A DNA stretch of 64,000 nucleotides, taken from an uncultured Dehalococcoidia bacterium. GTDB taxonomy: Bacteria; Chloroflexota; Dehalococcoidia; Bin125. Location of the stretch: positions 205,623 through 269,622 of the forward strand of contig CATQGW010000003.1 of assembly GCA_958295515.1 (NCBI GenBank), in the 5' to 3' direction. Below, piece by piece: positions 1 to 64,000 of this stretch. How positions within the stretch are numbered: the stretch's first letter is position 1; every line of letters starts with the position of its first letter. The position numbers and the translations under genes are program-made. The notes beneath the pieces were generated by a model. It was not told the origin of the DNA and ran no database searches. It was given only the letters and a program-made list of their open reading frames with translations.

Positions 1-62
1 GCGTCGCGCCGCTCGCGCACGGCCAACAGTTTCTCCCACATAACGGACAGCTCCGCGTTCAC
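1..62 (-). CDS. Possible 5' end of an unidentified gene (partial)
   Basis: After the hisS stop codon the same frame reopens with a GTG two codons later and reads MNAELSVMWEKLLAVRERRD to the window edge without a stop. Codon use is like the neighbours. This could be the start of a gene co-transcribed with hisS, but only about 20 residues are visible and no family can be assigned. No convincing ribosome binding site is seen, since the space between stop and GTG is only 6 nt. Confidence 0.25.
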   Translation of the reverse strand, partial: MNAELSVMWEKLLAVRERRD

Positions 63-68
63 CCGCGC

Positions 69-1361
69 TTACTCGGCGGTAGGCGGCGAATTCTCAGTAT
101 ATGGAGCGGCGCCCGCGACCTCGTTTACCACCGCTTCGAGCGGCAGGTCGCGCTGCTCGGCGCTGGCCATGTCGCGCAGCGTGACGGTGCCGGCGGCGAG
201 GCCGCGCTCGCCGACGATGATTGTCCAGCGGCAGCCGGCGCGTCCGGCGTGGCGCAGCTGCGCCTTGAGCGAACGCCCGCCGAAGGCCAGCGTCGCCGAA
301 ATTCCCGCGCGGCGCAGCTGTCCGGCCAGACCGCCGGCGGCGGAGGCCGCGCCCGCGCCGAGCGCGGCGATGATCACCTGCGGCTGCTCCTCGGCGTCGT
401 CAACCAGCCCCTGCTCGCGCAGCTGCAGGGCGAAGCGGTCAATGCCCATTCCGAAGCCGATGCCCGGCGTGGGCGGTCCGCCGATCTGCTCGATCAACCC
501 GTCGTAGCGCCCGCCCGCCAGCAGCGTCGTCTGTGATCCGCTCGGCTCATTCGGGACCAGCTCGAAGACGGTGTGGGTGTAGTAATCCAGCCCGCGCACC
601 AGGCTGGGGCGCTCTTCGTAGCGAATGCCCAGCGCGTCGAGCTGGTCTTTAACCGCCGCGTAGTAGGCGGCCGACTCGGCGCTGAGGTGCTCGGTGATCA
701 GCGGCGCGCCCTCCTGATAGGGGCGGGTGCGCTCGTCCTTGCTGTCCAGCAGCCGCATCGGTGCGCGCTGAAAGCGGGCGCGGTCGTCGGGCGCGATCTG
801 CTCCAGGTGCGGCTCGAAGTGCGCCCTGAGCTTGGGCACGTAGGCGCGGCGGTCCTCGAGATCGCCGATGCTGTTGATCAGCAGCACCAGGTCGCGCAGC
901 CCGAGCTGCTCGGCGATGCGCCAGCCGAGGTCCATCACCTCCGCGTCGAGCGCCGCGTCGCGCACGCCCAGCGCCTCGATGCCGAACTGCGTGTGCTGGC
1001 GGAAGCGCCCGGCCTGCGGGCGCTCGTAGCGGAACATCGGCGCGATGTAGGCCAGCTTGACCGGCTGCGGCAGATTGGCCATGCCGTGCTGGAGGTAGGC
1101 GCGGCAGACCGAGGCCGTGCCTTCGGGGCGCAGCGCCAGACGCTCGCCGCCGCGATCCTCGAAGACGTACATCTCCTTCTCGACGATGTCCGTCGCCTCG
1201 CCCACGCCGCGCGAGTAGAGCTCCGCGTTCTCAAACGTGGGCGGTTCGATGAAGCCGTAGCCGCAGAGCCGCGCCTGCTCCTGCACGACGGCGGTGATCC
1301 TGTCGCGGACGCGGTGCTCTGCCGGCAGCAGATCGCGCGTCCCGCGCGGCGCCTGGAACAT
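69..1361 (-). CDS. hisS: Histidyl-tRNA synthetase
   Basis: Class II aminoacyl-tRNA synthetase that charges tRNA-His with histidine in the cytoplasm. All signature segments are visible in order: the N-terminal PRGTRDLLP, TDIVEKEMYVFED, motif 2 (FRYERPQAGRFRQHTQFGIE), the histidine-specific GLDYYTHTVFE, motif 3 (PGIGFGMGIDRFAL), and a C-terminal anticodon-binding domain of about 90 residues. The length of about 430 aa is typical. The ORF track starts at a TTG four codons upstream; the ATG giving MFQAPRGTRD matches the usual family start and is preferred. It is transcribed divergently from the RSH gene across a gap of about 115 bp that must hold both promoters. Confidence 0.97.
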   Translation of the reverse strand: MFQAPRGTRDLLPAEHRVRDRITAVVQEQARLCGYGFIEPPTFENAELYSRGVGEATDIVEKEMYVFEDRGGERLALRPEGTASVCRAYLQHGMANLPQPVKLAYIAPMFRYERPQAGRFRQHTQFGIEALGVRDAALDAEVMDLGWRIAEQLGLRDLVLLINSIGDLEDRRAYVPKLRAHFEPHLEQIAPDDRARFQRAPMRLLDSKDERTRPYQEGAPLITEHLSAESAAYYAAVKDQLDALGIRYEERPSLVRGLDYYTHTVFELVPNEPSGSQTTLLAGGRYDGLIEQIGGPPTPGIGFGMGIDRFALQLREQGLVDDAEEQPQVIIAALGAGAASAAGGLAGQLRRAGISATLAFGGRSLKAQLRHAGRAGCRWTIIVGERGLAAGTVTLRDMASAEQRDLPLEAVVNEVAGAAPYTENSPPTAE

Positions 1362-1477
1362 TGCCCGATCCAATCGCTCGGCGATCGTTCATCCGCTCTC
1401 ATCGTACAGCCGCGCGATATTCACACACGTCATGCCGCATGACTGAACGTCGCTGCGAATCAGCGTAAATTGCGCGT

Positions 1478-3679
1478 ATGACGACCAGCACGCCCGAGGC
1501 GCGCGACCACGCGCTCTACCCGACCTTGGAAGACCTGAACGAGGTGCTCGAGCGCTACCTGTCGCTGGACGAGCGTGGGCAGGTCGAGAGCGCCTACGAG
1601 TTCGCCGAGATCGCACACAGCGGGCACACGCGGCGCTCCGGCCACCCCTACATCTCGCACCCGCTGGCGGCGGCGATCGTCTGCGCCGAGCTGCAGCTCG
1701 ATGTGCCGGCCGTCCAGGCCGCGCTGCTGCACGACGTGATGGAGGACTGCGGCGTGACCCGCGCCGATCTGGTCGATGCCTTCGGCGTCGATGTCGCCAA
1801 ACTGGTCGACGGCGCGACCAAGCTCAGCGCGCTGCGCCTGCCGGATGTCGACGCGCCCGCCGTTGATGACGACGCGCAGGCCGAAAACCTGCGCAAGATG
1901 TTCATCGCCATGGCGGACGATGTGCGGGTGGTGATCGTGAAGCTCGCCGACCGGCTGCACAACATGCGCACGCTCGGCGCGCTGCCCACGGAGAAGCAGC
2001 GGCGCATCTCGCGCGAGACGATGGAAATCTACGCGCCGCTGGCCGCCCGGCTGGGCATCTGGCAGATCCGCGCGCAGCTGGAGGACCTGGCGTTCAAGTA
2101 TCTCGAGCCCGCCGCGTATGAGCGGACCTCGAAGCTGGTCGCGGCGCGCAGGGAGACGCGCGAGCGCTACCTGCGCCAGCTGCGCCGCCAGCTGGAGAAT
2201 GCGCTCGAAGCGGCGGGGCTGCGCGCAGAGGTCAAGGGCCGCGTCAAGCACCTCTACTCGATCCACCAGAAGATGCAGAAATACTCCGCGCAGGGCAAGT
2301 CGTTCAGCGACATCTACGACCTGCTCGCCGTGCGGGTGCTGACCGAGTCGACCGCCGATTGCTACGCCGCGCTGGGCGTCGTACACGGCATGTGGCGGCC
2401 GATCGCGGGCGAGTTCGACGACTACATCGCCAGCCCGCGTCCGAGCGGCTATCAGTCGCTGCACACCACCGCCTACTGGTCGTCGTCGCACCCCGTCGAG
2501 GTGCAAATCCGCACCCACCAGATGGATTACGACGCGGAATACGGCGTCGCAGTCCACTGGCTCTACAAGGAGGGGCGCAACCGCGACCCGGACGACCGCG
2601 AGCGGCTCTCCTGGCTGCGTCAGCTGGTCGACTGGCAGGGCGAGCTGCCCGGCAGCGATGATTTCCTGGAGACGCTGCGCAGCGACATCTTTCAGGATCA
2701 GGTCTTCGTGCATACGCCGGCGGGGGAAATCATCGCGCTGCGGCGCGGCGCGACGCCGCTCGATTTCGCCTTCCGCATCCACACCGACATCGGTTGCTCC
2801 TGCGTCGGCGCGAAGGTCAACGGGCGGCTGGTGCAGTTGAGCACGCCGCTCGACAACGGCGATCTGGTCGAAATCGTGACCAGCCGCAACTCGCGAGGGC
2901 CAAGCCGCGACTGGCTCAACCCGGCGCTGGGTTACGTAACCACCCAGCAGGCGCGCACCAAAATCCGCCAGTGGTTCCGCCGTCAGCAGCGCAGCGAGAA
3001 CATCGCCAGCGGGCGCGAGGAGCTCGAGCGCGAGCTGCGCCGTCTCGGCCTGCGCCTGCCCAAGGTTGAGGACGAGGTCGTTGCAGTCACCCGCGCGAAG
3101 ACACTGGACGATGCGCTGGCGTTGATCGGCGCGGGCGATCCGACGGCGCACCAGGTCGCGCTGCGTGTGGCCCTGCCGGAGGAACCCGCGCCGAGTCCAC
3201 CGCCCGCCCGTATTCCCGACTCGCCGCCGCCCGACAATCTGGCCGATGCTGTGCGCGTGCTCGGCGCGCCCAACGTGCTGGCGCGGATCGCCGCCTGCTG
3301 CCAGCCGCGCCGCGGCGATCCGATTCGGGGCTACGTCACCCAGGGCCGTGGTGTCAGCGTCCACCGCTCCGATTGCCACAACGTGCTCCACACCGCGGAG
3401 CGGAATCGGCTGCTCGATGTGCAGTGGAGCCGCGGCGGCGGCAACTACGTCGCCCGCTTGCGGATCGACGGCTGGGATCGGGTCGGCTTCGCACGCGATG
3501 TCGCCACTGTCTGCGCCGACGAAGACGTGAATATGGTCTCGCTGGTCACCAGCGAGCCGAGCGGCGGCCAGGTCAGCATCGGTTTCAATGTCGAGGCTGC
3601 CAATCTGGCTCAGCTCCAACGTCTGATCCACAAGCTCGACGATGTGCGCGGCGTCCTCTCCGTAGAGCGTGAGACCTGA
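1478..3679 (+). CDS. rel: RelA/SpoT-type (p)ppGpp synthetase/hydrolase
   Basis: Long RSH enzyme of the stringent response, 733 aa. Domains: HD hydrolase (about residues 40-190) with H61 in YISHP, the HD pair at 85-86 in LLHDVMED, and KLADRLHNM; synthetase (about 235-350) with SGYQSLHT and VEVQIRT; TGS domain (about 400-460, DQVFVHTPAGEI); then a C-terminal conserved-Cys region and an ACT domain. The hydrolase metal ligands all look intact, so hydrolysis is expected. Unusually, the synthetase carries EFDD just before YIASPRPSGYQSLHT. That is the EXDD form known from monofunctional RelA rather than the RXKD form of bifunctional Rel/SpoT. The gene is the only RSH in the window and is followed by a coiled-coil membrane protein gene. 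Confidence 0.95.
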   Translation: MTTSTPEARDHALYPTLEDLNEVLERYLSLDERGQVESAYEFAEIAHSGHTRRSGHPYISHPLAAAIVCAELQLDVPAVQAALLHDVMEDCGVTRADLVDAFGVDVAKLVDGATKLSALRLPDVDAPAVDDDAQAENLRKMFIAMADDVRVVIVKLADRLHNMRTLGALPTEKQRRISRETMEIYAPLAARLGIWQIRAQLEDLAFKYLEPAAYERTSKLVAARRETRERYLRQLRRQLENALEAAGLRAEVKGRVKHLYSIHQKMQKYSAQGKSFSDIYDLLAVRVLTESTADCYAALGVVHGMWRPIAGEFDDYIASPRPSGYQSLHTTAYWSSSHPVEVQIRTHQMDYDAEYGVAVHWLYKEGRNRDPDDRERLSWLRQLVDWQGELPGSDDFLETLRSDIFQDQVFVHTPAGEIIALRRGATPLDFAFRIHTDIGCSCVGAKVNGRLVQLSTPLDNGDLVEIVTSRNSRGPSRDWLNPALGYVTTQQARTKIRQWFRRQQRSENIASGREELERELRRLGLRLPKVEDEVVAVTRAKTLDDALALIGAGDPTAHQVALRVALPEEPAPSPPPARIPDSPPPDNLADAVRVLGAPNVLARIAACCQPRRGDPIRGYVTQGRGVSVHRSDCHNVLHTAERNRLLDVQWSRGGGNYVARLRIDGWDRVGFARDVATVCADEDVNMVSLVTSEPSGGQVSIGFNVEAANLAQLQRLIHKLDDVRGVLSVERET

Positions 3680-3707
3680 GCCGGCCTCGCGCCGCTATGC
3701 TGCCGTC

Positions 3708-4163
3708 ATGGTGATGGACAGAACCCACGTATTTGAAGTGCTGCGCGAAGTCGGCATTGAAGAGGCCGTCGCCTCGCGTCTCGCCGATGTGCTCGAAGAA
3801 GACCGCGCCAAATTCGTCACCAAAGACGACTTGCTCGCTACCCGAGATGACTTGAAGGCCGCCCTCGACTCCGCCGTCGCTCTGCTGGAGCTGCGGATTT
3901 CCGCACTGGATGAGAAGGTTGACCGCGAGATCGCCTCGGTCCGTCGTGAGATTGACCTGCTGCACAGCGATTTCCAGCAGCTGCGCAACGATTTCCAGCA
4001 ACTGCGCAATGAGCTGCAGCAGCTGCGCAACGAGCTCAACGATCAACGCAAGGAGATGGCTGAGCGCGACGAGCGCCTGCGGCGCGAGATGCGTTGGGCC
4101 TTCGGCGTGCTCTTCACCTTGATCGTGGTGCAGATGGGCATCGTCATCGGCTTCGCCGTCTGA
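3708..4163 (+). CDS. Coiled-coil protein with C-terminal membrane anchor
   Basis: About 150 aa. An N-terminal globular stretch (HVFEVLREVGIEEAVASRLA) is followed by a long heptad-rich region with the repeated unit QQLRN(D/E), predicting an extended coiled coil. The C-terminus is one hydrophobic helix (WAFGVLFTLIVVQMGIVIGF). This resembles DUF1640/CCDC90-like bacterial proteins: oligomeric coiled coil, tail-anchored in the membrane. The tracked start at 3669 overlaps the RSH gene; the ATG at 3708 (or 3714) is more likely. It may be co-transcribed with the RSH gene. Function unknown. Confidence 0.75.
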   Translation: MVMDRTHVFEVLREVGIEEAVASRLADVLEEDRAKFVTKDDLLATRDDLKAALDSAVALLELRISALDEKVDREIASVRREIDLLHSDFQQLRNDFQQLRNELQQLRNELNDQRKEMAERDERLRREMRWAFGVLFTLIVVQMGIVIGFAV

Positions 4164-4194
4164 CGAATCCTGACGGCCGGCGCGACGTCAACCG

Positions 4195-5331
4195 TTAGCT
4201 CTGCAATGCCGCTACCAACTGCTCCACGTGCTCGGGCGGCGTGTAGAAGTGCGGCGAGGCGCGCAGGCGGCCGAAGCGGATCGCGGTCGAAATGTTCTGC
4301 TCGCCGAGACGCTCCCAGGTCTCCTCGATGCTCTCCCGCTCGGCCAGCGCCGGCGGGCGATCGAAGCAGATGATCCCGCTGCGTTCCGCTGCGCCGCGCG
4401 GCGAGAACACATTGCAGCCGATCGATTCCAGCCGATCGCAGAGCAGATCGCTGATGTCGCTGAGCTGCGACCAGACCGTCTCCAGCCCCACCTCGAGCAG
4501 CAGCGCGATCGCGCCGCGCAAACCCATCAGCGTGGCGGTCGGGCTGGCGCCCGGCTCGAAGCGGCTGGCGTCGGGCTTGAGCAGGATGCTCTCCCCGCCG
4601 TGCTCCAGTCCGTCGACCATGCTGCTCGCGCCCAGCAGCGGCGGGACCAGCTCCTCGATCAGATTCTCGCGCACGTAGAGCAATCCCGAACCGGTCGGGC
4701 CGAGCATCCATTTGTGCCCGCCGGCGGCGAGGAAGTCGATGTCGTCGCCGACCACATCGATCGGCATCGCGCCCGCCGACTGGATCGCATCCACCACCAT
4801 CAGGCCGCCCTGCGCATGCACCGCGTCGGCCAGTGGGCGCAGCGGGCTGCGGAAGCCCGAGCCCCACTGCACGTGCGAGATCGCCAGCAGCCGCGTGCGC
4901 TCGCCGATCGCCGCGACTACATCCTCGGTCGGGATGCGGCCGTCGGGCTGCGCGGCCACGATGTCGATCTCCACTCCCTTGTCGCCCAGCGCCGTCCAGG
5001 TGTGGCGATTGGAGGGATATTCGGCGTCGGTCACGACCAGATGATCGCCGGGCTGCCAGGGCAGGCTGCCGGCGATGATCGAGAGGCCGGTGGCGGTGTT
5101 GGGCACCAGGCCGATCTCGTGCCCGCCGCGCGCGCCGAGCAGTTTGGCGGCGTCCGCGCGCAGCGCCTCGGTCTCCTCCTGCCAGTTCGAGCCGACATAG
5201 CCGCGCCGCGTGGCGTGCTCCACATAAGCGCGCACCGCGTCCGCCGCAGGCCTGGGCAGCGGCGACACGCCGGCATGGTTGAAGAAGGCCATTTCGTCGA
5301 GCACGGGAAACAGATCGGAGGTGTAGGTCAT
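4195..5331 (-). CDS. Class V aminotransferase (cysteine desulfurase-like fold)
   Basis: PLP-dependent enzyme of fold type I, class V, 378 aa. Visible features are the N-terminal FFNHAGVSPLP, the substrate/PLP region VPNTATGLSI, the aspartate in LMVVDAIQSAGAMPIDV, and the Schiff-base lysine in AAGGHKWMLGPTGSG. The start at 5331 is chosen because GAGGAG precedes the ATG by 5 nt; the tracked longer form adds 13 unlikely residues. Family members include cysteine desulfurases, isopenicillin-N epimerases and kynureninase-like enzymes. No suf/isc genes are nearby, so a dedicated iron-sulfur role is not supported and the substrate is unknown. It is divergent from comM. Confidence 0.88.
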   Translation of the reverse strand: MTYTSDLFPVLDEMAFFNHAGVSPLPRPAADAVRAYVEHATRRGYVGSNWQEETEALRADAAKLLGARGGHEIGLVPNTATGLSIIAGSLPWQPGDHLVVTDAEYPSNRHTWTALGDKGVEIDIVAAQPDGRIPTEDVVAAIGERTRLLAISHVQWGSGFRSPLRPLADAVHAQGGLMVVDAIQSAGAMPIDVVGDDIDFLAAGGHKWMLGPTGSGLLYVRENLIEELVPPLLGASSMVDGLEHGGESILLKPDASRFEPGASPTATLMGLRGAIALLLEVGLETVWSQLSDISDLLCDRLESIGCNVFSPRGAAERSGIICFDRPPALAERESIEETWERLGEQNISTAIRFGRLRASPHFYTPPEHVEQLVAALQS

Positions 5332-5431
5332 CGCGGCTCCTCGCTGGCGCTGGCTGGTTGCTGGACACAAGGCTACGCGAGGGTGGACCGAGGGGTTGCC
5401 AAGCGTGGAATGTGTGTTCTAGGATGCACGC

Positions 5432-5443
5432 GAACGCGAGTTC
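5432..5443. promoter_or_regulatory. Palindrome resembling a Gram-positive LexA box
   Basis: CGAACGCGAGTTCG, a GAAC-N4-GTTC palindrome, lies 20 nt upstream of the comM start. It differs at one position from the CGAACRNRYGTTCG form used by LexA of Firmicutes and Actinobacteria. Whether this organism's LexA uses that motif is not known from this window, so the call is tentative. Confidence 0.25.
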
Positions 5444-5463
5444 GGAGTTGGATGGGAGTCATC

Positions 5464-7014
5464 ATGCACACACGGGTTCACGGCGGCGCGGTGGTCGGCC
5501 TCGACGGCGAGCCGATCTGCGTTGAGGTCGATATCTCCAGCGGACTGCCCAAGACCACGATTGTCGGCCTGCCCGACGCGGCGGTCGACGAGGCGCGCGA
5601 GCGGGTGCGCTCGGCGATTCGCAACGCCGGCGCCGGTTTCCCGACCAAGCGCGTCACGGTCAACCTCGCGCCTGCGCATTTGCGCAAGGAGGGCGCCGGC
5701 TACGACCTGCCGATCGCGGTCGGGATGCTGGTCGCCACCGGGCAAATCTGCGAAAGCGCGGTCGAGGACACGCTCTTCCTCGGCGAGCTGGCGCTCGATG
5801 GGGAGCTGCGCCACGTGCGCGGCGTGCTCTCCGTCGCGGCCGCCGCGCGCGACGCCGATGTCTCGCGCATCGTCGTGCCTACGGTGGACGCCGAGGAGGC
5901 GGCGCTGATCGACGGGATCGAGGTCGTCGCGGTCGACTCGCTGCGCGACTGGATCGCGATCGCCACCGAGGAACGCCCGCTGAGCGACGCGATCTGGCGC
6001 TCCAACCCGCAGGCGACGGAGGAGATGCCGCACAGCCCGGACGCGCACGACTTCCAGGAAGTGCGCGGACAGGAGCACGTCAAACGCGCGCTCGAAGTGG
6101 CGGCGGCGGGCGGGCACAACATGCTGATGAATGGTCCGCCCGGCGCGGGCAAGACGCTGCTTGCCTCCTGCCTGCCCGGCATTCTGCCGCCGCTGACCAC
6201 CGACGAAGCGCTGGAAGTGACGCGGATCGCCAGCGTGGCCGGAATCACCGAGGCCGGCGCGCAGCTAATCCGCCGCCGCCCCTTCCGCTCGCCGCACCAC
6301 ACGATCTCCAATGCCGGTCTGGTCGGCGGCGGACAGCGGCTGCGGCCCGGCGAGATCACGCTCGCCCACCGCGGGGTGTTGTTCCTCGACGAGCTGCCCG
6401 AGTTCAGCGTGCGCGCGCTGGAGGCGCTGCGCCAGCCGCTGGAAGACCGCCAGATCACCATCTCGCGCGCCCACGGCGCGGTCACCTACCCCGCCGACAT
6501 CACGCTGATCAGCGCGATGAACCCCTGCCCCTGCGGCAACTTCGGCTCCGACCAGCCCTGCACGTGCAGCGATTCCGCCGTCTACCGCTACCAGCGCCGC
6601 ATCTCCGGGCCGGTGCTGGACCGGATCGACCTGTTCGTCGATGTGCCGCGTGTGGCGGTGCAGAAGCTGATGCGCTCCGCCGACGGCACGGAAGCGCCGC
6701 TCGGCGAACCCTCCGCCGTCGTCCGTGAGCGTGTGGTGGCGGCGCGGCGGCGGCAGCACGAGCGGCACGGCCCCGATGGTCCGCGCTCCAATGCCGCGCT
6801 TTCCGCCCGCGGTGTGCGCACGCACTGTATGGATCGGCTTGAGCAGACCGCTGAAACGCTGATCCGTGAGGCGGTCGATCGGCTCTCGCTCTCCGCGCGC
6901 GGCTTTCACCGCGTGCTCAAGGTCTCGCGCACCATCGCCGACCTCGCTGGCTCCGAGAACATCACCGTGCAGCATGTCGCCGAGGCTGTCCAATACCGCA
7001 AGCGAAACGGCTAG
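5464..7014 (+). CDS. comM: YifB/ComM-family Mg-chelatase-like AAA+ ATPase
   Basis: AAA+ ATPase of 516 aa. Characterised ComM is a hexameric helicase that promotes branch migration during natural transformation. N-terminal ChlI-type domain: VEVDISSGLPKTTIVGLPDA and KRVTVNLAPAHLRKEGAGYDLPIA. Walker A is GPPGAGKT and Walker B is VLFLDELPEF. Further conserved parts are PFRSPHHT, SAMNPCPCGNFG, and a C-terminal domain ending in ARGFHRVLKVSRTIADLAG. The tracked ORF begins more than 1.2 kb upstream only because the antisense of the aminotransferase gene is open. The ATG at 5464 follows GGGAG and fits family N-termini; an ATG at 5452 is possible. Confidence 0.93.
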   Translation: MHTRVHGGAVVGLDGEPICVEVDISSGLPKTTIVGLPDAAVDEARERVRSAIRNAGAGFPTKRVTVNLAPAHLRKEGAGYDLPIAVGMLVATGQICESAVEDTLFLGELALDGELRHVRGVLSVAAAARDADVSRIVVPTVDAEEAALIDGIEVVAVDSLRDWIAIATEERPLSDAIWRSNPQATEEMPHSPDAHDFQEVRGQEHVKRALEVAAAGGHNMLMNGPPGAGKTLLASCLPGILPPLTTDEALEVTRIASVAGITEAGAQLIRRRPFRSPHHTISNAGLVGGGQRLRPGEITLAHRGVLFLDELPEFSVRALEALRQPLEDRQITISRAHGAVTYPADITLISAMNPCPCGNFGSDQPCTCSDSAVYRYQRRISGPVLDRIDLFVDVPRVAVQKLMRSADGTEAPLGEPSAVVRERVVAARRRQHERHGPDGPRSNAALSARGVRTHCMDRLEQTAETLIREAVDRLSLSARGFHRVLKVSRTIADLAGSENITVQHVAEAVQYRKRNG

Positions 7015-7054
7015 CCTCTGCGCGACGCACGGATCGAGTCGCGGAGGTGCTGGG

Positions 7055-8677
7055 ATGGAATTGCTGTTCACCGGCGGACGAGTGCTGACGATGGATGCAC
7101 TCGATCGCATCGCTTCGGGAGTCGCCGTGCGCGACGGGCGGATCGTTGCGGTTGGGGACAGCGAGGAGGCGCGGCGAGCGGTCGGCCCCGACGCCACGCA
7201 TGTCCCGCTGCAGGGACGCGCGCTTGTCCCGGGTTTCTGCGATCCGCACAACCACTTTTCGATGACGACCTTCGAGCCGCGATCGGTCGATTGCCGCGTC
7301 CCGCCGCTGGCGGGCAAGGCGGCGGTGCTCGATGCGATTGCGGCGGCTGCCGACGGCAGCCCTGAAGGCCAGTGGATTTGGGGACTCGGCTTCAGTACCG
7401 GCGTGTACGAGCCTGTTGCCGGCGACCCCGACGCGCTGCTGCGCTGGGAGCTGGACGAAGCGGCGCCGCGCAACCCGGTCTGCGTCATGGACTCCTCATA
7501 TCACGCCTGCTACGCCAACTCGGCCGCGCTGACGCTGGTTGGGATTGACCGCACCACGCCAGACCCGCCGGGCGGTGAGATTCGGCGCGACGATCGTGGC
7601 GAACCGAATGGCCTGTTGTGGGAACGGGCGATGGACGTGGTGCATCACGCCTCGATGCGCAGCTACGTCGACACCTTTGGTCCCGATGTCGTCGCTGATC
7701 TCGTTCAGCAGAACGCCCAGCGTCACCTCTCGCACGGCATCACCAGCGTCGGCGATGCCTTGGTCATGCCTGAGAGCGCCGAGATTTACCGTCTGACCGA
7801 CGAGCGAGGCAAACTGCCGATCGTGATCCACCAGATGCGCGGCGGGCCCGGCTTCTTCGCCGCGCCCGAAGACGCGGCGGGCGGCGCGTTCATCGAGGAT
7901 GATGTCTCCGACCGTCTGCGCGGCGGCATCGTCAAGATCTTCATGGACCCCGTCTGGCCCAGCCCGGCGATGACGGTCTGCCACGCGGACGGCTCTACCG
8001 AGGACGTAGGCGCGCCCTACTATGGTCAGGAAGAGGTCGATCACCTCGTGCTCGACGCCGCCTCGCACGGTCTGCAGGTCGCGATCCATTGCATCGGCAA
8101 CCGCGCTGTGGAGCAGGGCCTGAACGCTTTTGAGCGCGCCCTGCGCGAGACGCCGCGTGACGACCCTCGCTACCGCATTGAGCACTTCTCGCTCGCGACC
8201 TCTGAGCAGATCGAACGCGCGCGGTCGCTCGGCGTGATCATCTCGCACCAGCCGCCGTTCCTCAACGCGATCGGCGAGTACTTCGAGACCCGCATCACTC
8301 AGGCGGGGCTCGATAGCCGCCCGATTCCCTACCGCGAAATGCTCGACGCCGGCCTCACCGTTGCCTCCGGCTCCGACTTTCCCTGCGCGCCGGTCGAGCC
8401 GCTGCTCGGGCTCTACAGCCTCGTCTCGCGGCGCGCGGGCGACGGCCAGCTGGTCGCCGAGGAGCAGGCGATCTCACCGCTAGAAGCGCTGCGCACCTAC
8501 ACGCTCAACTCCGCCGCCGCGATGTTCCGCGAACACGAGGTGGGCTCGATCGAGGTCGGCAAGCGCGCCGATCTCGTTGTGCTCAGCCACGATCCCTCGC
8601 TGGTCAATGCGGACTTCATCCGCCAGCTGGTAGTGCAGCAAACCTACGTGGACGGCGATCTGCTGTACGCCGTCTAG
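7055..8677 (+). CDS. YtcJ-like metal-dependent amidohydrolase
   Basis: 540-aa amidohydrolase of the YtcJ/exoenzyme regulatory (AepA) type. Metal-site elements in order: VPGFCDPHNHF (HxH), the lysine in GGIVKIFMDP, QVAIHCIGNRAV (His), RIEHFSL (His), and ASGSDFPCAPVEPL (Asp). The C-terminal part of the composite beta domain (VGSIEVGKRADLVVLS) is complete. GGAGG lies 8 nt before the ATG at 7055, so this start is preferred to the tracked one inside comM. Members act on diverse amide or urea-like substrates; the substrate here cannot be deduced. Directly downstream is the remnant of another gene. Confidence 0.9.
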   Translation: MELLFTGGRVLTMDALDRIASGVAVRDGRIVAVGDSEEARRAVGPDATHVPLQGRALVPGFCDPHNHFSMTTFEPRSVDCRVPPLAGKAAVLDAIAAAADGSPEGQWIWGLGFSTGVYEPVAGDPDALLRWELDEAAPRNPVCVMDSSYHACYANSAALTLVGIDRTTPDPPGGEIRRDDRGEPNGLLWERAMDVVHHASMRSYVDTFGPDVVADLVQQNAQRHLSHGITSVGDALVMPESAEIYRLTDERGKLPIVIHQMRGGPGFFAAPEDAAGGAFIEDDVSDRLRGGIVKIFMDPVWPSPAMTVCHADGSTEDVGAPYYGQEEVDHLVLDAASHGLQVAIHCIGNRAVEQGLNAFERALRETPRDDPRYRIEHFSLATSEQIERARSLGVIISHQPPFLNAIGEYFETRITQAGLDSRPIPYREMLDAGLTVASGSDFPCAPVEPLLGLYSLVSRRAGDGQLVAEEQAISPLEALRTYTLNSAAAMFREHEVGSIEVGKRADLVVLSHDPSLVNADFIRQLVVQQTYVDGDLLYAV

Positions 8678-8682
8678 AGACG

Positions 8683-8850
8683 CTGGACGCGATCTCCGCG
8701 TCCGACAACATGGCGTTCGACGCGGCGGGCAATTTGTGGGTCGCCACCGACGGCCTGCGCCCGCCGACCAGCCGCTTCCCCGACGGACGCTTCGCGCGGC
8801 CCAGCGTGATCGCGGCGCGCAAGGACGACGGAGGCGTGATCGGCTCCTGA
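8683..8850 (+). pseudogene. C-terminal remnant of a PhoX-like (DUF839) or SMP-30-like protein
   Basis: From codon 8683 one frame reads LDAISASDNMAFDAAGNLWV, continues through ATDG to VIGS and ends at TGA 8848. The DN(L/M)AFD-x-GNLW(V/I)xTDG signature is typical of PhoX-type alkaline phosphatases (DUF839) and of beta-propeller lactonases. There is no start codon or N-terminal part: the frame runs into the tail of the amidohydrolase gene. I read it as the last 55 codons of a deleted gene. It is too short to decide between the two families. Confidence 0.5.
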
Positions 8851-8878
8851 CCGCCGCGAGTGTTAAGCTGGGTCTCGC

Positions 8879-8953
8879 GCCCCCGTAGCTCAGGGGATAG
8901 AGCACCGGCCTCCGGAGCCGGGAGCGTAGGTTCGAATCCTACCGGGGGTACCA
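8879..8953 (+). tRNA. tRNA-Arg (anticodon CCG)
   Basis: Full cloverleaf: acceptor stem GCCCCCG/CGGGGGT, D arm GCTC-AGGGGATA-GAGC, anticodon stem CCGGC/GCCGG around the loop CTCCGGA (anticodon CCG at 8912-8914), T arm GTAGG-TTCGAAT-CCTAC, discriminator A and encoded CCA. It reads the rare-in-AT, common-in-GC codon CGG. Confidence 0.95.
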
Positions 8954-9037
8954 GACGCTTCAGTCGCTCCTGGCCGCGTGCAATTCGCTACCGTCGCAGG
9001 TAATCGGCCGACGACAGACAGCGGCAGGAGGCGGATC

Positions 9038-9433
9038 ATGGCAGAGGCACACGCGAGGGTTGAGGCCGGCGGGGTGACGTTTGCGATGCGCTACCGCGAC
9101 GACATCGCGGGCGATGAGGGCTTGTGCATCGAGGTCCGCGGCGAGGTGGACGGCGACGACACCGAGCTGCTGCGCTTCGACTGCTTCCGCGTCGCGCCGC
9201 ACTACCACTACGGGCCGCAGGCGGACGACGAACGGCTGATGCTGGATCTGACGGCTGCGGGCGACGCGCTGGAGTGGACGCTGGCCTGCTTCGAGCGGGG
9301 CCGTCTACGGGCGATGATCGAGCGCGCGGGCTACCAATCGGTCGCGGCGGAACTGGATGAGGCGGCAGTGTCCGCAGCAATGCCGGCAGTAGTCGGCGCA
9401 GCGCAAGCAATCGTCGCGGCCAAGGACGTATAG
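9038..9433 (+). CDS. Conserved hypothetical protein, 131 aa
   Basis: Small soluble acidic protein. AGGAGG lies 7 nt before the ATG at 9038, which fixes the start; the tracked start is 60 nt too early. The sequence has a beta-rich N-terminal half (FAMRYRDDIAGDEGLCIEVRGEV, FDCFRVAPHYHYGP) and a helical C-terminal half. The histidine-rich HYHYGP is the most distinctive feature. No signal peptide or membrane segment. Function not recognised. Confidence 0.7.
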   Translation: MAEAHARVEAGGVTFAMRYRDDIAGDEGLCIEVRGEVDGDDTELLRFDCFRVAPHYHYGPQADDERLMLDLTAAGDALEWTLACFERGRLRAMIERAGYQSVAAELDEAAVSAAMPAVVGAAQAIVAAKDV

Positions 9434-9488
9434 CGGCCTCACGCACCTGCCTCCACTTCCGTCATACCCGCCTACCCCAAAGCCCCCT

Positions 9489-10310
9489 TCACCCAGAGCC
9501 CTTCCAGCTGATCAACATTGCCTGCGACGGCGTCCGCCAAAGCGGACGCCAGACATCCCCACGCTCATACAGCCCGTCGAGTCCATCAACAACACGCCTG
9601 CGCGCAGCTTCAACATCGCGCGGCTCCAACTCCTCCAGCGCAAATTCGATCGCCGACTGCTCATCCGTAGGCAACCGCTCCGGCCACGTGAACCACTCAT
9701 CCATCACGCGCACATCCGGGATGATCCCGATCTCCCACAACACCGCCAGCAGCTCGCGGAAGCCGGGCGCGGGCGCTTCCTCAACGCCCAGCCCGAGGCG
9801 GAAGAGCCCGTCGTTGACATTCGGCGGCGGCACGGTCCAAGTCAGCAGCGCGACCCGCCGCCGCGCGGCGCGATCCAGCGCCAGCAGGAACGGCTCGATC
9901 TCGGCGACGAAGTACATCACGTCGGCGCTGACCACCAGGTCCGCCTGCATCGGCGTCGGCGGCGGCCAGGCCGACGCCAACGTGCTGGCGTTTTCGATCC
10001 CATTCTCCGCAACGCAAATGTCGAACTGCTCGCGCATCCCCGCCGACGGCTCAACATTGACCAGCGAGCGCGCCCGCAGCGCCAGCGGCAGACCGATCCG
10101 CCCCGCTCCGCCGCCCACTTCAATGATCTCGTCGTCCGGCTCGAGCAGCTCGATCGTCGCCGCCAGCAACGGCTCGGGCTCGCGGCGCGGGTCGAAGCGG
10201 TAGGTGGGCGCGTACTTCGCCCAGCGCTCCTCCGTCAGCGGCGTCGCCAGCTCGGCCTTCTGGCGCTCGCGCGCCCGCACCATCTCTGCGTATCGTTCTG
10301 CGGCGCTCAT
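9489..10310 (-). CDS. Class I SAM-dependent methyltransferase
   Basis: 273 aa. The SAM-binding motif I is IIEVGGGAGRIGLPLA, followed by an acidic strand end (LVNVEPSAGM) and a motif II/III region (ADLVVSADVMYFV), which gives a Rossmann-fold methyltransferase. The ATG at 10310 overlaps the stop of the upstream ASCH gene by 4 nt (ATGA), so the two are translationally coupled. The tracked ORF's longer N-terminus is out-of-frame reading of that neighbour. The substrate is unknown; the coupling to an ASCH protein suggests nucleic acid or nucleotide metabolism, as inference only. Confidence 0.82.
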   Translation of the reverse strand: MSAAERYAEMVRARERQKAELATPLTEERWAKYAPTYRFDPRREPEPLLAATIELLEPDDEIIEVGGGAGRIGLPLALRARSLVNVEPSAGMREQFDICVAENGIENASTLASAWPPPTPMQADLVVSADVMYFVAEIEPFLLALDRAARRRVALLTWTVPPPNVNDGLFRLGLGVEEAPAPGFRELLAVLWEIGIIPDVRVMDEWFTWPERLPTDEQSAIEFALEELEPRDVEAARRRVVDGLDGLYERGDVWRPLWRTPSQAMLISWKGSG

Positions 10311-10918
10311 GCCTGCTCCTGCAATGCAGCCAGCGCGACCTCGCCGCGCGGCGAGAGACAGTATCCCACTTCCAGACTGATCGTCAGCCCCAGCGCCTTC
10401 AGCTTGCGCACATCGCTCTTGTAGCGCGCCGTCTCGCAACCCTGCGCGGCGGCCAGGTCGCCGGCGCGCCGCCCCGGCTGCCGCGCAATCGCCTCCAGCG
10501 TCGCCTGCGTCCACGCCCCGCGCCGCGAGCGCGCATCCAACTTGCCCAGGCGCTCCACGAGCGCCTCCAGTTCATCGCCGCCGAGCGCGTCGTCCGCAGC
10601 CAGCCGCTGGCGCGGATCCGAATACGCGCCCGCGTAGTGAAATGCGACGCGGTAGAGCGGCGCGTCGGGATCCGCCCTGCGCCGCCGCTCCCGCTCAATG
10701 GCCGCCAGCACCTCCGCCGCCGATTCGTGTCCCGCCGCTCGTGCATCCTGCGGCGTGATCTCCGACGATGTGATCCGACGCACCTCCTCAACCTCCACCA
10801 CCCCGTCGCCCACCCGGTAGCGCCCGCCGACGCGCGCCTGCGGGCTGCGCCAGCGCCGGAAGCTGAGCGTCAGCTCGCCCGAGGCGATGCGCTCCTGATC
10901 GCGGACCCGGAACTGCAA
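10307..10918 (-). CDS. ASCH-domain protein with C-terminal winged-helix-like region
   Basis: About 203 aa. The N-terminal half looks like an ASCH domain (RNA-binding PUA-like fold): LQFRVRDQERIASGELTLSF, then RVGGRYRVGDGVVEVEEV. The C-terminal half (GAWTQATLEAIARQPGRRAG onward) looks like a helix-turn-helix ending in SPRGEVALAAL. The start is a TTG at 10918 preceded by GGAAGGA; the tracked ORF extends far upstream into the next gene's promoter and is not credible. It is coupled by a 4-nt overlap to the methyltransferase and divergent from the cyclophilin gene. Role unknown; ASCH proteins are linked to RNA or modified-base handling. Confidence 0.7.
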   Translation of the reverse strand: MQFRVRDQERIASGELTLSFRRWRSPQARVGGRYRVGDGVVEVEEVRRITSSEITPQDARAAGHESAAEVLAAIERERRRRADPDAPLYRVAFHYAGAYSDPRQRLAADDALGGDELEALVERLGKLDARSRRGAWTQATLEAIARQPGRRAGDLAAAQGCETARYKSDVRKLKALGLTISLEVGYCLSPRGEVALAALQEQA

Positions 10919-11024
10919 TCTCGATGTCCTTCCCTGCACAACTTGGGGCGGATTGTAGGCGCAGCGGTGATAGCCTAATCGCCTGGTCGGGCATTGGGAC
11001 TCAACGCAGGGACAGGGAGCGCGA

Positions 11025-11855
11025 GTGTCATCACGGGGGGGAGGACGCAGCGCCCGCACGCGCCCGCAGCGGCTCGCGCGGCGCCGCGCCGAAACGCAGG
11101 GCTTTGACCGCGGCGGCTCGCGCCGCTCGATCTTCCGCTCCAAATGGCTGCTGATCGGCTTCGGCATCGTCGGCACCGTCGCCCTCGTTGTGCCGCTCGT
11201 CCTGATCGGCGGCAACAGCGGCCCCGCCGTCGATCCCAATCAGCCCCCGCCGGTGCGCCGTACCGTGACCGAACCGACCGATATCGGCGCGGTCGAGGGC
11301 AAGCCGCTCTTCGACGCCCCGCCCGCCATGACGCTGGACGACGGCGTCGATTACCGCGCCGTGATCGAGCTCGAGGACGGCGTCGTCGAAATTGACCTCT
11401 TTGAAGACGACGCCCCGATCCACGTCAACAACTTCGTCTTCCTCGCCGAACAGGGCTTCTACGACGAGCTCACCTTCCACCGCATCGTGCCCGACTTCGT
11501 CGCGCAGGCCGGAGATCCGACGGCGACCGGCACGGGCGGCGCGGGGTATACCCTGCCCGACGAGCAGGTCGGCGGCGACATCGCGGAGCGGCTCACGCTC
11601 GACGCGACGGGGGTAATCTCGATGGCGCGCAGCGGCCTCGGCGCTTCCTCCTCGCAGTTCTTCATCACCCTCCAACCGGCGGGCTTCCTCGACACCCAGA
11701 CCTTCACCGCATTCGGAACAGTCACCTCGGGGCTGGAGCTGCTGGAAGCGTTCGAGCCGCGCGACCCGGCCGCTCAGCCGCCTGCACCGGCCGGACCGAA
11801 GATCGTCTCAATCAGCATCGAGCGGGCCACGCCCGCAACACAGACGGAGGAGTAG
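11025..11855 (+). CDS. Membrane-anchored cyclophilin-type peptidyl-prolyl isomerase
   Basis: 276 aa, starting at a GTG with GGGAG upstream. A basic N-terminus (about 45 residues) leads into one membrane helix (WLLIGFGIVGTVALVVPLVLIGG), a linker, and then a cyclophilin domain from about residue 105 with FHRIVPDFVAQAGDPTATG and GLGASSSQFFI. The domain should face the outside and assist folding of exported proteins. The active-site FHR and QAGDPT are kept. The gene is 4 nt from a second cyclophilin gene, so the two form an operon with a membrane and a soluble form. Confidence 0.93.
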   Translation: MSSRGGGRSARTRPQRLARRRAETQGFDRGGSRRSIFRSKWLLIGFGIVGTVALVVPLVLIGGNSGPAVDPNQPPPVRRTVTEPTDIGAVEGKPLFDAPPAMTLDDGVDYRAVIELEDGVVEIDLFEDDAPIHVNNFVFLAEQGFYDELTFHRIVPDFVAQAGDPTATGTGGAGYTLPDEQVGGDIAERLTLDATGVISMARSGLGASSSQFFITLQPAGFLDTQTFTAFGTVTSGLELLEAFEPRDPAAQPPAPAGPKIVSISIERATPATQTEE

Positions 11856-11859
11856 CGAA

Positions 11860-12369
11860 ATGGCCAAGTACAGCAAGCGCCCCGAGATGGCGCTCCAGGA
11901 CGGCGTCAACTACCAGGCCACGATCGAGATGGCCGACGGCGGCGAGGTCGAAATCGAACTCTACGCCGCCGACGCCCCCGAGACCGTCAACTCCTTCGTC
12001 TTCCTCGCCCGCGACGGCTACTACGACGGCGTCACCTTCCACCGCATCATCAAGGGCTTCATGGCGCAGGGCGGCGACCCCACGGGCCAGGGCACCGGCG
12101 GGCCGGGCTACAACATCCCCGACGAGGTGAACAGCAACAAGCACAACACCGAGGGCACGGTGGCGATGGCCAAGACCGCCGCCCCCGACTCCGGCGGCAG
12201 CCAGTTCTACATCACCTTCGAGGCGACCCCGTTCCTCGACGCGGAATACACCGTCTTCGGCCGCGTCACGTCAGGCATGGACGTCGTACACGGCCTCCCC
12301 GCCCGCGACCCCCAGCGCGCCCGCGAGCCGGGTCCCGCCATGAAGACCATCACCATCTCCGAGAGCTAG
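11860..12369 (+). CDS. Cytosolic cyclophilin-type peptidyl-prolyl isomerase
   Basis: 169 aa, a compact cyclophilin without signal peptide. Active-site region: FHRIIKGFMAQGGDPTGQGT; further conserved DSGGSQFYITF and FLDAEYTVFGRVTSGMDVV. It catalyses cis-trans isomerisation of Xaa-Pro bonds. It lies directly after the membrane-anchored paralogue, and the two cyclophilin domains share the DDGV/QDGVNY entry segment, so they probably arose by duplication. Confidence 0.95.
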   Translation: MAKYSKRPEMALQDGVNYQATIEMADGGEVEIELYAADAPETVNSFVFLARDGYYDGVTFHRIIKGFMAQGGDPTGQGTGGPGYNIPDEVNSNKHNTEGTVAMAKTAAPDSGGSQFYITFEATPFLDAEYTVFGRVTSGMDVVHGLPARDPQRAREPGPAMKTITISES

Positions 12370-12390
12370 CCCACCGCAAGCCGCCCAACG

Positions 12391-12633
12391 ATGAGCCTCC
12401 AGCAGCCGCGCATCCCGCCGATCGCCGTAGTCCTGCGCGTCGTCTCCATCCTCGGCATGGGACTCACCGTCAGCGGCTGCGTCCTCGCCCTCGTCGGCGC
12501 CGAGTGGTGGTGGGCGCTCGGCACCGCCCTCGCCTTCATCCCCTTCCTGGCCATGATGGCCATCGTCGACCGCCTCATCCCCGACCCCACCGGTTGGCGC
12601 GACCCCAACCCTGACGACACCGACCACTCCTAA
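12391..12633 (+). CDS. Small two-helix membrane protein
   Basis: 80 aa. Two hydrophobic stretches, AVVLRVVSILGMGLTVSGCVLALVG and WWALGTALAFIPFLAMMAIV, separated by a short EW turn, give a helical hairpin with a proline- and aspartate-rich tail. It lies 21 nt after the cyclophilin stop in the same direction, without a clear Shine-Dalgarno. Family not recognised. Confidence 0.5.
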   Translation: MSLQQPRIPPIAVVLRVVSILGMGLTVSGCVLALVGAEWWWALGTALAFIPFLAMMAIVDRLIPDPTGWRDPNPDDTDHS

Positions 12634-12677
12634 CCCCACCACCCCCGCGCCCCCGTCATCGCCCGCGCCCTCATCTC

Positions 12678-12930
12678 CGTCATACCCGCGCTTGTATCTC
12701 CGTCATACCCGCGCTTGCCGCGGGTATCTCGCTGTTCGATCTCCGAAGTCCCGCGATGCGATTCCCGCTCAAGGCGGGAATGACGGAGGGGACGGCGGGA
12801 ATGACCGAGGGGACGGTGGGAATGACGGAGGGGACGCGGGAATGACCGAGGTGACGGCAGGGGCGGCGGGAGTGAAGAAGGGGACCGCGGGAATGACCGA
12901 GGTGACGGCAGGGACGACGGAGACGGCAAT
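12678..12930. repeat. Dispersed CGTCATACCCG element and degenerate 21-bp tandem repeat
   Basis: The 325-bp gap between 12633 and 12959 holds no supported gene. It starts with two copies of CGTCATACCCGCG, the second forming an inverted pair with CGCGGGTATCTCG. From about 12771 to 12925 comes a degenerate tandem array with unit GCGGGAATGAC(G/C)GAGGGGACG in about seven copies. The same CGTCATACCCG core recurs near 9470 and several times at 39.0-39.4 kb, so it is a dispersed family. Confidence 0.75.
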
Positions 12931-12958
12931 AGCCGGAGCGGGCGGCGCGAGAGGGGAG

Positions 12959-13381
12959 CTACCCGTCGATCCGCGCCGTTGCCGAACCCTTCACCACCTC
13001 TGCGCCGTCCTGGTTGACGGTCGAGACCGACAGGTCCACCAGCGTCTCGCCGTCTTCCTCGCGGATTGCGTCGACCGTTGCCTTGGCGGTCAGCGTGTCG
13101 CCCGGCCAGACCTGGTTGACGAAACGCACGCCGTACTTGGTCAGCCGCCCGTCGCCGACCAGGTTGGTCAGCATCTTGCCGGTCACGCCCATCGAGAGCA
13201 TGCCGTGCGCGAACACCGTCGGGTAGCCGGCCACCTGCGTGGTGAAGATTTCGTCGGTGTGCAGCGGGTTGTAGTCGCCCGACGCGCCTGCGTACTGGAT
13301 GATCTGGGTCCGCGTGAGGTCCTCGACGACGACTTCCTCGTGCGTGTCGCCCACGCTCAGTTCGCTCTTCGACAGTGCCAT
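12959..13381 (-). CDS. MaoC-like hydratase, hot-dog fold
   Basis: 140 aa. Single hot-dog domain with the hydratase signature in YAGASGDYNPLHTDEIFTT (catalytic Asp and His) and FAHGMLSMGVTGKML. MaoC proteins hydrate enoyl-CoA to 3-hydroxyacyl-CoA. The start at 13381 is fixed by AAAGGAGG 7 nt upstream. The gene follows, with an 11-nt gap, a FAS1-like dehydratase gene, the usual arrangement for a two-subunit hydratase of HadAB type. Confidence 0.9.
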   Translation of the reverse strand: MALSKSELSVGDTHEEVVVEDLTRTQIIQYAGASGDYNPLHTDEIFTTQVAGYPTVFAHGMLSMGVTGKMLTNLVGDGRLTKYGVRFVNQVWPGDTLTAKATVDAIREEDGETLVDLSVSTVNQDGAEVVKGSATARIDG

Positions 13382-13392
13382 GACGGCCTCCT

Positions 13393-13878
13393 TTACTCCA
13401 CGACCCGCGAGGTCTGCACGCCCACCGAGCGGGCGGTCACGACCAGCACATCGTCCTGGTTGTAGTACTCGGTGATGCTTTCGCTGAATTGCAGCGTGCC
13501 GCCGCGGCGGCCTTCGCGCTCCCACGACTTGCCCTGCTTGTCGACCGCGCGCAGCACATCGCCGGGCGCGATCGGCGCGTGGTACTCGTAGTGCTGCTCG
13601 GCGTGGAAGCCGGTGCCGCCGCCCTCGCCGCCGGGCGCGCGCTGCACACCGGTCGGCTCCTTGCCCGAGCCGAACCACGGCTGCCCGGGCTCCGGGCGCA
13701 GGTTGTAGCCCTCGGTGAACTGCGCGCTGGCCTGCACAAACGTCGGCGGCGGGATCACATGCCCCGGCTCGGTCTCCGCCGCCGCCCCTGCGTCGTGGTA
13801 GATCGGATTCGTGTCCCCGATCGAGCGCGCGAACAGCATGATGTGCCCGGCCTCAATCGGGAAATGGTCTGTCGCCAT
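13393..13878 (-). CDS. FAS1-like (HadA-type) dehydratase subunit
   Basis: 161 aa. N-terminal MaoC-type hot-dog domain: HFPIEAGHIMLFARSIGDTN, then IPPPTFVQASAQF, and the HYEYHAPIAPGDVL strand. Such subunits usually lack the full hydratase signature and pair with a canonical MaoC subunit, which is the next gene. Together they probably hydrate an enoyl-CoA or act in an acyl-CoA pathway with the divergently transcribed double CoA-transferase. Confidence 0.85.
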   Translation of the reverse strand: MATDHFPIEAGHIMLFARSIGDTNPIYHDAGAAAETEPGHVIPPPTFVQASAQFTEGYNLRPEPGQPWFGSGKEPTGVQRAPGGEGGGTGFHAEQHYEYHAPIAPGDVLRAVDKQGKSWEREGRRGGTLQFSESITEYYNQDDVLVVTARSVGVQTSRVVE

Positions 13879-13952
13879 TGCGGCTGCGCCCCTTTCCTGT
13901 CGGTTCGTTTCAGGGCGCAGTGTATCGCAACCTCGCGCTGTAGCCTGCGGCT

Positions 13953-16373
13953 ATGACGCAGCCTTTTGAGTCGCTTCGAGTGCTGGAGTTGGCCGGCTCG
14001 CACGCCGGCGCATTCGCGGCCAAGATGTTCGCCGACAACGGCGCGCAAGTGGTGAAAGTGGAGCCGCCGGGCGGCGATCCGCTGCGCGGATCGGGCGCGC
14101 CGCTGCCCCGCCACGCGCTGGGTGACCGCCGGATCGGCTCGATCTGGGCTTACTGCAACACCAGCAAGCAATTGGTCGAGCTGGCGCCGGGAGCGGAACT
14201 CGATCAGCTGCTCGACGCGGCGGACGTGATCATTGAGAGCAGCGCCCCTGATCCGCTCGTCCCGACCACGACCGCCCGCTCCGACGAGCGCGCCGTGAAG
14301 GTCTACATCTCGCCGTTCGGCCTGAGCGGACCGCTTGCCGACTGGCGCTCCAATGTCTTCACCGACGACGCGATGGGCGGACACCTCTACCTCAACGGCG
14401 AACCGGATCGGGAGCCGTTTCGCCGCCACGGGCGGCACACCGAGTACTCGGCCGGCATGTACGGCTTCATCGGCGCGATGGCCGGCCTGCTGGCGCGCGA
14501 GCGGCTCGGCCTGGGGCAGACGGTCGAGATCGCGCACATGGAGTGCATGGCCGCCATGCACCAGCACACGACCACGATGTGGACGCACGCCGGCCACGTG
14601 CTGCGCCGCGAGGGCAATACGCAGCCCGGCATGTGGCATCCCGCCGGCGTCTATGAGTGCCAAGACGGCTACGTCTTCCTCTGCCACGCGGGCGGCGCGA
14701 AGCTGGAGCCTTTCCTGCATGCCTGCGGACTTGGGCATCTGCTCGACGAGCCGCGCTTCGCCACCGACCCCGCGCGAGGCGCGCACAAGGCCGAGTTCAA
14801 CGAAGCGATCCGCCCCTGGCTGATGTCGCATACCGTCGAGGAGATCTGCGAGCTCGGCGAAGCCACCTTCTCGCCGATGGGCCCGGTCTGGGACACCCAC
14901 CAGTTCCTCGCGGACCCGCACCTCGAAGCGCGCGAGTTTCTTCAGCCGCTGGACGCCGATCGGGGCGATTTCGTGATCCCGCGCGGACCGTTCCGAGTGG
15001 GCGGCGCGGAGTCGATCCCGCGCCCGCCGCGGCGCCTCGATGATGCGGGCTTCGCCGCGTTCGTCGAACAGCCGGCGCGGCAGCCGGCGGCGCAGGCCGA
15101 GCAGCTGCCGGACGGTCCGCTGAACGGCATGCGCGTGCTCGATCTGACCCGCGTCTGGGCCGGACCGATCGCCGGACGCCTGCTGGGCGATCTCGGCGCA
15201 GACGTGATTCACATCGAGTCGCCCTGGAACCGCGGAGCCAAAGAAGCACCGCCGGGCCTCGCCGAGCTCACGCATCTCTTCCCCGACAACGATCTCGGCG
15301 AGCGGCACTGGAACCGCAACGGCGGCTTCAACAAGCTCGCCCGCAACAAGCGCGGCGTCTCGCTGAACCTGGCGGACGCCCGCGGCATCGACCTCCTGCG
15401 GCGGTTGATCGCCGAGTCCGATGTGATCATCGAGAACTTCAGCCCCCGCGTGATGCCGCAGTGGGGACTCGATTTCGAGTCGCTGCTCAAGCTCAATCCG
15501 GCGATCGTGCATACCGCGATGTCCGGCTACGGCGCGAGCGGACCGGGCGCGAACCGTGTGGCGCTCGGACCGGTGATCGAGGCGGCCACCGGGATGACGA
15601 TGATGTCCGGCTACGCCGACACCGGTCCCTACCGCTCCGGCGTCGCCTGGCCGGACCCGGTCTCGGGCATGAGCGCGGTGGCCGGCACGCTGGTCGCACT
15701 CTGGCGACGCGCCGCTGCCGGACGCGGGCAGCAGGTCGAGTCGGCGATGATCGAGTCGATGGGCGCGTTCGCCGGCGACGAGTTGCTCTCCGCGCAGGCC
15801 AACGGCGGCCCGCCCCCGCGCCTGGGCAACCGCGAGCCCGGCGTCGCTCCGCAGAGCGTCTACCGCTGCTCGGGCAACGACCGCTGGATCGCGATCTCGG
15901 TCACCAGCGACGCGGAGTGGCGGGCGCTCTGCGATGTCGTCAGGCTGAGTGATGAATGGCGCTCGCTGACGCTCGCAGATCGGGAGGCGCGGCACGACGC
16001 GATCGACGCGGCGATTGGCCGCTGGTCGCGCAGCGAGCTGCCCTGGCAGGCAGTGCGGCGCTTGCAGACGGCGGGCGTGATCGCCGGCGTCGCCTGCGAC
16101 GCCCGAGATCTGCTCGAAAACGAGCACCTCGCCTCGCGCGAATTTTGGGCGCTGCTTGACCACGCCGAGGCCGGTCCGCTGCGCTACCCCGGCTGCCCTG
16201 TGCGGCTCAGCCGCACGCCCGCGACCTACCGCCTCGCCTCGCCGCTGCTGGGCGAACATAACGATGCCGTACTGACGGAGATCGCCGGACTGAGCGCCGA
16301 GCAGCTGTCCGAGCTTAAAGGCGCGCGAATCGTCTGCAACGAGCCGCCGAGCCTGAGCACGCCGCGCATCTGA
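13953..16373 (+). CDS. Two-domain family III (CaiB/BaiF) CoA-transferase
   Basis: 806 aa made of two complete CaiB-type units. Unit 1 (about 1-390) starts SLRVLELAGSHAGAFAAKMF; unit 2 (about 390-806) starts GMRVLDLTRVWAGPIAGRLL. These enzymes move CoA between carboxylic acids through an aspartyl-CoA anhydride. Unit 2 has the catalytic Asp in AWPDPVSGM. Unit 1 has Glu at that place (RHTEYSAGM), so only one active site is expected. The precedent is DddD, a two-domain enzyme that acts on DMSP with one active Asp; identity with DddD is not claimed. The gene is divergent from the MaoC pair and may act in the same acyl-CoA route. Confidence 0.88.
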   Translation: MTQPFESLRVLELAGSHAGAFAAKMFADNGAQVVKVEPPGGDPLRGSGAPLPRHALGDRRIGSIWAYCNTSKQLVELAPGAELDQLLDAADVIIESSAPDPLVPTTTARSDERAVKVYISPFGLSGPLADWRSNVFTDDAMGGHLYLNGEPDREPFRRHGRHTEYSAGMYGFIGAMAGLLARERLGLGQTVEIAHMECMAAMHQHTTTMWTHAGHVLRREGNTQPGMWHPAGVYECQDGYVFLCHAGGAKLEPFLHACGLGHLLDEPRFATDPARGAHKAEFNEAIRPWLMSHTVEEICELGEATFSPMGPVWDTHQFLADPHLEAREFLQPLDADRGDFVIPRGPFRVGGAESIPRPPRRLDDAGFAAFVEQPARQPAAQAEQLPDGPLNGMRVLDLTRVWAGPIAGRLLGDLGADVIHIESPWNRGAKEAPPGLAELTHLFPDNDLGERHWNRNGGFNKLARNKRGVSLNLADARGIDLLRRLIAESDVIIENFSPRVMPQWGLDFESLLKLNPAIVHTAMSGYGASGPGANRVALGPVIEAATGMTMMSGYADTGPYRSGVAWPDPVSGMSAVAGTLVALWRRAAAGRGQQVESAMIESMGAFAGDELLSAQANGGPPPRLGNREPGVAPQSVYRCSGNDRWIAISVTSDAEWRALCDVVRLSDEWRSLTLADREARHDAIDAAIGRWSRSELPWQAVRRLQTAGVIAGVACDARDLLENEHLASREFWALLDHAEAGPLRYPGCPVRLSRTPATYRLASPLLGEHNDAVLTEIAGLSAEQLSELKGARIVCNEPPSLSTPRI

Positions 16374-16386
16374 ACGCGCGCCGAAC

Positions 16387-16464
16387 TGGTCGGGGTGGGC
16401 GGATTCGAACCACCGGCCTCGCGGCCCCAAACCGCGCGCTCTAGCCAGACTGAGCTACACCCCG
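16387..16464 (-). tRNA. tRNA-Pro (anticodon UGG)
   Basis: On the minus strand: acceptor CGGGGTG/CACCCCG, D arm with AGCTCAGTCTGGCTAGAGC, anticodon stem CGCGG/CCGCG around the loop TTTGGGG (anticodon TGG), T arm GGTGG-TTCGAAT-CCGCC, discriminator A and encoded CCA. Confidence 0.95.
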
Positions 16465-16486
16465 TTTGGACTCACGCTACACGTCA

Positions 16487-17437
16487 TCAATCGACCTGCA
16501 GCTGCCCAACGACCTCAGAGATCTGGCTTACGCCCTCGCGCGCGCACCACTCCTCGACCTCGTCGACCACTCGAAGCGCCGCCCACGGATCGCGGAACAT
16601 CGCCGTGCCGATTTGCACTGCGCTCGCGCCCGCCAGCAGGAATTCGAGCGCGTCGCGCCCGTCCATAATGCCGCCGCAGCCGACCACCGGGATCTCGACC
16701 GCCCGCGCCGTCTCCCAGGTCAGCCGCAGCGCCAGCGGCTTGATTGCCGGCCCGGTCAGCCCCGCCACCGTGCGGTTGGTGCGCGGACGCCGCTTCTGCA
16801 CATCGATCGCCATGCCGACGAATGAGTTGGCCACGCAAATCGCGTCCGCGCCCGCGCGCTCCACCGCGCAGGCGATCGCTGCGATATCGGTCACGCCCGG
16901 CGTCAGCTTGACGATCACCGGCAGGCTGGTTGAACCGCGCACCGCCTCGGTCACCGCCGCCGCGGCCGCCGGATCGCGGCCGAACTCGATCCCGCCCACA
17001 TCGAGGTTGGGGCAGGAGATGTTGACTTCCACCCCCGCCACTCCCGCTGCGCCGTCCAGCGCTTCGGCGAGCCGCGCAAACTCGCCGACGGTGTCGCCGA
17101 GCATGTTCACCACCACCGGCGTGTCCCAGGTCTCCCAGACGGGCGCGACATCGTGCAGCAGCTTCGACACGCCCACATTCTGAAAGCCGATGCTGTTCAG
17201 CATCCCCGCCGGTGTCTCGACAATCCGCGGGTTGGGGTTGCCCCGCCGCGGCCTCAGCGTGACGCCCTTGGAGACGATCCCGCCCAGCCGCGAGTAGTCG
17301 AGCACGCGCGCAAACTCCAGCCCGTTGCTGAACGTGCCGGAGGCGGTCATCACCGGGTTGCGCAGGATCAGCTCGCGCTTCGCCCGCGGCGCCAAATTCA
17401 CGGAGAGGTTGGGGGTTGCGGGTTGGTCGGCAGGCAT
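16487..17437 (-). CDS. pyrD: Dihydroorotate dehydrogenase, class 1B
   Basis: 316-aa TIM-barrel flavoprotein of pyrimidine synthesis that oxidises dihydroorotate to orotate. FMN/substrate segments: ELILRNPVMTASGTFSNG, VSKGVTLRPRRGNPNPRI, the catalytic cysteine in VEVNISCPNLDVGG, VIVKLTPGVTD, IPVVGCGGIMDGRDALEFLL and AVQIGTAMF. The Cys (not Ser) base and soluble form mark class 1. The NAD-linked 1B type normally needs PyrK, which is not in the window, so the 1B label is inferred from length and sequence style. It stands alone beside tRNA-Pro. Confidence 0.93.
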   Translation of the reverse strand: MPADQPATPNLSVNLAPRAKRELILRNPVMTASGTFSNGLEFARVLDYSRLGGIVSKGVTLRPRRGNPNPRIVETPAGMLNSIGFQNVGVSKLLHDVAPVWETWDTPVVVNMLGDTVGEFARLAEALDGAAGVAGVEVNISCPNLDVGGIEFGRDPAAAAAVTEAVRGSTSLPVIVKLTPGVTDIAAIACAVERAGADAICVANSFVGMAIDVQKRRPRTNRTVAGLTGPAIKPLALRLTWETARAVEIPVVGCGGIMDGRDALEFLLAGASAVQIGTAMFRDPWAALRVVDEVEEWCAREGVSQISEVVGQLQVD

Positions 17438-17656
17438 TGTGGTGTCGCGGAACAGCAGTTTAGGGCCTGTTCACGCTGTGGGAATTCCGTCTGCCCGCAG
17501 TTCCACCCTCAATCACTGCCGAGTCGGCGCGGGGCACGCGGCTGCCCGCCCGCCGCTGCCGAAGCTGCGCGGACGGCGGGACCGGGTGTCGAACTACGTC
17601 GTCTGGCTGGTCTGGTCGGACAGCCGGAGCGGCCAGCCGGGGACTGGCCGGCCCGA

Positions 17657-17902
17657 CTAGTTGGCGTCTTCGCCCGCCCGGCGGCGGCGCGAGATGCCCA
17701 TGTCGTTCCAGCGCGAGCGCCCCTCGGCGCGATCCCAGATCGAGTCCTCCGAGGAGTTGCGGAACTCGCGCGTCTCGCCGCAGCCGCAGGTGCCGACGCT
17801 GACCGGGCCGTTGGGCGCGTCGATCAGCCAGTGGTGGCTGTGCGCCGCTTCGCCGGCGGCGCTCTGCCGCGCTCGCTTCTTGGTTGCCGTCTTGCTGGCC
17901 AT
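17657..17902 (-). CDS. Small conserved protein with Cys-Cys/His motif
   Basis: 81 aa. A basic N-terminus (KTATKKRARQ) is followed by SHHWLIDAPNGPVSVGTCGC and GETREFRNSSEDSIWD. The HH and TCGCGE residues could bind a metal in a minimal zinc-ribbon-like unit. GGAGG lies upstream of the ATG. The 220 bp between its stop and pyrD hold no supported gene. Function unknown. Confidence 0.65.
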   Translation of the reverse strand: MASKTATKKRARQSAAGEAAHSHHWLIDAPNGPVSVGTCGCGETREFRNSSEDSIWDRAEGRSRWNDMGISRRRRAGEDAN

Positions 17903-18343
17903 CTCTGTCCTCCACGGGAATACGGCGTGGCTGTAGACACAGCCCTTGCCCTTGATTCCCTTGCACGCGCAACGCTAGGCAGCGAATCGGCAGGGGACAA
18001 CAGATCAGTTAACGCGACGGTTAGGATCGTGTAAAGCCTGATACGCGCCGTCCACCATCTGGATTGCAGAGCGCCCGAATTGCACCCTTTTTCAGCATAA
18101 CGCGCGCCCCGCCCGATGGGTTCCCGCGCCGCTTGCGCGCCGCACAAGCGCGGCGCGCGCTACTATGTGCGCGAGACCACATGGTGATTGCTCGGGACAT
18201 TCGGCATCGCAACGCATCACTCAGCGAAATTACGACGGCCGCCGCTCGCTGCGGTGTCTGCCGCGCTGTGCGGAACCTGACCTGAGGTGGTCTGGCGGCG
18301 GATCAGCGGCGGGCGCGGCGGCGGCCGGCGGAAGGGCGGCGGG
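17903..18343. other. Intergenic region with a strong GC hairpin
   Basis: This 440-bp gap separates the divergent 81-aa gene and mrp and must hold both promoters. The short ORFs listed here lack ribosome sites and family features. A perfect 9-bp hairpin, GCGCGCCGC-ACAAGC-GCGGCGCGC, lies at 18135-18158, with an overlapping alternative pairing of CTTG to CAAG. There is no T-tract, so it is not a clear terminator. No confident promoter is visible. Confidence 0.5.
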
Positions 18344-19471
18344 GTGACTCTGACCAACGAGACGGTCTACGACGCGGTGCGCGCCGTGCGCGACCCCGAA
18401 CTCCAGCGCGATCTGATCAGCCTGCGGATGCTGGCCGCCACCACCGTGGACGGCGACTCGGTCTCCGTTGAGCTGACCGCGCCCTACTACGGCTACGCCT
18501 CGCGCAAGCAGCTGGAGGAGCAGCTGACCGAGGCGATCCGCGCCGCGGGCGCGCGCGAGGTCGCGTTTGAGTGGTCCGTCTCGGTGCCCGCCTGGGAGGG
18601 CGACGACCAGCACCCGGCGATCGGCGGCGTCAAAAACATCATCGCTGTGGCCTCCAACAAGGGCGGCGTGGGCAAATCGACGGTCGCCACCAACCTCGCC
18701 GTCGCGCTCGCCGCCGAGGGTGCGAGCGTGGGACTGGTCGACGCCGACGCGACCGGGCCCAATCTGCCCACGATGTTCGGCCTGCCCGCCGGCTTCCAGG
18801 CGCAGAGCGAGCAGGGCCTGCACCCCGTCGAGCGCCACGGGGTGCGCGTGATCTCGCTCGGCTTCCTGCTGCCCGCCGGCGCGCCGGTCGTCTGGCGCGG
18901 TCCGATGATCGGCTCCGCCATCCGCCAGCTGCTGCACGATGTCGAATGGGGCGACATCGACTACCTGCTGGTCGACCTGCCGCCGGGCACCAGCGACGCC
19001 TCGATGTCGATGGCGCAGGAAGCGCCGATCGCTGGCGCGGTCGTCGTCTCCACTCCGCAGCAGGTCGCGCTCGAAGACGCCAGCAAGGCCGTCACGATGT
19101 TCGAGAAGCTCAACGTGCCCGTCTTCGGCATTGTCGAGAACATGTCCTGGTTCATCACCCCCGACACCGGCCAGCGGGTCGAAATCTTCGGGCACGGCGG
19201 CGCGCGCGACGCCGCCGACGACCTCGAGATCGACTTCCTCGGCGAGGTGCCGCTGGCCACCGAGGTGCGCGCCGGCGGCGACGAAGGACGCCCGATCGTC
19301 GCCTTCGAGCCCGACAATCCGGCGGCGACCGCGTTCACCGAGATCGCCGCCACCGTCGCGCGCAAGGCGGCCGCCTCGGCGCTGCTGCAAGCGCCCACGG
19401 TCCCCGCGCCGACGCCGGCGCCGCCCGCGCCCGCCCCTGCGGCGCCGGGCAAACCCAAATCCATCATCTGA
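18344..19471 (+). CDS. mrp: Mrp/NBP35-type P-loop ATPase (Fe-S carrier family)
   Basis: About 375 aa. N-terminal MIP18/DUF59 domain (about 1-80, AVRDPELQRDLISLRML), then a ParA/MinD-type P-loop domain: deviant Walker A ASNKGGVGKSTVATNLA, GLVDADATGPNLPTMFG, LLVDLPPGTSDA, and a proline-alanine-rich tail. Family members bind and transfer Fe-S clusters. The usual CxxC after ENMS is absent: here the segment reads ENMSWFITPDTGQRVEIFGH, a known Cys-less variant. The start is GTG 18344 with GGAAGGG upstream; the tracked start adds a glycine/arginine-rich artefact. Confidence 0.9.
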   Translation: MTLTNETVYDAVRAVRDPELQRDLISLRMLAATTVDGDSVSVELTAPYYGYASRKQLEEQLTEAIRAAGAREVAFEWSVSVPAWEGDDQHPAIGGVKNIIAVASNKGGVGKSTVATNLAVALAAEGASVGLVDADATGPNLPTMFGLPAGFQAQSEQGLHPVERHGVRVISLGFLLPAGAPVVWRGPMIGSAIRQLLHDVEWGDIDYLLVDLPPGTSDASMSMAQEAPIAGAVVVSTPQQVALEDASKAVTMFEKLNVPVFGIVENMSWFITPDTGQRVEIFGHGGARDAADDLEIDFLGEVPLATEVRAGGDEGRPIVAFEPDNPAATAFTEIAATVARKAAASALLQAPTVPAPTPAPPAPAPAAPGKPKSII

Positions 19472-19496
19472 CACAGACTCCGAAGGAGCACCACGC

Positions 19497-20459
19497 ATGA
19501 CACGACTACTGGGACGACGCACACTCTCCCTCAAGAAGCCCGACGAACAGGCGGACCACGAAGCCGACTACCAAGCCGAACGGGAAGATGAGCGCAACGC
19601 CGCCGTGACTGACGCGCCCGCGCCGCGCAAGCCCTCCACGCGCCGCCGCCGCGCGCCGAACGCGGCGGTCGCCGAGCCGCGCGAGCCGCGCCGCGCTCCC
19701 GCGCCGACCAACGGAGCGGGCGGCGACACCGCGCCGAGCGAGAGCAAGGAAGCCAAGCCCTCGCGCCGCCGCTCCACCTCGCGCCGCAGCGCGCCCGAAC
19801 CCACGCCCGACAACCCGCTGCTGGCCGCGATGCAGCGCCAGACCGCGCTGCTCGAACGCCAGGCCGAGCTGATCGAGCAGCAGCAGCACTCGCTGACCCG
19901 CCTGACCGACGCGATGCTCGGCGCGAAGCGCGGCGGCATCCACACCCAGGGCGCGCAGATCGAGGTCTCGCCCCGCCTCGCCGTCTTCGTCGATGTGCCC
20001 AACATCCTCTACGCCGCCGAAGCGACGAATGTCGAGCTCAACTGGGGCAAAGTCGCCGACTTCCTCTCCGAAGGCCGCACGCTCGTGCGCGCCATCGCCT
20101 ACGCGCCGATCTCCGACGACCCCAACGAGCGCACCGAAAACGAGCGCTTTGTGGTGCCCTTCCTCGAGCACGGCTACCGCATCGCCACCAAGCCGCTCAA
20201 GCGCTTCCGCGGCGGCAGCGTCAAGGCCAACTTCGATGTCGAACTGGCCATCGACGTGCTGACCATGGCCGACCGCGTGGACGTGATCGTGCTGGTTTCG
20301 GGCGACGGCGATTTCCGCCGCCTGGTCGAAATCGTCGGCAGCCGCGGCGTCCGCGTCGAGGTGATGGCCTTCGGCCAAAGCACCTCGCAGGACCTGCGAG
20401 TGGTCGCCGACCGCTACATCGACATCGCCGGCTACATCCCCGAGCTGACCGGGCGGTAA
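19497..20459 (+). CDS. NYN-domain (PIN-like) protein with disordered basic N-terminus
   Basis: 320 aa. The first 105 residues are charged, Arg/Pro/Ala-rich and probably disordered. A short coiled coil (LLERQAELIEQQQHSLTRL) precedes a NYN/LabA-DUF88 domain: AVFVDVPNILYAA, FDVELAIDVLTMADRVDVIV, LVSGDGDFRRLVEIV and GVRVEVMAFG. The acidic residues fit a metal-dependent RNase-type site. AAGGAG precedes the ATG at 19497, 25 nt after mrp, so it is probably co-transcribed. RNA processing or turnover is the likely role (inference from the family). Confidence 0.85.
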   Translation: MTRLLGRRTLSLKKPDEQADHEADYQAEREDERNAAVTDAPAPRKPSTRRRRAPNAAVAEPREPRRAPAPTNGAGGDTAPSESKEAKPSRRRSTSRRSAPEPTPDNPLLAAMQRQTALLERQAELIEQQQHSLTRLTDAMLGAKRGGIHTQGAQIEVSPRLAVFVDVPNILYAAEATNVELNWGKVADFLSEGRTLVRAIAYAPISDDPNERTENERFVVPFLEHGYRIATKPLKRFRGGSVKANFDVELAIDVLTMADRVDVIVLVSGDGDFRRLVEIVGSRGVRVEVMAFGQSTSQDLRVVADRYIDIAGYIPELTGR

Positions 20460-20494
20460 CACAAGGCCGGCGCGCGGCAAACTATTCTCAGCGC

Positions 20495-23400
20495 ATGCCC
20501 GAGCCGCCGCCCCTCTGGTCCGACGCCTTCCTCGCCGATGAAATCCGCGAGCAGCCGGAGTACCAGGCGCTGGACGACGACAGCGCCGAGTTCGACCGGT
20601 TCGTCAGCCGCGCCCGGCAGATTCTCGGGGATGTCCACGGCATCAAAGACGCCGCTGAACAGCTGACGATCGAGCGGGCGATCACCCCGCTGCTGGAGGC
20701 GCTCGGCTGGCCGACGCCGCTGCCCCAGCTCGGCCTCACCGCCCGCGACGAAGTGGACCTGGCGCTCTACGCCGAGGAAGAGCAGCGCGAAGCCCTGCTT
20801 CGGGACTCCGAGCGCGACCAGGTGCTCGGAGCCGCCGGCATCGTCGAATGCAAGGCGTGGGACAGCCCCTTCGACAGCTCAGGCTCCGGCTCGCGCCCCG
20901 GCGAAACCGCCGCCCAACAACTCCAGCGCTACCTGCTGATCGCCGGCGCCGACTCCGGCGAATCGCTGCGCTGGGGCATCCTCACCAACGGCGCGCGCTG
21001 GCGCATCTACTCCTACCGCGCCCGCCCGCGCGAGCGCGCCTGGGAGATCGATCTCGACCGCCTGCTCGTCTCGCAAGACCTCTTCGACCAGCAGCCCAAC
21101 GGGGACAAGCTCCACCAGCTGCGTCTCGCCTGGCTCTTGCTCCGCCGCGACTCATGGGTTGACCAGCCGGGCGAAAACGAGTCGTTCCTCGATCGCTTGC
21201 TCAATGAGGGGCGGCGCGCCGACGAACAAGTCGCAGCCAACCTCTCCGGCGCAATCTTCAAAGATGTCTACCCCCAGCTCGTTGCCGCGTTTTGGCGGCG
21301 GCAACCGGAGGCTGCGGCTGACGATGTGGCACGCGCGGCGCTCTACTTTCTCTACCGCCTGCTCTTCCTCTCCTACGCAGAAGACCGCGGGCTTCTGCCT
21401 GTCGGATCCGATCACTACGCACCGTTCAGCCTGCGCCGCGCTGTCCGTGATCGTGTCCGCAACGGCCACGCATACCCGGAACGTTCCACTACCCTCTGGG
21501 ACGCCATCGAGACGTTGCGCGACATGGTGGACCAGGGCGACGAACAACTGGGCGTCCCGGCATACGACGGTCGTCTGTTCGCTCCCATTCACAAGCTGCT
21601 CGATGAAATCAAAGTGCCCGACGCCGAACTGGCGCCGATCATCGCGCCGCTCAGCCATGTCGAGCAGCGCTACATCAGCTACCGAACGCTCTCCGTCCAG
21701 CAGCTCGGCAGCATCTACGAGAAGCTGCTCGAATTCGTGCCGCAGCGCGATGACGCCGGCCGGGTCGAGGCTGTGCTTCGGCCGTACGCGCGCAAGGACT
21801 CCGGCTCCTATTACACGCCGCAGGAGCTGGTCGACCTGATCGTCGAGCAGACCCTCACACCGCTGGTCGAGGAGCGCATCGCAGCGTTCCGCAACGATCC
21901 GCGGGCGGAGAACGATCCCGCCCTGGCGGTGCGGGAGCTCAAGGTGCTCGATCCGGCGATGGGATCGGGCCACTTTCTGATCACCGCGCTCGATTGGCTC
22001 GCCGACCGCATTATGGAGCTGCTGGACACCACGTGGGAGCACGATCCGGCGTACGAGTCGCCGCTGCGCGACGAACTCGCGCAGGTTCGCCGCTTCATTA
22101 CCCAGCCGCCCGATCTGCCGATTGACAATCCCGCGATCGACGTGATCGAGCGCAATCGCGCCATGCTCGCGCTCGCCGAGCCCCCGGACGACCGCGCGAT
22201 CGTTCAGCGGATGGTGCTCAAGCGCTGCATCTACGGCGTCGACAAAAACCCGCTCGCCGTCGAGCTTGCCAGGGTCGCGCTCTGGCTGCACACGTTCACC
22301 CCGCCGCTGCCGTTGCCCTACCTGAATCATCGCATCCGCGCCGGCGACTCGCTGCTGGGCATCAGCTTCGAGCTTGCCGTTGAGTACCTCGGCCGGTGGG
22401 GTCCGGACCATATGGCCCGCGGCCTCTGGAACGACAAGCGCATGCTGCTCGATGCTGCCGAGATGTACGAACGCGGCATGACCGAGTCGCTCGATCTGGT
22501 CCTACCGGGCATCCAAGCATCTGAGCGGGCGCACGAAGCGATGGAGACCGCCTCGATCGGGACGCGCCGCGCGTTCGACCTGCTCGCCGGCTTCCGCTGG
22601 CTCAGCGCGGGCATGAAGAAGCGCGACCGCGACGCATTTCACGAGCCCCTGACTGATGCGCTGAGCGGGCATGTCGGGCGCGCTGTCGCCATCCTCTACA
22701 ACGGTGAAAACCGCGAAGGTCTGACACCCTCCACGCCAGAGTTCCGCGAGATTCGCGACCGCGCCCGAGCTGTCATCGATCGCGAGCACATCTTCCACTG
22801 GGAAGTCGAGTTCCCGCAGGTGTTCGACGCGGGCGGCTTTGACGCTGTTATCAGCAATCCACCTTGGGACCAGGTTGAACAGAGTGCGATCGAGTGGTTT
22901 GCTGCTCGCGAGCCTGAAATCGCCCTGGCAAAGCCAGCGTCGCGTCAGAAGACACTTATCGCGGCCAAGTTGAGCCAGCGAGACGAGATTGCGGATCAGT
23001 ACGAAGCAGCCATGCACGCTCAAGCAGGTCTGCGGCGATATGTCCGCACGATCGACACTTACAAGCTCGTCAGCGCCGGACGCCCTAACCTCTACAAGCT
23101 CTTCGTTGGTCGCGCATTGGCTCTTCTACATCCGCACGGAATCGCTGGTCTCCTCGTTCCGTCGGGGATCTATGCGGACAAATCGGTCGATAAATTCTTC
23201 CGATCCATCTCGACGACTGGCCGGCTATGCGGAATTTACGATTTCCGCAACACCCGTGCAGGTGACCCAACGGCATCGTCGTCACGGTGGTTTGCAGATG
23301 TTGGCGACAACGAGAAGTTCTCTGCCATCATCATCGGTGGTGAGAAGCGAGATGTCGCAGAGGCGAAGTGTGGGTTCTTTCTGGCCGGACGTCAAGATCT

Positions 23401-24517
23401 GAAAGATCCAGAGCGCGTGTTCGTACTCACTCCTCGTGACTTCGCCAGACTTAATCCGAACACAGGCACTGCGCCGATCTTTCGGACACGTCGCGATGCC
23501 AACATCGTCACTTCGAATCTATCAAGAACATCCAACGCTGGTAGATCGTTCGAGTGGAGAAGAACTGCGGGCGTGGAACGTCAGGTTCAAGCAAGGCCTG
23601 TTTAACATGACATCGGACTCCGACTGTTCTCTACCGCTGAACGACTAGAAGACACAGGCTCCTATCGCGTTGCACAAAACCGCTTCAGGAAAGGCAGTAC
23701 AGACTGGGTGCCGCTGCTCCAAGGACGATCGATTCACTACTTCGATCATCGCGCGAACGGCATCGAGATCAGTCCAAAAGGTATCCGACAACCATACCGA
23801 AGCGTAGCCTCCACTGACCTCCAGCGCGAGTCGCCGGAATTCACACCTGCACCTCAATATTGGGTGGAAGAAGCTGAGGTCGTTAGACGATTCGGCGGCG
23901 AGAGAGCGTGGGCGATCGCATTCCGTAACGTCGCGCGAATCACGGATCGACGCACGATGATAGCCGCGCTTGTCCCAAGGGTTGGGATCGGGCACGGACT
24001 TCCCTTGTTGCTAGGCGCAGGTGAATTCACTGCGAAAGATGCGGCTTACCTGCTCGCGAATCTCAACAGTATCCCGTTCGACTACGTCACTCGATGCAAG
24101 ATCGCAGGTGCGAACCTGACGTGGTACAACATCGAACAGTTGCCGGTGATCGCTCCCGCCGACTACGACCGAGCATTCGGCGAGACCACCGCCCGCGAGC
24201 TGGTTCGGGACCATGTCCTGCGCCTCAGCTACACCGCGCACGACCTTGAGCCGTTCGCCCGCGACTTGGGCTACGTGGGCGATCCGTTCATTTGGAACCC
24301 CGCCGAGCGCCGCCAACTCCGCGCCCGCCTCGACGCTCTCTACTTCCACCTCTACGGCCTCGACGCGGACGACACCGCCTACATCCTGGACCAGTTCCCC
24401 GTGCTCGAAAAGAACGAGCGCAAGGCGCACGGACGCTACCTCACCAAAGAGCTGGTGCTCGGCTACCACCGCGCCCTGGCCGCCGGCGACACCGAGTCGG
24501 AAATTCGCCTCGATTAG
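20495..24517 (+). CDS. Type IIG restriction endonuclease-methyltransferase, broken by two compensating indels
   Basis: One polypeptide of about 1,340 aa combining cleavage and adenine-methylation. The N-terminal PD-(D/E)xK nuclease is visible (DEVDLAL at 85-91, VECK at 117-120). The methyltransferase has SAM motif I DPAMGSGHF (about 487) and motif IV NPPWDQV (about 788), followed by a target-recognition region. The reading frame goes 2-0-2. An extra T at 23511-23512 breaks VTRIYQEHP, and a missing G near 23624 breaks SDSGLFSTAERL. In between the original frame hits TAA at 23603-23605. Fixing both bases gives one continuous family-length protein. Composition falls noticeably from about 22.8 to 24.1 kb, over the recognition region. 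No separate R, M, S or BREX/DISARM genes flank it, so it acts alone if intact. Treated as a gene with probable sequence errors. Confidence 0.85.
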
Positions 24518-24532
24518 CCGCCTGACAGTCGC

Positions 24533-25375
24533 CTACGACGCGGCGAAGTGGCGCTTCCCGTCGGTCCGCGCGGCGCGGCCTACGCCGGGGAACTTGAAGT
24601 GGCCGGAGGCGATCAGCGCGTTCTCCGCCTCAATGCGGTCGAACAGCGCCCGCCGGCTCGCCGTGCTCGTCGTCGGGTCCACATCCGCGCTGGGGCACCA
24701 GTCGGTCTCGGTGAGCTGCACCATGTGGTGCGCGGCGTCGCCGATCACGTAGGCCGCCTCGCCGTCGCTGTTGACCGCGAACGACACATGGCCGGGCGTG
24801 TGGCCCGGCGTGGGCACCGTGACCACCTCGCTGGTCAGCGTGTGCTCGCCCTCGACGAAATCGATCAGCCCCGCGTCCAGCAGCGGCGCGAGCACATTGT
24901 CGTAGCCCGCGCCCTGCTTGAGCTCGTCGCTGCTGGTCCAGAAATCCCACTCCGCCTGCTGCACCACGTGCCGCGCGTTGGGGAAGAGCGGCTGCGGCTT
25001 GCCGTCCACATCCGTCGTGTTCCAGCCCGTGTGGTCGAAGTGCAGGTGGGTGAAGGCCACAACATCGATCTCATCGGGCGAGACGCCCGCCTCGCGGATC
25101 ACGTCCGGCAGCCCCGGCGTGATCTTCAGCGGCATCATCTCCACCGGCCGGCCGCCGATCCCGCTGTCGACCAGGATCGTCGTGCCCTGGCTAATGATCA
25201 GCCACGAGCCGAGGTTGAGCGTGATGTTGCCGTCCTCGTCCAGCAGCTCGCCGTAGGCGTCCCAGTCGGAGGGTTGGGTGGTGTTGAAGAACCCGGTGGG
25301 CGGGATCGCGGCCCAGGAGTCCTGCAGCGAGACGAGCTCGGCGTCGCCGACGTTGATGCGGTGGATCAGTCCCAT
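24533..25375 (-). CDS. Metallo-beta-lactamase-fold hydrolase
   Basis: 280 aa. The metal-binding signature is FTHLHFDHTGWN, with further ligands in PTPGHTPGHVSF, VIGDAAHH and the final SGHFKFPGVG. The layout resembles the AttM/AiiB group and related MBL hydrolases, some of which open lactone rings. There is no signal peptide. It is convergent with the type IIG gene (15-nt gap) and followed upstream by glcF in the same direction, with a gap of about 40 nt. Substrate unknown. Confidence 0.88.
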   Translation of the reverse strand: MGLIHRINVGDAELVSLQDSWAAIPPTGFFNTTQPSDWDAYGELLDEDGNITLNLGSWLIISQGTTILVDSGIGGRPVEMMPLKITPGLPDVIREAGVSPDEIDVVAFTHLHFDHTGWNTTDVDGKPQPLFPNARHVVQQAEWDFWTSSDELKQGAGYDNVLAPLLDAGLIDFVEGEHTLTSEVVTVPTPGHTPGHVSFAVNSDGEAAYVIGDAAHHMVQLTETDWCPSADVDPTTSTASRRALFDRIEAENALIASGHFKFPGVGRAARTDGKRHFAAS

Positions 25376-25413
25376 GACCAGCCTCGTTTCGCGAGTGAAC
25401 GGTTGCGCGGAGG

Positions 25414-26772
25414 CTAACGGATGCGGCGCGCGCCGTCGCCGATGCGGTAGGACTCGTCGAGCAGCTCAATCGCGTGCGCGCTGCGCGCCGAGAGCGCGCC
25501 TTCGGCGTCGTAGCGGGCGATCCCCGCGTCGAGCTGGAGCATGCAGCCGGGGTTGGCGGTGCAGACCTGCTGCGCGCCGCTGGCGAGCACGTCCTCCATC
25601 TTCTCGGCGAGCACGCGCTGCGAAATCTCGGACTGCATGATCGAGTAGATGCCGGCGCTGCCGCAGCAGCGGTCGGGCGCGCGCATTTCGCGCAGTTCCA
25701 GCCCGGGGATCGCGCGCAGCAGTTCGCGCGGCGCTTTGCGCACCTCCTGCGCGTGCGAAAGGTGGCAGGAGTCCTGGTAGGTGACCGCGCGCGGAAGCTC
25801 GCCGGTGGGCGGCTCGAAGCCGATCTCGACCAGATATTCATGCACATCGCGCACACGCGAGGCGAAGTCCGCGGCGCGCGCCGCCCAGTCAGAGTCGTTG
25901 CGCAGCAGGTGTCCGTATTCCTTGAGGTGCGAGCCGCAGCCGGCGGCGTTAATCAGGATCGCATCGGGCGGCGCTTCGCCGTCGGGCAGAAATGCGGCGA
26001 TGTTCTTGCGGGCCAAGTCGCGCGCCGCTTCGACATCGCCGCCGTGCGCGTGCAGCGCGCCGCAGCAGACCTGCTCCCGCGGCGCGCGCACCGCAACCCC
26101 GTTGCGGGCGAAGACGCGCACGGTGGCGCGGTGCGTCTCGGGATAGGCGAGCGGCATCATGCAGCCGGTCAGCAGCGCGGCGTTCGCGCGCAGTGGTTGG
26201 GCGGGCTGCACGCGCTCGGCTTCGGCGTTGGCGTAGAAGCGGTCCGTCGCATCGGGCGAGAGCGCTTCCACATCGGCCAGTCCCGGCGCAAAGCGCCGCA
26301 GCAGACCGCTCCGGCGCACCAGCGCTTGCAGCCCCAGCCGCTGGTAGAGCTTCAGCCCGTAGCCGGCCAGCCGCAGTCGGCGCGGCGAGGGGAAGACGCC
26401 GCGCATGATCAGGTTCCAGAGCAGCCGCCGCCGGCGCGGCCAGCGCTGCTGCGCGAACGCCTCCGCGCGGGTCGCCTCCATCAGCCGTCCGTAGGGCACC
26501 TTCGAGGGGCAGGCGGTCTCGCAGGCGCGGCATTGCAGGCACTGATCGAAGTGCTGTTGCACGCGCGGCGTCCACTCCACCCGCCCCGTGTCGAGCGCCC
26601 GCATCAGCGCGATCCGACCGCGCGGCGAGTCCGTCTCCACGCCGAGATCGAGGTAGGTCGGGCAGGCGTTGAGGCAGAAGCCGCAGTGGACGCAGAGTCC
26701 CAGCTCGTGTTCGTCGGGGCGGTCCTCGGTCAGCCAGATCGGCTCGCCCTGCGCGGGGGGTGCGTGCGTCAT
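25414..26772 (-). CDS. glcF: Glycolate oxidase iron-sulfur subunit
   Basis: 452 aa. Two 4Fe-4S motifs near the N-terminus, CVHCGFCLNACP and CLQCRACETACPSKVPYG, then two CCG cysteine-rich domains (LLTGCMMPLAYP, CCGALHAHGG and DSCHLSHAQEV, CCGSAGIYS). It passes electrons from the FAD subunits to the membrane quinone pool. Its ATG overlaps the end of glcE by 4 nt. A FAD/FAD/FeS set of this kind oxidises glycolate or another 2-hydroxy acid such as lactate; the exact substrate is not readable from the sequence. Confidence 0.93.
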   Translation of the reverse strand: MTHAPPAQGEPIWLTEDRPDEHELGLCVHCGFCLNACPTYLDLGVETDSPRGRIALMRALDTGRVEWTPRVQQHFDQCLQCRACETACPSKVPYGRLMEATRAEAFAQQRWPRRRRLLWNLIMRGVFPSPRRLRLAGYGLKLYQRLGLQALVRRSGLLRRFAPGLADVEALSPDATDRFYANAEAERVQPAQPLRANAALLTGCMMPLAYPETHRATVRVFARNGVAVRAPREQVCCGALHAHGGDVEAARDLARKNIAAFLPDGEAPPDAILINAAGCGSHLKEYGHLLRNDSDWAARAADFASRVRDVHEYLVEIGFEPPTGELPRAVTYQDSCHLSHAQEVRKAPRELLRAIPGLELREMRAPDRCCGSAGIYSIMQSEISQRVLAEKMEDVLASGAQQVCTANPGCMLQLDAGIARYDAEGALSARSAHAIELLDESYRIGDGARRIR

Positions 26773-28058
26773 ATGCCGTCCACAAAGCGTCCCGGATTGA
26801 GCGTGCGGTTGGGGTCGAACTCGTCCTTGATCCGCCTCATCAGCCGCGCTCCGGGTCCGGCCGGTCCCCAGATGTCGATCCGGCGCTTCAGTTCGGGCGG
26901 GGCCTGTTCGATGGTCAGCGCGGCTCCGCTCGGCTCCAGCGCCTCGCGCGCCCGCTGGACGCGCTCGGCGGCATCGCCGTCAAGCGGCGCGTCCACAAAG
27001 AGTAGCCCCGAATCGGCGGCGGCGATCCAGCGCGTCGCCTCGGGGAAGAGCCGGCCAAGCTGCGCCTGCGCCTCCGCGAGCGACGCCGGCGGCGCGCCGA
27101 GCCGCAGGCGCAGCTGCTCCGCGGGCGTGGCGAGCTCCAGATCCAGAATCGTCTGCCAGGTTTCAATCACGCCGCTCTCGGTGGGCGCGCCGCCCGTCGC
27201 GCCGGCGCGGCGCGCGGCCTCCGCGGCGCCGCCCAGTGTTTCCACGACGGCCTGTTCGAGCCCGGACATGCGCAGCACGAGCGCCGCCGCGCCGTCCGCG
27301 ACCTCTGCCGCCCGCGCCGACGCGGGCGACAGCGCGACCGCGGCCTGCAACGACGGTTCAGCCCGCATCGCCGCGCGCGCGGCTGCGAGGGCGGCGGGGA
27401 GGTCCGGCGCGGAGAGGATCGCGAGCTGATCGCTGGTCGGCAGCGGGCGCAGCTTGAAGGTCAGTTCGACGATGATTCCGAGCGTGCCCAGCGCGCCGCA
27501 GAACAGCTTGGGCAGGTCGTAGCCGCTGACGTTCTTGACCACGCGCCCGCCGCCCTTGATCGATGCGCCGTTGGCGCGCACCATCCGCATCCCGATCACC
27601 CAGTCGCGCGGATAGCCGAACGCGCGCCGCCGCAGCCCGCCGCGCCCCACCGCCGCGATCCCGCCCAGCGTGGCCTGCTCAAAGCGCGCCTGGTCGAGCG
27701 GCACAAACTGCCCCTGCTCAGCCAGCCGCTGCTGCAGCGCCGCCAGCGTCATCCCGGCTTCCACGGTGATCGTGAAATCGTTCGGCTCATAGTCCACCAC
27801 CGCGTCCATCGCCGAGAGGTCCAGCGCGATGTCATACCGCTCCGGCGGCATCCCCAGCCCGGTCATCGTCGCGCCCCCGATCGGCGCGACGGCGAGCGCA
27901 TGCTGGTCGGCGTGCGCCAGCACGCTCGAAACATCGTCATCGGAGCGCGCGCAAACTGCCAGATCGGGTTGTTTGTCGTCGATGCGGTAGCGGTTCGCGC
28001 TTTGATCGGCGCGAAGCAACGATGCCAACTCATCGGCAATTCGCTGAGGCGTAGTCAC
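26769..28058 (-). CDS. glcE: Glycolate oxidase FAD-binding subunit
   Basis: 429 aa. PCMH-type FAD-binding domain in the N-terminal half: LAVAPIGGATMTGLGMPPER, ITVEAGMTLAALQQRLAEQG, and TLGGIAAVGRGGLRRRAFGY with VKNVSGYDLPKLFCGALGTL. The C-terminal half is the shorter, divergent GlcE-type cap. It is coupled to glcF by a 4-nt overlap. It is separated from glcD by a two-gene PIN module of about 0.8 kb, an unusual interruption of a normally contiguous glcDEF operon. Confidence 0.92.
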   Translation of the reverse strand: MTTPQRIADELASLLRADQSANRYRIDDKQPDLAVCARSDDDVSSVLAHADQHALAVAPIGGATMTGLGMPPERYDIALDLSAMDAVVDYEPNDFTITVEAGMTLAALQQRLAEQGQFVPLDQARFEQATLGGIAAVGRGGLRRRAFGYPRDWVIGMRMVRANGASIKGGGRVVKNVSGYDLPKLFCGALGTLGIIVELTFKLRPLPTSDQLAILSAPDLPAALAAARAAMRAEPSLQAAVALSPASARAAEVADGAAALVLRMSGLEQAVVETLGGAAEAARRAGATGGAPTESGVIETWQTILDLELATPAEQLRLRLGAPPASLAEAQAQLGRLFPEATRWIAAADSGLLFVDAPLDGDAAERVQRAREALEPSGAALTIEQAPPELKRRIDIWGPAGPGARLMRRIKDEFDPNRTLNPGRFVDGI

Positions 28059-28103
28059 GTTACAGCGTCCGTGCCTGGGGCTTGGGATTCGGTGAGTGCA
28101 TAC

Positions 28104-28571
28104 TTACTCCCAACCGCGAAATTCGTTGAAGTTGACCGCCGCATCGGCCTGCAAGCGTTGCGCTTCGATCACGAGTGGGGCATCCACGGTCAAGAGCGGT
28201 CGGTCGGCGCTGATCACTTCGAGCAACGCCGCATCAGCCAGCCCGAGGCGTTGATAGGCGGCGTTCGCTACTGCGTCAGCGCTGTAGACCACCACTTCCT
28301 GGCTTTCGTTGATGAGCGTTGCGAGGGTGTTCGACAGCCTGGTCTTGTCCGGTTCTCCATAGTTCCGAAGCAGGTTGGAAGCCTCGGTCAGCGTGTTGGG
28401 CGTCACGTACACGACACCGCCGGCGTCGAAAATCAGCTCCCGCAACCGGCGATAGTCTCCCACCGTGAACTGTTTGAGGCGCTTGTGCCGCGTGATGATG
28501 TGGGTGCCGGTGTTGCCGGCCACGAGCAATACGAGCAGGTTCGCATCGATAAAGTAGCCGCTGAGGGGCAT
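28104..28571 (-). CDS. PIN-domain protein (putative RNase toxin)
   Basis: 155 aa. PIN acidic residues in order: Asp in GYFIDANLLVLLV, Glu in TPNTLTEASNLL, Asp in LGLADAALLEV, and Asp in LLTVDAPLV. These give a complete metal site for a VapC-like ribonuclease. The ATG at 28571 lies 4 nt after the upstream 94-aa gene, so the two are co-translated. The tracked longer form is an artefact. It lies inside the glc operon and its base composition is less GC-rich than glcD or glcE, suggesting later arrival. Confidence 0.85.
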   Translation of the reverse strand: MPLSGYFIDANLLVLLVAGNTGTHIITRHKRLKQFTVGDYRRLRELIFDAGGVVYVTPNTLTEASNLLRNYGEPDKTRLSNTLATLINESQEVVVYSADAVANAAYQRLGLADAALLEVISADRPLLTVDAPLVIEAQRLQADAAVNFNEFRGWE

Positions 28572-28575
28572 GGAG

Positions 28576-28860
28576 CTACGACAGCGGTGTGAGCAGGCGA
28601 TCGGTGAGGCCGACGAACTCCCCGTCGCGATCTCTGATGTGGACGACCTTGTACTGTTGGCTGCTGTAGATCGTCTTGTCTCCCAAGTGATCTGCCGACT
28701 GGGACGGCGAACGCTGATATGCGAAGCCGACCGTGATCTGCCATTCATCCTTCCCGGCGTCGTAGTTGATTTCCTCGAGGCGAATGGGCGAAATGCCTTC
28801 ACCGTCGAAGATTTCCGTGGCATGCTTCTTAGCGGCCTGCACGGCTTCACTGCGCTCCAT
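28576..28860 (-). CDS. 94-aa partner of the PIN protein, candidate antitoxin
   Basis: Small charged protein: a helical start (SEAVQAAKKHATEIFDG), then a beta-rich core (PIRLEEINYDAGKDEWQITV, then GFAYQR) and YSSQQYKVVHIRDRDGEFVG. The shape resembles a small PepSY-like or ruler-type beta sheet rather than any classic antitoxin DNA-binding fold. It lies immediately upstream of the PIN gene (4-nt gap), the position antitoxins occupy. No family recognised; the antitoxin role is inferred from gene order only. Confidence 0.65.
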   Translation of the reverse strand: MERSEAVQAAKKHATEIFDGEGISPIRLEEINYDAGKDEWQITVGFAYQRSPSQSADHLGDKTIYSSQQYKVVHIRDRDGEFVGLTDRLLTPLS

Positions 28861-28901
28861 GCCGACGTTCCTTTCCGATCGGACCGCTCGATGTCTCCAT
28901 C

Positions 28902-30356
28902 TTAGACGAACGCCTTGGGCCCGAACTTTGCGATCGTCTGCTGCGCGTGGCCGCCGCCGGCTTCGCCGCAGCCGTGGCCGGCGGGGAAGATCTTGCAGGG
29001 ATTGAAATTCTCCGTCGCCCCGAACGCGCTGCGCAGACCCTGCATCGCCGCCATGTCGTCGTCGCTGAAAATCCAGGGCAGATAGTCGCGCTTCTCGTAG
29101 CCCACACCGTGCTCGCCGGTGATCGCGCCGCCCGCGTCGACGCAGACCCGCATGATCTCGCCGCCCGCCTCCAGCACCCGCTCGGTTGCGCCCGGCTCGC
29201 GCTCGTCGAACAGCAGGCAGGGGTGCAGGTTGCCGTCGCCCGCGTGGAACATATTCGCCACCGGCAGCCCGTAGCGATCCGCGATCTCATAGACCGAGTC
29301 CAGCACATCGGGCAGCTTGGTGCGCGGCACCACGCCGTCCAGCAGGTAGTAGTTGGGCATGATCTGACCCAGCGCGCCAATCGCCCCCTTGCGCCCCGCC
29401 CAGAGCCGCTCGCGCTCCTCGGGATCCGTCGCGGAGCGGATCTCGCGCGGCTCGAAGCGGCGCAGAATCGACTCCACAATCCCGCCCTCCGCCGCAACCT
29501 GCGAGGGTGGACCGTCCACCTCCACCAGCAGCACCGCCTCGGCATCGAGCGGAAAGCCCGTGTGCAGCACCGGCTCAACCGCCGCGATGGTCGTCTTGTC
29601 GATCATCTCCAGCGCAGCCGGCACGACGCCGGAGGCGACCACCGCGCTGACCGCATTGCTGGCCTCGCGCACCGAGTCGTAGATCGCCAGCAGCGTGCGC
29701 ACCGAGGTCGGCGCGGGCACCAGCCGCACCAGCGCCTCTGTGACAATCCCCACCGTCCCCTCGCTGCCGACCACGCAGCCGACCAGGTCATAGCCCGGCT
29801 GGTCGCGCGTCGCGTGGCCGATCCGTTGCACCTCGCCGTCCGGCGTGACCAGCACCAGCTCCAGCACGTGGTTGGTCGTGGTGCCCCAGGCCAGCGTGTG
29901 CGGTCCGCCCGCGTTCTCCGCCACATTGCCGCCGATCGTGCAGGCCCGCTGGCTGCTCGGGTCCGGCGCGTACGCCAGCCCGTGCGGCGCAGCCGCCGTG
30001 CCCAGATCGAGGTTGACCACGCCCGGCTGCACGCGGGCGGTCTGATTTTCGACATCGATCTCGAGGATGCGCCGCATCCGGTTCATCCCGAACACGACTC
30101 CGCCCCGGATCGCCAGCGCCCCGCCGCTCAAGCCCGTACCTGCGCCGCGCGGCGTGATCGGCGCGTCGTGCCGATTGCAGATGCGCATCAGCGCCACCAC
30201 ATCGTCGGTGTTCGCGGGCAGGACGATCGCTTCCGGCTGCCCGCGGTCGATCGTGGCGTCGTATTCGTAGACCAGCAGATCCTCAGGCCGCCAGACGACC
30301 GCCTCCTCGCCAATCGCGTCGATCAGTTCCCGAACAAGGAGCGAAGGTGGGGTCAT
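28902..30356 (-). CDS. glcD: Glycolate oxidase catalytic FAD subunit
   Basis: 484 aa. PCMH FAD-binding segments: EAIVLPANTDDVVALMRICN, APITPRGAGTGLSGGALAI, CTIGGNVAENAGGPHTLAWG and GYDLVGCVVGSEGTVGIVTE. The C-terminal substrate domain ends with NMFHAGDGNLHPCLLF and GAITGEHGVGYEKRDYL, typical of GlcD/D-lactate dehydrogenase-like oxidases. Its start overlaps the end of the hydrolase gene upstream by 4 nt. It oxidises a 2-hydroxy acid to a 2-oxo acid together with GlcE and GlcF. Confidence 0.94.
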   Translation of the reverse strand: MTPPSLLVRELIDAIGEEAVVWRPEDLLVYEYDATIDRGQPEAIVLPANTDDVVALMRICNRHDAPITPRGAGTGLSGGALAIRGGVVFGMNRMRRILEIDVENQTARVQPGVVNLDLGTAAAPHGLAYAPDPSSQRACTIGGNVAENAGGPHTLAWGTTTNHVLELVLVTPDGEVQRIGHATRDQPGYDLVGCVVGSEGTVGIVTEALVRLVPAPTSVRTLLAIYDSVREASNAVSAVVASGVVPAALEMIDKTTIAAVEPVLHTGFPLDAEAVLLVEVDGPPSQVAAEGGIVESILRRFEPREIRSATDPEERERLWAGRKGAIGALGQIMPNYYLLDGVVPRTKLPDVLDSVYEIADRYGLPVANMFHAGDGNLHPCLLFDEREPGATERVLEAGGEIMRVCVDAGGAITGEHGVGYEKRDYLPWIFSDDDMAAMQGLRSAFGATENFNPCKIFPAGHGCGEAGGGHAQQTIAKFGPKAFV

Positions 30357-31186
30357 GAGGCAGCCTCTCCGTGCCGCGATGATACCGCCGCAGCGGCCGC
30401 CCAGCGCCGCCCGAGGAAGTCCAGCACGGCGGCGTTGAAGCGGTGCGGCTGCTCGAAGTAGACGGAGTGGCCGGCGTCGGGCACTGCCACGTATTCGCTC
30501 CCTGCCATCGCGCGGTGCGACGCCTCCATCGCCGCCGCAGGCACAATCCGGTCGTGCTCGCCGACGATGAACAGCAGCGGGATGTCGAACTGGCGCAGCA
30601 TCGGCATTGTCGAGCCGCGCCAGGTGGCGAGCCCCGGCGTCGGTGCGAGGAACGTGCGCGGGCGCGGCGGATTCCAGCCGTTCATCCGTCGGTAGAGCCA
30701 GGTCAACTCGGGGCGCTCGCGCTCGGTCGCGGGAGCCAACGCGCGCTGCCGCAGCGTCTGGCCCCTCACTTCTTCGTAGTGCCGCGCCTGGATCTCGCGC
30801 ACCTCATCGTTGACCAACCCGGCCAGCGTGCCGGAGAGGATTAGCGCGCGGATGCGCTCGGGAAAGATCATCGCAAACGGCGTGGCCGTGCGCCCGCCCA
30901 TCGAGTGCGCAATCATGGCGAACTGGTCGATTTCCAGATGCTCCAGCAGCGCGTGGAGGTCGTAGGGAAAGGCGCGCCGGCCCGGTCCGCCCGGCACATC
31001 GCGGCTCAGGCCGAAGCTGCGGTGATCGAATGTCACCACGCGGTAGCGCTCCGCGAAGGCGGGCACCTGCTGCCACCAGACGAGGTGATTGCCGCCCGCC
31101 CCGTGCGCCAGCACCAGCGCCGGCGCCTCGCGCGGACCGTGGCATTCGTACCAGAGGTCAATCTCGTTGCAGCGCAGGTAGGGCAT
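30353..31186 (-). CDS. Alpha/beta hydrolase
   Basis: 277 aa. Oxyanion-hole region VLAHGAGGNHLVW, nucleophile Ser in MIAHSMGGRTATPF, acidic residue region FIVGEHDRIVP, and catalytic His in PDAGHSVYFEQP. The full triad is present, with a cap domain between about 125 and 200. Its stop overlaps the start of glcD, so it heads the glc transcript. It could hydrolyse an ester or lactone upstream of 2-hydroxy-acid oxidation (inference from position). Confidence 0.9.
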   Translation of the reverse strand: MPYLRCNEIDLWYECHGPREAPALVLAHGAGGNHLVWWQQVPAFAERYRVVTFDHRSFGLSRDVPGGPGRRAFPYDLHALLEHLEIDQFAMIAHSMGGRTATPFAMIFPERIRALILSGTLAGLVNDEVREIQARHYEEVRGQTLRQRALAPATERERPELTWLYRRMNGWNPPRPRTFLAPTPGLATWRGSTMPMLRQFDIPLLFIVGEHDRIVPAAAMEASHRAMAGSEYVAVPDAGHSVYFEQPHRFNAAVLDFLGRRWAAAAAVSSRHGEAAS

Positions 31187-31201
31187 CCCGGCAGGCGCCG
31201 C

Positions 31202-31684
31202 TCAGCCGGCTTCGGCGGCGGCCAGCACCAGTTCGAGCGCGCGGACGGCCGTCAGACGTTTGTTGCCTTCGCGGTCCTCAGTCCAGACCCGGCGCTCGGC
31301 GGCGATGCGCTCGCCGGGACCCACCGTCGCGATCCAGACCGTCCCCACCGGCCGCTCCTCGCTGCCGCCGCTGGGACCGGTGATGCCCGTCTCTGCGACG
31401 CCGATATCCGCGTTCAGCGTGTCGCGCACGCCGCGCGCCATCGCCACCGCCGCTTCCTCCGACACCGAACCGTGCTCGCGCAGCAGCTCCCGCTCGACCC
31501 CAATCAGGTCGATCTTCGGATAGTTGCGATAGGGCGACGCGCCGCCAATCCAGACGCGGCTGCAACCGGGGATGTCGGTGATCCAGTGGCCAATCAGCCC
31601 GCCGGTGTCGGTCTCGGCGGTGGCCAGCGTGAGCTCGCGCGCGGTCAGCGTCTCGACGACCTGCTGCGCCAGCGCTTCGGCCAC
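31202..31684 (-). CDS. CinA C-terminal/PncC-like protein with altered active site
   Basis: 160 aa, GTG start. The overall match to nicotinamide-nucleotide amidase (PncC, CinA C-terminal domain) is clear: HWITDIPGCSRVWIGG, LLREHGSVSEEAAVAMARGV, ETGITGPSGGSEERPVGTVW. In characterised PncC the nucleophile is the Ser of AESCTGG. Here the segment is TAETDTGGLIG, with Thr for Ser and Asp for Cys, while the Tyr and Lys of the second motif (PYRNYPK) remain. It may be a Thr-dependent variant or a non-catalytic homologue. It lies 3 nt after a small membrane protein gene in the same direction. Confidence 0.8.
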   Translation of the reverse strand: MAEALAQQVVETLTARELTLATAETDTGGLIGHWITDIPGCSRVWIGGASPYRNYPKIDLIGVERELLREHGSVSEEAAVAMARGVRDTLNADIGVAETGITGPSGGSEERPVGTVWIATVGPGERIAAERRVWTEDREGNKRLTAVRALELVLAAAEAG

Positions 31685-31687
31685 CGC

Positions 31688-31996
31688 TCAGTCCTCTTCT
31701 TCTTTGCGGCTGTGCGAGTCCCACTTGAAGATCAGAATCAGGATGAACGTGACCAGCACCAGGAACGGCCCGAGCATCACCGAGAACTCGAACCACTCCT
31801 CACGCTTGAAGTTGTTCACCCCCGTGCCGCCCTCGTCGGGCGCGGCCTGCGGCGCCAGTTCGACCGTCGCGTCGACCGGCGGTGCGTCCGCCGCCTGGAC
31901 ATCGTCGGCGGACATTGCCCCCAGCGCGGCGATGCTCACGACCGCGACGGCAAGCGCGACCGCCGCGCGCCGGATCAGTGCTTTGATGGTCGTCAT
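31688..31996 (-). CDS. Small exported or membrane protein, 102 aa
   Basis: N-terminal signal-like helix (IRRAAVALAVAVVSIAALGA) ending MSADDVQAADA, an Ala/Pro/Glu-rich middle, then a second hydrophobic helix (FSVMLGPFLVLVTFILILIF) and a charged tail WDSHSRKEEED. AAGGAG is 10 nt before the ATG. Predicted: cleaved signal peptide or first anchor, short external loop, second membrane helix with a cytoplasmic tail. The ORF track hides it inside a much longer frame that overlaps the CoA-transferase. No family recognised. Confidence 0.7.
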   Translation of the reverse strand: MTTIKALIRRAAVALAVAVVSIAALGAMSADDVQAADAPPVDATVELAPQAAPDEGGTGVNNFKREEWFEFSVMLGPFLVLVTFILILIFKWDSHSRKEEED

Positions 31997-32030
31997 CGCG
32001 GCCCGCTCCTTCCTCAACTCGTTCCCTGCC

Positions 32031-33314
32031 TTATTCGAGCGCGCCTTCGGCGTGCAGCGCGTCGATCCGTTCCTGATCGTAGCCGAGCATACGACCGAGC
32101 ACGAAGTGTGTGTCCTCCCCCAGCTTCGGCGACGGCGCGACGATCGCCGCCGGCGTCTCCGAGAACTTCCAGGGCGGCGCGAGCACGGTGCGCTGGCGCG
32201 TCTCCGGCGGGCGAATCGCGACCCCGCCGCTGCGCGCCTGAAATTGCGCCGAAGCATGAATGTCCGCGCCCCACATCGAGGGGCTGGCCGGCACGCCCGC
32301 CGCCCGCAGCGCTTCCGACGCCGCCTGCGCGGACTGCTCGCCCGTCCAGGCCTCGATCGGCGCGCGCAGCTCTTCGCGGTGCTTCCAGCGCCGCAGACCG
32401 GTGCGAAAGCGCCGGTCTGCCCGCAGGTGATCCAGCCCCGCCGTCTCGCAGAGGCCGTCCCACTCCGCATCGTTGCGGCAGGCGATCGCGATCCAGGCCT
32501 CACCATTGCTCGCCGCTGCGCCGTTCGGCTCATGCATTGAGGCGCAGCGGTAGACATCGTGCGGAGCCCAGGCGCGATGCCCGTTGCCCAGCCGCTCGCC
32601 GTCGTCGCCTCGCAGTGAGACGCGCAGAAATTCCTCGCCCATATGCATCGCGATCGCCTCGCGCGAGGAGGCGTCGATGAACTGTCCTCGTCCCGTGCGG
32701 TCGCGGTAGTGCAGTCCGGCCAGCATCGCAAACGCCGCCGCGGTGCCGGCGCGTAGATCAATCGAGCCGCCCATCGTCAGCGGCGGTTCGTCGGGCGCGC
32801 CCGAGAGATAGGCCAACCCCGCCAACGCCGCGAACGTGGGCGCGTAGCCCGTGTAGTTGCGCTCCGGTCCCGACGCGCCCAGCGCGCTCGCGGAGACCAT
32901 CACGATCGCCTCGCGCTGCTCGCGCAGCGCCGCGTAGCCCAGCCCCAGCTTGTCCAGTGTGCCCGGCCGGAAGTTGTCAATCGCCCCGTCGGCGGTCGCG
33001 GCCAGGTCGCGGACCACCTGCTTCGCGCCCTCCTGCTTGAGGTTCAGCTGAATCGACAACTTGTTGAGGTTCAATTCGTTAAACATCGGAGCCTGGTTGA
33101 CACCGCCGCGGAACGCGCCCATCGCCAGCGAGCGCTGGCGGCTGTGATCGATTCGCGTCCGCGACTCGACCTTGATCACCTCCGCGCCCAGCAGCGCCAG
33201 CAGCATTGCCCCGTAGGGGCCCGCCCAGGCCCAGGTGAAATCGATGATTCGACGCCCCGCCAGCGGGCCGGGATGCGCGATCGGCTGGAGCGGGATGTGG
33301 CCGTTCGTGGTCAT
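32031..33314 (-). CDS. Family III CoA-transferase, canonical subunit (pair A)
   Basis: 427 aa. CaiB-type start GRRIIDFTWAWAGPYGAMLL, AEVIKVESRTR and the catalytic Asp in TMGGSIDLRAGTAAAF, followed by DRTGRGQFIDASSREA. This subunit has the residue needed for the aspartyl-CoA intermediate. Its start overlaps the stop of the upstream CaiB gene by 4 nt, and that partner lacks the Asp. I read them as the two subunits of one heteromeric transferase. Acid substrate and CoA donor unknown. Confidence 0.88.
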   Translation of the reverse strand: MTTNGHIPLQPIAHPGPLAGRRIIDFTWAWAGPYGAMLLALLGAEVIKVESRTRIDHSRQRSLAMGAFRGGVNQAPMFNELNLNKLSIQLNLKQEGAKQVVRDLAATADGAIDNFRPGTLDKLGLGYAALREQREAIVMVSASALGASGPERNYTGYAPTFAALAGLAYLSGAPDEPPLTMGGSIDLRAGTAAAFAMLAGLHYRDRTGRGQFIDASSREAIAMHMGEEFLRVSLRGDDGERLGNGHRAWAPHDVYRCASMHEPNGAAASNGEAWIAIACRNDAEWDGLCETAGLDHLRADRRFRTGLRRWKHREELRAPIEAWTGEQSAQAASEALRAAGVPASPSMWGADIHASAQFQARSGGVAIRPPETRQRTVLAPPWKFSETPAAIVAPSPKLGEDTHFVLGRMLGYDQERIDALHAEGALE

Positions 33315-34525
33315 GCAATCACTCCCGCCCGCCGCGCCTGCGCTGGCGTCCAGGGGCGCAGATGCGCGGCGGCGATCTCGCTCGTCGCTTCGCTCAGCCG
33401 CGGGGCGTGCGTGCGCGACGCGCGCGGCGTCTCGCTCCAGTCGGCGGCGAACTGCGTGTACGACGCAGCGCCGACATCCGGATGCTCAATCATCTCGAAG
33501 AAGCCGCGCAGCTGTTCCTGTTCAGAGGCCATCACCTCCGAAGGGCGCAGCACCGGACCGGCCGGCGCGCTCTCCGTCTGGAGCAGTCGATAGACCTCGT
33601 CGCGCGTCCGCGCCCCCGCCCATTCGTCAATCGCCGCCTGCGCGGTGTCGCTGATTTCCAGCCGATCGCGCAGCTTCCCATCCGCGTCGAAGCCCCACTC
33701 CGGATCGCCCATCGCGCGCAGCAGCCCGCCCCACTGGTGCGGCTGCGGAGTCACGGTGATCACGTGCCCGTCCGCGCAGTCCATCCGCCCCCCGAACGAG
33801 GTGCGCCCGCTGCGCATAATCGGCGGCGGTCCGCCGTCGTTGGCTGCAATTGAGATGTCCACGCGGTCAATCGTCATCATCGCCTCCACCGCCGCCACAT
33901 CCACGATCTGCCCCTCGCCGGTCGTGTCGCGCGCAATCAGCGCGGCCCAGATTGCCAGCGCCAGCGCCAGCCCCGCGTCGGCCTCGTGTACCCGCGCGCC
34001 GGCCATAATCGGCGAGCCGCCGTCGGCGCCCAGATTGCGACGCACCCCCGCCGCCGCGCCTGATGCGTGCGCCCGCGTCAACGCGCTCGACGGCCATTCG
34101 GCGGCGGGACCGTCCAGCCCCCAGGGCGTGAGCGCGGCGATGATCAGGCGCGGATGCTCGCGCCGCAGCGTCTCCGGGTCCGCGCCGGCTTCTGCGAGGC
34201 AGGAGGGCGTCCAATCCGTCACCAGCACATCGGCCTCGCCGAGCAAAGAACGCAAGACGCGCTTGCCGGCCGTCGTCAACAGGTCCAGCACGGCGCTGCG
34301 CTTGGAGGTGTTGTAGTGCAGGAAGACGGTCGAGCTTTCGTGGTGCGGCCGCCCGCCGGCGAAGGGGGCCATACGCCGCGCCGAATCCCCGCCGGGCGGC
34401 TCAATTTTGAGCGTCTCCGCCCCCGCGTCCGCCAGCAGCTTGCCCGCAAACGGCGCAGCCACCTCGGTCGCCAATTCAACGACACGCAGCCCGTCCAGCA
34501 GGGTCGGTCGCACAGCGGCAGTCAT
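33311..34525 (-). CDS. Family III CoA-transferase, degenerate subunit (pair A)
   Basis: 404 aa from the ATG at 34525, which has GTGGAG upstream; the tracked start adds 7 residues. CaiB architecture is complete (GLRVVELATEVAAPFAGKLL, AETLKIEPPGG). At the catalytic position the sequence is ARVHEADAGLALAL, Glu in place of Asp. It is translated first and overlaps the canonical subunit by 4 nt. The same order is seen at the other two CaiB loci. Likely a structural or CoA-positioning subunit, like BbsE in benzylsuccinate CoA-transferase (inference). Confidence 0.85.
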   Translation of the reverse strand: MTAAVRPTLLDGLRVVELATEVAAPFAGKLLADAGAETLKIEPPGGDSARRMAPFAGGRPHHESSTVFLHYNTSKRSAVLDLLTTAGKRVLRSLLGEADVLVTDWTPSCLAEAGADPETLRREHPRLIIAALTPWGLDGPAAEWPSSALTRAHASGAAAGVRRNLGADGGSPIMAGARVHEADAGLALALAIWAALIARDTTGEGQIVDVAAVEAMMTIDRVDISIAANDGGPPPIMRSGRTSFGGRMDCADGHVITVTPQPHQWGGLLRAMGDPEWGFDADGKLRDRLEISDTAQAAIDEWAGARTRDEVYRLLQTESAPAGPVLRPSEVMASEQEQLRGFFEMIEHPDVGAASYTQFAADWSETPRASRTHAPRLSEATSEIAAAHLRPWTPAQARRAGVIA

Positions 34526-34550
34526 AGCTCCACAGTCTAAGCCCACCCTG

Positions 34551-34749
34551 CGAACGGGCTGCCGAGCGCAGACAACGCAGTATCCTGCCCTTCGAGGAGC
34601 CGATCATGGTGCTGAAGCAGGAGCCCGCGCTCGAGGGTTTGACCACTGTGGACATCGCCGAGCTCCAGACGCGCTGCCAGGAGCTGGTCGACGAAGCAGT
34701 GAGCGGGCGCGACCCGCTCGTGATCACCAGAGACGGCCGGCCGCTCGCC
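34551..34749 (+). repeat. Direct repeat, copy 1 (toxin-antitoxin duplication)
   Basis: This 199-bp segment, from the upstream region through the first Phd domain of the antitoxin, matches 35505-35703 at a constant offset of 954 bp without gaps. It marks the unit of a tandem duplication. Confidence 0.9.
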
Positions 34750-35088
34750 CAGCTCTGGAGCTACCTCGTCACGCCGATCATCAACTATGCGCAGGACGAG
34801 CAGGGCGAATGGCATCAGCAGGAGCATGACTTGCCGGACAGCCACTGGGAGCGCACGGTGCAGGTGAGTGCCCTACCGGCGATGTTCGATGCGCTCGTAG
34901 AAGACATCCAGGCAAACTGCGTCAACGCGCTGATCACGCACGACGGAGAGCGGATCGCGGAGCTCACCCCCTACCGCCCTTCTCCGCGTCCGCCCTCCCC
35001 CGCAATGATGGAGATCCTCGCCGACTACAAGGAACCGTGGGAAGAAGCGCAAGGCTCAGCGGCGGCGCGACAGGATGATCAGCCTTGA
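34606..35088 (+). CDS. Antitoxin with two Phd-like domains (module 1)
   Basis: 160 aa, GAGGAGC before the ATG. Domain 1 (about 13-50) is VDIAELQTRCQELVDEAVSG followed by DPLVITRDGRPLAQL, a Phd/YefM-type DNA-binding antitoxin unit. Domain 2 (about 85-125) repeats the layout: VSALPAMFDALVEDIQANCV, ALITHDGERIAELTPYRP. The C-terminal tail (PAMMEILADYKEPWEEAQ) probably wraps the toxin. Classic Phd proteins have one domain and dimerise, so this chain may be a built-in dimer. The stop overlaps the TTG start of the PIN toxin. Confidence 0.85.
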   Translation: MVLKQEPALEGLTTVDIAELQTRCQELVDEAVSGRDPLVITRDGRPLAQLWSYLVTPIINYAQDEQGEWHQQEHDLPDSHWERTVQVSALPAMFDALVEDIQANCVNALITHDGERIAELTPYRPSPRPPSPAMMEILADYKEPWEEAQGSAAARQDDQP

Positions 35089-35483
35089 TTGTTCTGGATA
35101 CGCAAACTCTGGTTTGGCATCAGACCGACGACCGGCGTCTTGGGCGGCGCTCCCGATCCAGAATTGACCGCGCCTGGGGCAGGCAGAATGTCGCGGTGTC
35201 TGCCTTCGCCTTCTGGGAGATCGCAATGAATCGCGACTCGAGGGACTTTCGTAAGCTGCCTGAAATCCAGGCCTGGCGCAACGACCTGCTCCAAGACGGA
35301 CTGATCGAAATTCCGGTGGATGGCGAGATCGCGATCGCCGCAGGTCGAATTCTTGGCATGCACGGCGATCCAGGGGATCGGATCATCATGGCCACCGCGC
35401 TTCGCGCCGAACTGCTGATCACTTCCGACGAGCGAATTCTCGCTTGGAAGGGTCATCTGGAGCGCTTCGACGCCTACCGCTAA
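35085..35483 (+). CDS. VapC-like PIN ribonuclease toxin (module 1)
   Basis: 132 aa, TTG start overlapping the antitoxin stop (TTGA). The PIN metal residues are complete: MIVLDTQTLVWH, SAFAFWEIAM, GDPGDRIIMATAL and LITSDERILAW. This is the LDTxxLxW subgroup, usually paired with Phd-type antitoxins, and is expected to cut RNA. It is the same length as the second toxin (132 aa), but the two are clearly diverged. Confidence 0.9.
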   Translation: MIVLDTQTLVWHQTDDRRLGRRSRSRIDRAWGRQNVAVSAFAFWEIAMNRDSRDFRKLPEIQAWRNDLLQDGLIEIPVDGEIAIAAGRILGMHGDPGDRIIMATALRAELLITSDERILAWKGHLERFDAYR

Positions 35484-35504
35484 CCGCATGTTGCGCGCAT
35501 CCCG

Positions 35505-35703
35505 CGAACGAGCTGCGGCGCGCCGACAACGCGGTATTCTGCCCTCCGAGGAGCCGATCATGGTGCTGAAGCAGGAGGCCGCGCTTGAGGGTTTGACCAC
35601 TGTGGACATCGCCGAGCTCCAGACGCGCTGCCAGGAACTAATCGACGAAGCGGTGAGCGGGCGCGACCCGCTCGTGATCACGAGAGATGGCCGGCCGCTC
35701 GCG
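35505..35703 (+). repeat. Direct repeat, copy 2 (toxin-antitoxin duplication)
   Basis: Second copy of the segment at 34551-34749. It covers the presumed promoter/operator region and the first Phd domain. The sequences diverge right after the codons for RPLA, where the second halves of the two antitoxins become different. Confidence 0.9.
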
Positions 35704-36060
35704 TATCTGAGCCGCTATGTCGGGCCGGCGCGCCCCTTCTACGTTCGCCCTTCCAGCGAGTGCGACGGCGCAGTCGAGCGGGTCTACCGCGAGGTCGTCG
35801 AGACGCTGCACCGCGATGTCACGGTGGCCGAGCTGCAGAACCAGTCACCCGAGTTGGTCGAGCAGGCCGCAGCTAACGACTGGACCGTGCTGGTCTGGAA
35901 CAGCAAGGGACACGACGCGACTCTCACCCGCTACTTCTGGAGCGGTCAGCACCGCAACTCCGGGATCGACAGCGGCGATCTTGCTTCGGCGCTGCGAGAG
36001 CTGCGAGATGAGACGGCCGCCGAGTGGGAGCGCTCGTTGGATCGGAAGTTCCCGCTGTGA
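35560..36060 (+). CDS. Antitoxin with two Phd-like domains (module 2)
   Basis: 166 aa from the ATG at 35560, which matches module 1; the tracked start is 72 nt too early. Domain 1 is nearly identical to module 1. Domain 2 (about 85-125) is VTVAELQNQSPELVEQAAAN then DWTVLVWNSKGHDATLTRYF, again a Phd-like pattern but different from module 1's second domain. So the DNA-binding half is conserved while the second half and tail (LRDETAAEWERSLDRKFPL) have changed, as expected if they determine toxin specificity. It overlaps the next toxin start (GTGA). Confidence 0.85.
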   Translation: MVLKQEAALEGLTTVDIAELQTRCQELIDEAVSGRDPLVITRDGRPLAYLSRYVGPARPFYVRPSSECDGAVERVYREVVETLHRDVTVAELQNQSPELVEQAAANDWTVLVWNSKGHDATLTRYFWSGQHRNSGIDSGDLASALRELRDETAAEWERSLDRKFPL

Positions 36061-36455
36061 TCCTCATGGATACCCATTCCTTGTTCTGGTGGCGTGAAGA
36101 GCCGCATCGCTTGGGGCGGACCGCGACCACCTGGAGCGGCAACGCCTTTCGACATGGCGAACTCGCCGTGTCGGTCATCTCATTTCAAGAAATCGGCAGG
36201 CTGGTCAACAAGGGCCGGATGACGCTGCCGACTGATCTCCGAACCTGGCGGCGCGATCTCCTGGCCGAAGGCGTCGTCGAGATCCCTGTGGATGGTGAAA
36301 TCAGCGTCCGAACGCACGAACTCCCCAACCTGCCGTCCGACCCTGCGGATCAGCTGATCATGGCGACGGCTATGGATCGTCACACGCTGATCACAGCCGA
36401 CGAGGAGATTCTCGCCTGGTGGGGACCGCTCGAGCGCATCAACGCGCGGCGATAG
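36057..36455 (+). CDS. VapC-like PIN ribonuclease toxin (module 2)
   Basis: 132 aa, GTG start overlapping the antitoxin stop by 4 nt; the tracked start is upstream and wrong. PIN residues: ILMDTHSLFWW, VISFQEIGRL, DPADQLIMATAM and LITADEEILAWW. All acidic ligands are present. The 47 nt before the next CoA-transferase gene show no terminator. Confidence 0.9.
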   Translation: MILMDTHSLFWWREEPHRLGRTATTWSGNAFRHGELAVSVISFQEIGRLVNKGRMTLPTDLRTWRRDLLAEGVVEIPVDGEISVRTHELPNLPSDPADQLIMATAMDRHTLITADEEILAWWGPLERINARR

Positions 36456-36502
36456 GCGCTGCTCGAAACACTTAGCCGGCGGGCGCTACACTCACTGCCA
36501 CC

Positions 36503-37714
36503 GTGAGCGACTCCGACGCCTCCCCGGACATCACCCGCCCCTTTGACGGCGTGCGCGTGCTTGAACTCGCCGAAGGCATCTCCGGGCCCTATGCAGGGCG
36601 CTGGCTTGCCGCCCTTGGCGCCGATGTCGTCAAAATTGAGCGCACCACCGGCGACCCCTCACGCGCCTTCGGGCCCTGGCCCGACGACCTGCCCGACGAC
36701 GAAACCAGCGGCCTCCACCTCTACCTCAACGCCGCCAAGCGCAGCGTCACCCTCAACCTCGACACCTCCGACGGACGCGCCATCCTCGAAGAACTCGCCG
36801 CCGACGCCGAAATCATCATCGAGTCCTTTCCGCCCGGCTATCTTGCCGGGCGCGGACTCGACTACCCCGCCCTCGCGGCCGAGCGACCGCAGCTGGTGAT
36901 GATCTCGATCACCCCCTTCGGCCAGACCGGGCCCAACGCCAACCTGCCCGCCACCGAACTCACCCTCTTCGCCGCCTGCGGACAGCTCTGGCTGACCGGC
37001 GATCCGGCCCGCACGCCGCTCAAGAACGGCGGCTCCCAGCCCTCCTATCAAGCCGGCCTCAACGCCCTCGCCGCCGTCACCGGCGCCTACTACGGCGCGC
37101 TCGCGCATGGGCAGGGCGCGCACATCGACCTCGCCATGCAGGAAACCTACGCCGCCATGGCCGAAGCCTTCATGACCCGCGCCTCTCAACTCGGCATCGA
37201 GACGCTCCGCTCCGGCAACAACCTCAACGCCCTCTGGGGCATCTACCCCACCGCCGACGGCTACGGCGGCGTCTGCGCCCTGCCGCGCAACTTCCCCGGA
37301 CTCGTTGAAGCGCTCGATATGGAGGAAATGCGCGATCCGCGCTTCGCGGAACCCGCCGGCCGCCTCCAGCACAACGACGAAATCATCGCCCTCATGTACG
37401 GCTGGTTCGCCCAGCGCAGCCGCGACGACCTGACCGAACTCGGACTGCGCCACCGCGTCCCCTTCGGCTACGTCGCCTCGATCGCCGACCTCGTCGAATC
37501 CGAACACCTCAAACAGCGCGACTTCTTCATCCGGCAGGATCACCCGCGCGCCGGCCCGCTCACCTTCCCCGGACGCCTCTGGAGCAGCAGCGAATACGAC
37601 TGGCGCAGCGAACGCGCCCCTGAATTGGGCGAACATAACGTGGCCGTCCTGCACCAAGAACTCGGCTACGAGCTCGAAGACCTCGTCCGCCTGCGCGAGC
37701 TGGACGCCATCTAG
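36503..37714 (+). CDS. Family III CoA-transferase, degenerate subunit (pair B)
   Basis: 403 aa, GTG start. CaiB landmarks: GVRVLELAEGISGPYAGRWL, ADVVKIERTTGDPS, LTLFAACGQLWLTGDP. At the catalytic position the sequence is GGSQPSYQAGLNAL, with Ser where Asp is required. It is the first gene of a pair and is followed after 18 nt by the canonical partner. Its C-terminal part (FPGRLWSSSEYDW, APELGEHNVAVL) is complete, so it is not a decayed fragment but a full-length subunit without the nucleophile. Confidence 0.87.
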   Translation: MSDSDASPDITRPFDGVRVLELAEGISGPYAGRWLAALGADVVKIERTTGDPSRAFGPWPDDLPDDETSGLHLYLNAAKRSVTLNLDTSDGRAILEELAADAEIIIESFPPGYLAGRGLDYPALAAERPQLVMISITPFGQTGPNANLPATELTLFAACGQLWLTGDPARTPLKNGGSQPSYQAGLNALAAVTGAYYGALAHGQGAHIDLAMQETYAAMAEAFMTRASQLGIETLRSGNNLNALWGIYPTADGYGGVCALPRNFPGLVEALDMEEMRDPRFAEPAGRLQHNDEIIALMYGWFAQRSRDDLTELGLRHRVPFGYVASIADLVESEHLKQRDFFIRQDHPRAGPLTFPGRLWSSSEYDWRSERAPELGEHNVAVLHQELGYELEDLVRLRELDAI

Positions 37715-37732
37715 GAGGCGCAAGGATGCCCC

Positions 37733-39019
37733 GTGCCTGACCCCGGACGACCCCTGAGCGGCGTCCGCGTCGCCGACCTCACCATGATCTGGGCCGGCCC
37801 CTACGCCGCCAAAATCCTCGCCGACCAGGGCGCGGAAGTGATCAAAATCGAGTCCCCCAGCGCCTGGGACAACATCCGCACCCTGCTGCCTCCGCCCACC
37901 GCGCCCGGCGAGCACTGGTGGAACACCAACTTCTACTTCCACGAATACAGCCGCAACAAGAAATCGCTCAGCCTCGACCTCGCCGCGCCGCAGGGCAAGG
38001 AAATCTTCGCCCGCCTCGTCGCCCAGTGCGACGTCGTGATCGAGAACTACCGCACCGACGTGATGGACAACCTCGGCCTCAGCTACGAATGGCTGCGCGC
38101 GCAGCGCGACGACATCATCGTCGTCGGCATGGCCGGCTTCGGCAAAACCGGACCCGAGCGCAACGCCGTCGGCTACGGCCCGATCATCGAGATGATGTCC
38201 GGCCTCACCTCCACCTCCGGCTACGGCGACGACGGCATGCCCTACAAGAGCGGCATCTCCTACGGCGACCCGATCGCCGGCGTCGCCGCCGCCGCCGCCG
38301 TCGCCACCGCCCTCATCCACCGCCGCCGCAGCGGCCGCGGCCAATACATCGACCTCGCCCAGCGCGAGGCCATGTCCACCATGCTCGGCGAGTTCTACAT
38401 GGACTGGTCGATGAACCGCCGCCTGCCCGAGCATCAGGGCAACGGCCACGACTGGATGGCCCCGCACAACATCTACCCCTGCGCCGGCGAGGAAGAGTGG
38501 ATCGCGATCTGCGTGCGCAGCGACGCCGAATGGGAGGCGCTCAAGCGCGTCATGGGCGCGCCCGACTGGGCCGAACACGATGACTTCTCCGACCAAATCC
38601 TGCGCTGGGAGCACCGCGAGCAACTCGATCAGGCCGTCGCCGAGTGGACCGCCGCACACAGCAAGACCGAGCTCTTCGCCGCCCTGCGCGACGAACGCAT
38701 CCCCTCCTCGCCCGTCTGGAAGACGCTCGAAGTGATCCGCGACCCGCACCTCGCCGCGCGCCGCTACTACGAGCCGCTGCGCCACCCCGAAGTCGGCATC
38801 TGGATGGTCCACGGCTGGCTCTGGCGCACCGCCGGCGCCGGCCCCTGCGTGCTCGCCCCCGCCCCCGACTTCGGCCAACACAACGAAGAAATCCTCGGCG
38901 GCCTGCTCGGCCTCTCCAGCGCAGAGCAAGCCGCCCTCCAAACCGCCGGCATCACCGCCACCCAACCCAGCGGCGTCCCCCTCTCCTCCGAAATGCCCCC
39001 CCAACCATCCCTGATCTAG
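37733..39019 (+). CDS. Family III CoA-transferase, canonical subunit (pair B)
   Basis: 428 aa, GTG start with AGGAGG about 14 nt upstream. CaiB landmarks: GVRVADLTMIWAGPYAAKIL, AEVIKIESPS, NKKSLSLDLAAPQGKEIF, and the catalytic Asp in GISYGDPIAGVAAAAA, then GRGQYIDLAQREAM. Expected to form a heteromer with the preceding Asp-less subunit. Downstream is a repeat-rich gap of 560 bp. Confidence 0.9.
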   Translation: MPDPGRPLSGVRVADLTMIWAGPYAAKILADQGAEVIKIESPSAWDNIRTLLPPPTAPGEHWWNTNFYFHEYSRNKKSLSLDLAAPQGKEIFARLVAQCDVVIENYRTDVMDNLGLSYEWLRAQRDDIIVVGMAGFGKTGPERNAVGYGPIIEMMSGLTSTSGYGDDGMPYKSGISYGDPIAGVAAAAAVATALIHRRRSGRGQYIDLAQREAMSTMLGEFYMDWSMNRRLPEHQGNGHDWMAPHNIYPCAGEEEWIAICVRSDAEWEALKRVMGAPDWAEHDDFSDQILRWEHREQLDQAVAEWTAAHSKTELFAALRDERIPSSPVWKTLEVIRDPHLAARRYYEPLRHPEVGIWMVHGWLWRTAGAGPCVLAPAPDFGQHNEEILGGLLGLSSAEQAALQTAGITATQPSGVPLSSEMPPQPSLI

Positions 39020-39090
39020 CTCCTCACCGCCGTCATAGCTCTCCATCACCCCCGCGCCCCCTCCTCCGTCATACCCGCGCCCCCTTTCTC

Positions 39091-39223
39091 CGTCATACCC
39101 GCGCCCCGCCGCGGGTATCTCGCCGTGAGCACCACCAAGGCAACGTGCGTCCTCCCGCCTCCGAGGGGAGACGAGGGAGGGCCAGGTGTGCGTGGCCAGG
39201 TGCGGCGCACATCGAGATACCCG
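39091..39223. repeat. MITE-like unit, copy 1
   Basis: About 133 bp. It starts CGTCATACCCGCGCCCCGCCG and then carries an inverted pair: GCGGGTATCTCG near its left end and CGAGATACCCGCG at its right end, about 90 bp apart. The inside (GTGCGTCCTCCCGCCTCC, AGGTGTGCGTGGCCAGGTGC) is non-coding. It is repeated 145 bp downstream. Confidence 0.8.
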
Positions 39224-39235
39224 CGCCCCCTCCTC

Positions 39236-39368
39236 CGTCATACCCGCGCCCCGCCGCGGGTATCTCGCCGTGACTGGCAGCGAGGCAACGTGCGTCCTCC
39301 CGCCTCCAGGGAGGGACAAGGGAGGGCCAGGTGTGCGTGGCTAGGTGCGGCGCACATCGAGATACCCG
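39236..39368. repeat. MITE-like unit, copy 2
   Basis: Second copy at a constant 145-bp offset, with a few substitutions inside (for example GTGGCTAGG for GTGGCCAGG) and the same terminal inverted pair. The two copies lie head to tail. Confidence 0.8.
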
Positions 39369-39560
39369 TGGCAAGCACGGGTATGACGGAGGAGGGGGCA
39401 CGGGTATGACGGAGTGTGCGGAGCCCCACCCCAAAGCCCCGAAACCCTCCCACATAGCCCTCACTTATCCACCTATTGATTTCCTTGACTCGTTGTGCAA
39501 TGCTCCCGCAACTGGTTTCCCCCGACGTGCGCACCCTGCCGGCAGGACTGCCTGAGTTTC

Positions 39561-39576
39561 GGGGGGGGGGGGGGGG
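39561..39576 (+). repeat. Run of 16 G at the ribosome-binding position
   Basis: Sixteen consecutive G end 4 nt before the ATG of the first collagen-like gene. No other Shine-Dalgarno is present, so the G-run itself would have to pair with 16S rRNA. A CCCCCG stretch at 39519-39524 could pair with it. Homopolymers of this length change length easily by strand slippage, so expression could switch; the exact count may also be uncertain in the assembly. Confidence 0.85.
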
Positions 39577-39580
39577 CAAA

Positions 39581-42154
39581 ATGATCCGACGGTACCCGGA
39601 CGTCTTCATCGCGGCGGCGATCGTGCTCGTTGTCATTGTGATCTTCACCACCACCACCGGCGGCTTCAGGTCCTACAACACTGCCAGCGGCTCGGGCAGC
39701 GAAAACGGATTCATCGCCCCCCCGACCGAGCCGCTCGCTGCGCCCGCGCCCACCCAGTGGTACTGGGGCACGGGCGCGCCCGACGCCGTCATCTTCGCCC
39801 CCCGCGGCGACGCATTCCAGATGGGCGACTTCTACCTCGACACCGACAGCGGCGACATCTACGTCCGCACCGCAATCGGCTGGAGCTCCTCGCCGATCGG
39901 CTCCCTGGCCGCAGGCGCCACCGGCGCTGCCGGCGGCGAGGGCGAGCAGGGCCCGCGAGGCCTCGTCGGCGCGCGCGGCATGCCCGGCGAACCCGGCTTG
40001 CGCGGCCTTCCCGGTGAGCAGGGACCCCCGGGCGCACTGGGACCGCGCGGCGCTACCGGCCCGCGCGGGCTGACCGGCCCCGCCGGCGCAACCGGAGCAG
40101 TCGGCCCGCAAGGCGTGCCCGGCGCAATCGGACCTCAGGGCCCCGCCGGCGCAACTAGCGCAGTCGGCCCGCAAGGCGTCCCCGGCGCAATCGGACCTCA
40201 AGGCCCCGCCGGCGCAACTGGCGCAGTCGGCCCGCAAGGCGTCCCCGGCGCAGTCGGACCTCAGGGCCCCGCCGGCGCAACTGGCGCAGTCGGCCCGCAA
40301 GGCGTCCCCGGCGCAATCGGACCTCAGGGCCCCGCCGGCGCAACCGGCCCCGCCGGACCCGCAGGACCCCAAGGACCGCGCGGCCTACAGGGACTCCAGG
40401 GCGACCCTGGACCCTCCGGCGGACCGCCCGGACCGGCCGGCGCAATCGGACCCGCAGGACCTCAGGGTGACGTCGGACCGCCCGGACCGCGCGGCCTGCA
40501 AGGCCCCAAGGGTGACCCCGGCACCGCCGGTCCGCAGGGCATTCAGGGACCCGCCGGTCCCGCCGGCGGACCGGTCGGCCCGCAGGGCGAAACCGGCGCA
40601 CCCGGCCCGCAGGGACCGCGCGGCCCGCAAGGCGCGATCGGCTACGCAGGCGCGACGGGCGCGCCCGGCCCGCAGGGACCGACCGGCGCGACCGGCGCTG
40701 CCGGCCCGCGCGGCAGCCGCTGGTTCACCCACAACGGCGACCACACCTCCTACACCTGGAGCGGCATCTCGCTGCAAAGCGGCGACATGTTCATGAACAC
40801 CGACAACTCCAAGATCTACCGCCGCGACGGCAGCGCCTGGACGCTCGTCGGCGCTCTGACCGGCATCCAGGGCGTGCAAGGTCTGCAAGGCGTCGCTGGC
40901 CCCAAGGGCGACACCGGCGACACCGGTCCGCAGGGCGCGACGGGTCCGCAGGGGGCAACAGGCCTCGCCGGTCCCAAGGGCGACACCGGCGCGATCGGCC
41001 CCGCCGGGCAGCGCGGCAGCCGCTGGTTCACCCACGACGGCAGCCCTGTCGAGTACAACTTTGCGGGCGCCACGCTACAGAGCGGCGACATGTTCATGAG
41101 CACCGCCAACTCGAAGATCTACCGCTACAACGGCAGCTCCTGGGCGCTCACCGGCACCCTCACCGGTCTCACCGGCCCGCGAGGTCCGCAGGGCGATACC
41201 GGCGCCACCGGCGCCGTCGGTCCCCGAGGCCCGATCGGGCCTCGCGGCGAAACCGGCCTGCGAGGTCCGCAGGGCGCGATCGGCCCCAAAGGCGACACCG
41301 GCGACACCGGCGCTGCCGGGCAGCGCGGCAGCCTCTGGTTCATCGAGGACGACTGGGGGGGCGCCACGCTGCAGAGCGGCGACATGTACATAAACCCCGC
41401 CAACTCCAAGATCTACCGCTACAACGGCAGCTCCTGGACGCTCACCGGCACCCTCACCGGTCTCACCGGCCCGCGAGGTCCGCAGGGCGACACCGGCGCG
41501 ACTGGCGCGACCGGCGCTGCCGGGCAGCGCGGCAGCCGCTGGTTCACCCACAACGGCGGCCACGCCGAGTACACCTGGAGCGGTGTCACGCTGCAGAGCG
41601 GCGACATGTTCATGAACACCAACAGCTCCCAGATCTACACGTACGGTGGCAGTGCCTGGGCGCTCGTCGGCACGCTCACCGGCATCACGGGACCGCAGGG
41701 CGCGCGCGGCACGGGTTGGTTCTACGGCACCGACGATGTGCCCAACCCGGTTGGCGCGAAAGCCGGCGACCTCTACTTCAACTACAGCAACGGCGACGTC
41801 TACAGCTACGAGGACACCTCCGGCGGCCTGGGGCTGTCCTGGAACCGTCGCACCTCGCTGCAGGGAGCTGCGGGCTCGGACGGCGCCACCGGACCCACCG
41901 GCGCCACCGGCCCACGGGGCGACACCGGCCCGCAGGGTCCGAGCGGCGCGGACGGTGCCACCGGCGCGGCCGGCGCCGCCGGCAGCCAGTGGTACCACGG
42001 CAGCGGCAGTCCCACCGACAACCCGCCGACGGCGCGCGGCGGCGCCCTGCGCAACGGCGACTACTACCTCGACACCCAGGGTTTCACGATCTGGTCCTAC
42101 GACGGCGCCAGCTGGACCCAGATCGCCAGCCTGGTCGTGACCGCCCAGACCTAG
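39581..42154 (+). CDS. Collagen-like membrane-anchored surface protein 1
   Basis: 857 aa. One N-terminal membrane helix ([20 protein letters not shown]) follows MIRRYPD. Long Gly-X-Y tracts then alternate with about seven compact modules of roughly 50 residues. The modules have the pattern W(F/Y)-x-H/G ... SGDMFMNT-x-NS-K-IYRY-x-GS-x-W-x-L-x-G-x-LTG, with an N-terminal form [12 protein letters not shown] and a C-terminal form [10 protein letters not shown]. The collagen tracts should trimerise outside the cell. The ATG at 39581 is chosen over the tracked TTG because the paralogue begins with the same MIRRYPD. The protein ends right after the last module, with no sorting signal. Confidence 0.88.
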
Positions 42155-42180
42155 CGCCGCAACGCCGCCGCCCACACGCC

Positions 42181-42233
42181 GCCCCTCCCGACCTCTTCCC
42201 CCTCGCAACAGCGGGGAGAGGTCGCGGAGGGGC
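42181..42233. terminator. Strong two-part hairpin after collagen-like gene 1
   Basis: Outer stem GCCCCTCC/GGAGGGGC and inner stem ACCTCTTCCCC/GGGGAGAGGT with a GC-rich loop. It lies 27 nt after the stop codon. There is no T-run, only TGTCGTTATCTGT, so it may be an intrinsic terminator of GC-rich type or an mRNA-stabilising hairpin. Confidence 0.55.
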
Positions 42234-42317
42234 GGCTGTCGTTATCTGTAAAGCACTGAACGCGGCTCCCCACTGCCGCCGATCGTCCAGTTGCGCCTTA
42301 TCGCTCCGCAAGTCACC

Positions 42318-42393
42318 ATCCCTCAGGCGGTTTCCCGCGACCAGCCCGGCCTGCCGTGACCGGCGCAGGCACCCGCCGCTAGGCCTGAGGGAT
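42318..42393 (+). promoter_or_regulatory. Leader stem that sequesters the ribosome site of collagen-like gene 2
   Basis: ATCCCTCAGGC (42318-42328) is the exact reverse complement of GCCTGAGGGAT (42383-42393), which contains the GAGGG Shine-Dalgarno and ends 2 nt before the ATG. The enclosed 54 nt can form GC-rich sub-hairpins. This looks like translation control by RNA structure. It matches no riboswitch consensus I know. Confidence 0.5.
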
Positions 42394-42395
42394 AC

Positions 42396-45300
42396 ATGAT
42401 TCGACGCTACCCCGACATCTTCATTGCCGCCTCGATCGTCCTGATCGTCATCGTCATCTTCACCTCGGGCGGCTTCAAGTCCTACAACACCGTCGTCAGC
42501 GCCGACAGCTCCGACGGATTCATCGCTCCGCCGCGCAACGAACCGGTCACCTCCACCGCGGGCACCCAGTGGTATCTGGGCATGGGCCGCCCCGACGCAA
42601 TCTCGCTCGACCCGCGCGGCGACGACTTCCAGATCGGCGATTTCTACCTCGACACCGAGAGCGGCAACATCTACGTCCGCATCGAAGCCGGCTGGAGCGC
42701 CGAACCGATCGGCGCGCTGACCGCCGGCGGCGCGGCGGGCGAACAGGGCCCGCAAGGTCCCGCCGGCGCAGAGGGACCGCAGGGTGAACCCGGCGAGCCC
42801 GGCGCAATGGGTGAGCCCGGCGCAATGGGCGATCCCGGTCCCGCCGGCGACCCAGGTGCGCGCGGCGCGCAAGGCGAACGCGGCCTCACCGGTGAACAGG
42901 GCGAACAGGGTGAGCCCGGCGTAGCCGGCGCGCGCGGCGCGATCGGCCCCGTCGGTCCGCAAGGCATCTCCGGTCCGCCCGGCCCCATCGGACTCACCGG
43001 TCTGCGAGGACCGCAAGGCATCGCTGGCTCGCAGGGTCCCCCCGGCGATCTCGGTCCCCAGGGCCCCGCCGGCGCAACCGGCTCCATCGGACCGCGCGGC
43101 GCGATTGGCCCCGTCGGTCCGCGCGGCGCAGTCGGCGCGCAAGGTCCCGCCGGCGTCGCCGGTCCGCGAGGACCGCAAGGCGTCGCCGGCTCGCAGGGTC
43201 CCCCCGGCGATCTCGGTCCCCAGGGCCCCGCCGGTGCAACCGGCTCCATCGGCCCGCGCGGCGCAACAGGAGCCAGAGGTCCCGCCGGCGCAATCGGCCC
43301 GCAGGGCGTCGCCGGCCCCGTCGGTGCGCAAGGCATCGCCGGTCCGCCCGGCCCCATCGGCCTCACCGGTCCGCAGGGCGCTCAAGGCCTCGCCGGTGCG
43401 CAGGGCATCGCCGGTCCGCCCGGCCCCGCCGGCGAGACCGGCGCGCAAGGCGAACGCGGCCCCGCCGGTCCGACCGGACCGCGGGGACCGCGCGGCCTGC
43501 AAGGAATTCAGGGCGAGCCCGGTCCCGCCGCCGGTACGCCCGGACCGGTCGGCGCAGTCGGTCCCGTTGGTCAGCAGGGCGAGGTCGGTCCGCAGGGACT
43601 GCGCGGCGTGCAGGGCATCCAGGGCGCGCGCGGCCCCGCCGGTCCGCAAGGCATTCAGGGACCCGCCGGCCCCTCCGGTGGTCCGCCCGGACCGCAGGGC
43701 GCAATCGGCGAGACGGGCGCGCCGGGACCGCAGGGCCCGCCCGGACCGGCGGGCGCAACCGGCGCAACCGGCGCAGCAGGAGCACCAGGCGCGCCCGGAC
43801 CGCAGGGCGCAACCGGCGAGACGGGCGCGACCGGACCGCAGGGTCCGCCCGGACCGGCGGGCGCAGCCGGCGCAGAAGGACTACCAGGCGCGCCCGGACC
43901 GCCGGGCGAAACGGGCGCACCCGGCCCCGCCGGACCGCGCGGCACGCGCTGGTTCACCCACAACGGCGGACACGCCGCCTACACCTGGAGCGGCATCACG
44001 CTGCAGGCCGGCGACATGTTCATGGACACCACGAACTCCCAAATCTACCGCTACAACGCCAACGTCTGGTCGCTCGTCGGCGCTCTCACCGGCATCCAGG
44101 GCCCGCAAGGTCCCCAAGGCGAGGTCGGCTCCACCGGTCCGCAGGGACTGGTCGGACCGCAGGGCGCAATCGGACCGCAAGGCGAGACGGGCGCGGCCGG
44201 ACCGCAGGGCGCAATCGGCGCAACCGGTCCCGTCGGACCGCGCGGCAGCCGCTGGTTCACCCACAGCGGCCCCGTCGCCGAATACAACTGGTTGGGCATC
44301 ACGCTGCAAAGCGGCGACATGTTCATGCGCACCGACAACTCCCAAATCCACCGCTACGACGGCAGCGCCTGGTCGTTGGTCGGCGCGCTCACCGGCCTCA
44401 CCGGCCCGCAAGGTCCGCAGGGCGACGCCGGCCCCAAGGGTGAGACGGGCGAGCGCGGTTTGCAGGGAGTGGCCGGTCCCAAAGGCGACACCGGCGCGCG
44501 CGGACCGCAGGGCGCGACGGGCGCAATCGGTCCCACCGGATCGCGCGGCACCCGCTGGTTCACCCACAACGGCAACCACGACACCTACAACTGGACCGGC
44601 GTCTCGCTGCGCGAGGGCGACATGTTCATGAACACCGGCACCTCGCAGATCTACAGCCACCGTCTCGACGCCTGGTCGCTGGTCGGCACGCTCACCGGCC
44701 TCACCGGCCCGCAGGGTCCGCAGGGCGAAATCGGCCTCACCGGTCCCACCGGCGCGGTCGGCCCGCAGGGCGCGGTCGGCCCGCAGGGACCCACCGGCGC
44801 GCGCGGACCGACCGGCGCGACGGGCGCAACCGGCCCCACTGGGCAGCGCGGCACCCGCTGGTACACCCACAACGGCAACCACGACTCCTACAACTGGACG
44901 GGCGTCTCGCTGCGCGACGGCGACATGTTCATGAACACCGGCACCTCGCAGATCTACAGCCACCGTCTCGACGCCTGGTCGCTGGTCGGCACCCTGACCG
45001 GCCTGACCGGCCCGCAAGGTCCGCAGGGCGAAGTCGGACCGCAGGGCGCGACGGGCGCAACCGGCCCGCAGGGCGCGACCGGTCCCCAAGGACCGACCGG
45101 CGCAGTCGGTCCGCAGGGCGCGACCGGCCTCCAGGGCGACGCGGGCAACCGCATCTACCACCACTCCGCCGCGCCGCCCGCCGGCACCGACAGCTACTGG
45201 AGCGGCTACGGCAACCCCAGCCTGCTGCGCGGCGACCTCCTGATCGACACCAGCAGCGGCGACCTGCACTGGCACAGCGGCAGCGCCTGGACGCTGCTCG

Positions 45301-45656
45301 TCAACCTCCGCCAGGGCCCCGCCGGCCCGCCCGGTCCCGCCGGTCCGCAGGGCGCGACCGGAGCAACTGGAGCAACCGGCGCGACCGGAGCCACGGGCGC
45401 GACCGGCGAGCAGGGGCCGCAAGGCGAGACCGGCGCGATGGGACCGGCCGGACCGCAAGGCGAGACCGGCGAGACCGGCACCCGCTGGTACCACGGCAGC
45501 GCGTCGCCCTCGGCGCCGGGCGGCCTCTCGCTCGCCTCCGCTCCGCGCGTCGGCGACTTCTATCTCGACACCCAGGCCTTCGCGATCTACGAGTGGAACG
45601 GCAGCAGCTGGACGCGGCTGATCAACCTCGCCCGCCCGGCGACCGCGAACGACTAG
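42396..45656 (+). CDS. Collagen-like membrane-anchored surface protein 2
   Basis: 1,086 aa and a paralogue of protein 1. [20 protein letters not shown] gives the same single N-terminal anchor, followed by a [12 protein letters not shown] module and a long unbroken Gly-X-Y tract (about residues 110-515). Further modules follow, such as [19 protein letters not shown], two near-identical ones with [19 protein letters not shown], and a final [14 protein letters not shown] module. As in protein 1, about seven modules can be counted. Proline-rich X positions and GPQG/GATG triplets fit a stable triple helix. Likely a fibrous surface protein in adhesion or a sheath (inference). The strong antisense ORFs here are artefacts of the repeats. 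Confidence 0.88.
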
Positions 45657-45669
45657 ACCGCCGACGCCC

Positions 45670-46140
45670 TCAGCGCGGCTCGTGCTCCACGACCGCGCTG
45701 CCCAGCGCGTCGCGGAAGTGAGCCGTGCGCGTCTCCAGCGGCTCGCCCACGATCTCTTCCCAGACCGTCGCGGCCTCCAGCCGCCGCGCGATCTCCTCGA
45801 CATCGAGCCACCACTCCCAGCCGTGCGGCAGCGGCGCGGGCAGCTCCAGACGCAGCGGCTGCTCCGCCGTCGCCAGCCAATAGCGGCAGTACCAGGCGCG
45901 CCGCCGCATAATCCCCGCCTGCATCACCAGCGCCCAGGCTGCCCGCCCCGCCGCGTCCGCCCGCTCCGGCTCCTCCGCGCAGCGCAGCAGAAAATTGAAG
46001 ATCGAAAACTGCCCTGCGTTCGCCCCGCTGCGCGCCGCCCCAATCCGCCGCAGCCCGTCCGCCACCGCCAGCAGCAGCGCCGCGCGCTCCGCCGGCAAGT
46101 TGGCCTCGTCGAGAGTGATGGGGGGCGAAATGACCGTCAC
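45670..46140 (-). CDS. Hypothetical protein, 156 aa
   Basis: Soluble, mostly helical, rich in Trp and Arg: FSIFNFLLRCAEEPERADAA, IMRRRAWYCRYWLATAEQPL, PHGWEWWLDVEEIARRLEA. Its ATG overlaps the stop of the upstream enoyl-CoA hydratase gene by 4 nt, so it is translated with it. No family recognised. It is convergent with the collagen-like gene across a 13-nt gap. Confidence 0.65.
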   Translation of the reverse strand: MTVISPPITLDEANLPAERAALLLAVADGLRRIGAARSGANAGQFSIFNFLLRCAEEPERADAAGRAAWALVMQAGIMRRRAWYCRYWLATAEQPLRLELPAPLPHGWEWWLDVEEIARRLEAATVWEEIVGEPLETRTAHFRDALGSAVVEHEPR

Positions 46141-46955
46141 CGATCGCCGCGGTGGAACTCGTCCAGCGTGGCGCGCAGCCCCCGCTCGCGGATGCTGCGG
46201 TTCATCGCCAGCACCGGCTCCGAAAAGTGCGCGATCGCGTCGATCTCCACCCCGCCCAGCAGCGCCTCACGGAAGCCTTGCACCTCCTGCGTGCGGTTGA
46301 TCGCCTTCTTCTGCAGCACCAAAATCTCCTTCGGCGTGCGCGCCGCCCGCTCCACGTACTCGTCCACAAATGCGTCCAGCTGCGCCGCCGGCAGGCTGCG
46401 GTTGAACAGCCCGATCTCCGCCGCCTCCGCGCCCGAGATCATCGAGCCGACCGGGAAGAAGAACTCCTTCGCCCGCTTCGCCCCCACCTGCCAGGCCCAG
46501 AACGACGCCACGAATCCCGCCCCCAGCGGCAGCTGCGGCGCGCCCACCCGCGCGTCGTCGGCGACGAACGTCACATCGCAGATCATCGCCAGCTGCGTCC
46601 CGCCCGCCAGACAGTGCCCATGCACCCGCGCCACCACCGGCAGGCGCAAATCCCAGATGCGCAGCCAGTTGCGCAGCAGCTCTTCGAGTCCATCGCGATC
46701 GCGCGAAATCGCCGACGCCTGATCCGCGGCCACCCCGCCCCCGCCCTGAAGGTCGTAGCCGGCGCTGAACGCCCGCCCCGCCCCGCTCAGCAGCGCCACG
46801 TGGACGCCGTCGTCGCGCTCCAGCTCGCTCAGCGCCTCGATCAGCTCGCGCTGCATCGCGCGCGAGATCGCGTTCAGCTTCTCCGGTCGGTTCAGCGTCA
46901 CCCGCGCCACGCGCCCCTCGCGCTCCACCCGGATCATGCTCGGTTCGTCGGACAT
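46137..46955 (-). CDS. Enoyl-CoA hydratase/isomerase family protein
   Basis: 272 aa from the ATG at 46955 (GGGAG upstream); the tracked start is 156 nt too early. Crotonase landmarks: VTLNRPEKLNAISRAMQREL, the oxyanion-hole segment GAGRAFSAGYDLQGG, HGHCLAGGTQLAMICDVTFV and GAPQLPLGAGFVASF. At the usual second catalytic Glu region the sequence is GAPQLPLG, without an obvious Glu, so the reaction may be isomerase-, hydrolase- or decarboxylase-like rather than hydration. It is the first gene of a two-gene unit. Confidence 0.85.
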   Translation of the reverse strand: MSDEPSMIRVEREGRVARVTLNRPEKLNAISRAMQRELIEALSELERDDGVHVALLSGAGRAFSAGYDLQGGGGVAADQASAISRDRDGLEELLRNWLRIWDLRLPVVARVHGHCLAGGTQLAMICDVTFVADDARVGAPQLPLGAGFVASFWAWQVGAKRAKEFFFPVGSMISGAEAAEIGLFNRSLPAAQLDAFVDEYVERAARTPKEILVLQKKAINRTQEVQGFREALLGGVEIDAIAHFSEPVLAMNRSIRERGLRATLDEFHRGDR

Positions 46956-47082
46956 CGGCGCTCTCCCGCTGCGCATCATGTTGCGCCAATGATCGTAGGC
47001 GCTGCGCCCCGATTTGCGCTCGCCGATTGAATGTTCTAGATTTCTGTTCGGAACACAAATGCCAAGAGAAGGGCGAGAACGA

Positions 47083-47256
47083 ATGACCATCGCGCTGATC
47101 CTGATCACCATCGCGCTCGGCTGCTATCTGCTGCGCCAGTGGCGGAGTGGCGAGCTCGCCGCCCCGGAGCCGCGCCGCCAACCCGCCCCGCTGCCGCTGG
47201 TCGCCCGCGCCCACCCCGCGCCGTCGCGCCGCCCGCGCCGCCGCCCGGCCGCCTGA
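47083..47256 (+). CDS. 57-aa single-span membrane protein
   Basis: MTIALILITIALGCYLLRQW is a membrane helix, followed by a Pro/Arg-rich basic tail ending RRPRRRPAA. GAGAAGGGCGAG precedes the ATG at 47083. Upstream, TGTTCGGAACA at 47045-47055 is a perfect 11-bp palindrome that could be an operator. It is short enough to be spurious, but the start signal and helix are convincing. The next gene is a Crp/Fnr regulator, 76 nt downstream. Confidence 0.45.
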   Translation: MTIALILITIALGCYLLRQWRSGELAAPEPRRQPAPLPLVARAHPAPSRRPRRRPAA

Positions 47257-47332
47257 ATGCGGACCCCGCGCCGTTCTTGCCCCTACGCGCCCTGTAGCGC
47301 TTAGACTGCGCTTCCGTACGTGTGAGGACGAC

Positions 47333-48043
47333 ATGGCCGCAATCGTCAAAACGACCGATGTGGACGCCCTGCTGAGGCGCGTCGCGCTCTTCCGCGATGT
47401 GCCCGGGGAGATGCGGCGCGAACTGGGCCACCGCCTGCGCGAAGTCCCCTTCCGCGCCCAGACCGACATCTTCCACGCCGGCGACGCCGGGGCCACGATG
47501 TACATCATCGTCGAAGGAGCCGTCAAAATCTTCGTCCCCGCCATCGACGGCCGTGAGGTCGTGCTCGCCGTCCACCGCGCCGGCGACCTGTTCGGCGAGA
47601 TGGCGCTGCTCGACGACGAACCCCGCTCCGCCTCCGCCAGCACCATGGAAGACACCCTCGTCTTCACGCTCAACCGCGACGATTTCGTCGATGTGCTCGA
47701 TGTCTATCCGGCTGCGCTGCGCGCGATCATCAATGTGCTGGTCGAGCGGCTGCGCGCCACCAACCAGTCGATCCAGGATGCCTACCTGCTCGACGTGCCC
47801 GGCCGCCTCGCCCGCCGCCTGCTGCTGATCGCCACCGAGCACGGCCACGACACCGAGCGCGGCCGCGACATCGGCCTGCGCGTCAGCCAGCAGGAACTCG
47901 CCAACATGATCGGCGCGAGCCGCGTCGCCGTGAACAAGCAACTCCAGGCCTGGCGGCAGCGCGGCATCGTCGAGGTCACCCGCCAGCGCGTCGTGATCCT
48001 CCAGCCCGCCAACCTCGAACGCGAATTCACCCTCTCACCCTGA
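47333..48043 (+). CDS. Crp/Fnr-family transcription regulator
   Basis: 236 aa. Cyclic-nucleotide-binding jelly roll (about 20-135) with GDAGATMYIIVEGAVKIFV and the phosphate-binding cassette GDLFGEMALLDDEPRSASAS, close to the cAMP-binding consensus. A long dimer helix follows, then a winged helix-turn-helix VSQQELANMIGASRVAVNKQ. There are no N-terminal Fe-S cysteines, so it is not Fnr-like; cAMP or a similar ligand is plausible. The start at 47333 follows GTGAGG; the tracked longer N-terminus is rejected. Confidence 0.92.
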   Translation: MAAIVKTTDVDALLRRVALFRDVPGEMRRELGHRLREVPFRAQTDIFHAGDAGATMYIIVEGAVKIFVPAIDGREVVLAVHRAGDLFGEMALLDDEPRSASASTMEDTLVFTLNRDDFVDVLDVYPAALRAIINVLVERLRATNQSIQDAYLLDVPGRLARRLLLIATEHGHDTERGRDIGLRVSQQELANMIGASRVAVNKQLQAWRQRGIVEVTRQRVVILQPANLEREFTLSP

Positions 48044-48075
48044 CCCGCACACAGACCCAGCCGAAAGGACTCACC

Positions 48076-48786
48076 TTGCCCGACACGCTCAGCACCGACC
48101 AACTCGCCGCGCTCCGCGCCTGGCCCTCCCCGGCCATCGCCAACGCGATCGAAACCTTCGATGTCCGCAGCCGCGCCTTCGGCTTCATGACCCCCGACAT
48201 CCTCTGCCGCTTCCCCGATATGGAGCCGATCGTCGGCTACGCCGCGACCTGCAAAATTCGCGCCAGCATCCCGCCGGCCGACGACCCCGAAACGCAGGCC
48301 GCGCCCGACTGGTGGGCGCACATCGAGTCCATCCCCGAGCCCCGCATCATCGTCATCCAGGACCTCGACCAACCCCCGATCGGCTCCTTCTGGGGCGAGG
48401 TCAACGGGAACATCCACAAAGCGCTCGGCGGCATCGGACTCGTCACCGACGGCGGCGTGCGCGACCTTGACGAGGTCGAGGAGATCGGCTTCCAGTTCTT
48501 CTCCCGCGAAATCCTCGTCTCCCACGCCTACGTCCACCTCGTCGAAATCGGCCAGCCCGTCACCGTTGGCGGCCTCACCGTCTCCCCCGGCGACCTGCTG
48601 CACGGCGACAAGCACGGCGTCGTGCAAATCCCGCACGACATCGCCCCCCAGGTCGCCGACGCCGCCCAGGCCGTCGAAGACCGCGAGCGCGTGATCATCA
48701 ACTACGCCAAGTCCGCCGATTTCTCCCGCGACGGCCTGCTCCAGATCATGCGCCCCACCCCCAGCACCGAGGAAGAGACTCCCTAG
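48076..48786 (+). CDS. RraA-like family protein (aldolase/demethylmenaquinone methyltransferase fold)
   Basis: 236 aa, TTG start with GAAAGGA upstream. RraA/HMG-aldolase fold: SPAIANAIETFDV, the conserved GEVNGNIHKALGGIGLVTDG with GGVRDLDEV (the Arg-Asp pair that binds metal and substrate in class II HMG/CHA aldolases), then VSPGDLLHGDKHGVVQIP. Members either act as aldolase/decarboxylases on oxo acids or, as RraA, regulate RNase E. With the Arg-Asp present and the length above RraA's, an enzyme is more likely. It is 32 nt after the Crp/Fnr gene. Confidence 0.85.
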   Translation: MPDTLSTDQLAALRAWPSPAIANAIETFDVRSRAFGFMTPDILCRFPDMEPIVGYAATCKIRASIPPADDPETQAAPDWWAHIESIPEPRIIVIQDLDQPPIGSFWGEVNGNIHKALGGIGLVTDGGVRDLDEVEEIGFQFFSREILVSHAYVHLVEIGQPVTVGGLTVSPGDLLHGDKHGVVQIPHDIAPQVADAAQAVEDRERVIINYAKSADFSRDGLLQIMRPTPSTEEETP

Positions 48787-48813
48787 CGCCCGGCGGCGCG
48801 GGAGGCGCGAACC

Positions 48814-50064
48814 ATTCAACGGCTCGCGCCGCGCCGGCGCGGCGCGTTCGCGCCCTTCGCCTCCCGCGACTTCCGCGTCCTCTGGGGCGTCATCTTCCTC
48901 CGCTCCTCCGCGCTCTGGCTCGACCAGGTCGCCCGCCCCGTCCTGATCGCCGAACTGACCGGCTCCGCCCTGCTGCTCGGTGCAGTGCTCGCCGCCCGCA
49001 TGGCGCCCAACCTCCTGCTCGGCCTCTTCGCCGGCGCAATCGTCGACCGCTACCCCCGCCGCCGCATCCTGATCCTCTCCCAGTTCGGCAACGTCCTCTC
49101 CGCGCTGCTGCTCTGCATCCTGCTCGCCGCCGGCTGGGTCGAAGCCTGGCACGTCATCGCCCTCGCCGCCGTCTCCGGCGTCAACATCGCCTTCTTTCAG
49201 CCCGCGCGGCAGGCGATCCTGCCCGCCATGGTGCCCGCCTCCGCAATGCGCAGCGCTGTCGCTCTCTCCCAAACCGCCAACACCGTCACCCGCATCGGCG
49301 GCGCGCTGCTCGCCGGCCTGCTCCTCGCCTTCGCCGACTTCAGCGTGATCTACGGCGCAATGGCCGCCATCTACGCCGCCGCCGCGCTCGCCGCCCGCCT
49401 GCTCCGTGCCGATGTCGACACCCCCGCCGAGCAGGAGCGCGCCTCAGAATCGCTGCTCTCCCAGACCGCCGAGGGCTTCCGCTGGGCCTTGCGCACCCGC
49501 CGCCCGCTCGCCGTGATGGGCGTCTCCGTGCTGATGTTCATCTTCATCGTCCCCTACCAGGGCGTCTTCCTGCCCCTGCTGGTGATCGACGAACTGCGCG
49601 AGCACGCCTCCTGGGTCGGCTACATGATGGCCGCCGGTGGCGCGGGCGCGGTGGCCGGCTCGCTCGCTCTCGCCGCCGCCCGACGGCTGCCCGCCACCGG
49701 GCGCCTCATGGCTTCCCTGCTCGTCGCCGCCGCCATCGTCCTCGCCCTGCTCTCCTTCGCCCCCAGCCTGCCGCTCGTCGCCCTCTGCGTCTTCGCCGCC
49801 GCCGCCTGCAGCACCAACGTCATGTCGCTCGCCAACCTCGCTCTGCTGCGCCTCGGACGCGAGGGAATGGCCGGACGCGCCGTCAGCCTGATGAACCTCG
49901 CCCGCGGCATGATCCCCGTCGGCGCGCTGCTCGCCGGCGCGCTGGCCGACGCCCTCGGCCCCCGCAGCGGCCTGCTCACCATCGCCGCCGCCGCTGCCGC
50001 CGTCAGCCTCCTGGTGCTCGTCTCCCCTCTCGCCGGCCAAGCCTCCGACCAGCCGCGCGCCTAG
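48814..50064 (+). CDS. MFS transporter, probable ATT start
   Basis: About 416 aa from the proposed start, with about 12 hydrophobic segments (for example NLLLGLFAGAIVDRYPRRRI with the MFS loop motif, and GVSVLMFIFIVPYQGVFLPL). The tracked start, GTG at 48985, would remove the first membrane helices. The frame upstream is open and reads FAPFASRDFRVLWGVIFLRS, the usual MFS entry, back to ATT at 48814, 8 nt after GGAGG. No ATG, GTG or TTG exists in frame between. The family resembles the enterobactin/multidrug exporter group (DHA3). Substrate unknown. Confidence 0.85.
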   Translation: MQRLAPRRRGAFAPFASRDFRVLWGVIFLRSSALWLDQVARPVLIAELTGSALLLGAVLAARMAPNLLLGLFAGAIVDRYPRRRILILSQFGNVLSALLLCILLAAGWVEAWHVIALAAVSGVNIAFFQPARQAILPAMVPASAMRSAVALSQTANTVTRIGGALLAGLLLAFADFSVIYGAMAAIYAAAALAARLLRADVDTPAEQERASESLLSQTAEGFRWALRTRRPLAVMGVSVLMFIFIVPYQGVFLPLLVIDELREHASWVGYMMAAGGAGAVAGSLALAAARRLPATGRLMASLLVAAAIVLALLSFAPSLPLVALCVFAAAACSTNVMSLANLALLRLGREGMAGRAVSLMNLARGMIPVGALLAGALADALGPRSGLLTIAAAAAAVSLLVLVSPLAGQASDQPRA

Positions 50065-50109
50065 TCGCTCTCAGCCGGCGACATAATCACCGCCCCCAAA
50101 CGACGCCCA

Positions 50110-51183
50110 CTACGGCTGCGGCCACGGCTCCAGATCAATCTGCCGCCAATACCGCACCCCGTTCCGCCTCAACTCCACCGTCGCCGTCTCGCCCACTCGC
50201 AGCGTCTCCAGCGCCGCAATCAAATCGTCCACATCGCTCAGCGCAACGCCGCCAATCCCGCGCAGCACATCGCCGACCCGCAGCCCCGCCCGATCCGCCG
50301 CGCTGCCCTCCTGCACCGCCGAAATCTCCATCCCCTCCGCCAGCCCGACGCCCAGCCGCGGGTGCCGAATGTGCTCCCCGGCCGCCATCCGCGGCAGCAC
50401 CCGCTCAATCGTGTCCACCGGGATCGCAAACGCCACGCCGGTGAACGCGCGAATCGGACTCTCAATCCGGAACGGCACTCCCACCAGCGCCCCCGCCGCG
50501 TCCACCAACACCCCGCCCGAGTTGCCCGGATTCAGCGCCGCGTCGGTCTGAATGATCCCAAAATGGCTGCGCCCGCCGTTGATGATCGGCTGCACCACCC
50601 GCTCCAGCCCCGACACGATCCCCGTGCTCAGCGAGTGGCTGAACCCGTGCGGCGCGCCAATCGCCGCCACCGGATCACCCACCCGCACCGCGTCCGGATT
50701 CCCGAACGCCAGCAGCGCAATCGTCACCTCGTCGGGATCGACCCGAATCAGTGCCAGGTCGTTGGCCGGATCGCTCCCAACCAGCTCCGCCTCCGCAATC
50801 TCGCCGCTCCACGTGCGAACCCGGATCGACTGCGCCCCCTCCACCACGTGGTGGTTGGTCAGAATCTGCCCCTCGTCGTCCACGAAAAAGCCCGAGCCGC
50901 CCTGCCCGATGTTGTTCGCAATCGTCACCACCGCGGGCGCTACCCGCTCGTAGATGCGGGCCGGATCGAACGCCGCCGCAAGCGGCTGCACGCCGCTCAG
51001 CACCGGCGTCGGCTGTGCGCGCAGCCCGTCCCGACTCTCCGCCGCAGTCGCCAGCACCGGCTGCGAATTCGAGCCGCCCTCAGCCACCGGCTCCGCGCTC
51101 GTTCCCACGACGAGCAGGATCGCCGCCGCCGTGATCGCCGACATCACCGCACCGCCGCCCAGCGAGATCAGGAACGTACGCAT
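50110..51183 (-). CDS. HtrA/DegP-type serine protease with PDZ domain
   Basis: 357 aa from the ATG at 51183 (GAGGGA upstream). N-terminal anchor helix FLISLGGGAVMSAITAAAIL. Trypsin-like domain with catalytic His in LTNHHVVEGAQ, Asp in ANDLALIRVD, and Ser in ALNPGNSGGVLVD. One C-terminal PDZ domain from about 270 (LRVGDVLRGIGGVALSDVDD). It degrades or refolds damaged proteins outside the membrane. Divergent from nothing, it follows a convergent MFS gene. Confidence 0.94.
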   Translation of the reverse strand: MRTFLISLGGGAVMSAITAAAILLVVGTSAEPVAEGGSNSQPVLATAAESRDGLRAQPTPVLSGVQPLAAAFDPARIYERVAPAVVTIANNIGQGGSGFFVDDEGQILTNHHVVEGAQSIRVRTWSGEIAEAELVGSDPANDLALIRVDPDEVTIALLAFGNPDAVRVGDPVAAIGAPHGFSHSLSTGIVSGLERVVQPIINGGRSHFGIIQTDAALNPGNSGGVLVDAAGALVGVPFRIESPIRAFTGVAFAIPVDTIERVLPRMAAGEHIRHPRLGVGLAEGMEISAVQEGSAADRAGLRVGDVLRGIGGVALSDVDDLIAALETLRVGETATVELRRNGVRYWRQIDLEPWPQP

Positions 51184-51257
51184 GATGCAACTCCCTCGAA
51201 TCACGACCTGCATCTTGCTCAAGGCTACGTCCACCGCACGCAAAACGCGAAAGCCCC

Positions 51258-52190
51258 CTACTCAGGCCCCGCCAACACCTCGATTAGGATCTGAATCCGA
51301 CCCTCCGGCAGCGTCCCCAGACGCAGAAACGCCGCCTCCGACAGATCCACGTGATTCACCCCCAGCAGCCCCGTGTCCTGCACGATCACGTCCACCGAGC
51401 GCTCGCCGCGCCAGAGCCGCAGCCGCGTCCCGCACGGCCAGCTCACCGCCGCCGCGAGCTGCGGATCCTGCGGGTTGTACGGCGCGTGCGGCGGGCAGAA
51501 CATCGGCCCGCCCGCCAGCGACGGGTGGTAATACGTCGCCTCGCCCTGTACGACCCGCGCCGCCAGCTCGCCCGGCCGCACGCCCACCGCCGAATTCCAG
51601 CTCGCGCCGCTGACCCGCGTCCGCACCCACACCGCATCGCCCGGATGCAGCACCGCGAACAGCTGCTGCGCGCTCTGCCCCGGGCGGTAGTCGTACCAGC
51701 GCTGATACTCGGCGTTCCAGCGCAACGCCTCCGCGACCGGCCCATACGGATCCTCTCCGAACGCCTTCCAGACCGGCTGGTGCAGTCCCGCCCAACCCAA
51801 AAACGACCAGCCCACCGGCAGCTCGAGCGGCAGCGCAAATGCGCCCGCCGCCGGCTGCCGCCAGCTCGCCGCCCTGCTCAGCTCGAACCAGAGCGGCTGC
51901 CCGTGCCGCAGCTCGCTCAGCGTTGCGCCGGCCGCGCCGGACGCCCAATGCAGCCAGCCCTGCTCCGCCACATCCCAGCCCCAGACGACGCGCAGCGGCA
52001 ACCCCGCCAGCGCCTCGCCGGTCGCCGTATCCGGCCCGCACCACGTCGCCGCGTTCCAGCCCTCGAGCAGCGCAATCTCCCGCGTCTCCCGCGCCCCGAT
52101 CCGCTCGGGAGCCGCCGCGCCCACCGCCAGCAGCGCCGCCCCCCCGCCGATCGCTCGCAGCAGCTCCCGCCGGCTCACGCGCCGCGTCAT
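51258..52190 (-). CDS. Exported RlpA-like double-psi beta-barrel protein with Tat signal
   Basis: 310 aa. The start MTRRVSRRELLRAIGGGAAL is a twin-arginine signal (SRRELL) with an AAA cleavage zone. A central domain of Trp-rich repeats follows (IALLEGWNAATWCGPDTATG, LELPVGWSFLGWAGLHQPVW). The C-terminal about 90 residues are RlpA-like: GEATYYHPSLAGGPMFCPP, AAVSWPCGTRLRLWRGERSV, VIVQDTGLLGVNHVDLSEAA. RlpA-type proteins act on peptidoglycan or cell-wall glycans. Its start overlaps the stop of the HEAT-SpoU gene by 4 nt. Confidence 0.82.
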   Translation of the reverse strand: MTRRVSRRELLRAIGGGAALLAVGAAAPERIGARETREIALLEGWNAATWCGPDTATGEALAGLPLRVVWGWDVAEQGWLHWASGAAGATLSELRHGQPLWFELSRAASWRQPAAGAFALPLELPVGWSFLGWAGLHQPVWKAFGEDPYGPVAEALRWNAEYQRWYDYRPGQSAQQLFAVLHPGDAVWVRTRVSGASWNSAVGVRPGELAARVVQGEATYYHPSLAGGPMFCPPHAPYNPQDPQLAAAVSWPCGTRLRLWRGERSVDVIVQDTGLLGVNHVDLSEAAFLRLGTLPEGRIQILIEVLAGPE

Positions 52191-53206
52191 CGGCCTTCCG
52201 CAATCCGACGCCCCCGCCACGCATACATCGCCACCGACGCCGCCACCGCCACATTCAGACTGTCGATCTGCCCGTAGACCGGCAGCTCCACCTGCAGCGC
52301 CGCCGCGTCGAGGAACGCCTGCGGCAGACCATCCCCCTCGTTGCCCGCCACGATCAACGGCCGCTGCGGCCAGTCCGCCGACCAGACCGGCTGCGCCGCG
52401 CCGCCCTGCTGCAACGCCACAATCTCGTAGCCCTCCGCCGCCGCCCGCGCGATGCACTCGCGCGGCGTCGCCAGCACCTCCACCGGCAGCCACCAGTCCG
52501 CCCCCTTCGTCGACGGTCGATAATAGAAATCACGCCCCACAATCCAGACCGCCTCCGCCCCCGCCGCCTCCGCGCTGCGAATCAGCGCGCCCAGATTGAC
52601 CCCGTAAGAGAAGTTGAACGCCGCCACCGCGAACGAGCGCGGGCGCTCCGGCGGCGTGCCCGACGGCGGCGCAAGCCCGAACGGACGCACCGACGACAGC
52701 GCGCGGTCGCCCACATCCGGCTCACGCCCGTCGATCGTCTCGATCGCCCGCCGCGCCCGCTGCCGCACCGACGCATCGGCATCCTCCGCCAGCCCGCGCA
52801 GCAGCGGCAGCGCCGCCGAGCCGACCGCCGCCAGCGCCACGCAGGCCGCCCGCCGCGACGGCTGCCCCGCGCCCGCCAGCGCCGCCCCAAGCTGCCGGCA
52901 GACCTCCTCCGGGTTAAGCCGCGGCAGCAGCGTCATCGCCCGCCGCCGCGTCCGCCGATGCTCCGAAAGCAGCGCCGGAATCAGCGCCGCCACCGCCTCC
53001 TCCGCCGGCGCAAGCTGCAACGCAATCCGCGCCTCCCCGCGAGGAAACCCATGCCCCGCCGTCAGCGCCATCTCCACAGCCATCGCCACCCACCCCACCT
53101 CCCCCCGCTTCGCAGCTCCCCGCACCGCCAACCCAAGCGCATAAGCCTCAGCCTCGCCCTCGGGCAGCTCCGGCACGGTGCCAAGTGAATCCATCGCCGT
53201 TTCCAC
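52187..53206 (-). CDS. HEAT-repeat/SpoU (TrmH) RNA methyltransferase fusion
   Basis: 339 aa. Residues about 40-165 form helical HEAT-like repeats (RRTRRRAMTLLPRLNPEEVC, GSAALPLLRGLAEDADASVR with QRARRAIETID). Residues about 190-335 form a SPOUT domain: motif 1 NLGALIRSAEAAGAEAVWIV, motif 2 LIVAGNEGDGLP, motif 3 LPVYGQIDSLNVAVAASVAM. SpoU enzymes 2'-O-methylate rRNA or tRNA. The HEAT part replaces the usual N-terminal RNA-binding domain. The start is GTG 53206 or ATG 53194; neither has a good ribosome site. Confidence 0.85.
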   Translation of the reverse strand: METAMDSLGTVPELPEGEAEAYALGLAVRGAAKRGEVGWVAMAVEMALTAGHGFPRGEARIALQLAPAEEAVAALIPALLSEHRRTRRRAMTLLPRLNPEEVCRQLGAALAGAGQPSRRAACVALAAVGSAALPLLRGLAEDADASVRQRARRAIETIDGREPDVGDRALSSVRPFGLAPPSGTPPERPRSFAVAAFNFSYGVNLGALIRSAEAAGAEAVWIVGRDFYYRPSTKGADWWLPVEVLATPRECIARAAAEGYEIVALQQGGAAQPVWSADWPQRPLIVAGNEGDGLPQAFLDAAALQVELPVYGQIDSLNVAVAASVAMYAWRGRRIAEGR

Positions 53207-53220
53207 GTCAGGAATGTACT

Positions 53221-54195
53221 ATGGCCGTCATGCATCACGGGCGCGCCTTCTCGCTGCACACGTTCTTCCCGACCGGCGAACCGGCCGGGCTGCGGATCCT
53301 CGAAAAGGACAACTGGAGCGGACGGGCCATCGCATTCCCTCGCTCCCGAATAGCGGATGTGCGCGACGTGAGTGAGCTATCCGACGTAGGTGTCTATGTG
53401 TTGAGAGGCGCCGACGACGCGAGCGACGAGGTAGCCCACATCTACGTCGGAGAGAGCGACGATCTCCTGCGACGGTTCAATCGGCACACAGATGGGTTCG
53501 AATTCTGGACGGACGCAATCGGATTCACGAGCAAGGACGCGAACCTCAACAAGGGGCATGTGCTGTATCTCGAGGCACGACTGATTGCGCTCGCTGCTGC
53601 TGCAAACCGATGCATACTGGTAAATGTTCAGCGCCCCGCTGCTCAAGATGTTCGTCTCTCGCCGGCCGACCGGGCGAACATGGAGACCTTCCTGGAGAAC
53701 ATGCTGATCTGCCTTCGGTCCCTTTCTGTCCCCGAGTTCGAGCCAATCGATGTCCGCCACAGAGACAGCGGAACTCCTCTCAAGAAAGAAACCGACGATA
53801 CCGAGTTCACGCTAGAAGAAAAAGGCGTTTCTGCGAAGGCTGTGTGGGGAAAAGACGGATTCGTAGTGCTCGCAGGTTCGACGGCCGTACTTGAGGTTGC
53901 TCCAGGCTTCGCGAAGGGAGCGGCGTCGGCCGGCAACCGAACGTTACGGGAAAATCTGATCGAAGGCGGAATCCTGAAGGAGAACGACGGCGTCTACACA
54001 TTCACAAAAGACCATGTCTTTAAGCGCCCAAGTCCTGCGGCGACGATCGTCTTGGGAACCTCAAAAAACGGACTCGCATCGTGGAAGGACAGTGAGGGCA
54101 GAACGATCAACGAGCGCGAGGCGGCCTCGATCCCGGAGATCGATCCGCAGCTGCCCGACATCGATTTCCCTAGCAACAGCGGTGCTGCCGAATGA
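53221..54195 (+). CDS. GIY-YIG nuclease with C-terminal DUF4357 (module copy 1)
   Basis: 324 aa from the ATG at 53221. The N-terminal entry FSLHTFFPTGEPAGLRILEK precedes a GIY-YIG domain (about 60-150): GVYVLRGA, AHIYVGESDDLLRRFNRH, FWTDAIGFTSKD and the catalytic Glu in HVLYLEARLIAL. The C-terminal 100 residues fit DUF4357 (LRENLIEGGILKENDGVYTF then SWKDSEGRTINE). Metal-dependent DNA cleavage is expected. The stop overlaps the start of a partner-gene remnant. Less GC-rich than neighbours, so possibly acquired. Confidence 0.88.
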   Translation: MAVMHHGRAFSLHTFFPTGEPAGLRILEKDNWSGRAIAFPRSRIADVRDVSELSDVGVYVLRGADDASDEVAHIYVGESDDLLRRFNRHTDGFEFWTDAIGFTSKDANLNKGHVLYLEARLIALAAAANRCILVNVQRPAAQDVRLSPADRANMETFLENMLICLRSLSVPEFEPIDVRHRDSGTPLKKETDDTEFTLEEKGVSAKAVWGKDGFVVLAGSTAVLEVAPGFAKGAASAGNRTLRENLIEGGILKENDGVYTFTKDHVFKRPSPAATIVLGTSKNGLASWKDSEGRTINEREAASIPEIDPQLPDIDFPSNSGAAE

Positions 54196-54356
54196 TCACC
54201 TCCGAAGTTGATATCCAGGCCGAACCCATCGACGGGCAGTTCCGCCGCTACCAGGTCATCAGTACCATCCACAAGATCGACTCCCGCTGCGTGCAATCCG
54301 CCGCACAGCGCCCAGACCGCGCGCTATTCGCAGATCATCGCGCGGCTATCCTGTGA
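54192..54356 (+). pseudogene. Truncated copy of the module's partner gene
   Basis: ATG overlapping the stop of nuclease copy 1, reading MITSEVDIQAEPIDG, closely like MTTREVEIEAEPIDA of the intact partner at 55266. After residue 15 the similarity ends, and an unrelated 39-codon tail runs to TGA at 54354. This is the remnant of a partner gene lost when the module was duplicated or deleted. Confidence 0.75.
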
Positions 54357-54372
54357 GTGAGAGAGGACTAGA

Positions 54373-55269
54373 ATGGCCAAGCCCTTCTCCCTACAAATAT
54401 TCCTCCCTTTCGGCGAACCGTCCGGTCTGCGCATCATCGACCGCGCCAACTGGACCGGCCAGGCGATCGCCTTCCCTCGCGGGCGCGTGAAGCAGGCGTT
54501 GGGCTCGGACGAGCTCCAGCGAACAGGTGTCTACATTCTCTGGAATCACGATGAATCGCTCACCGTGCCGCAGGCCTATATCGGGCAGGGCGAGCGGGTC
54601 AGCGATCGCATCGGGAGCCATGACCGCGAAAAGGAGTTCTGGACGGACGGAGTCGCGTTCACAACCAAGGACGACTCGCTCAACCGCGCCCACATTCTGT
54701 ATCTCGAGTCTCGTTTGGTGCAGATCGCAACCGAAGCCGAACGCTGTGCGTTGGAGAACCGAGTCATACCGTCGCTGCCGAACATCGGTAAGGCGGCTAC
54801 CGCCGACACCGAACGGTACCTGGACGATCTCCTCGTCTGCCTGCCCATCATCGGCGTTCGCTTCTTCGAGGCGCCTGTAGCGACGAGCAGCGAGAGTGGT
54901 GTACCCGACGGCGCGATCGAGCTGTTCTTCAAGGGCAACAAAGGCCTGGCTGCCCGCGCTTATCAGTCTGCCAATGGATTCGTGGTGCGCAAAGGTTCCT
55001 ATGCCAATGTGAACGAAGTGCCAACACTGACAAAGCACTTCCCGGGCTACGCAGCCGAACGGCGGCGACTTGCCGAGCAGGGAGTGCTCGTGAAATCGAC
55101 AACGCTGGCGGATGCCTATGAGTTCACGCGCGATCATGAATTCTCCTCGCCTACCGCCGCCGAGACCGTCATCAAAGGTATGGCAGCCGCAGGAAGGAAG
55201 GCGTGGAAGGACGAGCACGGCCGCACACTGATCGACCTCGCAGAACTCGACAGGGACGATCCGCAGTGA
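54373..55269 (+). CDS. GIY-YIG nuclease with C-terminal DUF4357 (module copy 2)
   Basis: 298 aa. Paralogue of copy 1: FSLQIFLPFGEPSGLRIIDR at the entry, GVYILWNHD and QAYIGQGERVSDRIGSHDRE in the GIY-YIG core, FWTDGVAFTTKDD, and catalytic Glu in HILYLESRLVQI. The C-terminal DUF4357 ends KAWKDEHGRTLIDLAEL. GAGAGAGG precedes the ATG. Its stop overlaps the GTG of the intact partner gene (GTGA). Confidence 0.9.
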   Translation: MAKPFSLQIFLPFGEPSGLRIIDRANWTGQAIAFPRGRVKQALGSDELQRTGVYILWNHDESLTVPQAYIGQGERVSDRIGSHDREKEFWTDGVAFTTKDDSLNRAHILYLESRLVQIATEAERCALENRVIPSLPNIGKAATADTERYLDDLLVCLPIIGVRFFEAPVATSSESGVPDGAIELFFKGNKGLAARAYQSANGFVVRKGSYANVNEVPTLTKHFPGYAAERRRLAEQGVLVKSTTLADAYEFTRDHEFSSPTAAETVIKGMAAAGRKAWKDEHGRTLIDLAELDRDDPQ

Positions 55270-55673
55270 CCACCCGCGAAGTCGAAATCGAAGCCGAACC
55301 CATCGACGCCTACGAGGCCGCCTGCGAAGTCCTCGAAGACGCCACCACCCGAGGCGCATTCCGCGTCCTCGTTGATGAACAAGCGCACCGCTACTCGATC
55401 GGCTGGAACACCCGCATGAGCGGCTCCCGCTACGACTTCCGCTTCGAGCGGCTCGGCGCAACCCTCACCCGCGTCGAGGTTGAGCTCCAATTCTCCGGCA
55501 CGCTCGGCTCCTTCATTGGCTTCCTCCGCAGCCCCGGCAACGGCCCACATCTCGACCGCATCCTCAACGACATCCGCCAACTCGCCGAATCCGAGGAGTT
55601 CTACGAAGATCACCACGAGGAGGACGAGGAGCCGGAAGACTCCCCCGATGCAGGGAGAGACATCAGCGAGTGA
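55266..55673 (+). CDS. Partner of the GIY-YIG module, SRPBCC-like small protein
   Basis: 135 aa from GTG 55266; the tracked start is 63 nt too early. MTTREVEIEAEPIDAYEAAC is followed by alternating strands (FRVLVDEQAHRYSIGWNTRM, TLTRVEVELQFSGTLGSFIG) and a C-terminal helix (HLDRILNDIRQLAES), then a very acidic tail. Strand order and final helix suggest a small START/SRPBCC-type fold. Its 5' end is found after both nuclease copies, so the two genes belong together. Confidence 0.7.
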   Translation: MTTREVEIEAEPIDAYEAACEVLEDATTRGAFRVLVDEQAHRYSIGWNTRMSGSRYDFRFERLGATLTRVEVELQFSGTLGSFIGFLRSPGNGPHLDRILNDIRQLAESEEFYEDHHEEDEEPEDSPDAGRDISE

Positions 55674-55732
55674 CAGCGGGGCGTCGCCCGCCTCCCTGCT
55701 ACCCTCGCGCACGCCCAACCCAGGAGGTCCCC

Positions 55733-56554
55733 ATGCAGCTCACCGGTCTCGAACACAAAGTCGCCGTCGTCACCGGCGCCGGACGCATGCGCAGCATTGG
55801 ACGTCCCATCGCCGTCGAACTCGCCGAAGCCGGCTGCGACATCGTCCTCACCGGCACCGGCCGCGCCTCCGAAAACTACCCCGACGAAGAGAAAGCCGCC
55901 GGCTGGCGCGACATCCACTCCGTCGCCGAAGAGGTAGAGGCCGCCGGCGCACGCGCCCTCGCCACCGTCAGCGATGTCGCCGACTACGCCGCCGTCGAAC
56001 GCCTCCTCCAGCAGACCATCGACCAGTTCGGGCGCGTCGATTTCGTGATCAACAACGCCGGCGCCGCGCGCGGCGCGGACCGCGTCCCCGTCGTCGAGAT
56101 CGACCCCGAACTCTGGCGCGTCGTGATCGACGTCAACCTGACCGGCGCGTTCTACATGAGCCAGGTCTTCGGACGCCGCCTGATCGAGCAGGGCGAAGGC
56201 GGCGCGATCATCAACATCTCCTCCATCGCCGGCAAAATGCTCGGCCCCAACACCGCCGCCTACGCCGCCTCCAAGGCCGGCCTCCAGGCGCTGACCGCCT
56301 CCATGGCGCAGGAAATCGGGCGGCACGGCGTCCGCGTCAACGCCATCTGCCCCGGCATCATCGACACCTCGCGCATGGACGATCTCGGGCGTGGCGAGAC
56401 CTGGGAGGGCATGATCCGCACCCGCATCCCGATGGGCCGCGCCGGCGAGGGCGGCGACATCGCGCACATCACCACCTTCCTCTGCTCCGAGCAGGGCGAA
56501 TGGATCACCGGACAGTCCTACAATGTGGACGGCGGCACCTGCGTGCAGCACTAG
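55733..56554 (+). CDS. Short-chain dehydrogenase/reductase
   Basis: 273 aa, AGGAGG 7 nt before the ATG. Rossmann NAD(P) site KVAVVTGAGRMRSIGRPIAV (glycine motif with a small insertion), VINNAGAARGADRV, catalytic Ser in IINISSIAGKM and YxxxK in YAASKAGLQAL. The C-terminus AYxxDGG-like QSYNVDGGTCVQH is typical of 3-oxoacyl/hydroxyacyl reductases. It is followed after 38 nt by an enoyl-CoA hydratase, so a role in acyl-CoA conversion is likely. Confidence 0.92.
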   Translation: MQLTGLEHKVAVVTGAGRMRSIGRPIAVELAEAGCDIVLTGTGRASENYPDEEKAAGWRDIHSVAEEVEAAGARALATVSDVADYAAVERLLQQTIDQFGRVDFVINNAGAARGADRVPVVEIDPELWRVVIDVNLTGAFYMSQVFGRRLIEQGEGGAIINISSIAGKMLGPNTAAYAASKAGLQALTASMAQEIGRHGVRVNAICPGIIDTSRMDDLGRGETWEGMIRTRIPMGRAGEGGDIAHITTFLCSEQGEWITGQSYNVDGGTCVQH

Positions 56555-56592
56555 CCGCCCGACACCACGCCGACCGCAACAGGGAGACTCGC

Positions 56593-57384
56593 ATGGCCTA
56601 CGAATTCATCACCTACGAGCAGGACGAGCGGATCGTCACGATCACGATCAACCGCCCCGAGCGGATGAACTCGATTCACCCGCCCACCACCGCCGAACTG
56701 GCCGACGCCTGGAACACGTTCGCCAACGACGACGACGCCTGGATCGCGATCCTCACCGGCGCGGGCAGCCGCGCCTTCTCCGCCGGCAACGACCTCAAGT
56801 ACACCGCCGAAATGTCCCGCGAGGCCAACCCGCCGCGCTTCGCCCCCGTCGCCGGCGGCTTCGGCGGCATCACCGCCGACTTCAACTGCCCCAAGCCGAT
56901 GATCGCCGCCGTCAACGGCTTCGCCCTCGGCGGCGGCTGCGAAATGGCGATGGCCTGCGACATCATCGTCGCCGCCGAACACGCCGTGCTCGGCTTGCCC
57001 GAACCCAAAGTCGGCCTCATGGCCGGCGCCGGCGGCGTCCACCGAATGCCCCGCCACATCCCGCTCAAAATCGCCATGGGCTTCATGCTCACCGGCAAGC
57101 ACGTGCCCGCCGCCGAAGCCCACCGCTGGGGACTCGTCAACGAGGTCGTCCCCGCCGACGAGCTGATGCAAACCGCCCGCCGCTGGGCCGAGGAAATCCT
57201 GCTCTGCGCCCCGATCTCGGTGCGGGCCTCGAAGGAGGCGGCCTACGGCGGCCTCGAGCTCCCGCTGCCCGCCGCCCTCACCCACAACTTCCACCAGCAG
57301 CGCCTGATGTCCGGCTCCGAGGACCTAATCGAAGGCCCCCGCGCCTTCGCCGAAAAGCGCACCCCCAACTGGAAGGGCCGCTAA
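56593..57384 (+). CDS. Enoyl-CoA hydratase
   Basis: 263 aa, GGGAG upstream of the ATG. Crotonase features: ITINRPERMNSIHPPTTAEL, oxyanion segment GAGSRAFSAGNDLKYTAEM, VNGFALGGGCEMAMACDIIV, and the catalytic Glu region GLPEPKVGLMAGAGGVHRMP. It adds water to 2-enoyl-CoA. It is partner to the preceding SDR. Its end overlaps the end of the convergent flavin reductase by 4 nt. Confidence 0.92.
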   Translation: MAYEFITYEQDERIVTITINRPERMNSIHPPTTAELADAWNTFANDDDAWIAILTGAGSRAFSAGNDLKYTAEMSREANPPRFAPVAGGFGGITADFNCPKPMIAAVNGFALGGGCEMAMACDIIVAAEHAVLGLPEPKVGLMAGAGGVHRMPRHIPLKIAMGFMLTGKHVPAAEAHRWGLVNEVVPADELMQTARRWAEEILLCAPISVRASKEAAYGGLELPLPAALTHNFHQQRLMSGSEDLIEGPRAFAEKRTPNWKGR

Positions 57385-57965
57385 CCCTCCACCCGCCAGC
57401 GCGGAGCCTCCGACAACTCCGCCATCCGCCGACCCGAGTCCGGCACATCGTGCCCCAGCTTCCGCCCGTACTCCTCCGCCCACACCGGCGGGAGGACCTG
57501 CTGCACCTCGTGCCAACGGATCGGCTGCTCTCCGCTGCAACGCTCCGCCTCGAACACATCCGCCAGCCAGATCGCCATATCCCCGCCGTCCATCCAGTTC
57601 ACCACCCGGCACGCCAGCCAGCCCACCACCCCGTCGAGAATCGGCAGTCCCTCCGGACCCTCGCGCCAGCCGACCCCCTCGAACTTGTCCACCTCCGTCT
57701 GCGAGCGGAAGCCCCAGTGCCGCACCCACTCCCACTGCTCGCGGTTGATCACATGCACCGCGAACCGCCCCGACGCCTCGATCAGCTCGTTCGTGTGGTT
57801 GCGCTTCTGAATCTGCACCAGCAGCCGCGGCTGCGCCGGCACAATCGACGCCGCAAACGCGCCCACCGCAATCTGCCCGCCGCGGCGATCCCCGTCCGCG
57901 GCAGTCACCACCGTCAGCGGCGACCAGAGCAGCGTCAGCAGCGAGGGCGCATCCTGCAACGGCAT
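57381..57965 (-). CDS. Flavin reductase-like protein
   Basis: 194 aa. Flavin-reductase-like split-barrel: SPLTVVTAADGDRRGGQIAV with VGAFAASIVPAQPRLLVQIQ, RFAVHVINREQWEWVRHWGF, and VVNWMDGGDMAIWLADVFEA. It binds FMN and reduces it or supplies a monooxygenase. It lies 9 nt after the TVP38-type gene on the same strand. Confidence 0.88.
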   Translation of the reverse strand: MPLQDAPSLLTLLWSPLTVVTAADGDRRGGQIAVGAFAASIVPAQPRLLVQIQKRNHTNELIEASGRFAVHVINREQWEWVRHWGFRSQTEVDKFEGVGWREGPEGLPILDGVVGWLACRVVNWMDGGDMAIWLADVFEAERCSGEQPIRWHEVQQVLPPVWAEEYGRKLGHDVPDSGRRMAELSEAPRWRVEG

Positions 57966-57974
57966 GACAACAGG

Positions 57975-58643
57975 CTACCGCTCGCGCCGCCGCCGCCGCC
58001 ACGCCATCCAGGCCAGCGGCAGCGCGAAGAACGCCAGCAGCCCGCCCGCCGCGCCCGCCAGCAGACGCCAATCGCCCACCACGCCCTCGCCCAACACCGC
58101 CGCAATCCCCAGAATCGGCGCGCTCGCCAGCACCGAAACCACGATGTAGATGCCGAACCGCATCTGCGTCAGCCCCGCCGCATATGAGACATAATCCACT
58201 CCCGCGATCGGAAAGAGCCGCAGCACGATCAGCAGCCGCAGCCCCAGCCGCTCGCCCAACTCGTCCACCTTGTCCACCGCCGCCTGCGACATCAGCCGCC
58301 GCAGCGTCGGACGCCCCAGCTTCCGCGCCAACCAGAAGCACACCGCCGAGCCGATCGCCGTCCCGATCATCGTGTACAGAAAGCCCAGCGCCCCGCCGAA
58401 CACCGTCGCCGCGATGATCGGCGCGGGCGCCGTCGGCACCGGCGCGAACAGCATCGAGCCCGCGAAGAACGCGATGTAGGCGATCGGCCCCCACGGCCCG
58501 AGCTGCTCGATCCAGTCCGCGACATCCGTCTCAATCCACTCCTGCAGCTCATCGCGGAAGATGATGTAGGGCACCGCGATCGCCGCCGCCACGATCAACG
58601 CGGCTACGGCCAGCAGGATGATTCGCCGACGGGTCAGCTCCAC
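57975..58643 (-). CDS. TVP38/TMEM64 (DedA-like) membrane protein
   Basis: 222 aa. N-terminal helix IILLAVAALIVAAAIAVPYI, the SNARE-associated/VTT core (IAYIAFFAGSMLFAPVPTAP, ATVFGGALGFLYTMIGTAIG with SAVCFWLARKLGR), the conserved FPIAGVDYVSYAAGL, and two further helices. Such proteins work in lipid scrambling or proton-linked transport. The ATG at 58643 is divergent from the aminomutase-like gene. Confidence 0.88.
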   Translation of the reverse strand: MELTRRRIILLAVAALIVAAAIAVPYIIFRDELQEWIETDVADWIEQLGPWGPIAYIAFFAGSMLFAPVPTAPAPIIAATVFGGALGFLYTMIGTAIGSAVCFWLARKLGRPTLRRLMSQAAVDKVDELGERLGLRLLIVLRLFPIAGVDYVSYAAGLTQMRFGIYIVVSVLASAPILGIAAVLGEGVVGDWRLLAGAAGGLLAFFALPLAWMAWRRRRRER

Positions 58644-58694
58644 GCAACCGATAGTACGCGCCGTACGCTACGGTCCGAATGGGCAGGCGAATTC

Positions 58695-60044
58695 ATGACC
58701 ACCACCATCGATCGCGAATTCTTCGAGCGCCACGCCGGCTCCGCCGAGCGCGCCGCCGAAGCGCGCGAAATCTTCCCCAGCGGCGTCACCCACGACGTGC
58801 GCTACTTCGACCCCTTCGGCCTCTTCATCGACCGCGCCGTCGGCCCGCGCAAGTGGGACATCGACGGCAATGAGCTGATCGATTACGTGATGGGCCACGG
58901 CGCACTGCTCTTCGGACACAGCCACCCCTATCTGGTCGAGGCCGTCCAGCAGCAGGTCGCGCGCGGCACCCACTTGGGCGGCTCCAACGACTACGAGAGC
59001 CAGTGGGCGCAGGCCATCCGGCGGCTCCTGCCCAGCGCCGAGAAGGTGCGCTTCACCTCCTCCGGCACCGAGGCCACCATGATGGCCGTGCGCCTCGCCC
59101 GCGCCTACACGGGACGCGACCGCCTGCTCCGCCTGCGCAACCACTTCCACGGCTGGAACGACAGCGTGATGGTCGGCGGCCGCACCTCCGCCGGCGCAAT
59201 CGGCGACAGCGGCCTCTCGCGCGCGATCGGCGGCACGATCGGCGTCTTCGATCAGACCGATCTGGCCGGCATCGGAGAGGCGCTGGCGACGCGCGAGTTC
59301 GCCGCCATGATCCTCGAGCCGACCGGCTACTCCTGGGGAACCTGCCCGCTGCCGCCCGAGGTGCCCCAACAGCTGCGCGCGCTGACCGAACAGGCCGGCA
59401 CGCTGCTGATCTTCGACGAGGTCGTGACCGGCTTCCGCATCACCCGCGGCGGCGCGCAGGAGCGCCTGGGCGTCCGCCCCGACCTCACCACCCTCGCCAA
59501 AATCGCCGCCGGCGGGCTGCCCGGCGGCGCCGTCGTCGGCCGCGCCGACCTGCTCGACCAGATCGCCTTCGACGCCGGCGCAGCGCGCGTCGCCCACCCC
59601 GGCACCTTCAACGCCAACCCGCTCAGCGCCGCCGCCGGCGCGCGCATGCTCACCGCCGTCGCCGAAGAAGACCCCGTCGACGTCGCCGCCGAGCAGGCGC
59701 GGCGACTCACGCGCGGCCTCAACGACGCCCTGCGCGACGCCGAAGCGCCCGGCGCAGCCTTCGCCGACGCCTCGCTCGTCCACATCGTCCTCGGCCCCGA
59801 CCTGCCCCGCCCCGACGACGGCGTGACCTGGCGCTGGGATTCCGTCGGCGGCGCGCAGGCGTCCCTCCCCCCTACCCCCAGCGAGATCGCCTGGCCCTTC
59901 CGCCGCGCCATGGCCAACCATGGCGTCGACCTCATGGGCATGGGCGCAATCGTCTCCTGCGTCCACACCGACGCCGACATCGACGCCACCATCAACGCCT
60001 TCACCGCCTCCCTGTCCGACCTCCGCCGCGAAGAACTCCTCTAA
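58695..60044 (+). CDS. Class III aminotransferase, glutamate-1-semialdehyde 2,1-aminomutase-like
   Basis: 449 aa. PLP fold type I: RKWDIDGNELIDYVMGHGAL, RFTSSGTEATMMAVRLARAY, LRNHFHGWNDSVM, LLIFDEVVTGFRITRGGAQE, and the Schiff-base Lys in TTLAKIAAGGLPGGAVVGRA. The closest family is HemL, which makes 5-aminolevulinate, but the true HemL signature is loose here and no hem genes lie nearby, so an aminomutase/transaminase of unknown substrate is the safer call. Confidence 0.85.
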   Translation: MTTTIDREFFERHAGSAERAAEAREIFPSGVTHDVRYFDPFGLFIDRAVGPRKWDIDGNELIDYVMGHGALLFGHSHPYLVEAVQQQVARGTHLGGSNDYESQWAQAIRRLLPSAEKVRFTSSGTEATMMAVRLARAYTGRDRLLRLRNHFHGWNDSVMVGGRTSAGAIGDSGLSRAIGGTIGVFDQTDLAGIGEALATREFAAMILEPTGYSWGTCPLPPEVPQQLRALTEQAGTLLIFDEVVTGFRITRGGAQERLGVRPDLTTLAKIAAGGLPGGAVVGRADLLDQIAFDAGAARVAHPGTFNANPLSAAAGARMLTAVAEEDPVDVAAEQARRLTRGLNDALRDAEAPGAAFADASLVHIVLGPDLPRPDDGVTWRWDSVGGAQASLPPTPSEIAWPFRRAMANHGVDLMGMGAIVSCVHTDADIDATINAFTASLSDLRREELL

Positions 60045-60140
60045 CCCCCTCAACCCCCGCCCTACCCGCCCCACCATCCGCCCTCGCCCACCCCCATCCC
60101 TGCGCCCATGTAGTTCAGGTGCTACCCTGTTCCCGCAGCG

Positions 60141-60160
60141 TGTGCGAAAATCTTCACACA
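60141..60160. promoter_or_regulatory. 20-bp near-palindrome upstream of gltB
   Basis: TGTGCGAAAATCTTCACACA: the half-sites TGTGcGAA and TTCaCACA match as inverted repeats at 7 of 8 positions around a 4-nt centre. It is the only AT-rich palindrome in the 290-bp gap between the aminomutase-like gene and gltB, so it is a candidate operator. Nothing else is recognised in the gap. Confidence 0.35.
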
Positions 60161-60337
60161 ATGGCGGCTTTCGTTGCGTTCCGTCCCGACCGTGTTGGCG
60201 ATCTCCGCGCCGCCGCCGTTCGCGTTTCACCTTCGCGCCGCTGACATCGCTTCGTGCGAACGCCGGCCGCCGGTATCTCACCTGCGCGGCCGCTTCAGCG
60301 TCGGCGACAGCCCCGCGCCTCTGCTTCAGGGAGCAGA

Positions 60338-63300
60338 ATGAGTACACCGCTTCCGCGCCCAGTATCCGGTCTGCATGACCCGCTGAGCTTCCGCGACGCC
60401 TGCGGCACCGGCTTTGTCGCGCGAATCGATGGCGTGCGCACCCACGAGCTCGTCCAGCAAGCCGTCATGGGCGTCGTCAGCCTCACCCACCGCGGCGCGG
60501 TCAACGCCGACCCCAACACCGGCGACGGCGCCGGCGTCACCATCGAAATCCCCTGGGACACCTACGCCGACGACCTCGAGCGGCTGGGCTGCGCGTCGGA
60601 CGCGGCGGCAGGACGCCTCGCGCTGGGCATGATCTTTCTGCCCAGCGAAGACACCGCGCGCGCGCGCGCGATCATTGACGCCGCGCTCCAGCGCACCAAC
60701 CTCGAAGTCTTGGGCTGGCGCACCGTGGCCACCGAGCCGGCGGTGCTGGGCGAGGCCGCGCTGCGTGGGCTGCCGAAGATCGAGCAGGTCATCGTCCGCC
60801 GCCCCGAGCAGCTGGCCGCGACCGACTTCGAGCGACTGCTCTATCTGGCGCGCCGACGCGCCGAAGCCGAAATCCGCGCCCTCGCCGAGCGCGACCACTC
60901 CGACCCCGTCGCCGAGACCTACGTCGTCTCCCTCTCCTCCCGCACCGTCGTCTACAAGGGGCTGATGGTCGCCCCCCAGCTGAGCCGCTTCTACCCCGAC
61001 CTGACCGACCACCGCACGACCTCCTCGCTGGCACTCTTCCACCAGCGCTACGCCACCAACACGCTGCCCAACTGGCGGATCGCACAGCCCTTCCGCAGCA
61101 TCGCCCACAACGGCGAGATCAACACCCTGCTCGGCAACCGCAACTGGATGTTCGCCCGCGGACCCTCGCTCCAGTCCGACATCTGGGGCGAAGCGGTCTC
61201 CGAGCTGCACCCCGTGATCAGCGAAGGCGGCTCCGACTCGCTCGCCTTCGACGAAGCCCTCGATCTGCTGATCGCCTCCGGGCGCGGCGCGCTGCACGCG
61301 ATGATGATGCTCGTGCCCGAGGCCTGGGAGCAGATGGCCGACATCGAACCCCGCTTGCGCGGCTTCTACGAGTACCACGCCTGCCTGATGGAGCCCTGGG
61401 ACGGCCCGGCCGCGATCGCCTTCACCGACGGGCGGGTGATCGGCGCGGCGATGGACCGCAACGGCCTGCGACCCGCCCGCTACCAGGTGACCCGCGGCGG
61501 ACTGGTCGTGATGGGCTCCGAGGTCGGCCTCATCGACCTCGACCCGGCCGAGATCATCGAGTCCGGGCGGCTCGGTCCCGGGCAGATGGTGGCGGTCGAT
61601 GTCGAGCGCCATGAACTGCTGCACAACGACGAGATCAAGCGCCGCATCGCCGTCCAGCGCCCCTACGCGCGCTGGGTGCGGCAGCGCATGGGACGCATTC
61701 AGCGCGTCGTCGAGTTCGATGCCGTGCAACACCAGCAGCTGGGCGAAGGCGAGCTGCTCGAACGCCAGATTGTGCACGGCTACAGCAAAGAAGAACTCGA
61801 ATACGTGCTCAAGCCCATGGCGCGCTTCGGCAAAGAGCCGGTCGGTTCGATGGGCGACGACACCCCCCCTCTCCGTGCTCAACGACGCCCCCCGCCCGCT
61901 CTACACCTACTTCCGTCAGAAGTTCGCCCAGGTCACCAACCCGCCGATCGACTCGATTCGCGAGCGCAACGTGATGTCGCTCGATACCTGGCTCGGACGC
62001 CGCCATTCCCTGCTCGAAGAGGCCCCCGATGCCGCCCAGCTGGTGCATCTCCCCTCGCCCGTGCTGCTCGACGACGAGCTGGCCGCGCTGCGCGAGTTCC
62101 GCCTGCCCGGCTTCTCCACCGTCACGCTCGACGCCACCTTCGCAGTCGCCGACGGCCCGGCGGGACTCGAGCCTGCCCTCGACGCGCTCTGCGATCACGT
62201 CGACAACGCGATCGAGGACGGCCACAGCGTGCTCATCCTCTCCGACGAAGCGGTCGACGCGGACCGCGCCCCGATCCCGATGCTGCTCGCCGTCGCCACC
62301 GTGCATCACCACCTCATTCAGAACGGACGCCGGCTCAATGCCAGCATCATCGCCAACAGCGGCGACGCCCGCGATGTGCATCAGGTCTCCTGTCTGATCG
62401 GCTTCGGCGCAAACGCCGTCCACCCCTGGCTCGCCCTACAGACGCTGCTTGCGCTACAGGCCGAGGGCGAACTGGAGCCGATGAGCCAGAACGAAGTGAT
62501 CGACCAGTACCCTTCCGCGCGCTCGACGCCGGCGTGCTCAAAATCATGTCCAAGATGGGTATCGCCTCGGTCTCCTCGTACCTCGGCGGCCAGATTTACG
62601 AAGCGCTCGGCATCGACGAGGAAGTCGTGGCTCGCTCGTTCCACGGCACCACCTCGCGGATCGGCGGGATCGGCTACCGCGAGATCGCCGCCGACGCGCT
62701 GGCCCGCCACAGCCTCGCCTATCCCGCCGACGGCCTCGACGCGGGCGGTTGGTACCGCTATCGCCGCGACGGCGACTACCACGCCAATGAGCCGCCGATC
62801 TGGCGCTCCCTGCACCAGGCCGTGCAGAACACCAACGGCGACGACGCCTACGCCAAATTCGCCGGCATGGTCAACGATCGCCGCCCCACCGCGCTGCGCG
62901 ACCTGATCGACTTCCGCTCCGACCGCAGCCCGATCGACATCGCGAATGTCGAGTCGAACGAGTCGATCATCAGCCGCTTCAGCACCGGCGCGATGTCGCT
63001 GGGCGCGCTCAGCCCGGAGGCGCACGAGGACATCGCTTTGGCGATGAACGAGCTGGGCGGCCGCTCGAACACCGGCGAGGGCGGCGAGGACCCGCGCCGT
63101 TTCCTCTCCACCGGCGACCGCCACGAGGCCAACTCGCAAATCAAGCAGATCGCCTCCGGACGCTTCGGCGTCACCCCGGGCTACCTCAACAGCGCCAGCG
63201 AGATCGAGATCAAAATCGCCCAAGGCTCCAAGCCCGGCGAGGGCGGCCAACTGCCCGGACATAAGGTGACCACCTACATCGCCATGCTGCGCCACTCCAC

Positions 63301-64000
63301 GCCCGGCGTCGAGCTGATCTCCCCCCCGCCCCATCACGACATCTACTCCATCGAGGACCTCTCGCAGCTGATCTACGACCTCAAGATCGCCAACCCCGAC
63401 GCCCTCGTCTGCGTCAAGCTCGTCGCCTGCGAGGGCGTCGGCACGATCGCCACCGGCGTCGCCAAAGCCTACGCGGATGTCGTGCATATCTCCGGCGCGG
63501 ACGGCGGCACCGGCGCCTCGCCGCTCTCCTCGGTCAAATACGCCGGCGCGCCCTGGGAGCTGGGCGTCAAGGAAGCCCACGAAGCGCTGGTCGTCAACGG
63601 CCTGCGCGGGCGCATCCTCCTGCGCACCGACGGCGGCTTCCACACTGGCCGCGATGTGGTCGCGGCCGCCCTGCTCGGCGCGGAAGGCTACGGCTTCGGC
63701 ACCCTCCGCGCTCGTCGCCCTCGGCTGCAAGATGGCCCGCCAGTGCCACCTCAACACCTGCCCCGTCGGCGTCGCTACGCAGCGCGAAGACCTCCGCTCC
63801 AAGTACTTCGGCAAGCCCGAAATGCTGATCGACTTCCTGCTGCACGTCAGCGAGGAGGTGCGCACCATCCTCGCCCAACTCGGCTACGAACGGCTGGAGG
63901 ACGTGATCGGGCGCACCGACCTGCTCACCCAAATCCCGCCCCGCAGCGGCGAGCGCGCCAAAACCGTGGACCTGAGCCGCCTGCTCGCCCCGATCGAGGC
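60338..64000 (+). CDS. gltB: Glutamate synthase large subunit, partial, with three single-C indels
   Basis: The ATG follows CAGGGAGCAG. It makes glutamate from glutamine and 2-oxoglutarate. Visible: the amidotransferase Cys in DACGTGFVARIDG after a short propeptide, SLTHRGAVNADPNTGDGAG, SIAHNGEINTLLGNRNWMF, MSKMGIASVSSYLGGQIYEA, GRSNTGEGGEDPRRF, SGADGGTGASPLSSVKYAG, and the 3Fe-4S cysteines in CKMARQCHLNTCPVGVATQ. Three indels break the frame: 7 C instead of 6 at 61863-61869, one C missing at 62510-62512, one extra C at 63702-63704. The frame goes 2-0-2-0. Frame 2 by chance has no stop anywhere to the window end, which explains why no long plus-strand ORF is listed. The 3' end lies outside the window. 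Confidence 0.9.
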   Translation, partial: MSTPLPRPVSGLHDPLSFRDACGTGFVARIDGVRTHELVQQAVMGVVSLTHRGAVNADPNTGDGAGVTIEIPWDTYADDLERLGCASDAAAGRLALGMIFLPSEDTARARAIIDAALQRTNLEVLGWRTVATEPAVLGEAALRGLPKIEQVIVRRPEQLAATDFERLLYLARRRAEAEIRALAERDHSDPVAETYVVSLSSRTVVYKGLMVAPQLSRFYPDLTDHRTTSSLALFHQRYATNTLPNWRIAQPFRSIAHNGEINTLLGNRNWMFARGPSLQSDIWGEAVSELHPVISEGGSDSLAFDEALDLLIASGRGALHAMMMLVPEAWEQMADIEPRLRGFYEYHACLMEPWDGPAAIAFTDGRVIGAAMDRNGLRPARYQVTRGGLVVMGSEVGLIDLDPAEIIESGRLGPGQMVAVDVERHELLHNDEIKRRIAVQRPYARWVRQRMGRIQRVVEFDAVQHQQLGEGELLERQIVHGYSKEELEYVLKPMARFGKEPVGSMGDDTPPLRAQRRPPPALHLLPSEVRPGHQPADRLDSRAQRDVARYLARTPPFPARRGPRCRPAGASPLARAARRRAGRAARVPPARLLHRHARRHLRSRRRPGGTRACPRRALRSRRQRDRGRPQRAHPLRRSGRRGPRPDPDAARRRHRASPPHSERTPAQCQHHRQQRRRPRCASGLLSDRLRRKRRPPLARPTDAACATGRGRTGADEPERSDRPVPFRALDAGVLKIMSKMGIASVSSYLGGQIYEALGIDEEVVARSFHGTTSRIGGIGYREIAADALARHSLAYPADGLDAGGWYRYRRDGDYHANEPPIWRSLHQAVQNTNGDDAYAKFAGMVNDRRPTALRDLIDFRSDRSPIDIANVESNESIISRFSTGAMSLGALSPEAHEDIALAMNELGGRSNTGEGGEDPRRFLSTGDRHEANSQIKQIASGRFGVTPGYLNSASEIEIKIAQGSKPGEGGQLPGHKVTTYIAMLRHSTPGVELISPPPHHDIYSIEDLSQLIYDLKIANPDALVCVKLVACEGVGTIATGVAKAYADVVHISGADGGTGASPLSSVKYAGAPWELGVKEAHEALVVNGLRGRILLRTDGGFHTGRDVVAAALLGAEGYGFGTLRARRPRLQDGPPVPPQHLPRRRRYAARRPPLQVLRQARNADRLPAARQRGGAHHPRPTRLRTAGGRDRAHRPAHPNPAPQRRARQNRGPEPPARPDRG

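Follow-up and report, generated by a model that had tools for sequence, protein, structure and literature searches.

The window analysed here, a stretch of 64,000 nucleotides from an uncultured Dehalococcoidia bacterium, carries two adjacent toxin-antitoxin modules of the Phd-PIN type (VapBC-like, type II) on its plus strand at positions 34549-36455 (all coordinates are those of the window). Each module consists of a 57-nt upstream block (34549-34605, with an AGGAG stretch that resembles a ribosome-binding site, and its counterpart at 35503-35559), an antitoxin gene (A1, 34606-35088, 160 aa; A2, 35560-36060, 166 aa) and a gene for a PIN-domain toxin (T1, VapC-like, 35085-35483, TTG start; T2, 36057-36455, GTG start). 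The initial annotation had described two antitoxin genes that each overlap a PIN toxin gene by 4 nt, and this held in both modules: the overlaps read TTGA (A1/T1) and GTGA (A2/T2), and the toxins match PF01850 (E 8e-13 for T1 and 2e-8 for T2). The reading frames of all four genes are intact. Both antitoxins score above the cut-off for Pfam PhdYeFM_antitox (PF02604), A1 over two stretches (E 7e-10) and A2 over one (E 6e-9), and these were the only PF02604 matches in the source genome (2.62 Mb, 6 contigs). With a Phd/YefM antitoxin, a PIN toxin that keeps its acidic residues and an antitoxin-first overlap, both have the sequence and gene-order features by which type II Phd-PIN modules are recognised.

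The modules are bracketed by genes for family III CoA-transferases (33311-34546, minus strand; 36503-37714, plus strand). Four such genes lie within 32031-39019, two on each side of the modules and directed away from them. Beyond these, an 892-aa collagen-like protein is encoded on the plus strand at 39476-42154, in which recurring globular stretches break up many Gly-X-Y repeats (Pfam Collagen, E 1e-64); minus-strand ORFs across this gene had no Pfam match. A collapsed or duplicated assembly was considered and thought unlikely, because the two module copies differ throughout.

Two divergent PIN toxins

The PIN acidic residues D5, E45, D98 and D115, which occupy invariant columns of the family alignment, are kept in T1 and T2, and for this reason we expect both toxins to be active. 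Domain 2, the tail and the toxin had been said to differ between the modules, and their divergence is indeed strong, with T1 and T2 sharing 40% protein identity. Both toxins sit on long branches of the toxin tree (0.87 and 1.07, where the median is 0.25). A free quick tree separates T1 and T2, whereas constraining them together gives a better likelihood (long branches may attract).

A second Phd-like domain in each antitoxin

Domain 1 occupies codons 1-48 of each antitoxin (34606-34749 in A1, with PF02604 at residues 14-53; 35560-35703 in A2) and appears to have been homogenised between the two. The core of the putative second Phd domain lies at residues 83-123 of A1 (34852-34974) and, in degenerate form, at residues 85-125 of A2 (35812-35934). 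Each core is followed by a C-terminal tail that is presumed to bind the toxin (34975-35085 in A1, from its position and its alignment with the tails of single-Phd antitoxins; 35935-36057 in A2, from alignment and low-confidence helices). An HMM of single-Phd relatives matched A1 at residues 82-129 with 15.7 bits and domain 2 of A2 weakly (0.4-8 bits). When scores were compared with those of 20 shuffled sets, domain 2 of A1 stood clear and 61 of the 63 real relatives outscored all shuffles, while domain 2 of A2 as a single query did no better than shuffles by sequence alone. Inside each antitoxin the alignment of domain 1 with domain 2 nevertheless scored above almost every shuffled version (P ≤ 0.0015), and the internal similarity of A2 exceeded 2000 out of 2000.

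Each antitoxin was modelled alone with AlphaFold2, from input alignments in which relatives were placed against domain 1 and the tail only. Both domain 2 models have the Phd order strand-helix-strand-strand at a pLDDT of about 86-93 (A1: E82-86, H87-104, E107-112 and E115-122, pLDDT about 90; A2: E84-88, H89-106, E109-114 and E117-124, pLDDT 86-93). Helices in the tails were predicted with low confidence (H132-140 and H142-153 in A1; H138-149 and H153-163 in A2), the pTM was 0.62-0.64, and the interdomain linker was modelled as a hairpin in A1 and as a helix in A2. Foldseek searches against the PDB matched the A1 model to the N-terminal domain of VapB46 (probability 0.99, TMt 0.80), a prevent-host-death protein of N. 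europaea and YefM, and the A2 model to the N. europaea Phd protein and YefM (2a6q); none of the matches reaches E 0.001, which is no surprise with a domain of 40 residues, and either antitoxin domain may be the matched one. Matches to CBS domains, with probabilities of no more than about 0.35 and an rmsd of about 15-20, were set aside as spurious. The presence of two Phd-like domains in one chain, which the initial annotation had claimed, is therefore supported by the HMM match and AlphaFold2 for A1 and chiefly by AlphaFold2 for A2, and on the same evidence neither protein is a classic Phd antitoxin, i.e., one Phd domain plus a tail. A domain 2 without a Phd fold, which the initial annotation had named as grounds for refutation, is not what the models show.

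The two domains differ in their basic residues. Eight positions of the 41-residue core are usually R or K in relatives (1, 4, 9, 11, 14, 30, 33 and 37); domain 1 keeps three of these (R23, R42 and R45), and each domain 2 keeps only the first. As most of the typical basic positions are gone, this suggests that domain 2 has lost contact with DNA.

Related modules carry a single Phd domain

A search with the toxin profile returned 80 loci, in 79 of which an upstream ORF matches the Phd HMM (a few are clipped at contig ends). Relatives of the same family have a single-Phd antitoxin before a homologous toxin, mostly with a 4-nt overlap. A search for other double-Phd antitoxins, which the initial annotation had suggested, found none in about 78 related modules or in 393 genomes of the class: none of the toxin-profile loci had two Phd domains, the A1+A2 profile retrieved no further double-Phd antitoxin across the 393 genomes, and among the matches listed for these genomes no two PF02604 domains share a frame. 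No relative was found in viral contigs (searched with A1 and A2), plasmids (tblastn with A1) and genome contigs (searched with the A1/A2 alignment). PADLOC gave no match for the modules, PHROGs gave weak matches only, and neither the A1/A2 profile nor T1 had a meaningful match among PDB sequences. A limited paper search found no double-Phd antitoxin in the literature, which does not prove absence.

A profile of domain 2 and the tail, built without domain 1, retrieves mostly single-Phd antitoxins in the class (E 7e-5 to 0.01), and a PIN toxin gene of the same family lies behind six of the seven matches inspected. Judged by these sequence matches, domain 2 together with the tail is the counterpart of an ordinary single-Phd antitoxin of the family. 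One locus of the toxin-profile set (L035:2-3004) has a different arrangement, in which a 1000-aa ORF for a SNF2/ResIII-type helicase precedes the PIN toxin and ends in the antitoxin tail, with no Phd domain.

A repeat that covers the upstream block and domain 1

At an offset of 954 bp, 187 of 203 bases (92%) are identical from about 34546 to 34748. This repeat spans about 57 nt of upstream sequence and codons 1-48, and it has a sharp identity edge at codon 48/49. Domain 1 and the region upstream had been called nearly identical, which stands for domain 1 (46 of 48 amino acids) but was generous wording for the non-coding part, where 49 of 57 positions are identical and 8 differ. Within domain 1 we obtained a dN of about 0.018 and a dS of 0.22-0.30 (dN/dS about 0.06-0.09), compared with a dS of about 1.24 (near saturation) between the toxins. 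Domain 1 is thus under purifying selection and still constrained as a Phd domain, and this difference, together with the 40% identity of the toxins, marks the locus as a mosaic. Given the sharpness of the identity edge, we infer that the mosaic owes its origin either to gene conversion or to a duplication in which the 5' part was copied late.

The divergence of the upstream block is similar to, or slightly below, that of the synonymous sites of domain 1, so that constraint on an operator is not clearly visible in the block. Since no palindrome conserved in both upstream blocks was found either, recent conversion or duplication could account for the similarity of the blocks without selection, i.e., this similarity may be neutral. 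Scans for a sigma-70-type site, promoter, terminator or inverted repeat gave nothing convincing.

A candidate operator in the family

Single-Phd relatives from many phyla (L032-L111) often carry a paired palindrome, TGACCATGGTCATGACCATGGT, upstream of the antitoxin, usually some 30-70 nt before its start. Called with at most 6 mismatches, for which 2.7% of random stretches qualify, it was present in 55 of the 75 relatives with enough upstream sequence. It co-occurs with a helix motif in the antitoxin: the palindrome was found in 55 of 64 loci with ASEFKA and in 0 of 9 without it (Fisher P 5e-7, with loci counted as independent). We thus regard TGACCATGGTCATGACCATGGT as a candidate operator and the lysine helix as the matching candidate DNA-contact residues. 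The A1/A2 modules lack both features of this KASEFKAKC subfamily with its TGACCATGGTC palindrome: domain 1 reads DIAELQTRC where the palindrome-bearing relatives have KASEFKAKC, the best match to TGACCATGGTCATGACCATGGT upstream of the modules has 9 mismatches out of 22, and the site is absent from the whole source genome. Palindrome and lysine helix are missing jointly both here and in single-Phd modules of the same family.

This joint absence weakens the reading of a shared operator and suggests that DNA specificity changed at an earlier time in the family. The initial annotation's proposal of a shared operator therefore lost ground, given an upstream block about as diverged as synonymous sites, no palindrome conserved between the two modules and the absence of the relatives' site. 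Its suggestion of cross-regulation between the modules is plausible, because 46 of 48 residues of domain 1 are identical.

Interpretation and competing explanations

The locus represents a known toxin-antitoxin type in a rare form, with double-Phd antitoxins. On balance we lean, with little more than even confidence, towards two paralogous Phd-PIN modules with a second Phd domain, in which an operator-reading domain 1 would be shared, and domain 2, tail and toxin would be module-specific and have diverged together. Domain 1 would most likely dimerise and read the operator of both modules, and domain 2 would most likely present the tail that wraps the toxin, acting as a scaffold or in dimerisation, since domain 2 plus tail resembles an ordinary single-Phd antitoxin and has diverged along with the toxin. 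The 4-nt overlap would couple translation of antitoxin and toxin, and the upstream block and domain 1 would have been homogenised while the rest diverged, either through gene conversion or because a segment was duplicated late. A1 and A2 would then be predicted to form mixed dimers and to share repression, with neutralisation insulated between the modules; module-specific neutralisation fits the divergence pattern, and shared regulation is a reasonable hypothesis. That a shared DNA-reading domain and a toxin-specific domain came to provide common repression and separate neutralisation after the modules left the ancestral operator of the family seems to us improbable.

The same data can be read as a neutral tract, in which the upstream block and domain 1 were recently converted, domain 2 survives as a relic in decay, and the proteins work as ordinary single-Phd antitoxins with no functional cross-regulation. 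The near-synonymous divergence of the upstream block (8/57), the failure to find a conserved palindrome and the highly degenerate domain 2 of A2 all point this way, but a relic sits uneasily with a domain 2 that is in frame in both copies and predicted in Phd order at high confidence, with a domain 1 dN/dS below 0.1 and with four intact reading frames, and we consider this reading rather unlikely. About as doubtful is an origin by cassette capture, i.e., the copying of the upstream block and domain 1 from one module onto a pre-existing single-Phd module instead of a whole-module duplication followed by conversion. Such a capture would agree with the retrieval of complete single-Phd antitoxins by the domain-2+tail profile alone, and with a free quick tree in which T1 and T2 are not sisters; the better likelihood of a tree that holds them together (where long branches may attract) speaks against it, as do the architecture and adjacency common to both modules. 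It is also conceivable, though unlikely, that domains 1 and 2 pack against each other as two subunits do in a Phd dimer, which would make each chain a pseudo-dimer, an antitoxin whose asymmetry lies in having a single half that reads DNA. Two confidently predicted Phd-like domains per chain (pTM 0.62-0.64) and the loss from domain 2 of basic positions that would be required in one half alone are consistent with such packing, which the unlike predicted linkers (hairpin in A1, helix in A2) do not favour.

If our preferred reading of a shared domain 1 and a module-specific remainder holds, the locus may naturally split the regulating part of an antitoxin (shared, homogenised) from its neutralising part (module-specific), and it would then offer a test case for how paralogous toxin-antitoxin modules can be regulated together and yet not neutralise each other's toxins. 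In addition, the related loci reveal a candidate operator with corresponding lysine positions in a large Phd-PIN family, a DNA-recognition pair that lends itself to direct testing.

Relation to known systems

In type II pairs of the Phd-PIN kind, a Phd antitoxin gene directly precedes a PIN toxin gene (Makarova et al. 2009, PMC2701414). The modules described here have the same gene order and belong to this known type; what sets them apart is the double Phd in one antitoxin chain, which was unseen in the sampled relatives. Their toxins are of the same family as those of the single-Phd modules (up to 55% identity), the antitoxin tails are related, and the 4-nt overlap recurs in most of the single-Phd modules. 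Those modules, however, have one Phd domain, the KASEFKAKC helix and the conserved palindrome, of which helix and palindrome are absent from the A1/A2 modules. The closest Phd fold in the structure search is the N-terminal domain of VapB46 from Mycobacterium tuberculosis (PDB 6jqy), with an rmsd of 1.2 over 40 columns and 32% identity, although the match covers 40 residues only and involves a single domain. In Phd-Doc and YefM-YoeB, a dimeric N-terminus binds DNA and a disordered tail wraps the toxin (PMC4803016); the Phd/YefM fold is common to these systems and to A1 and A2, which differ from them in the toxins (there Doc and YoeB) and in the single-domain, dimeric form of the antitoxin.
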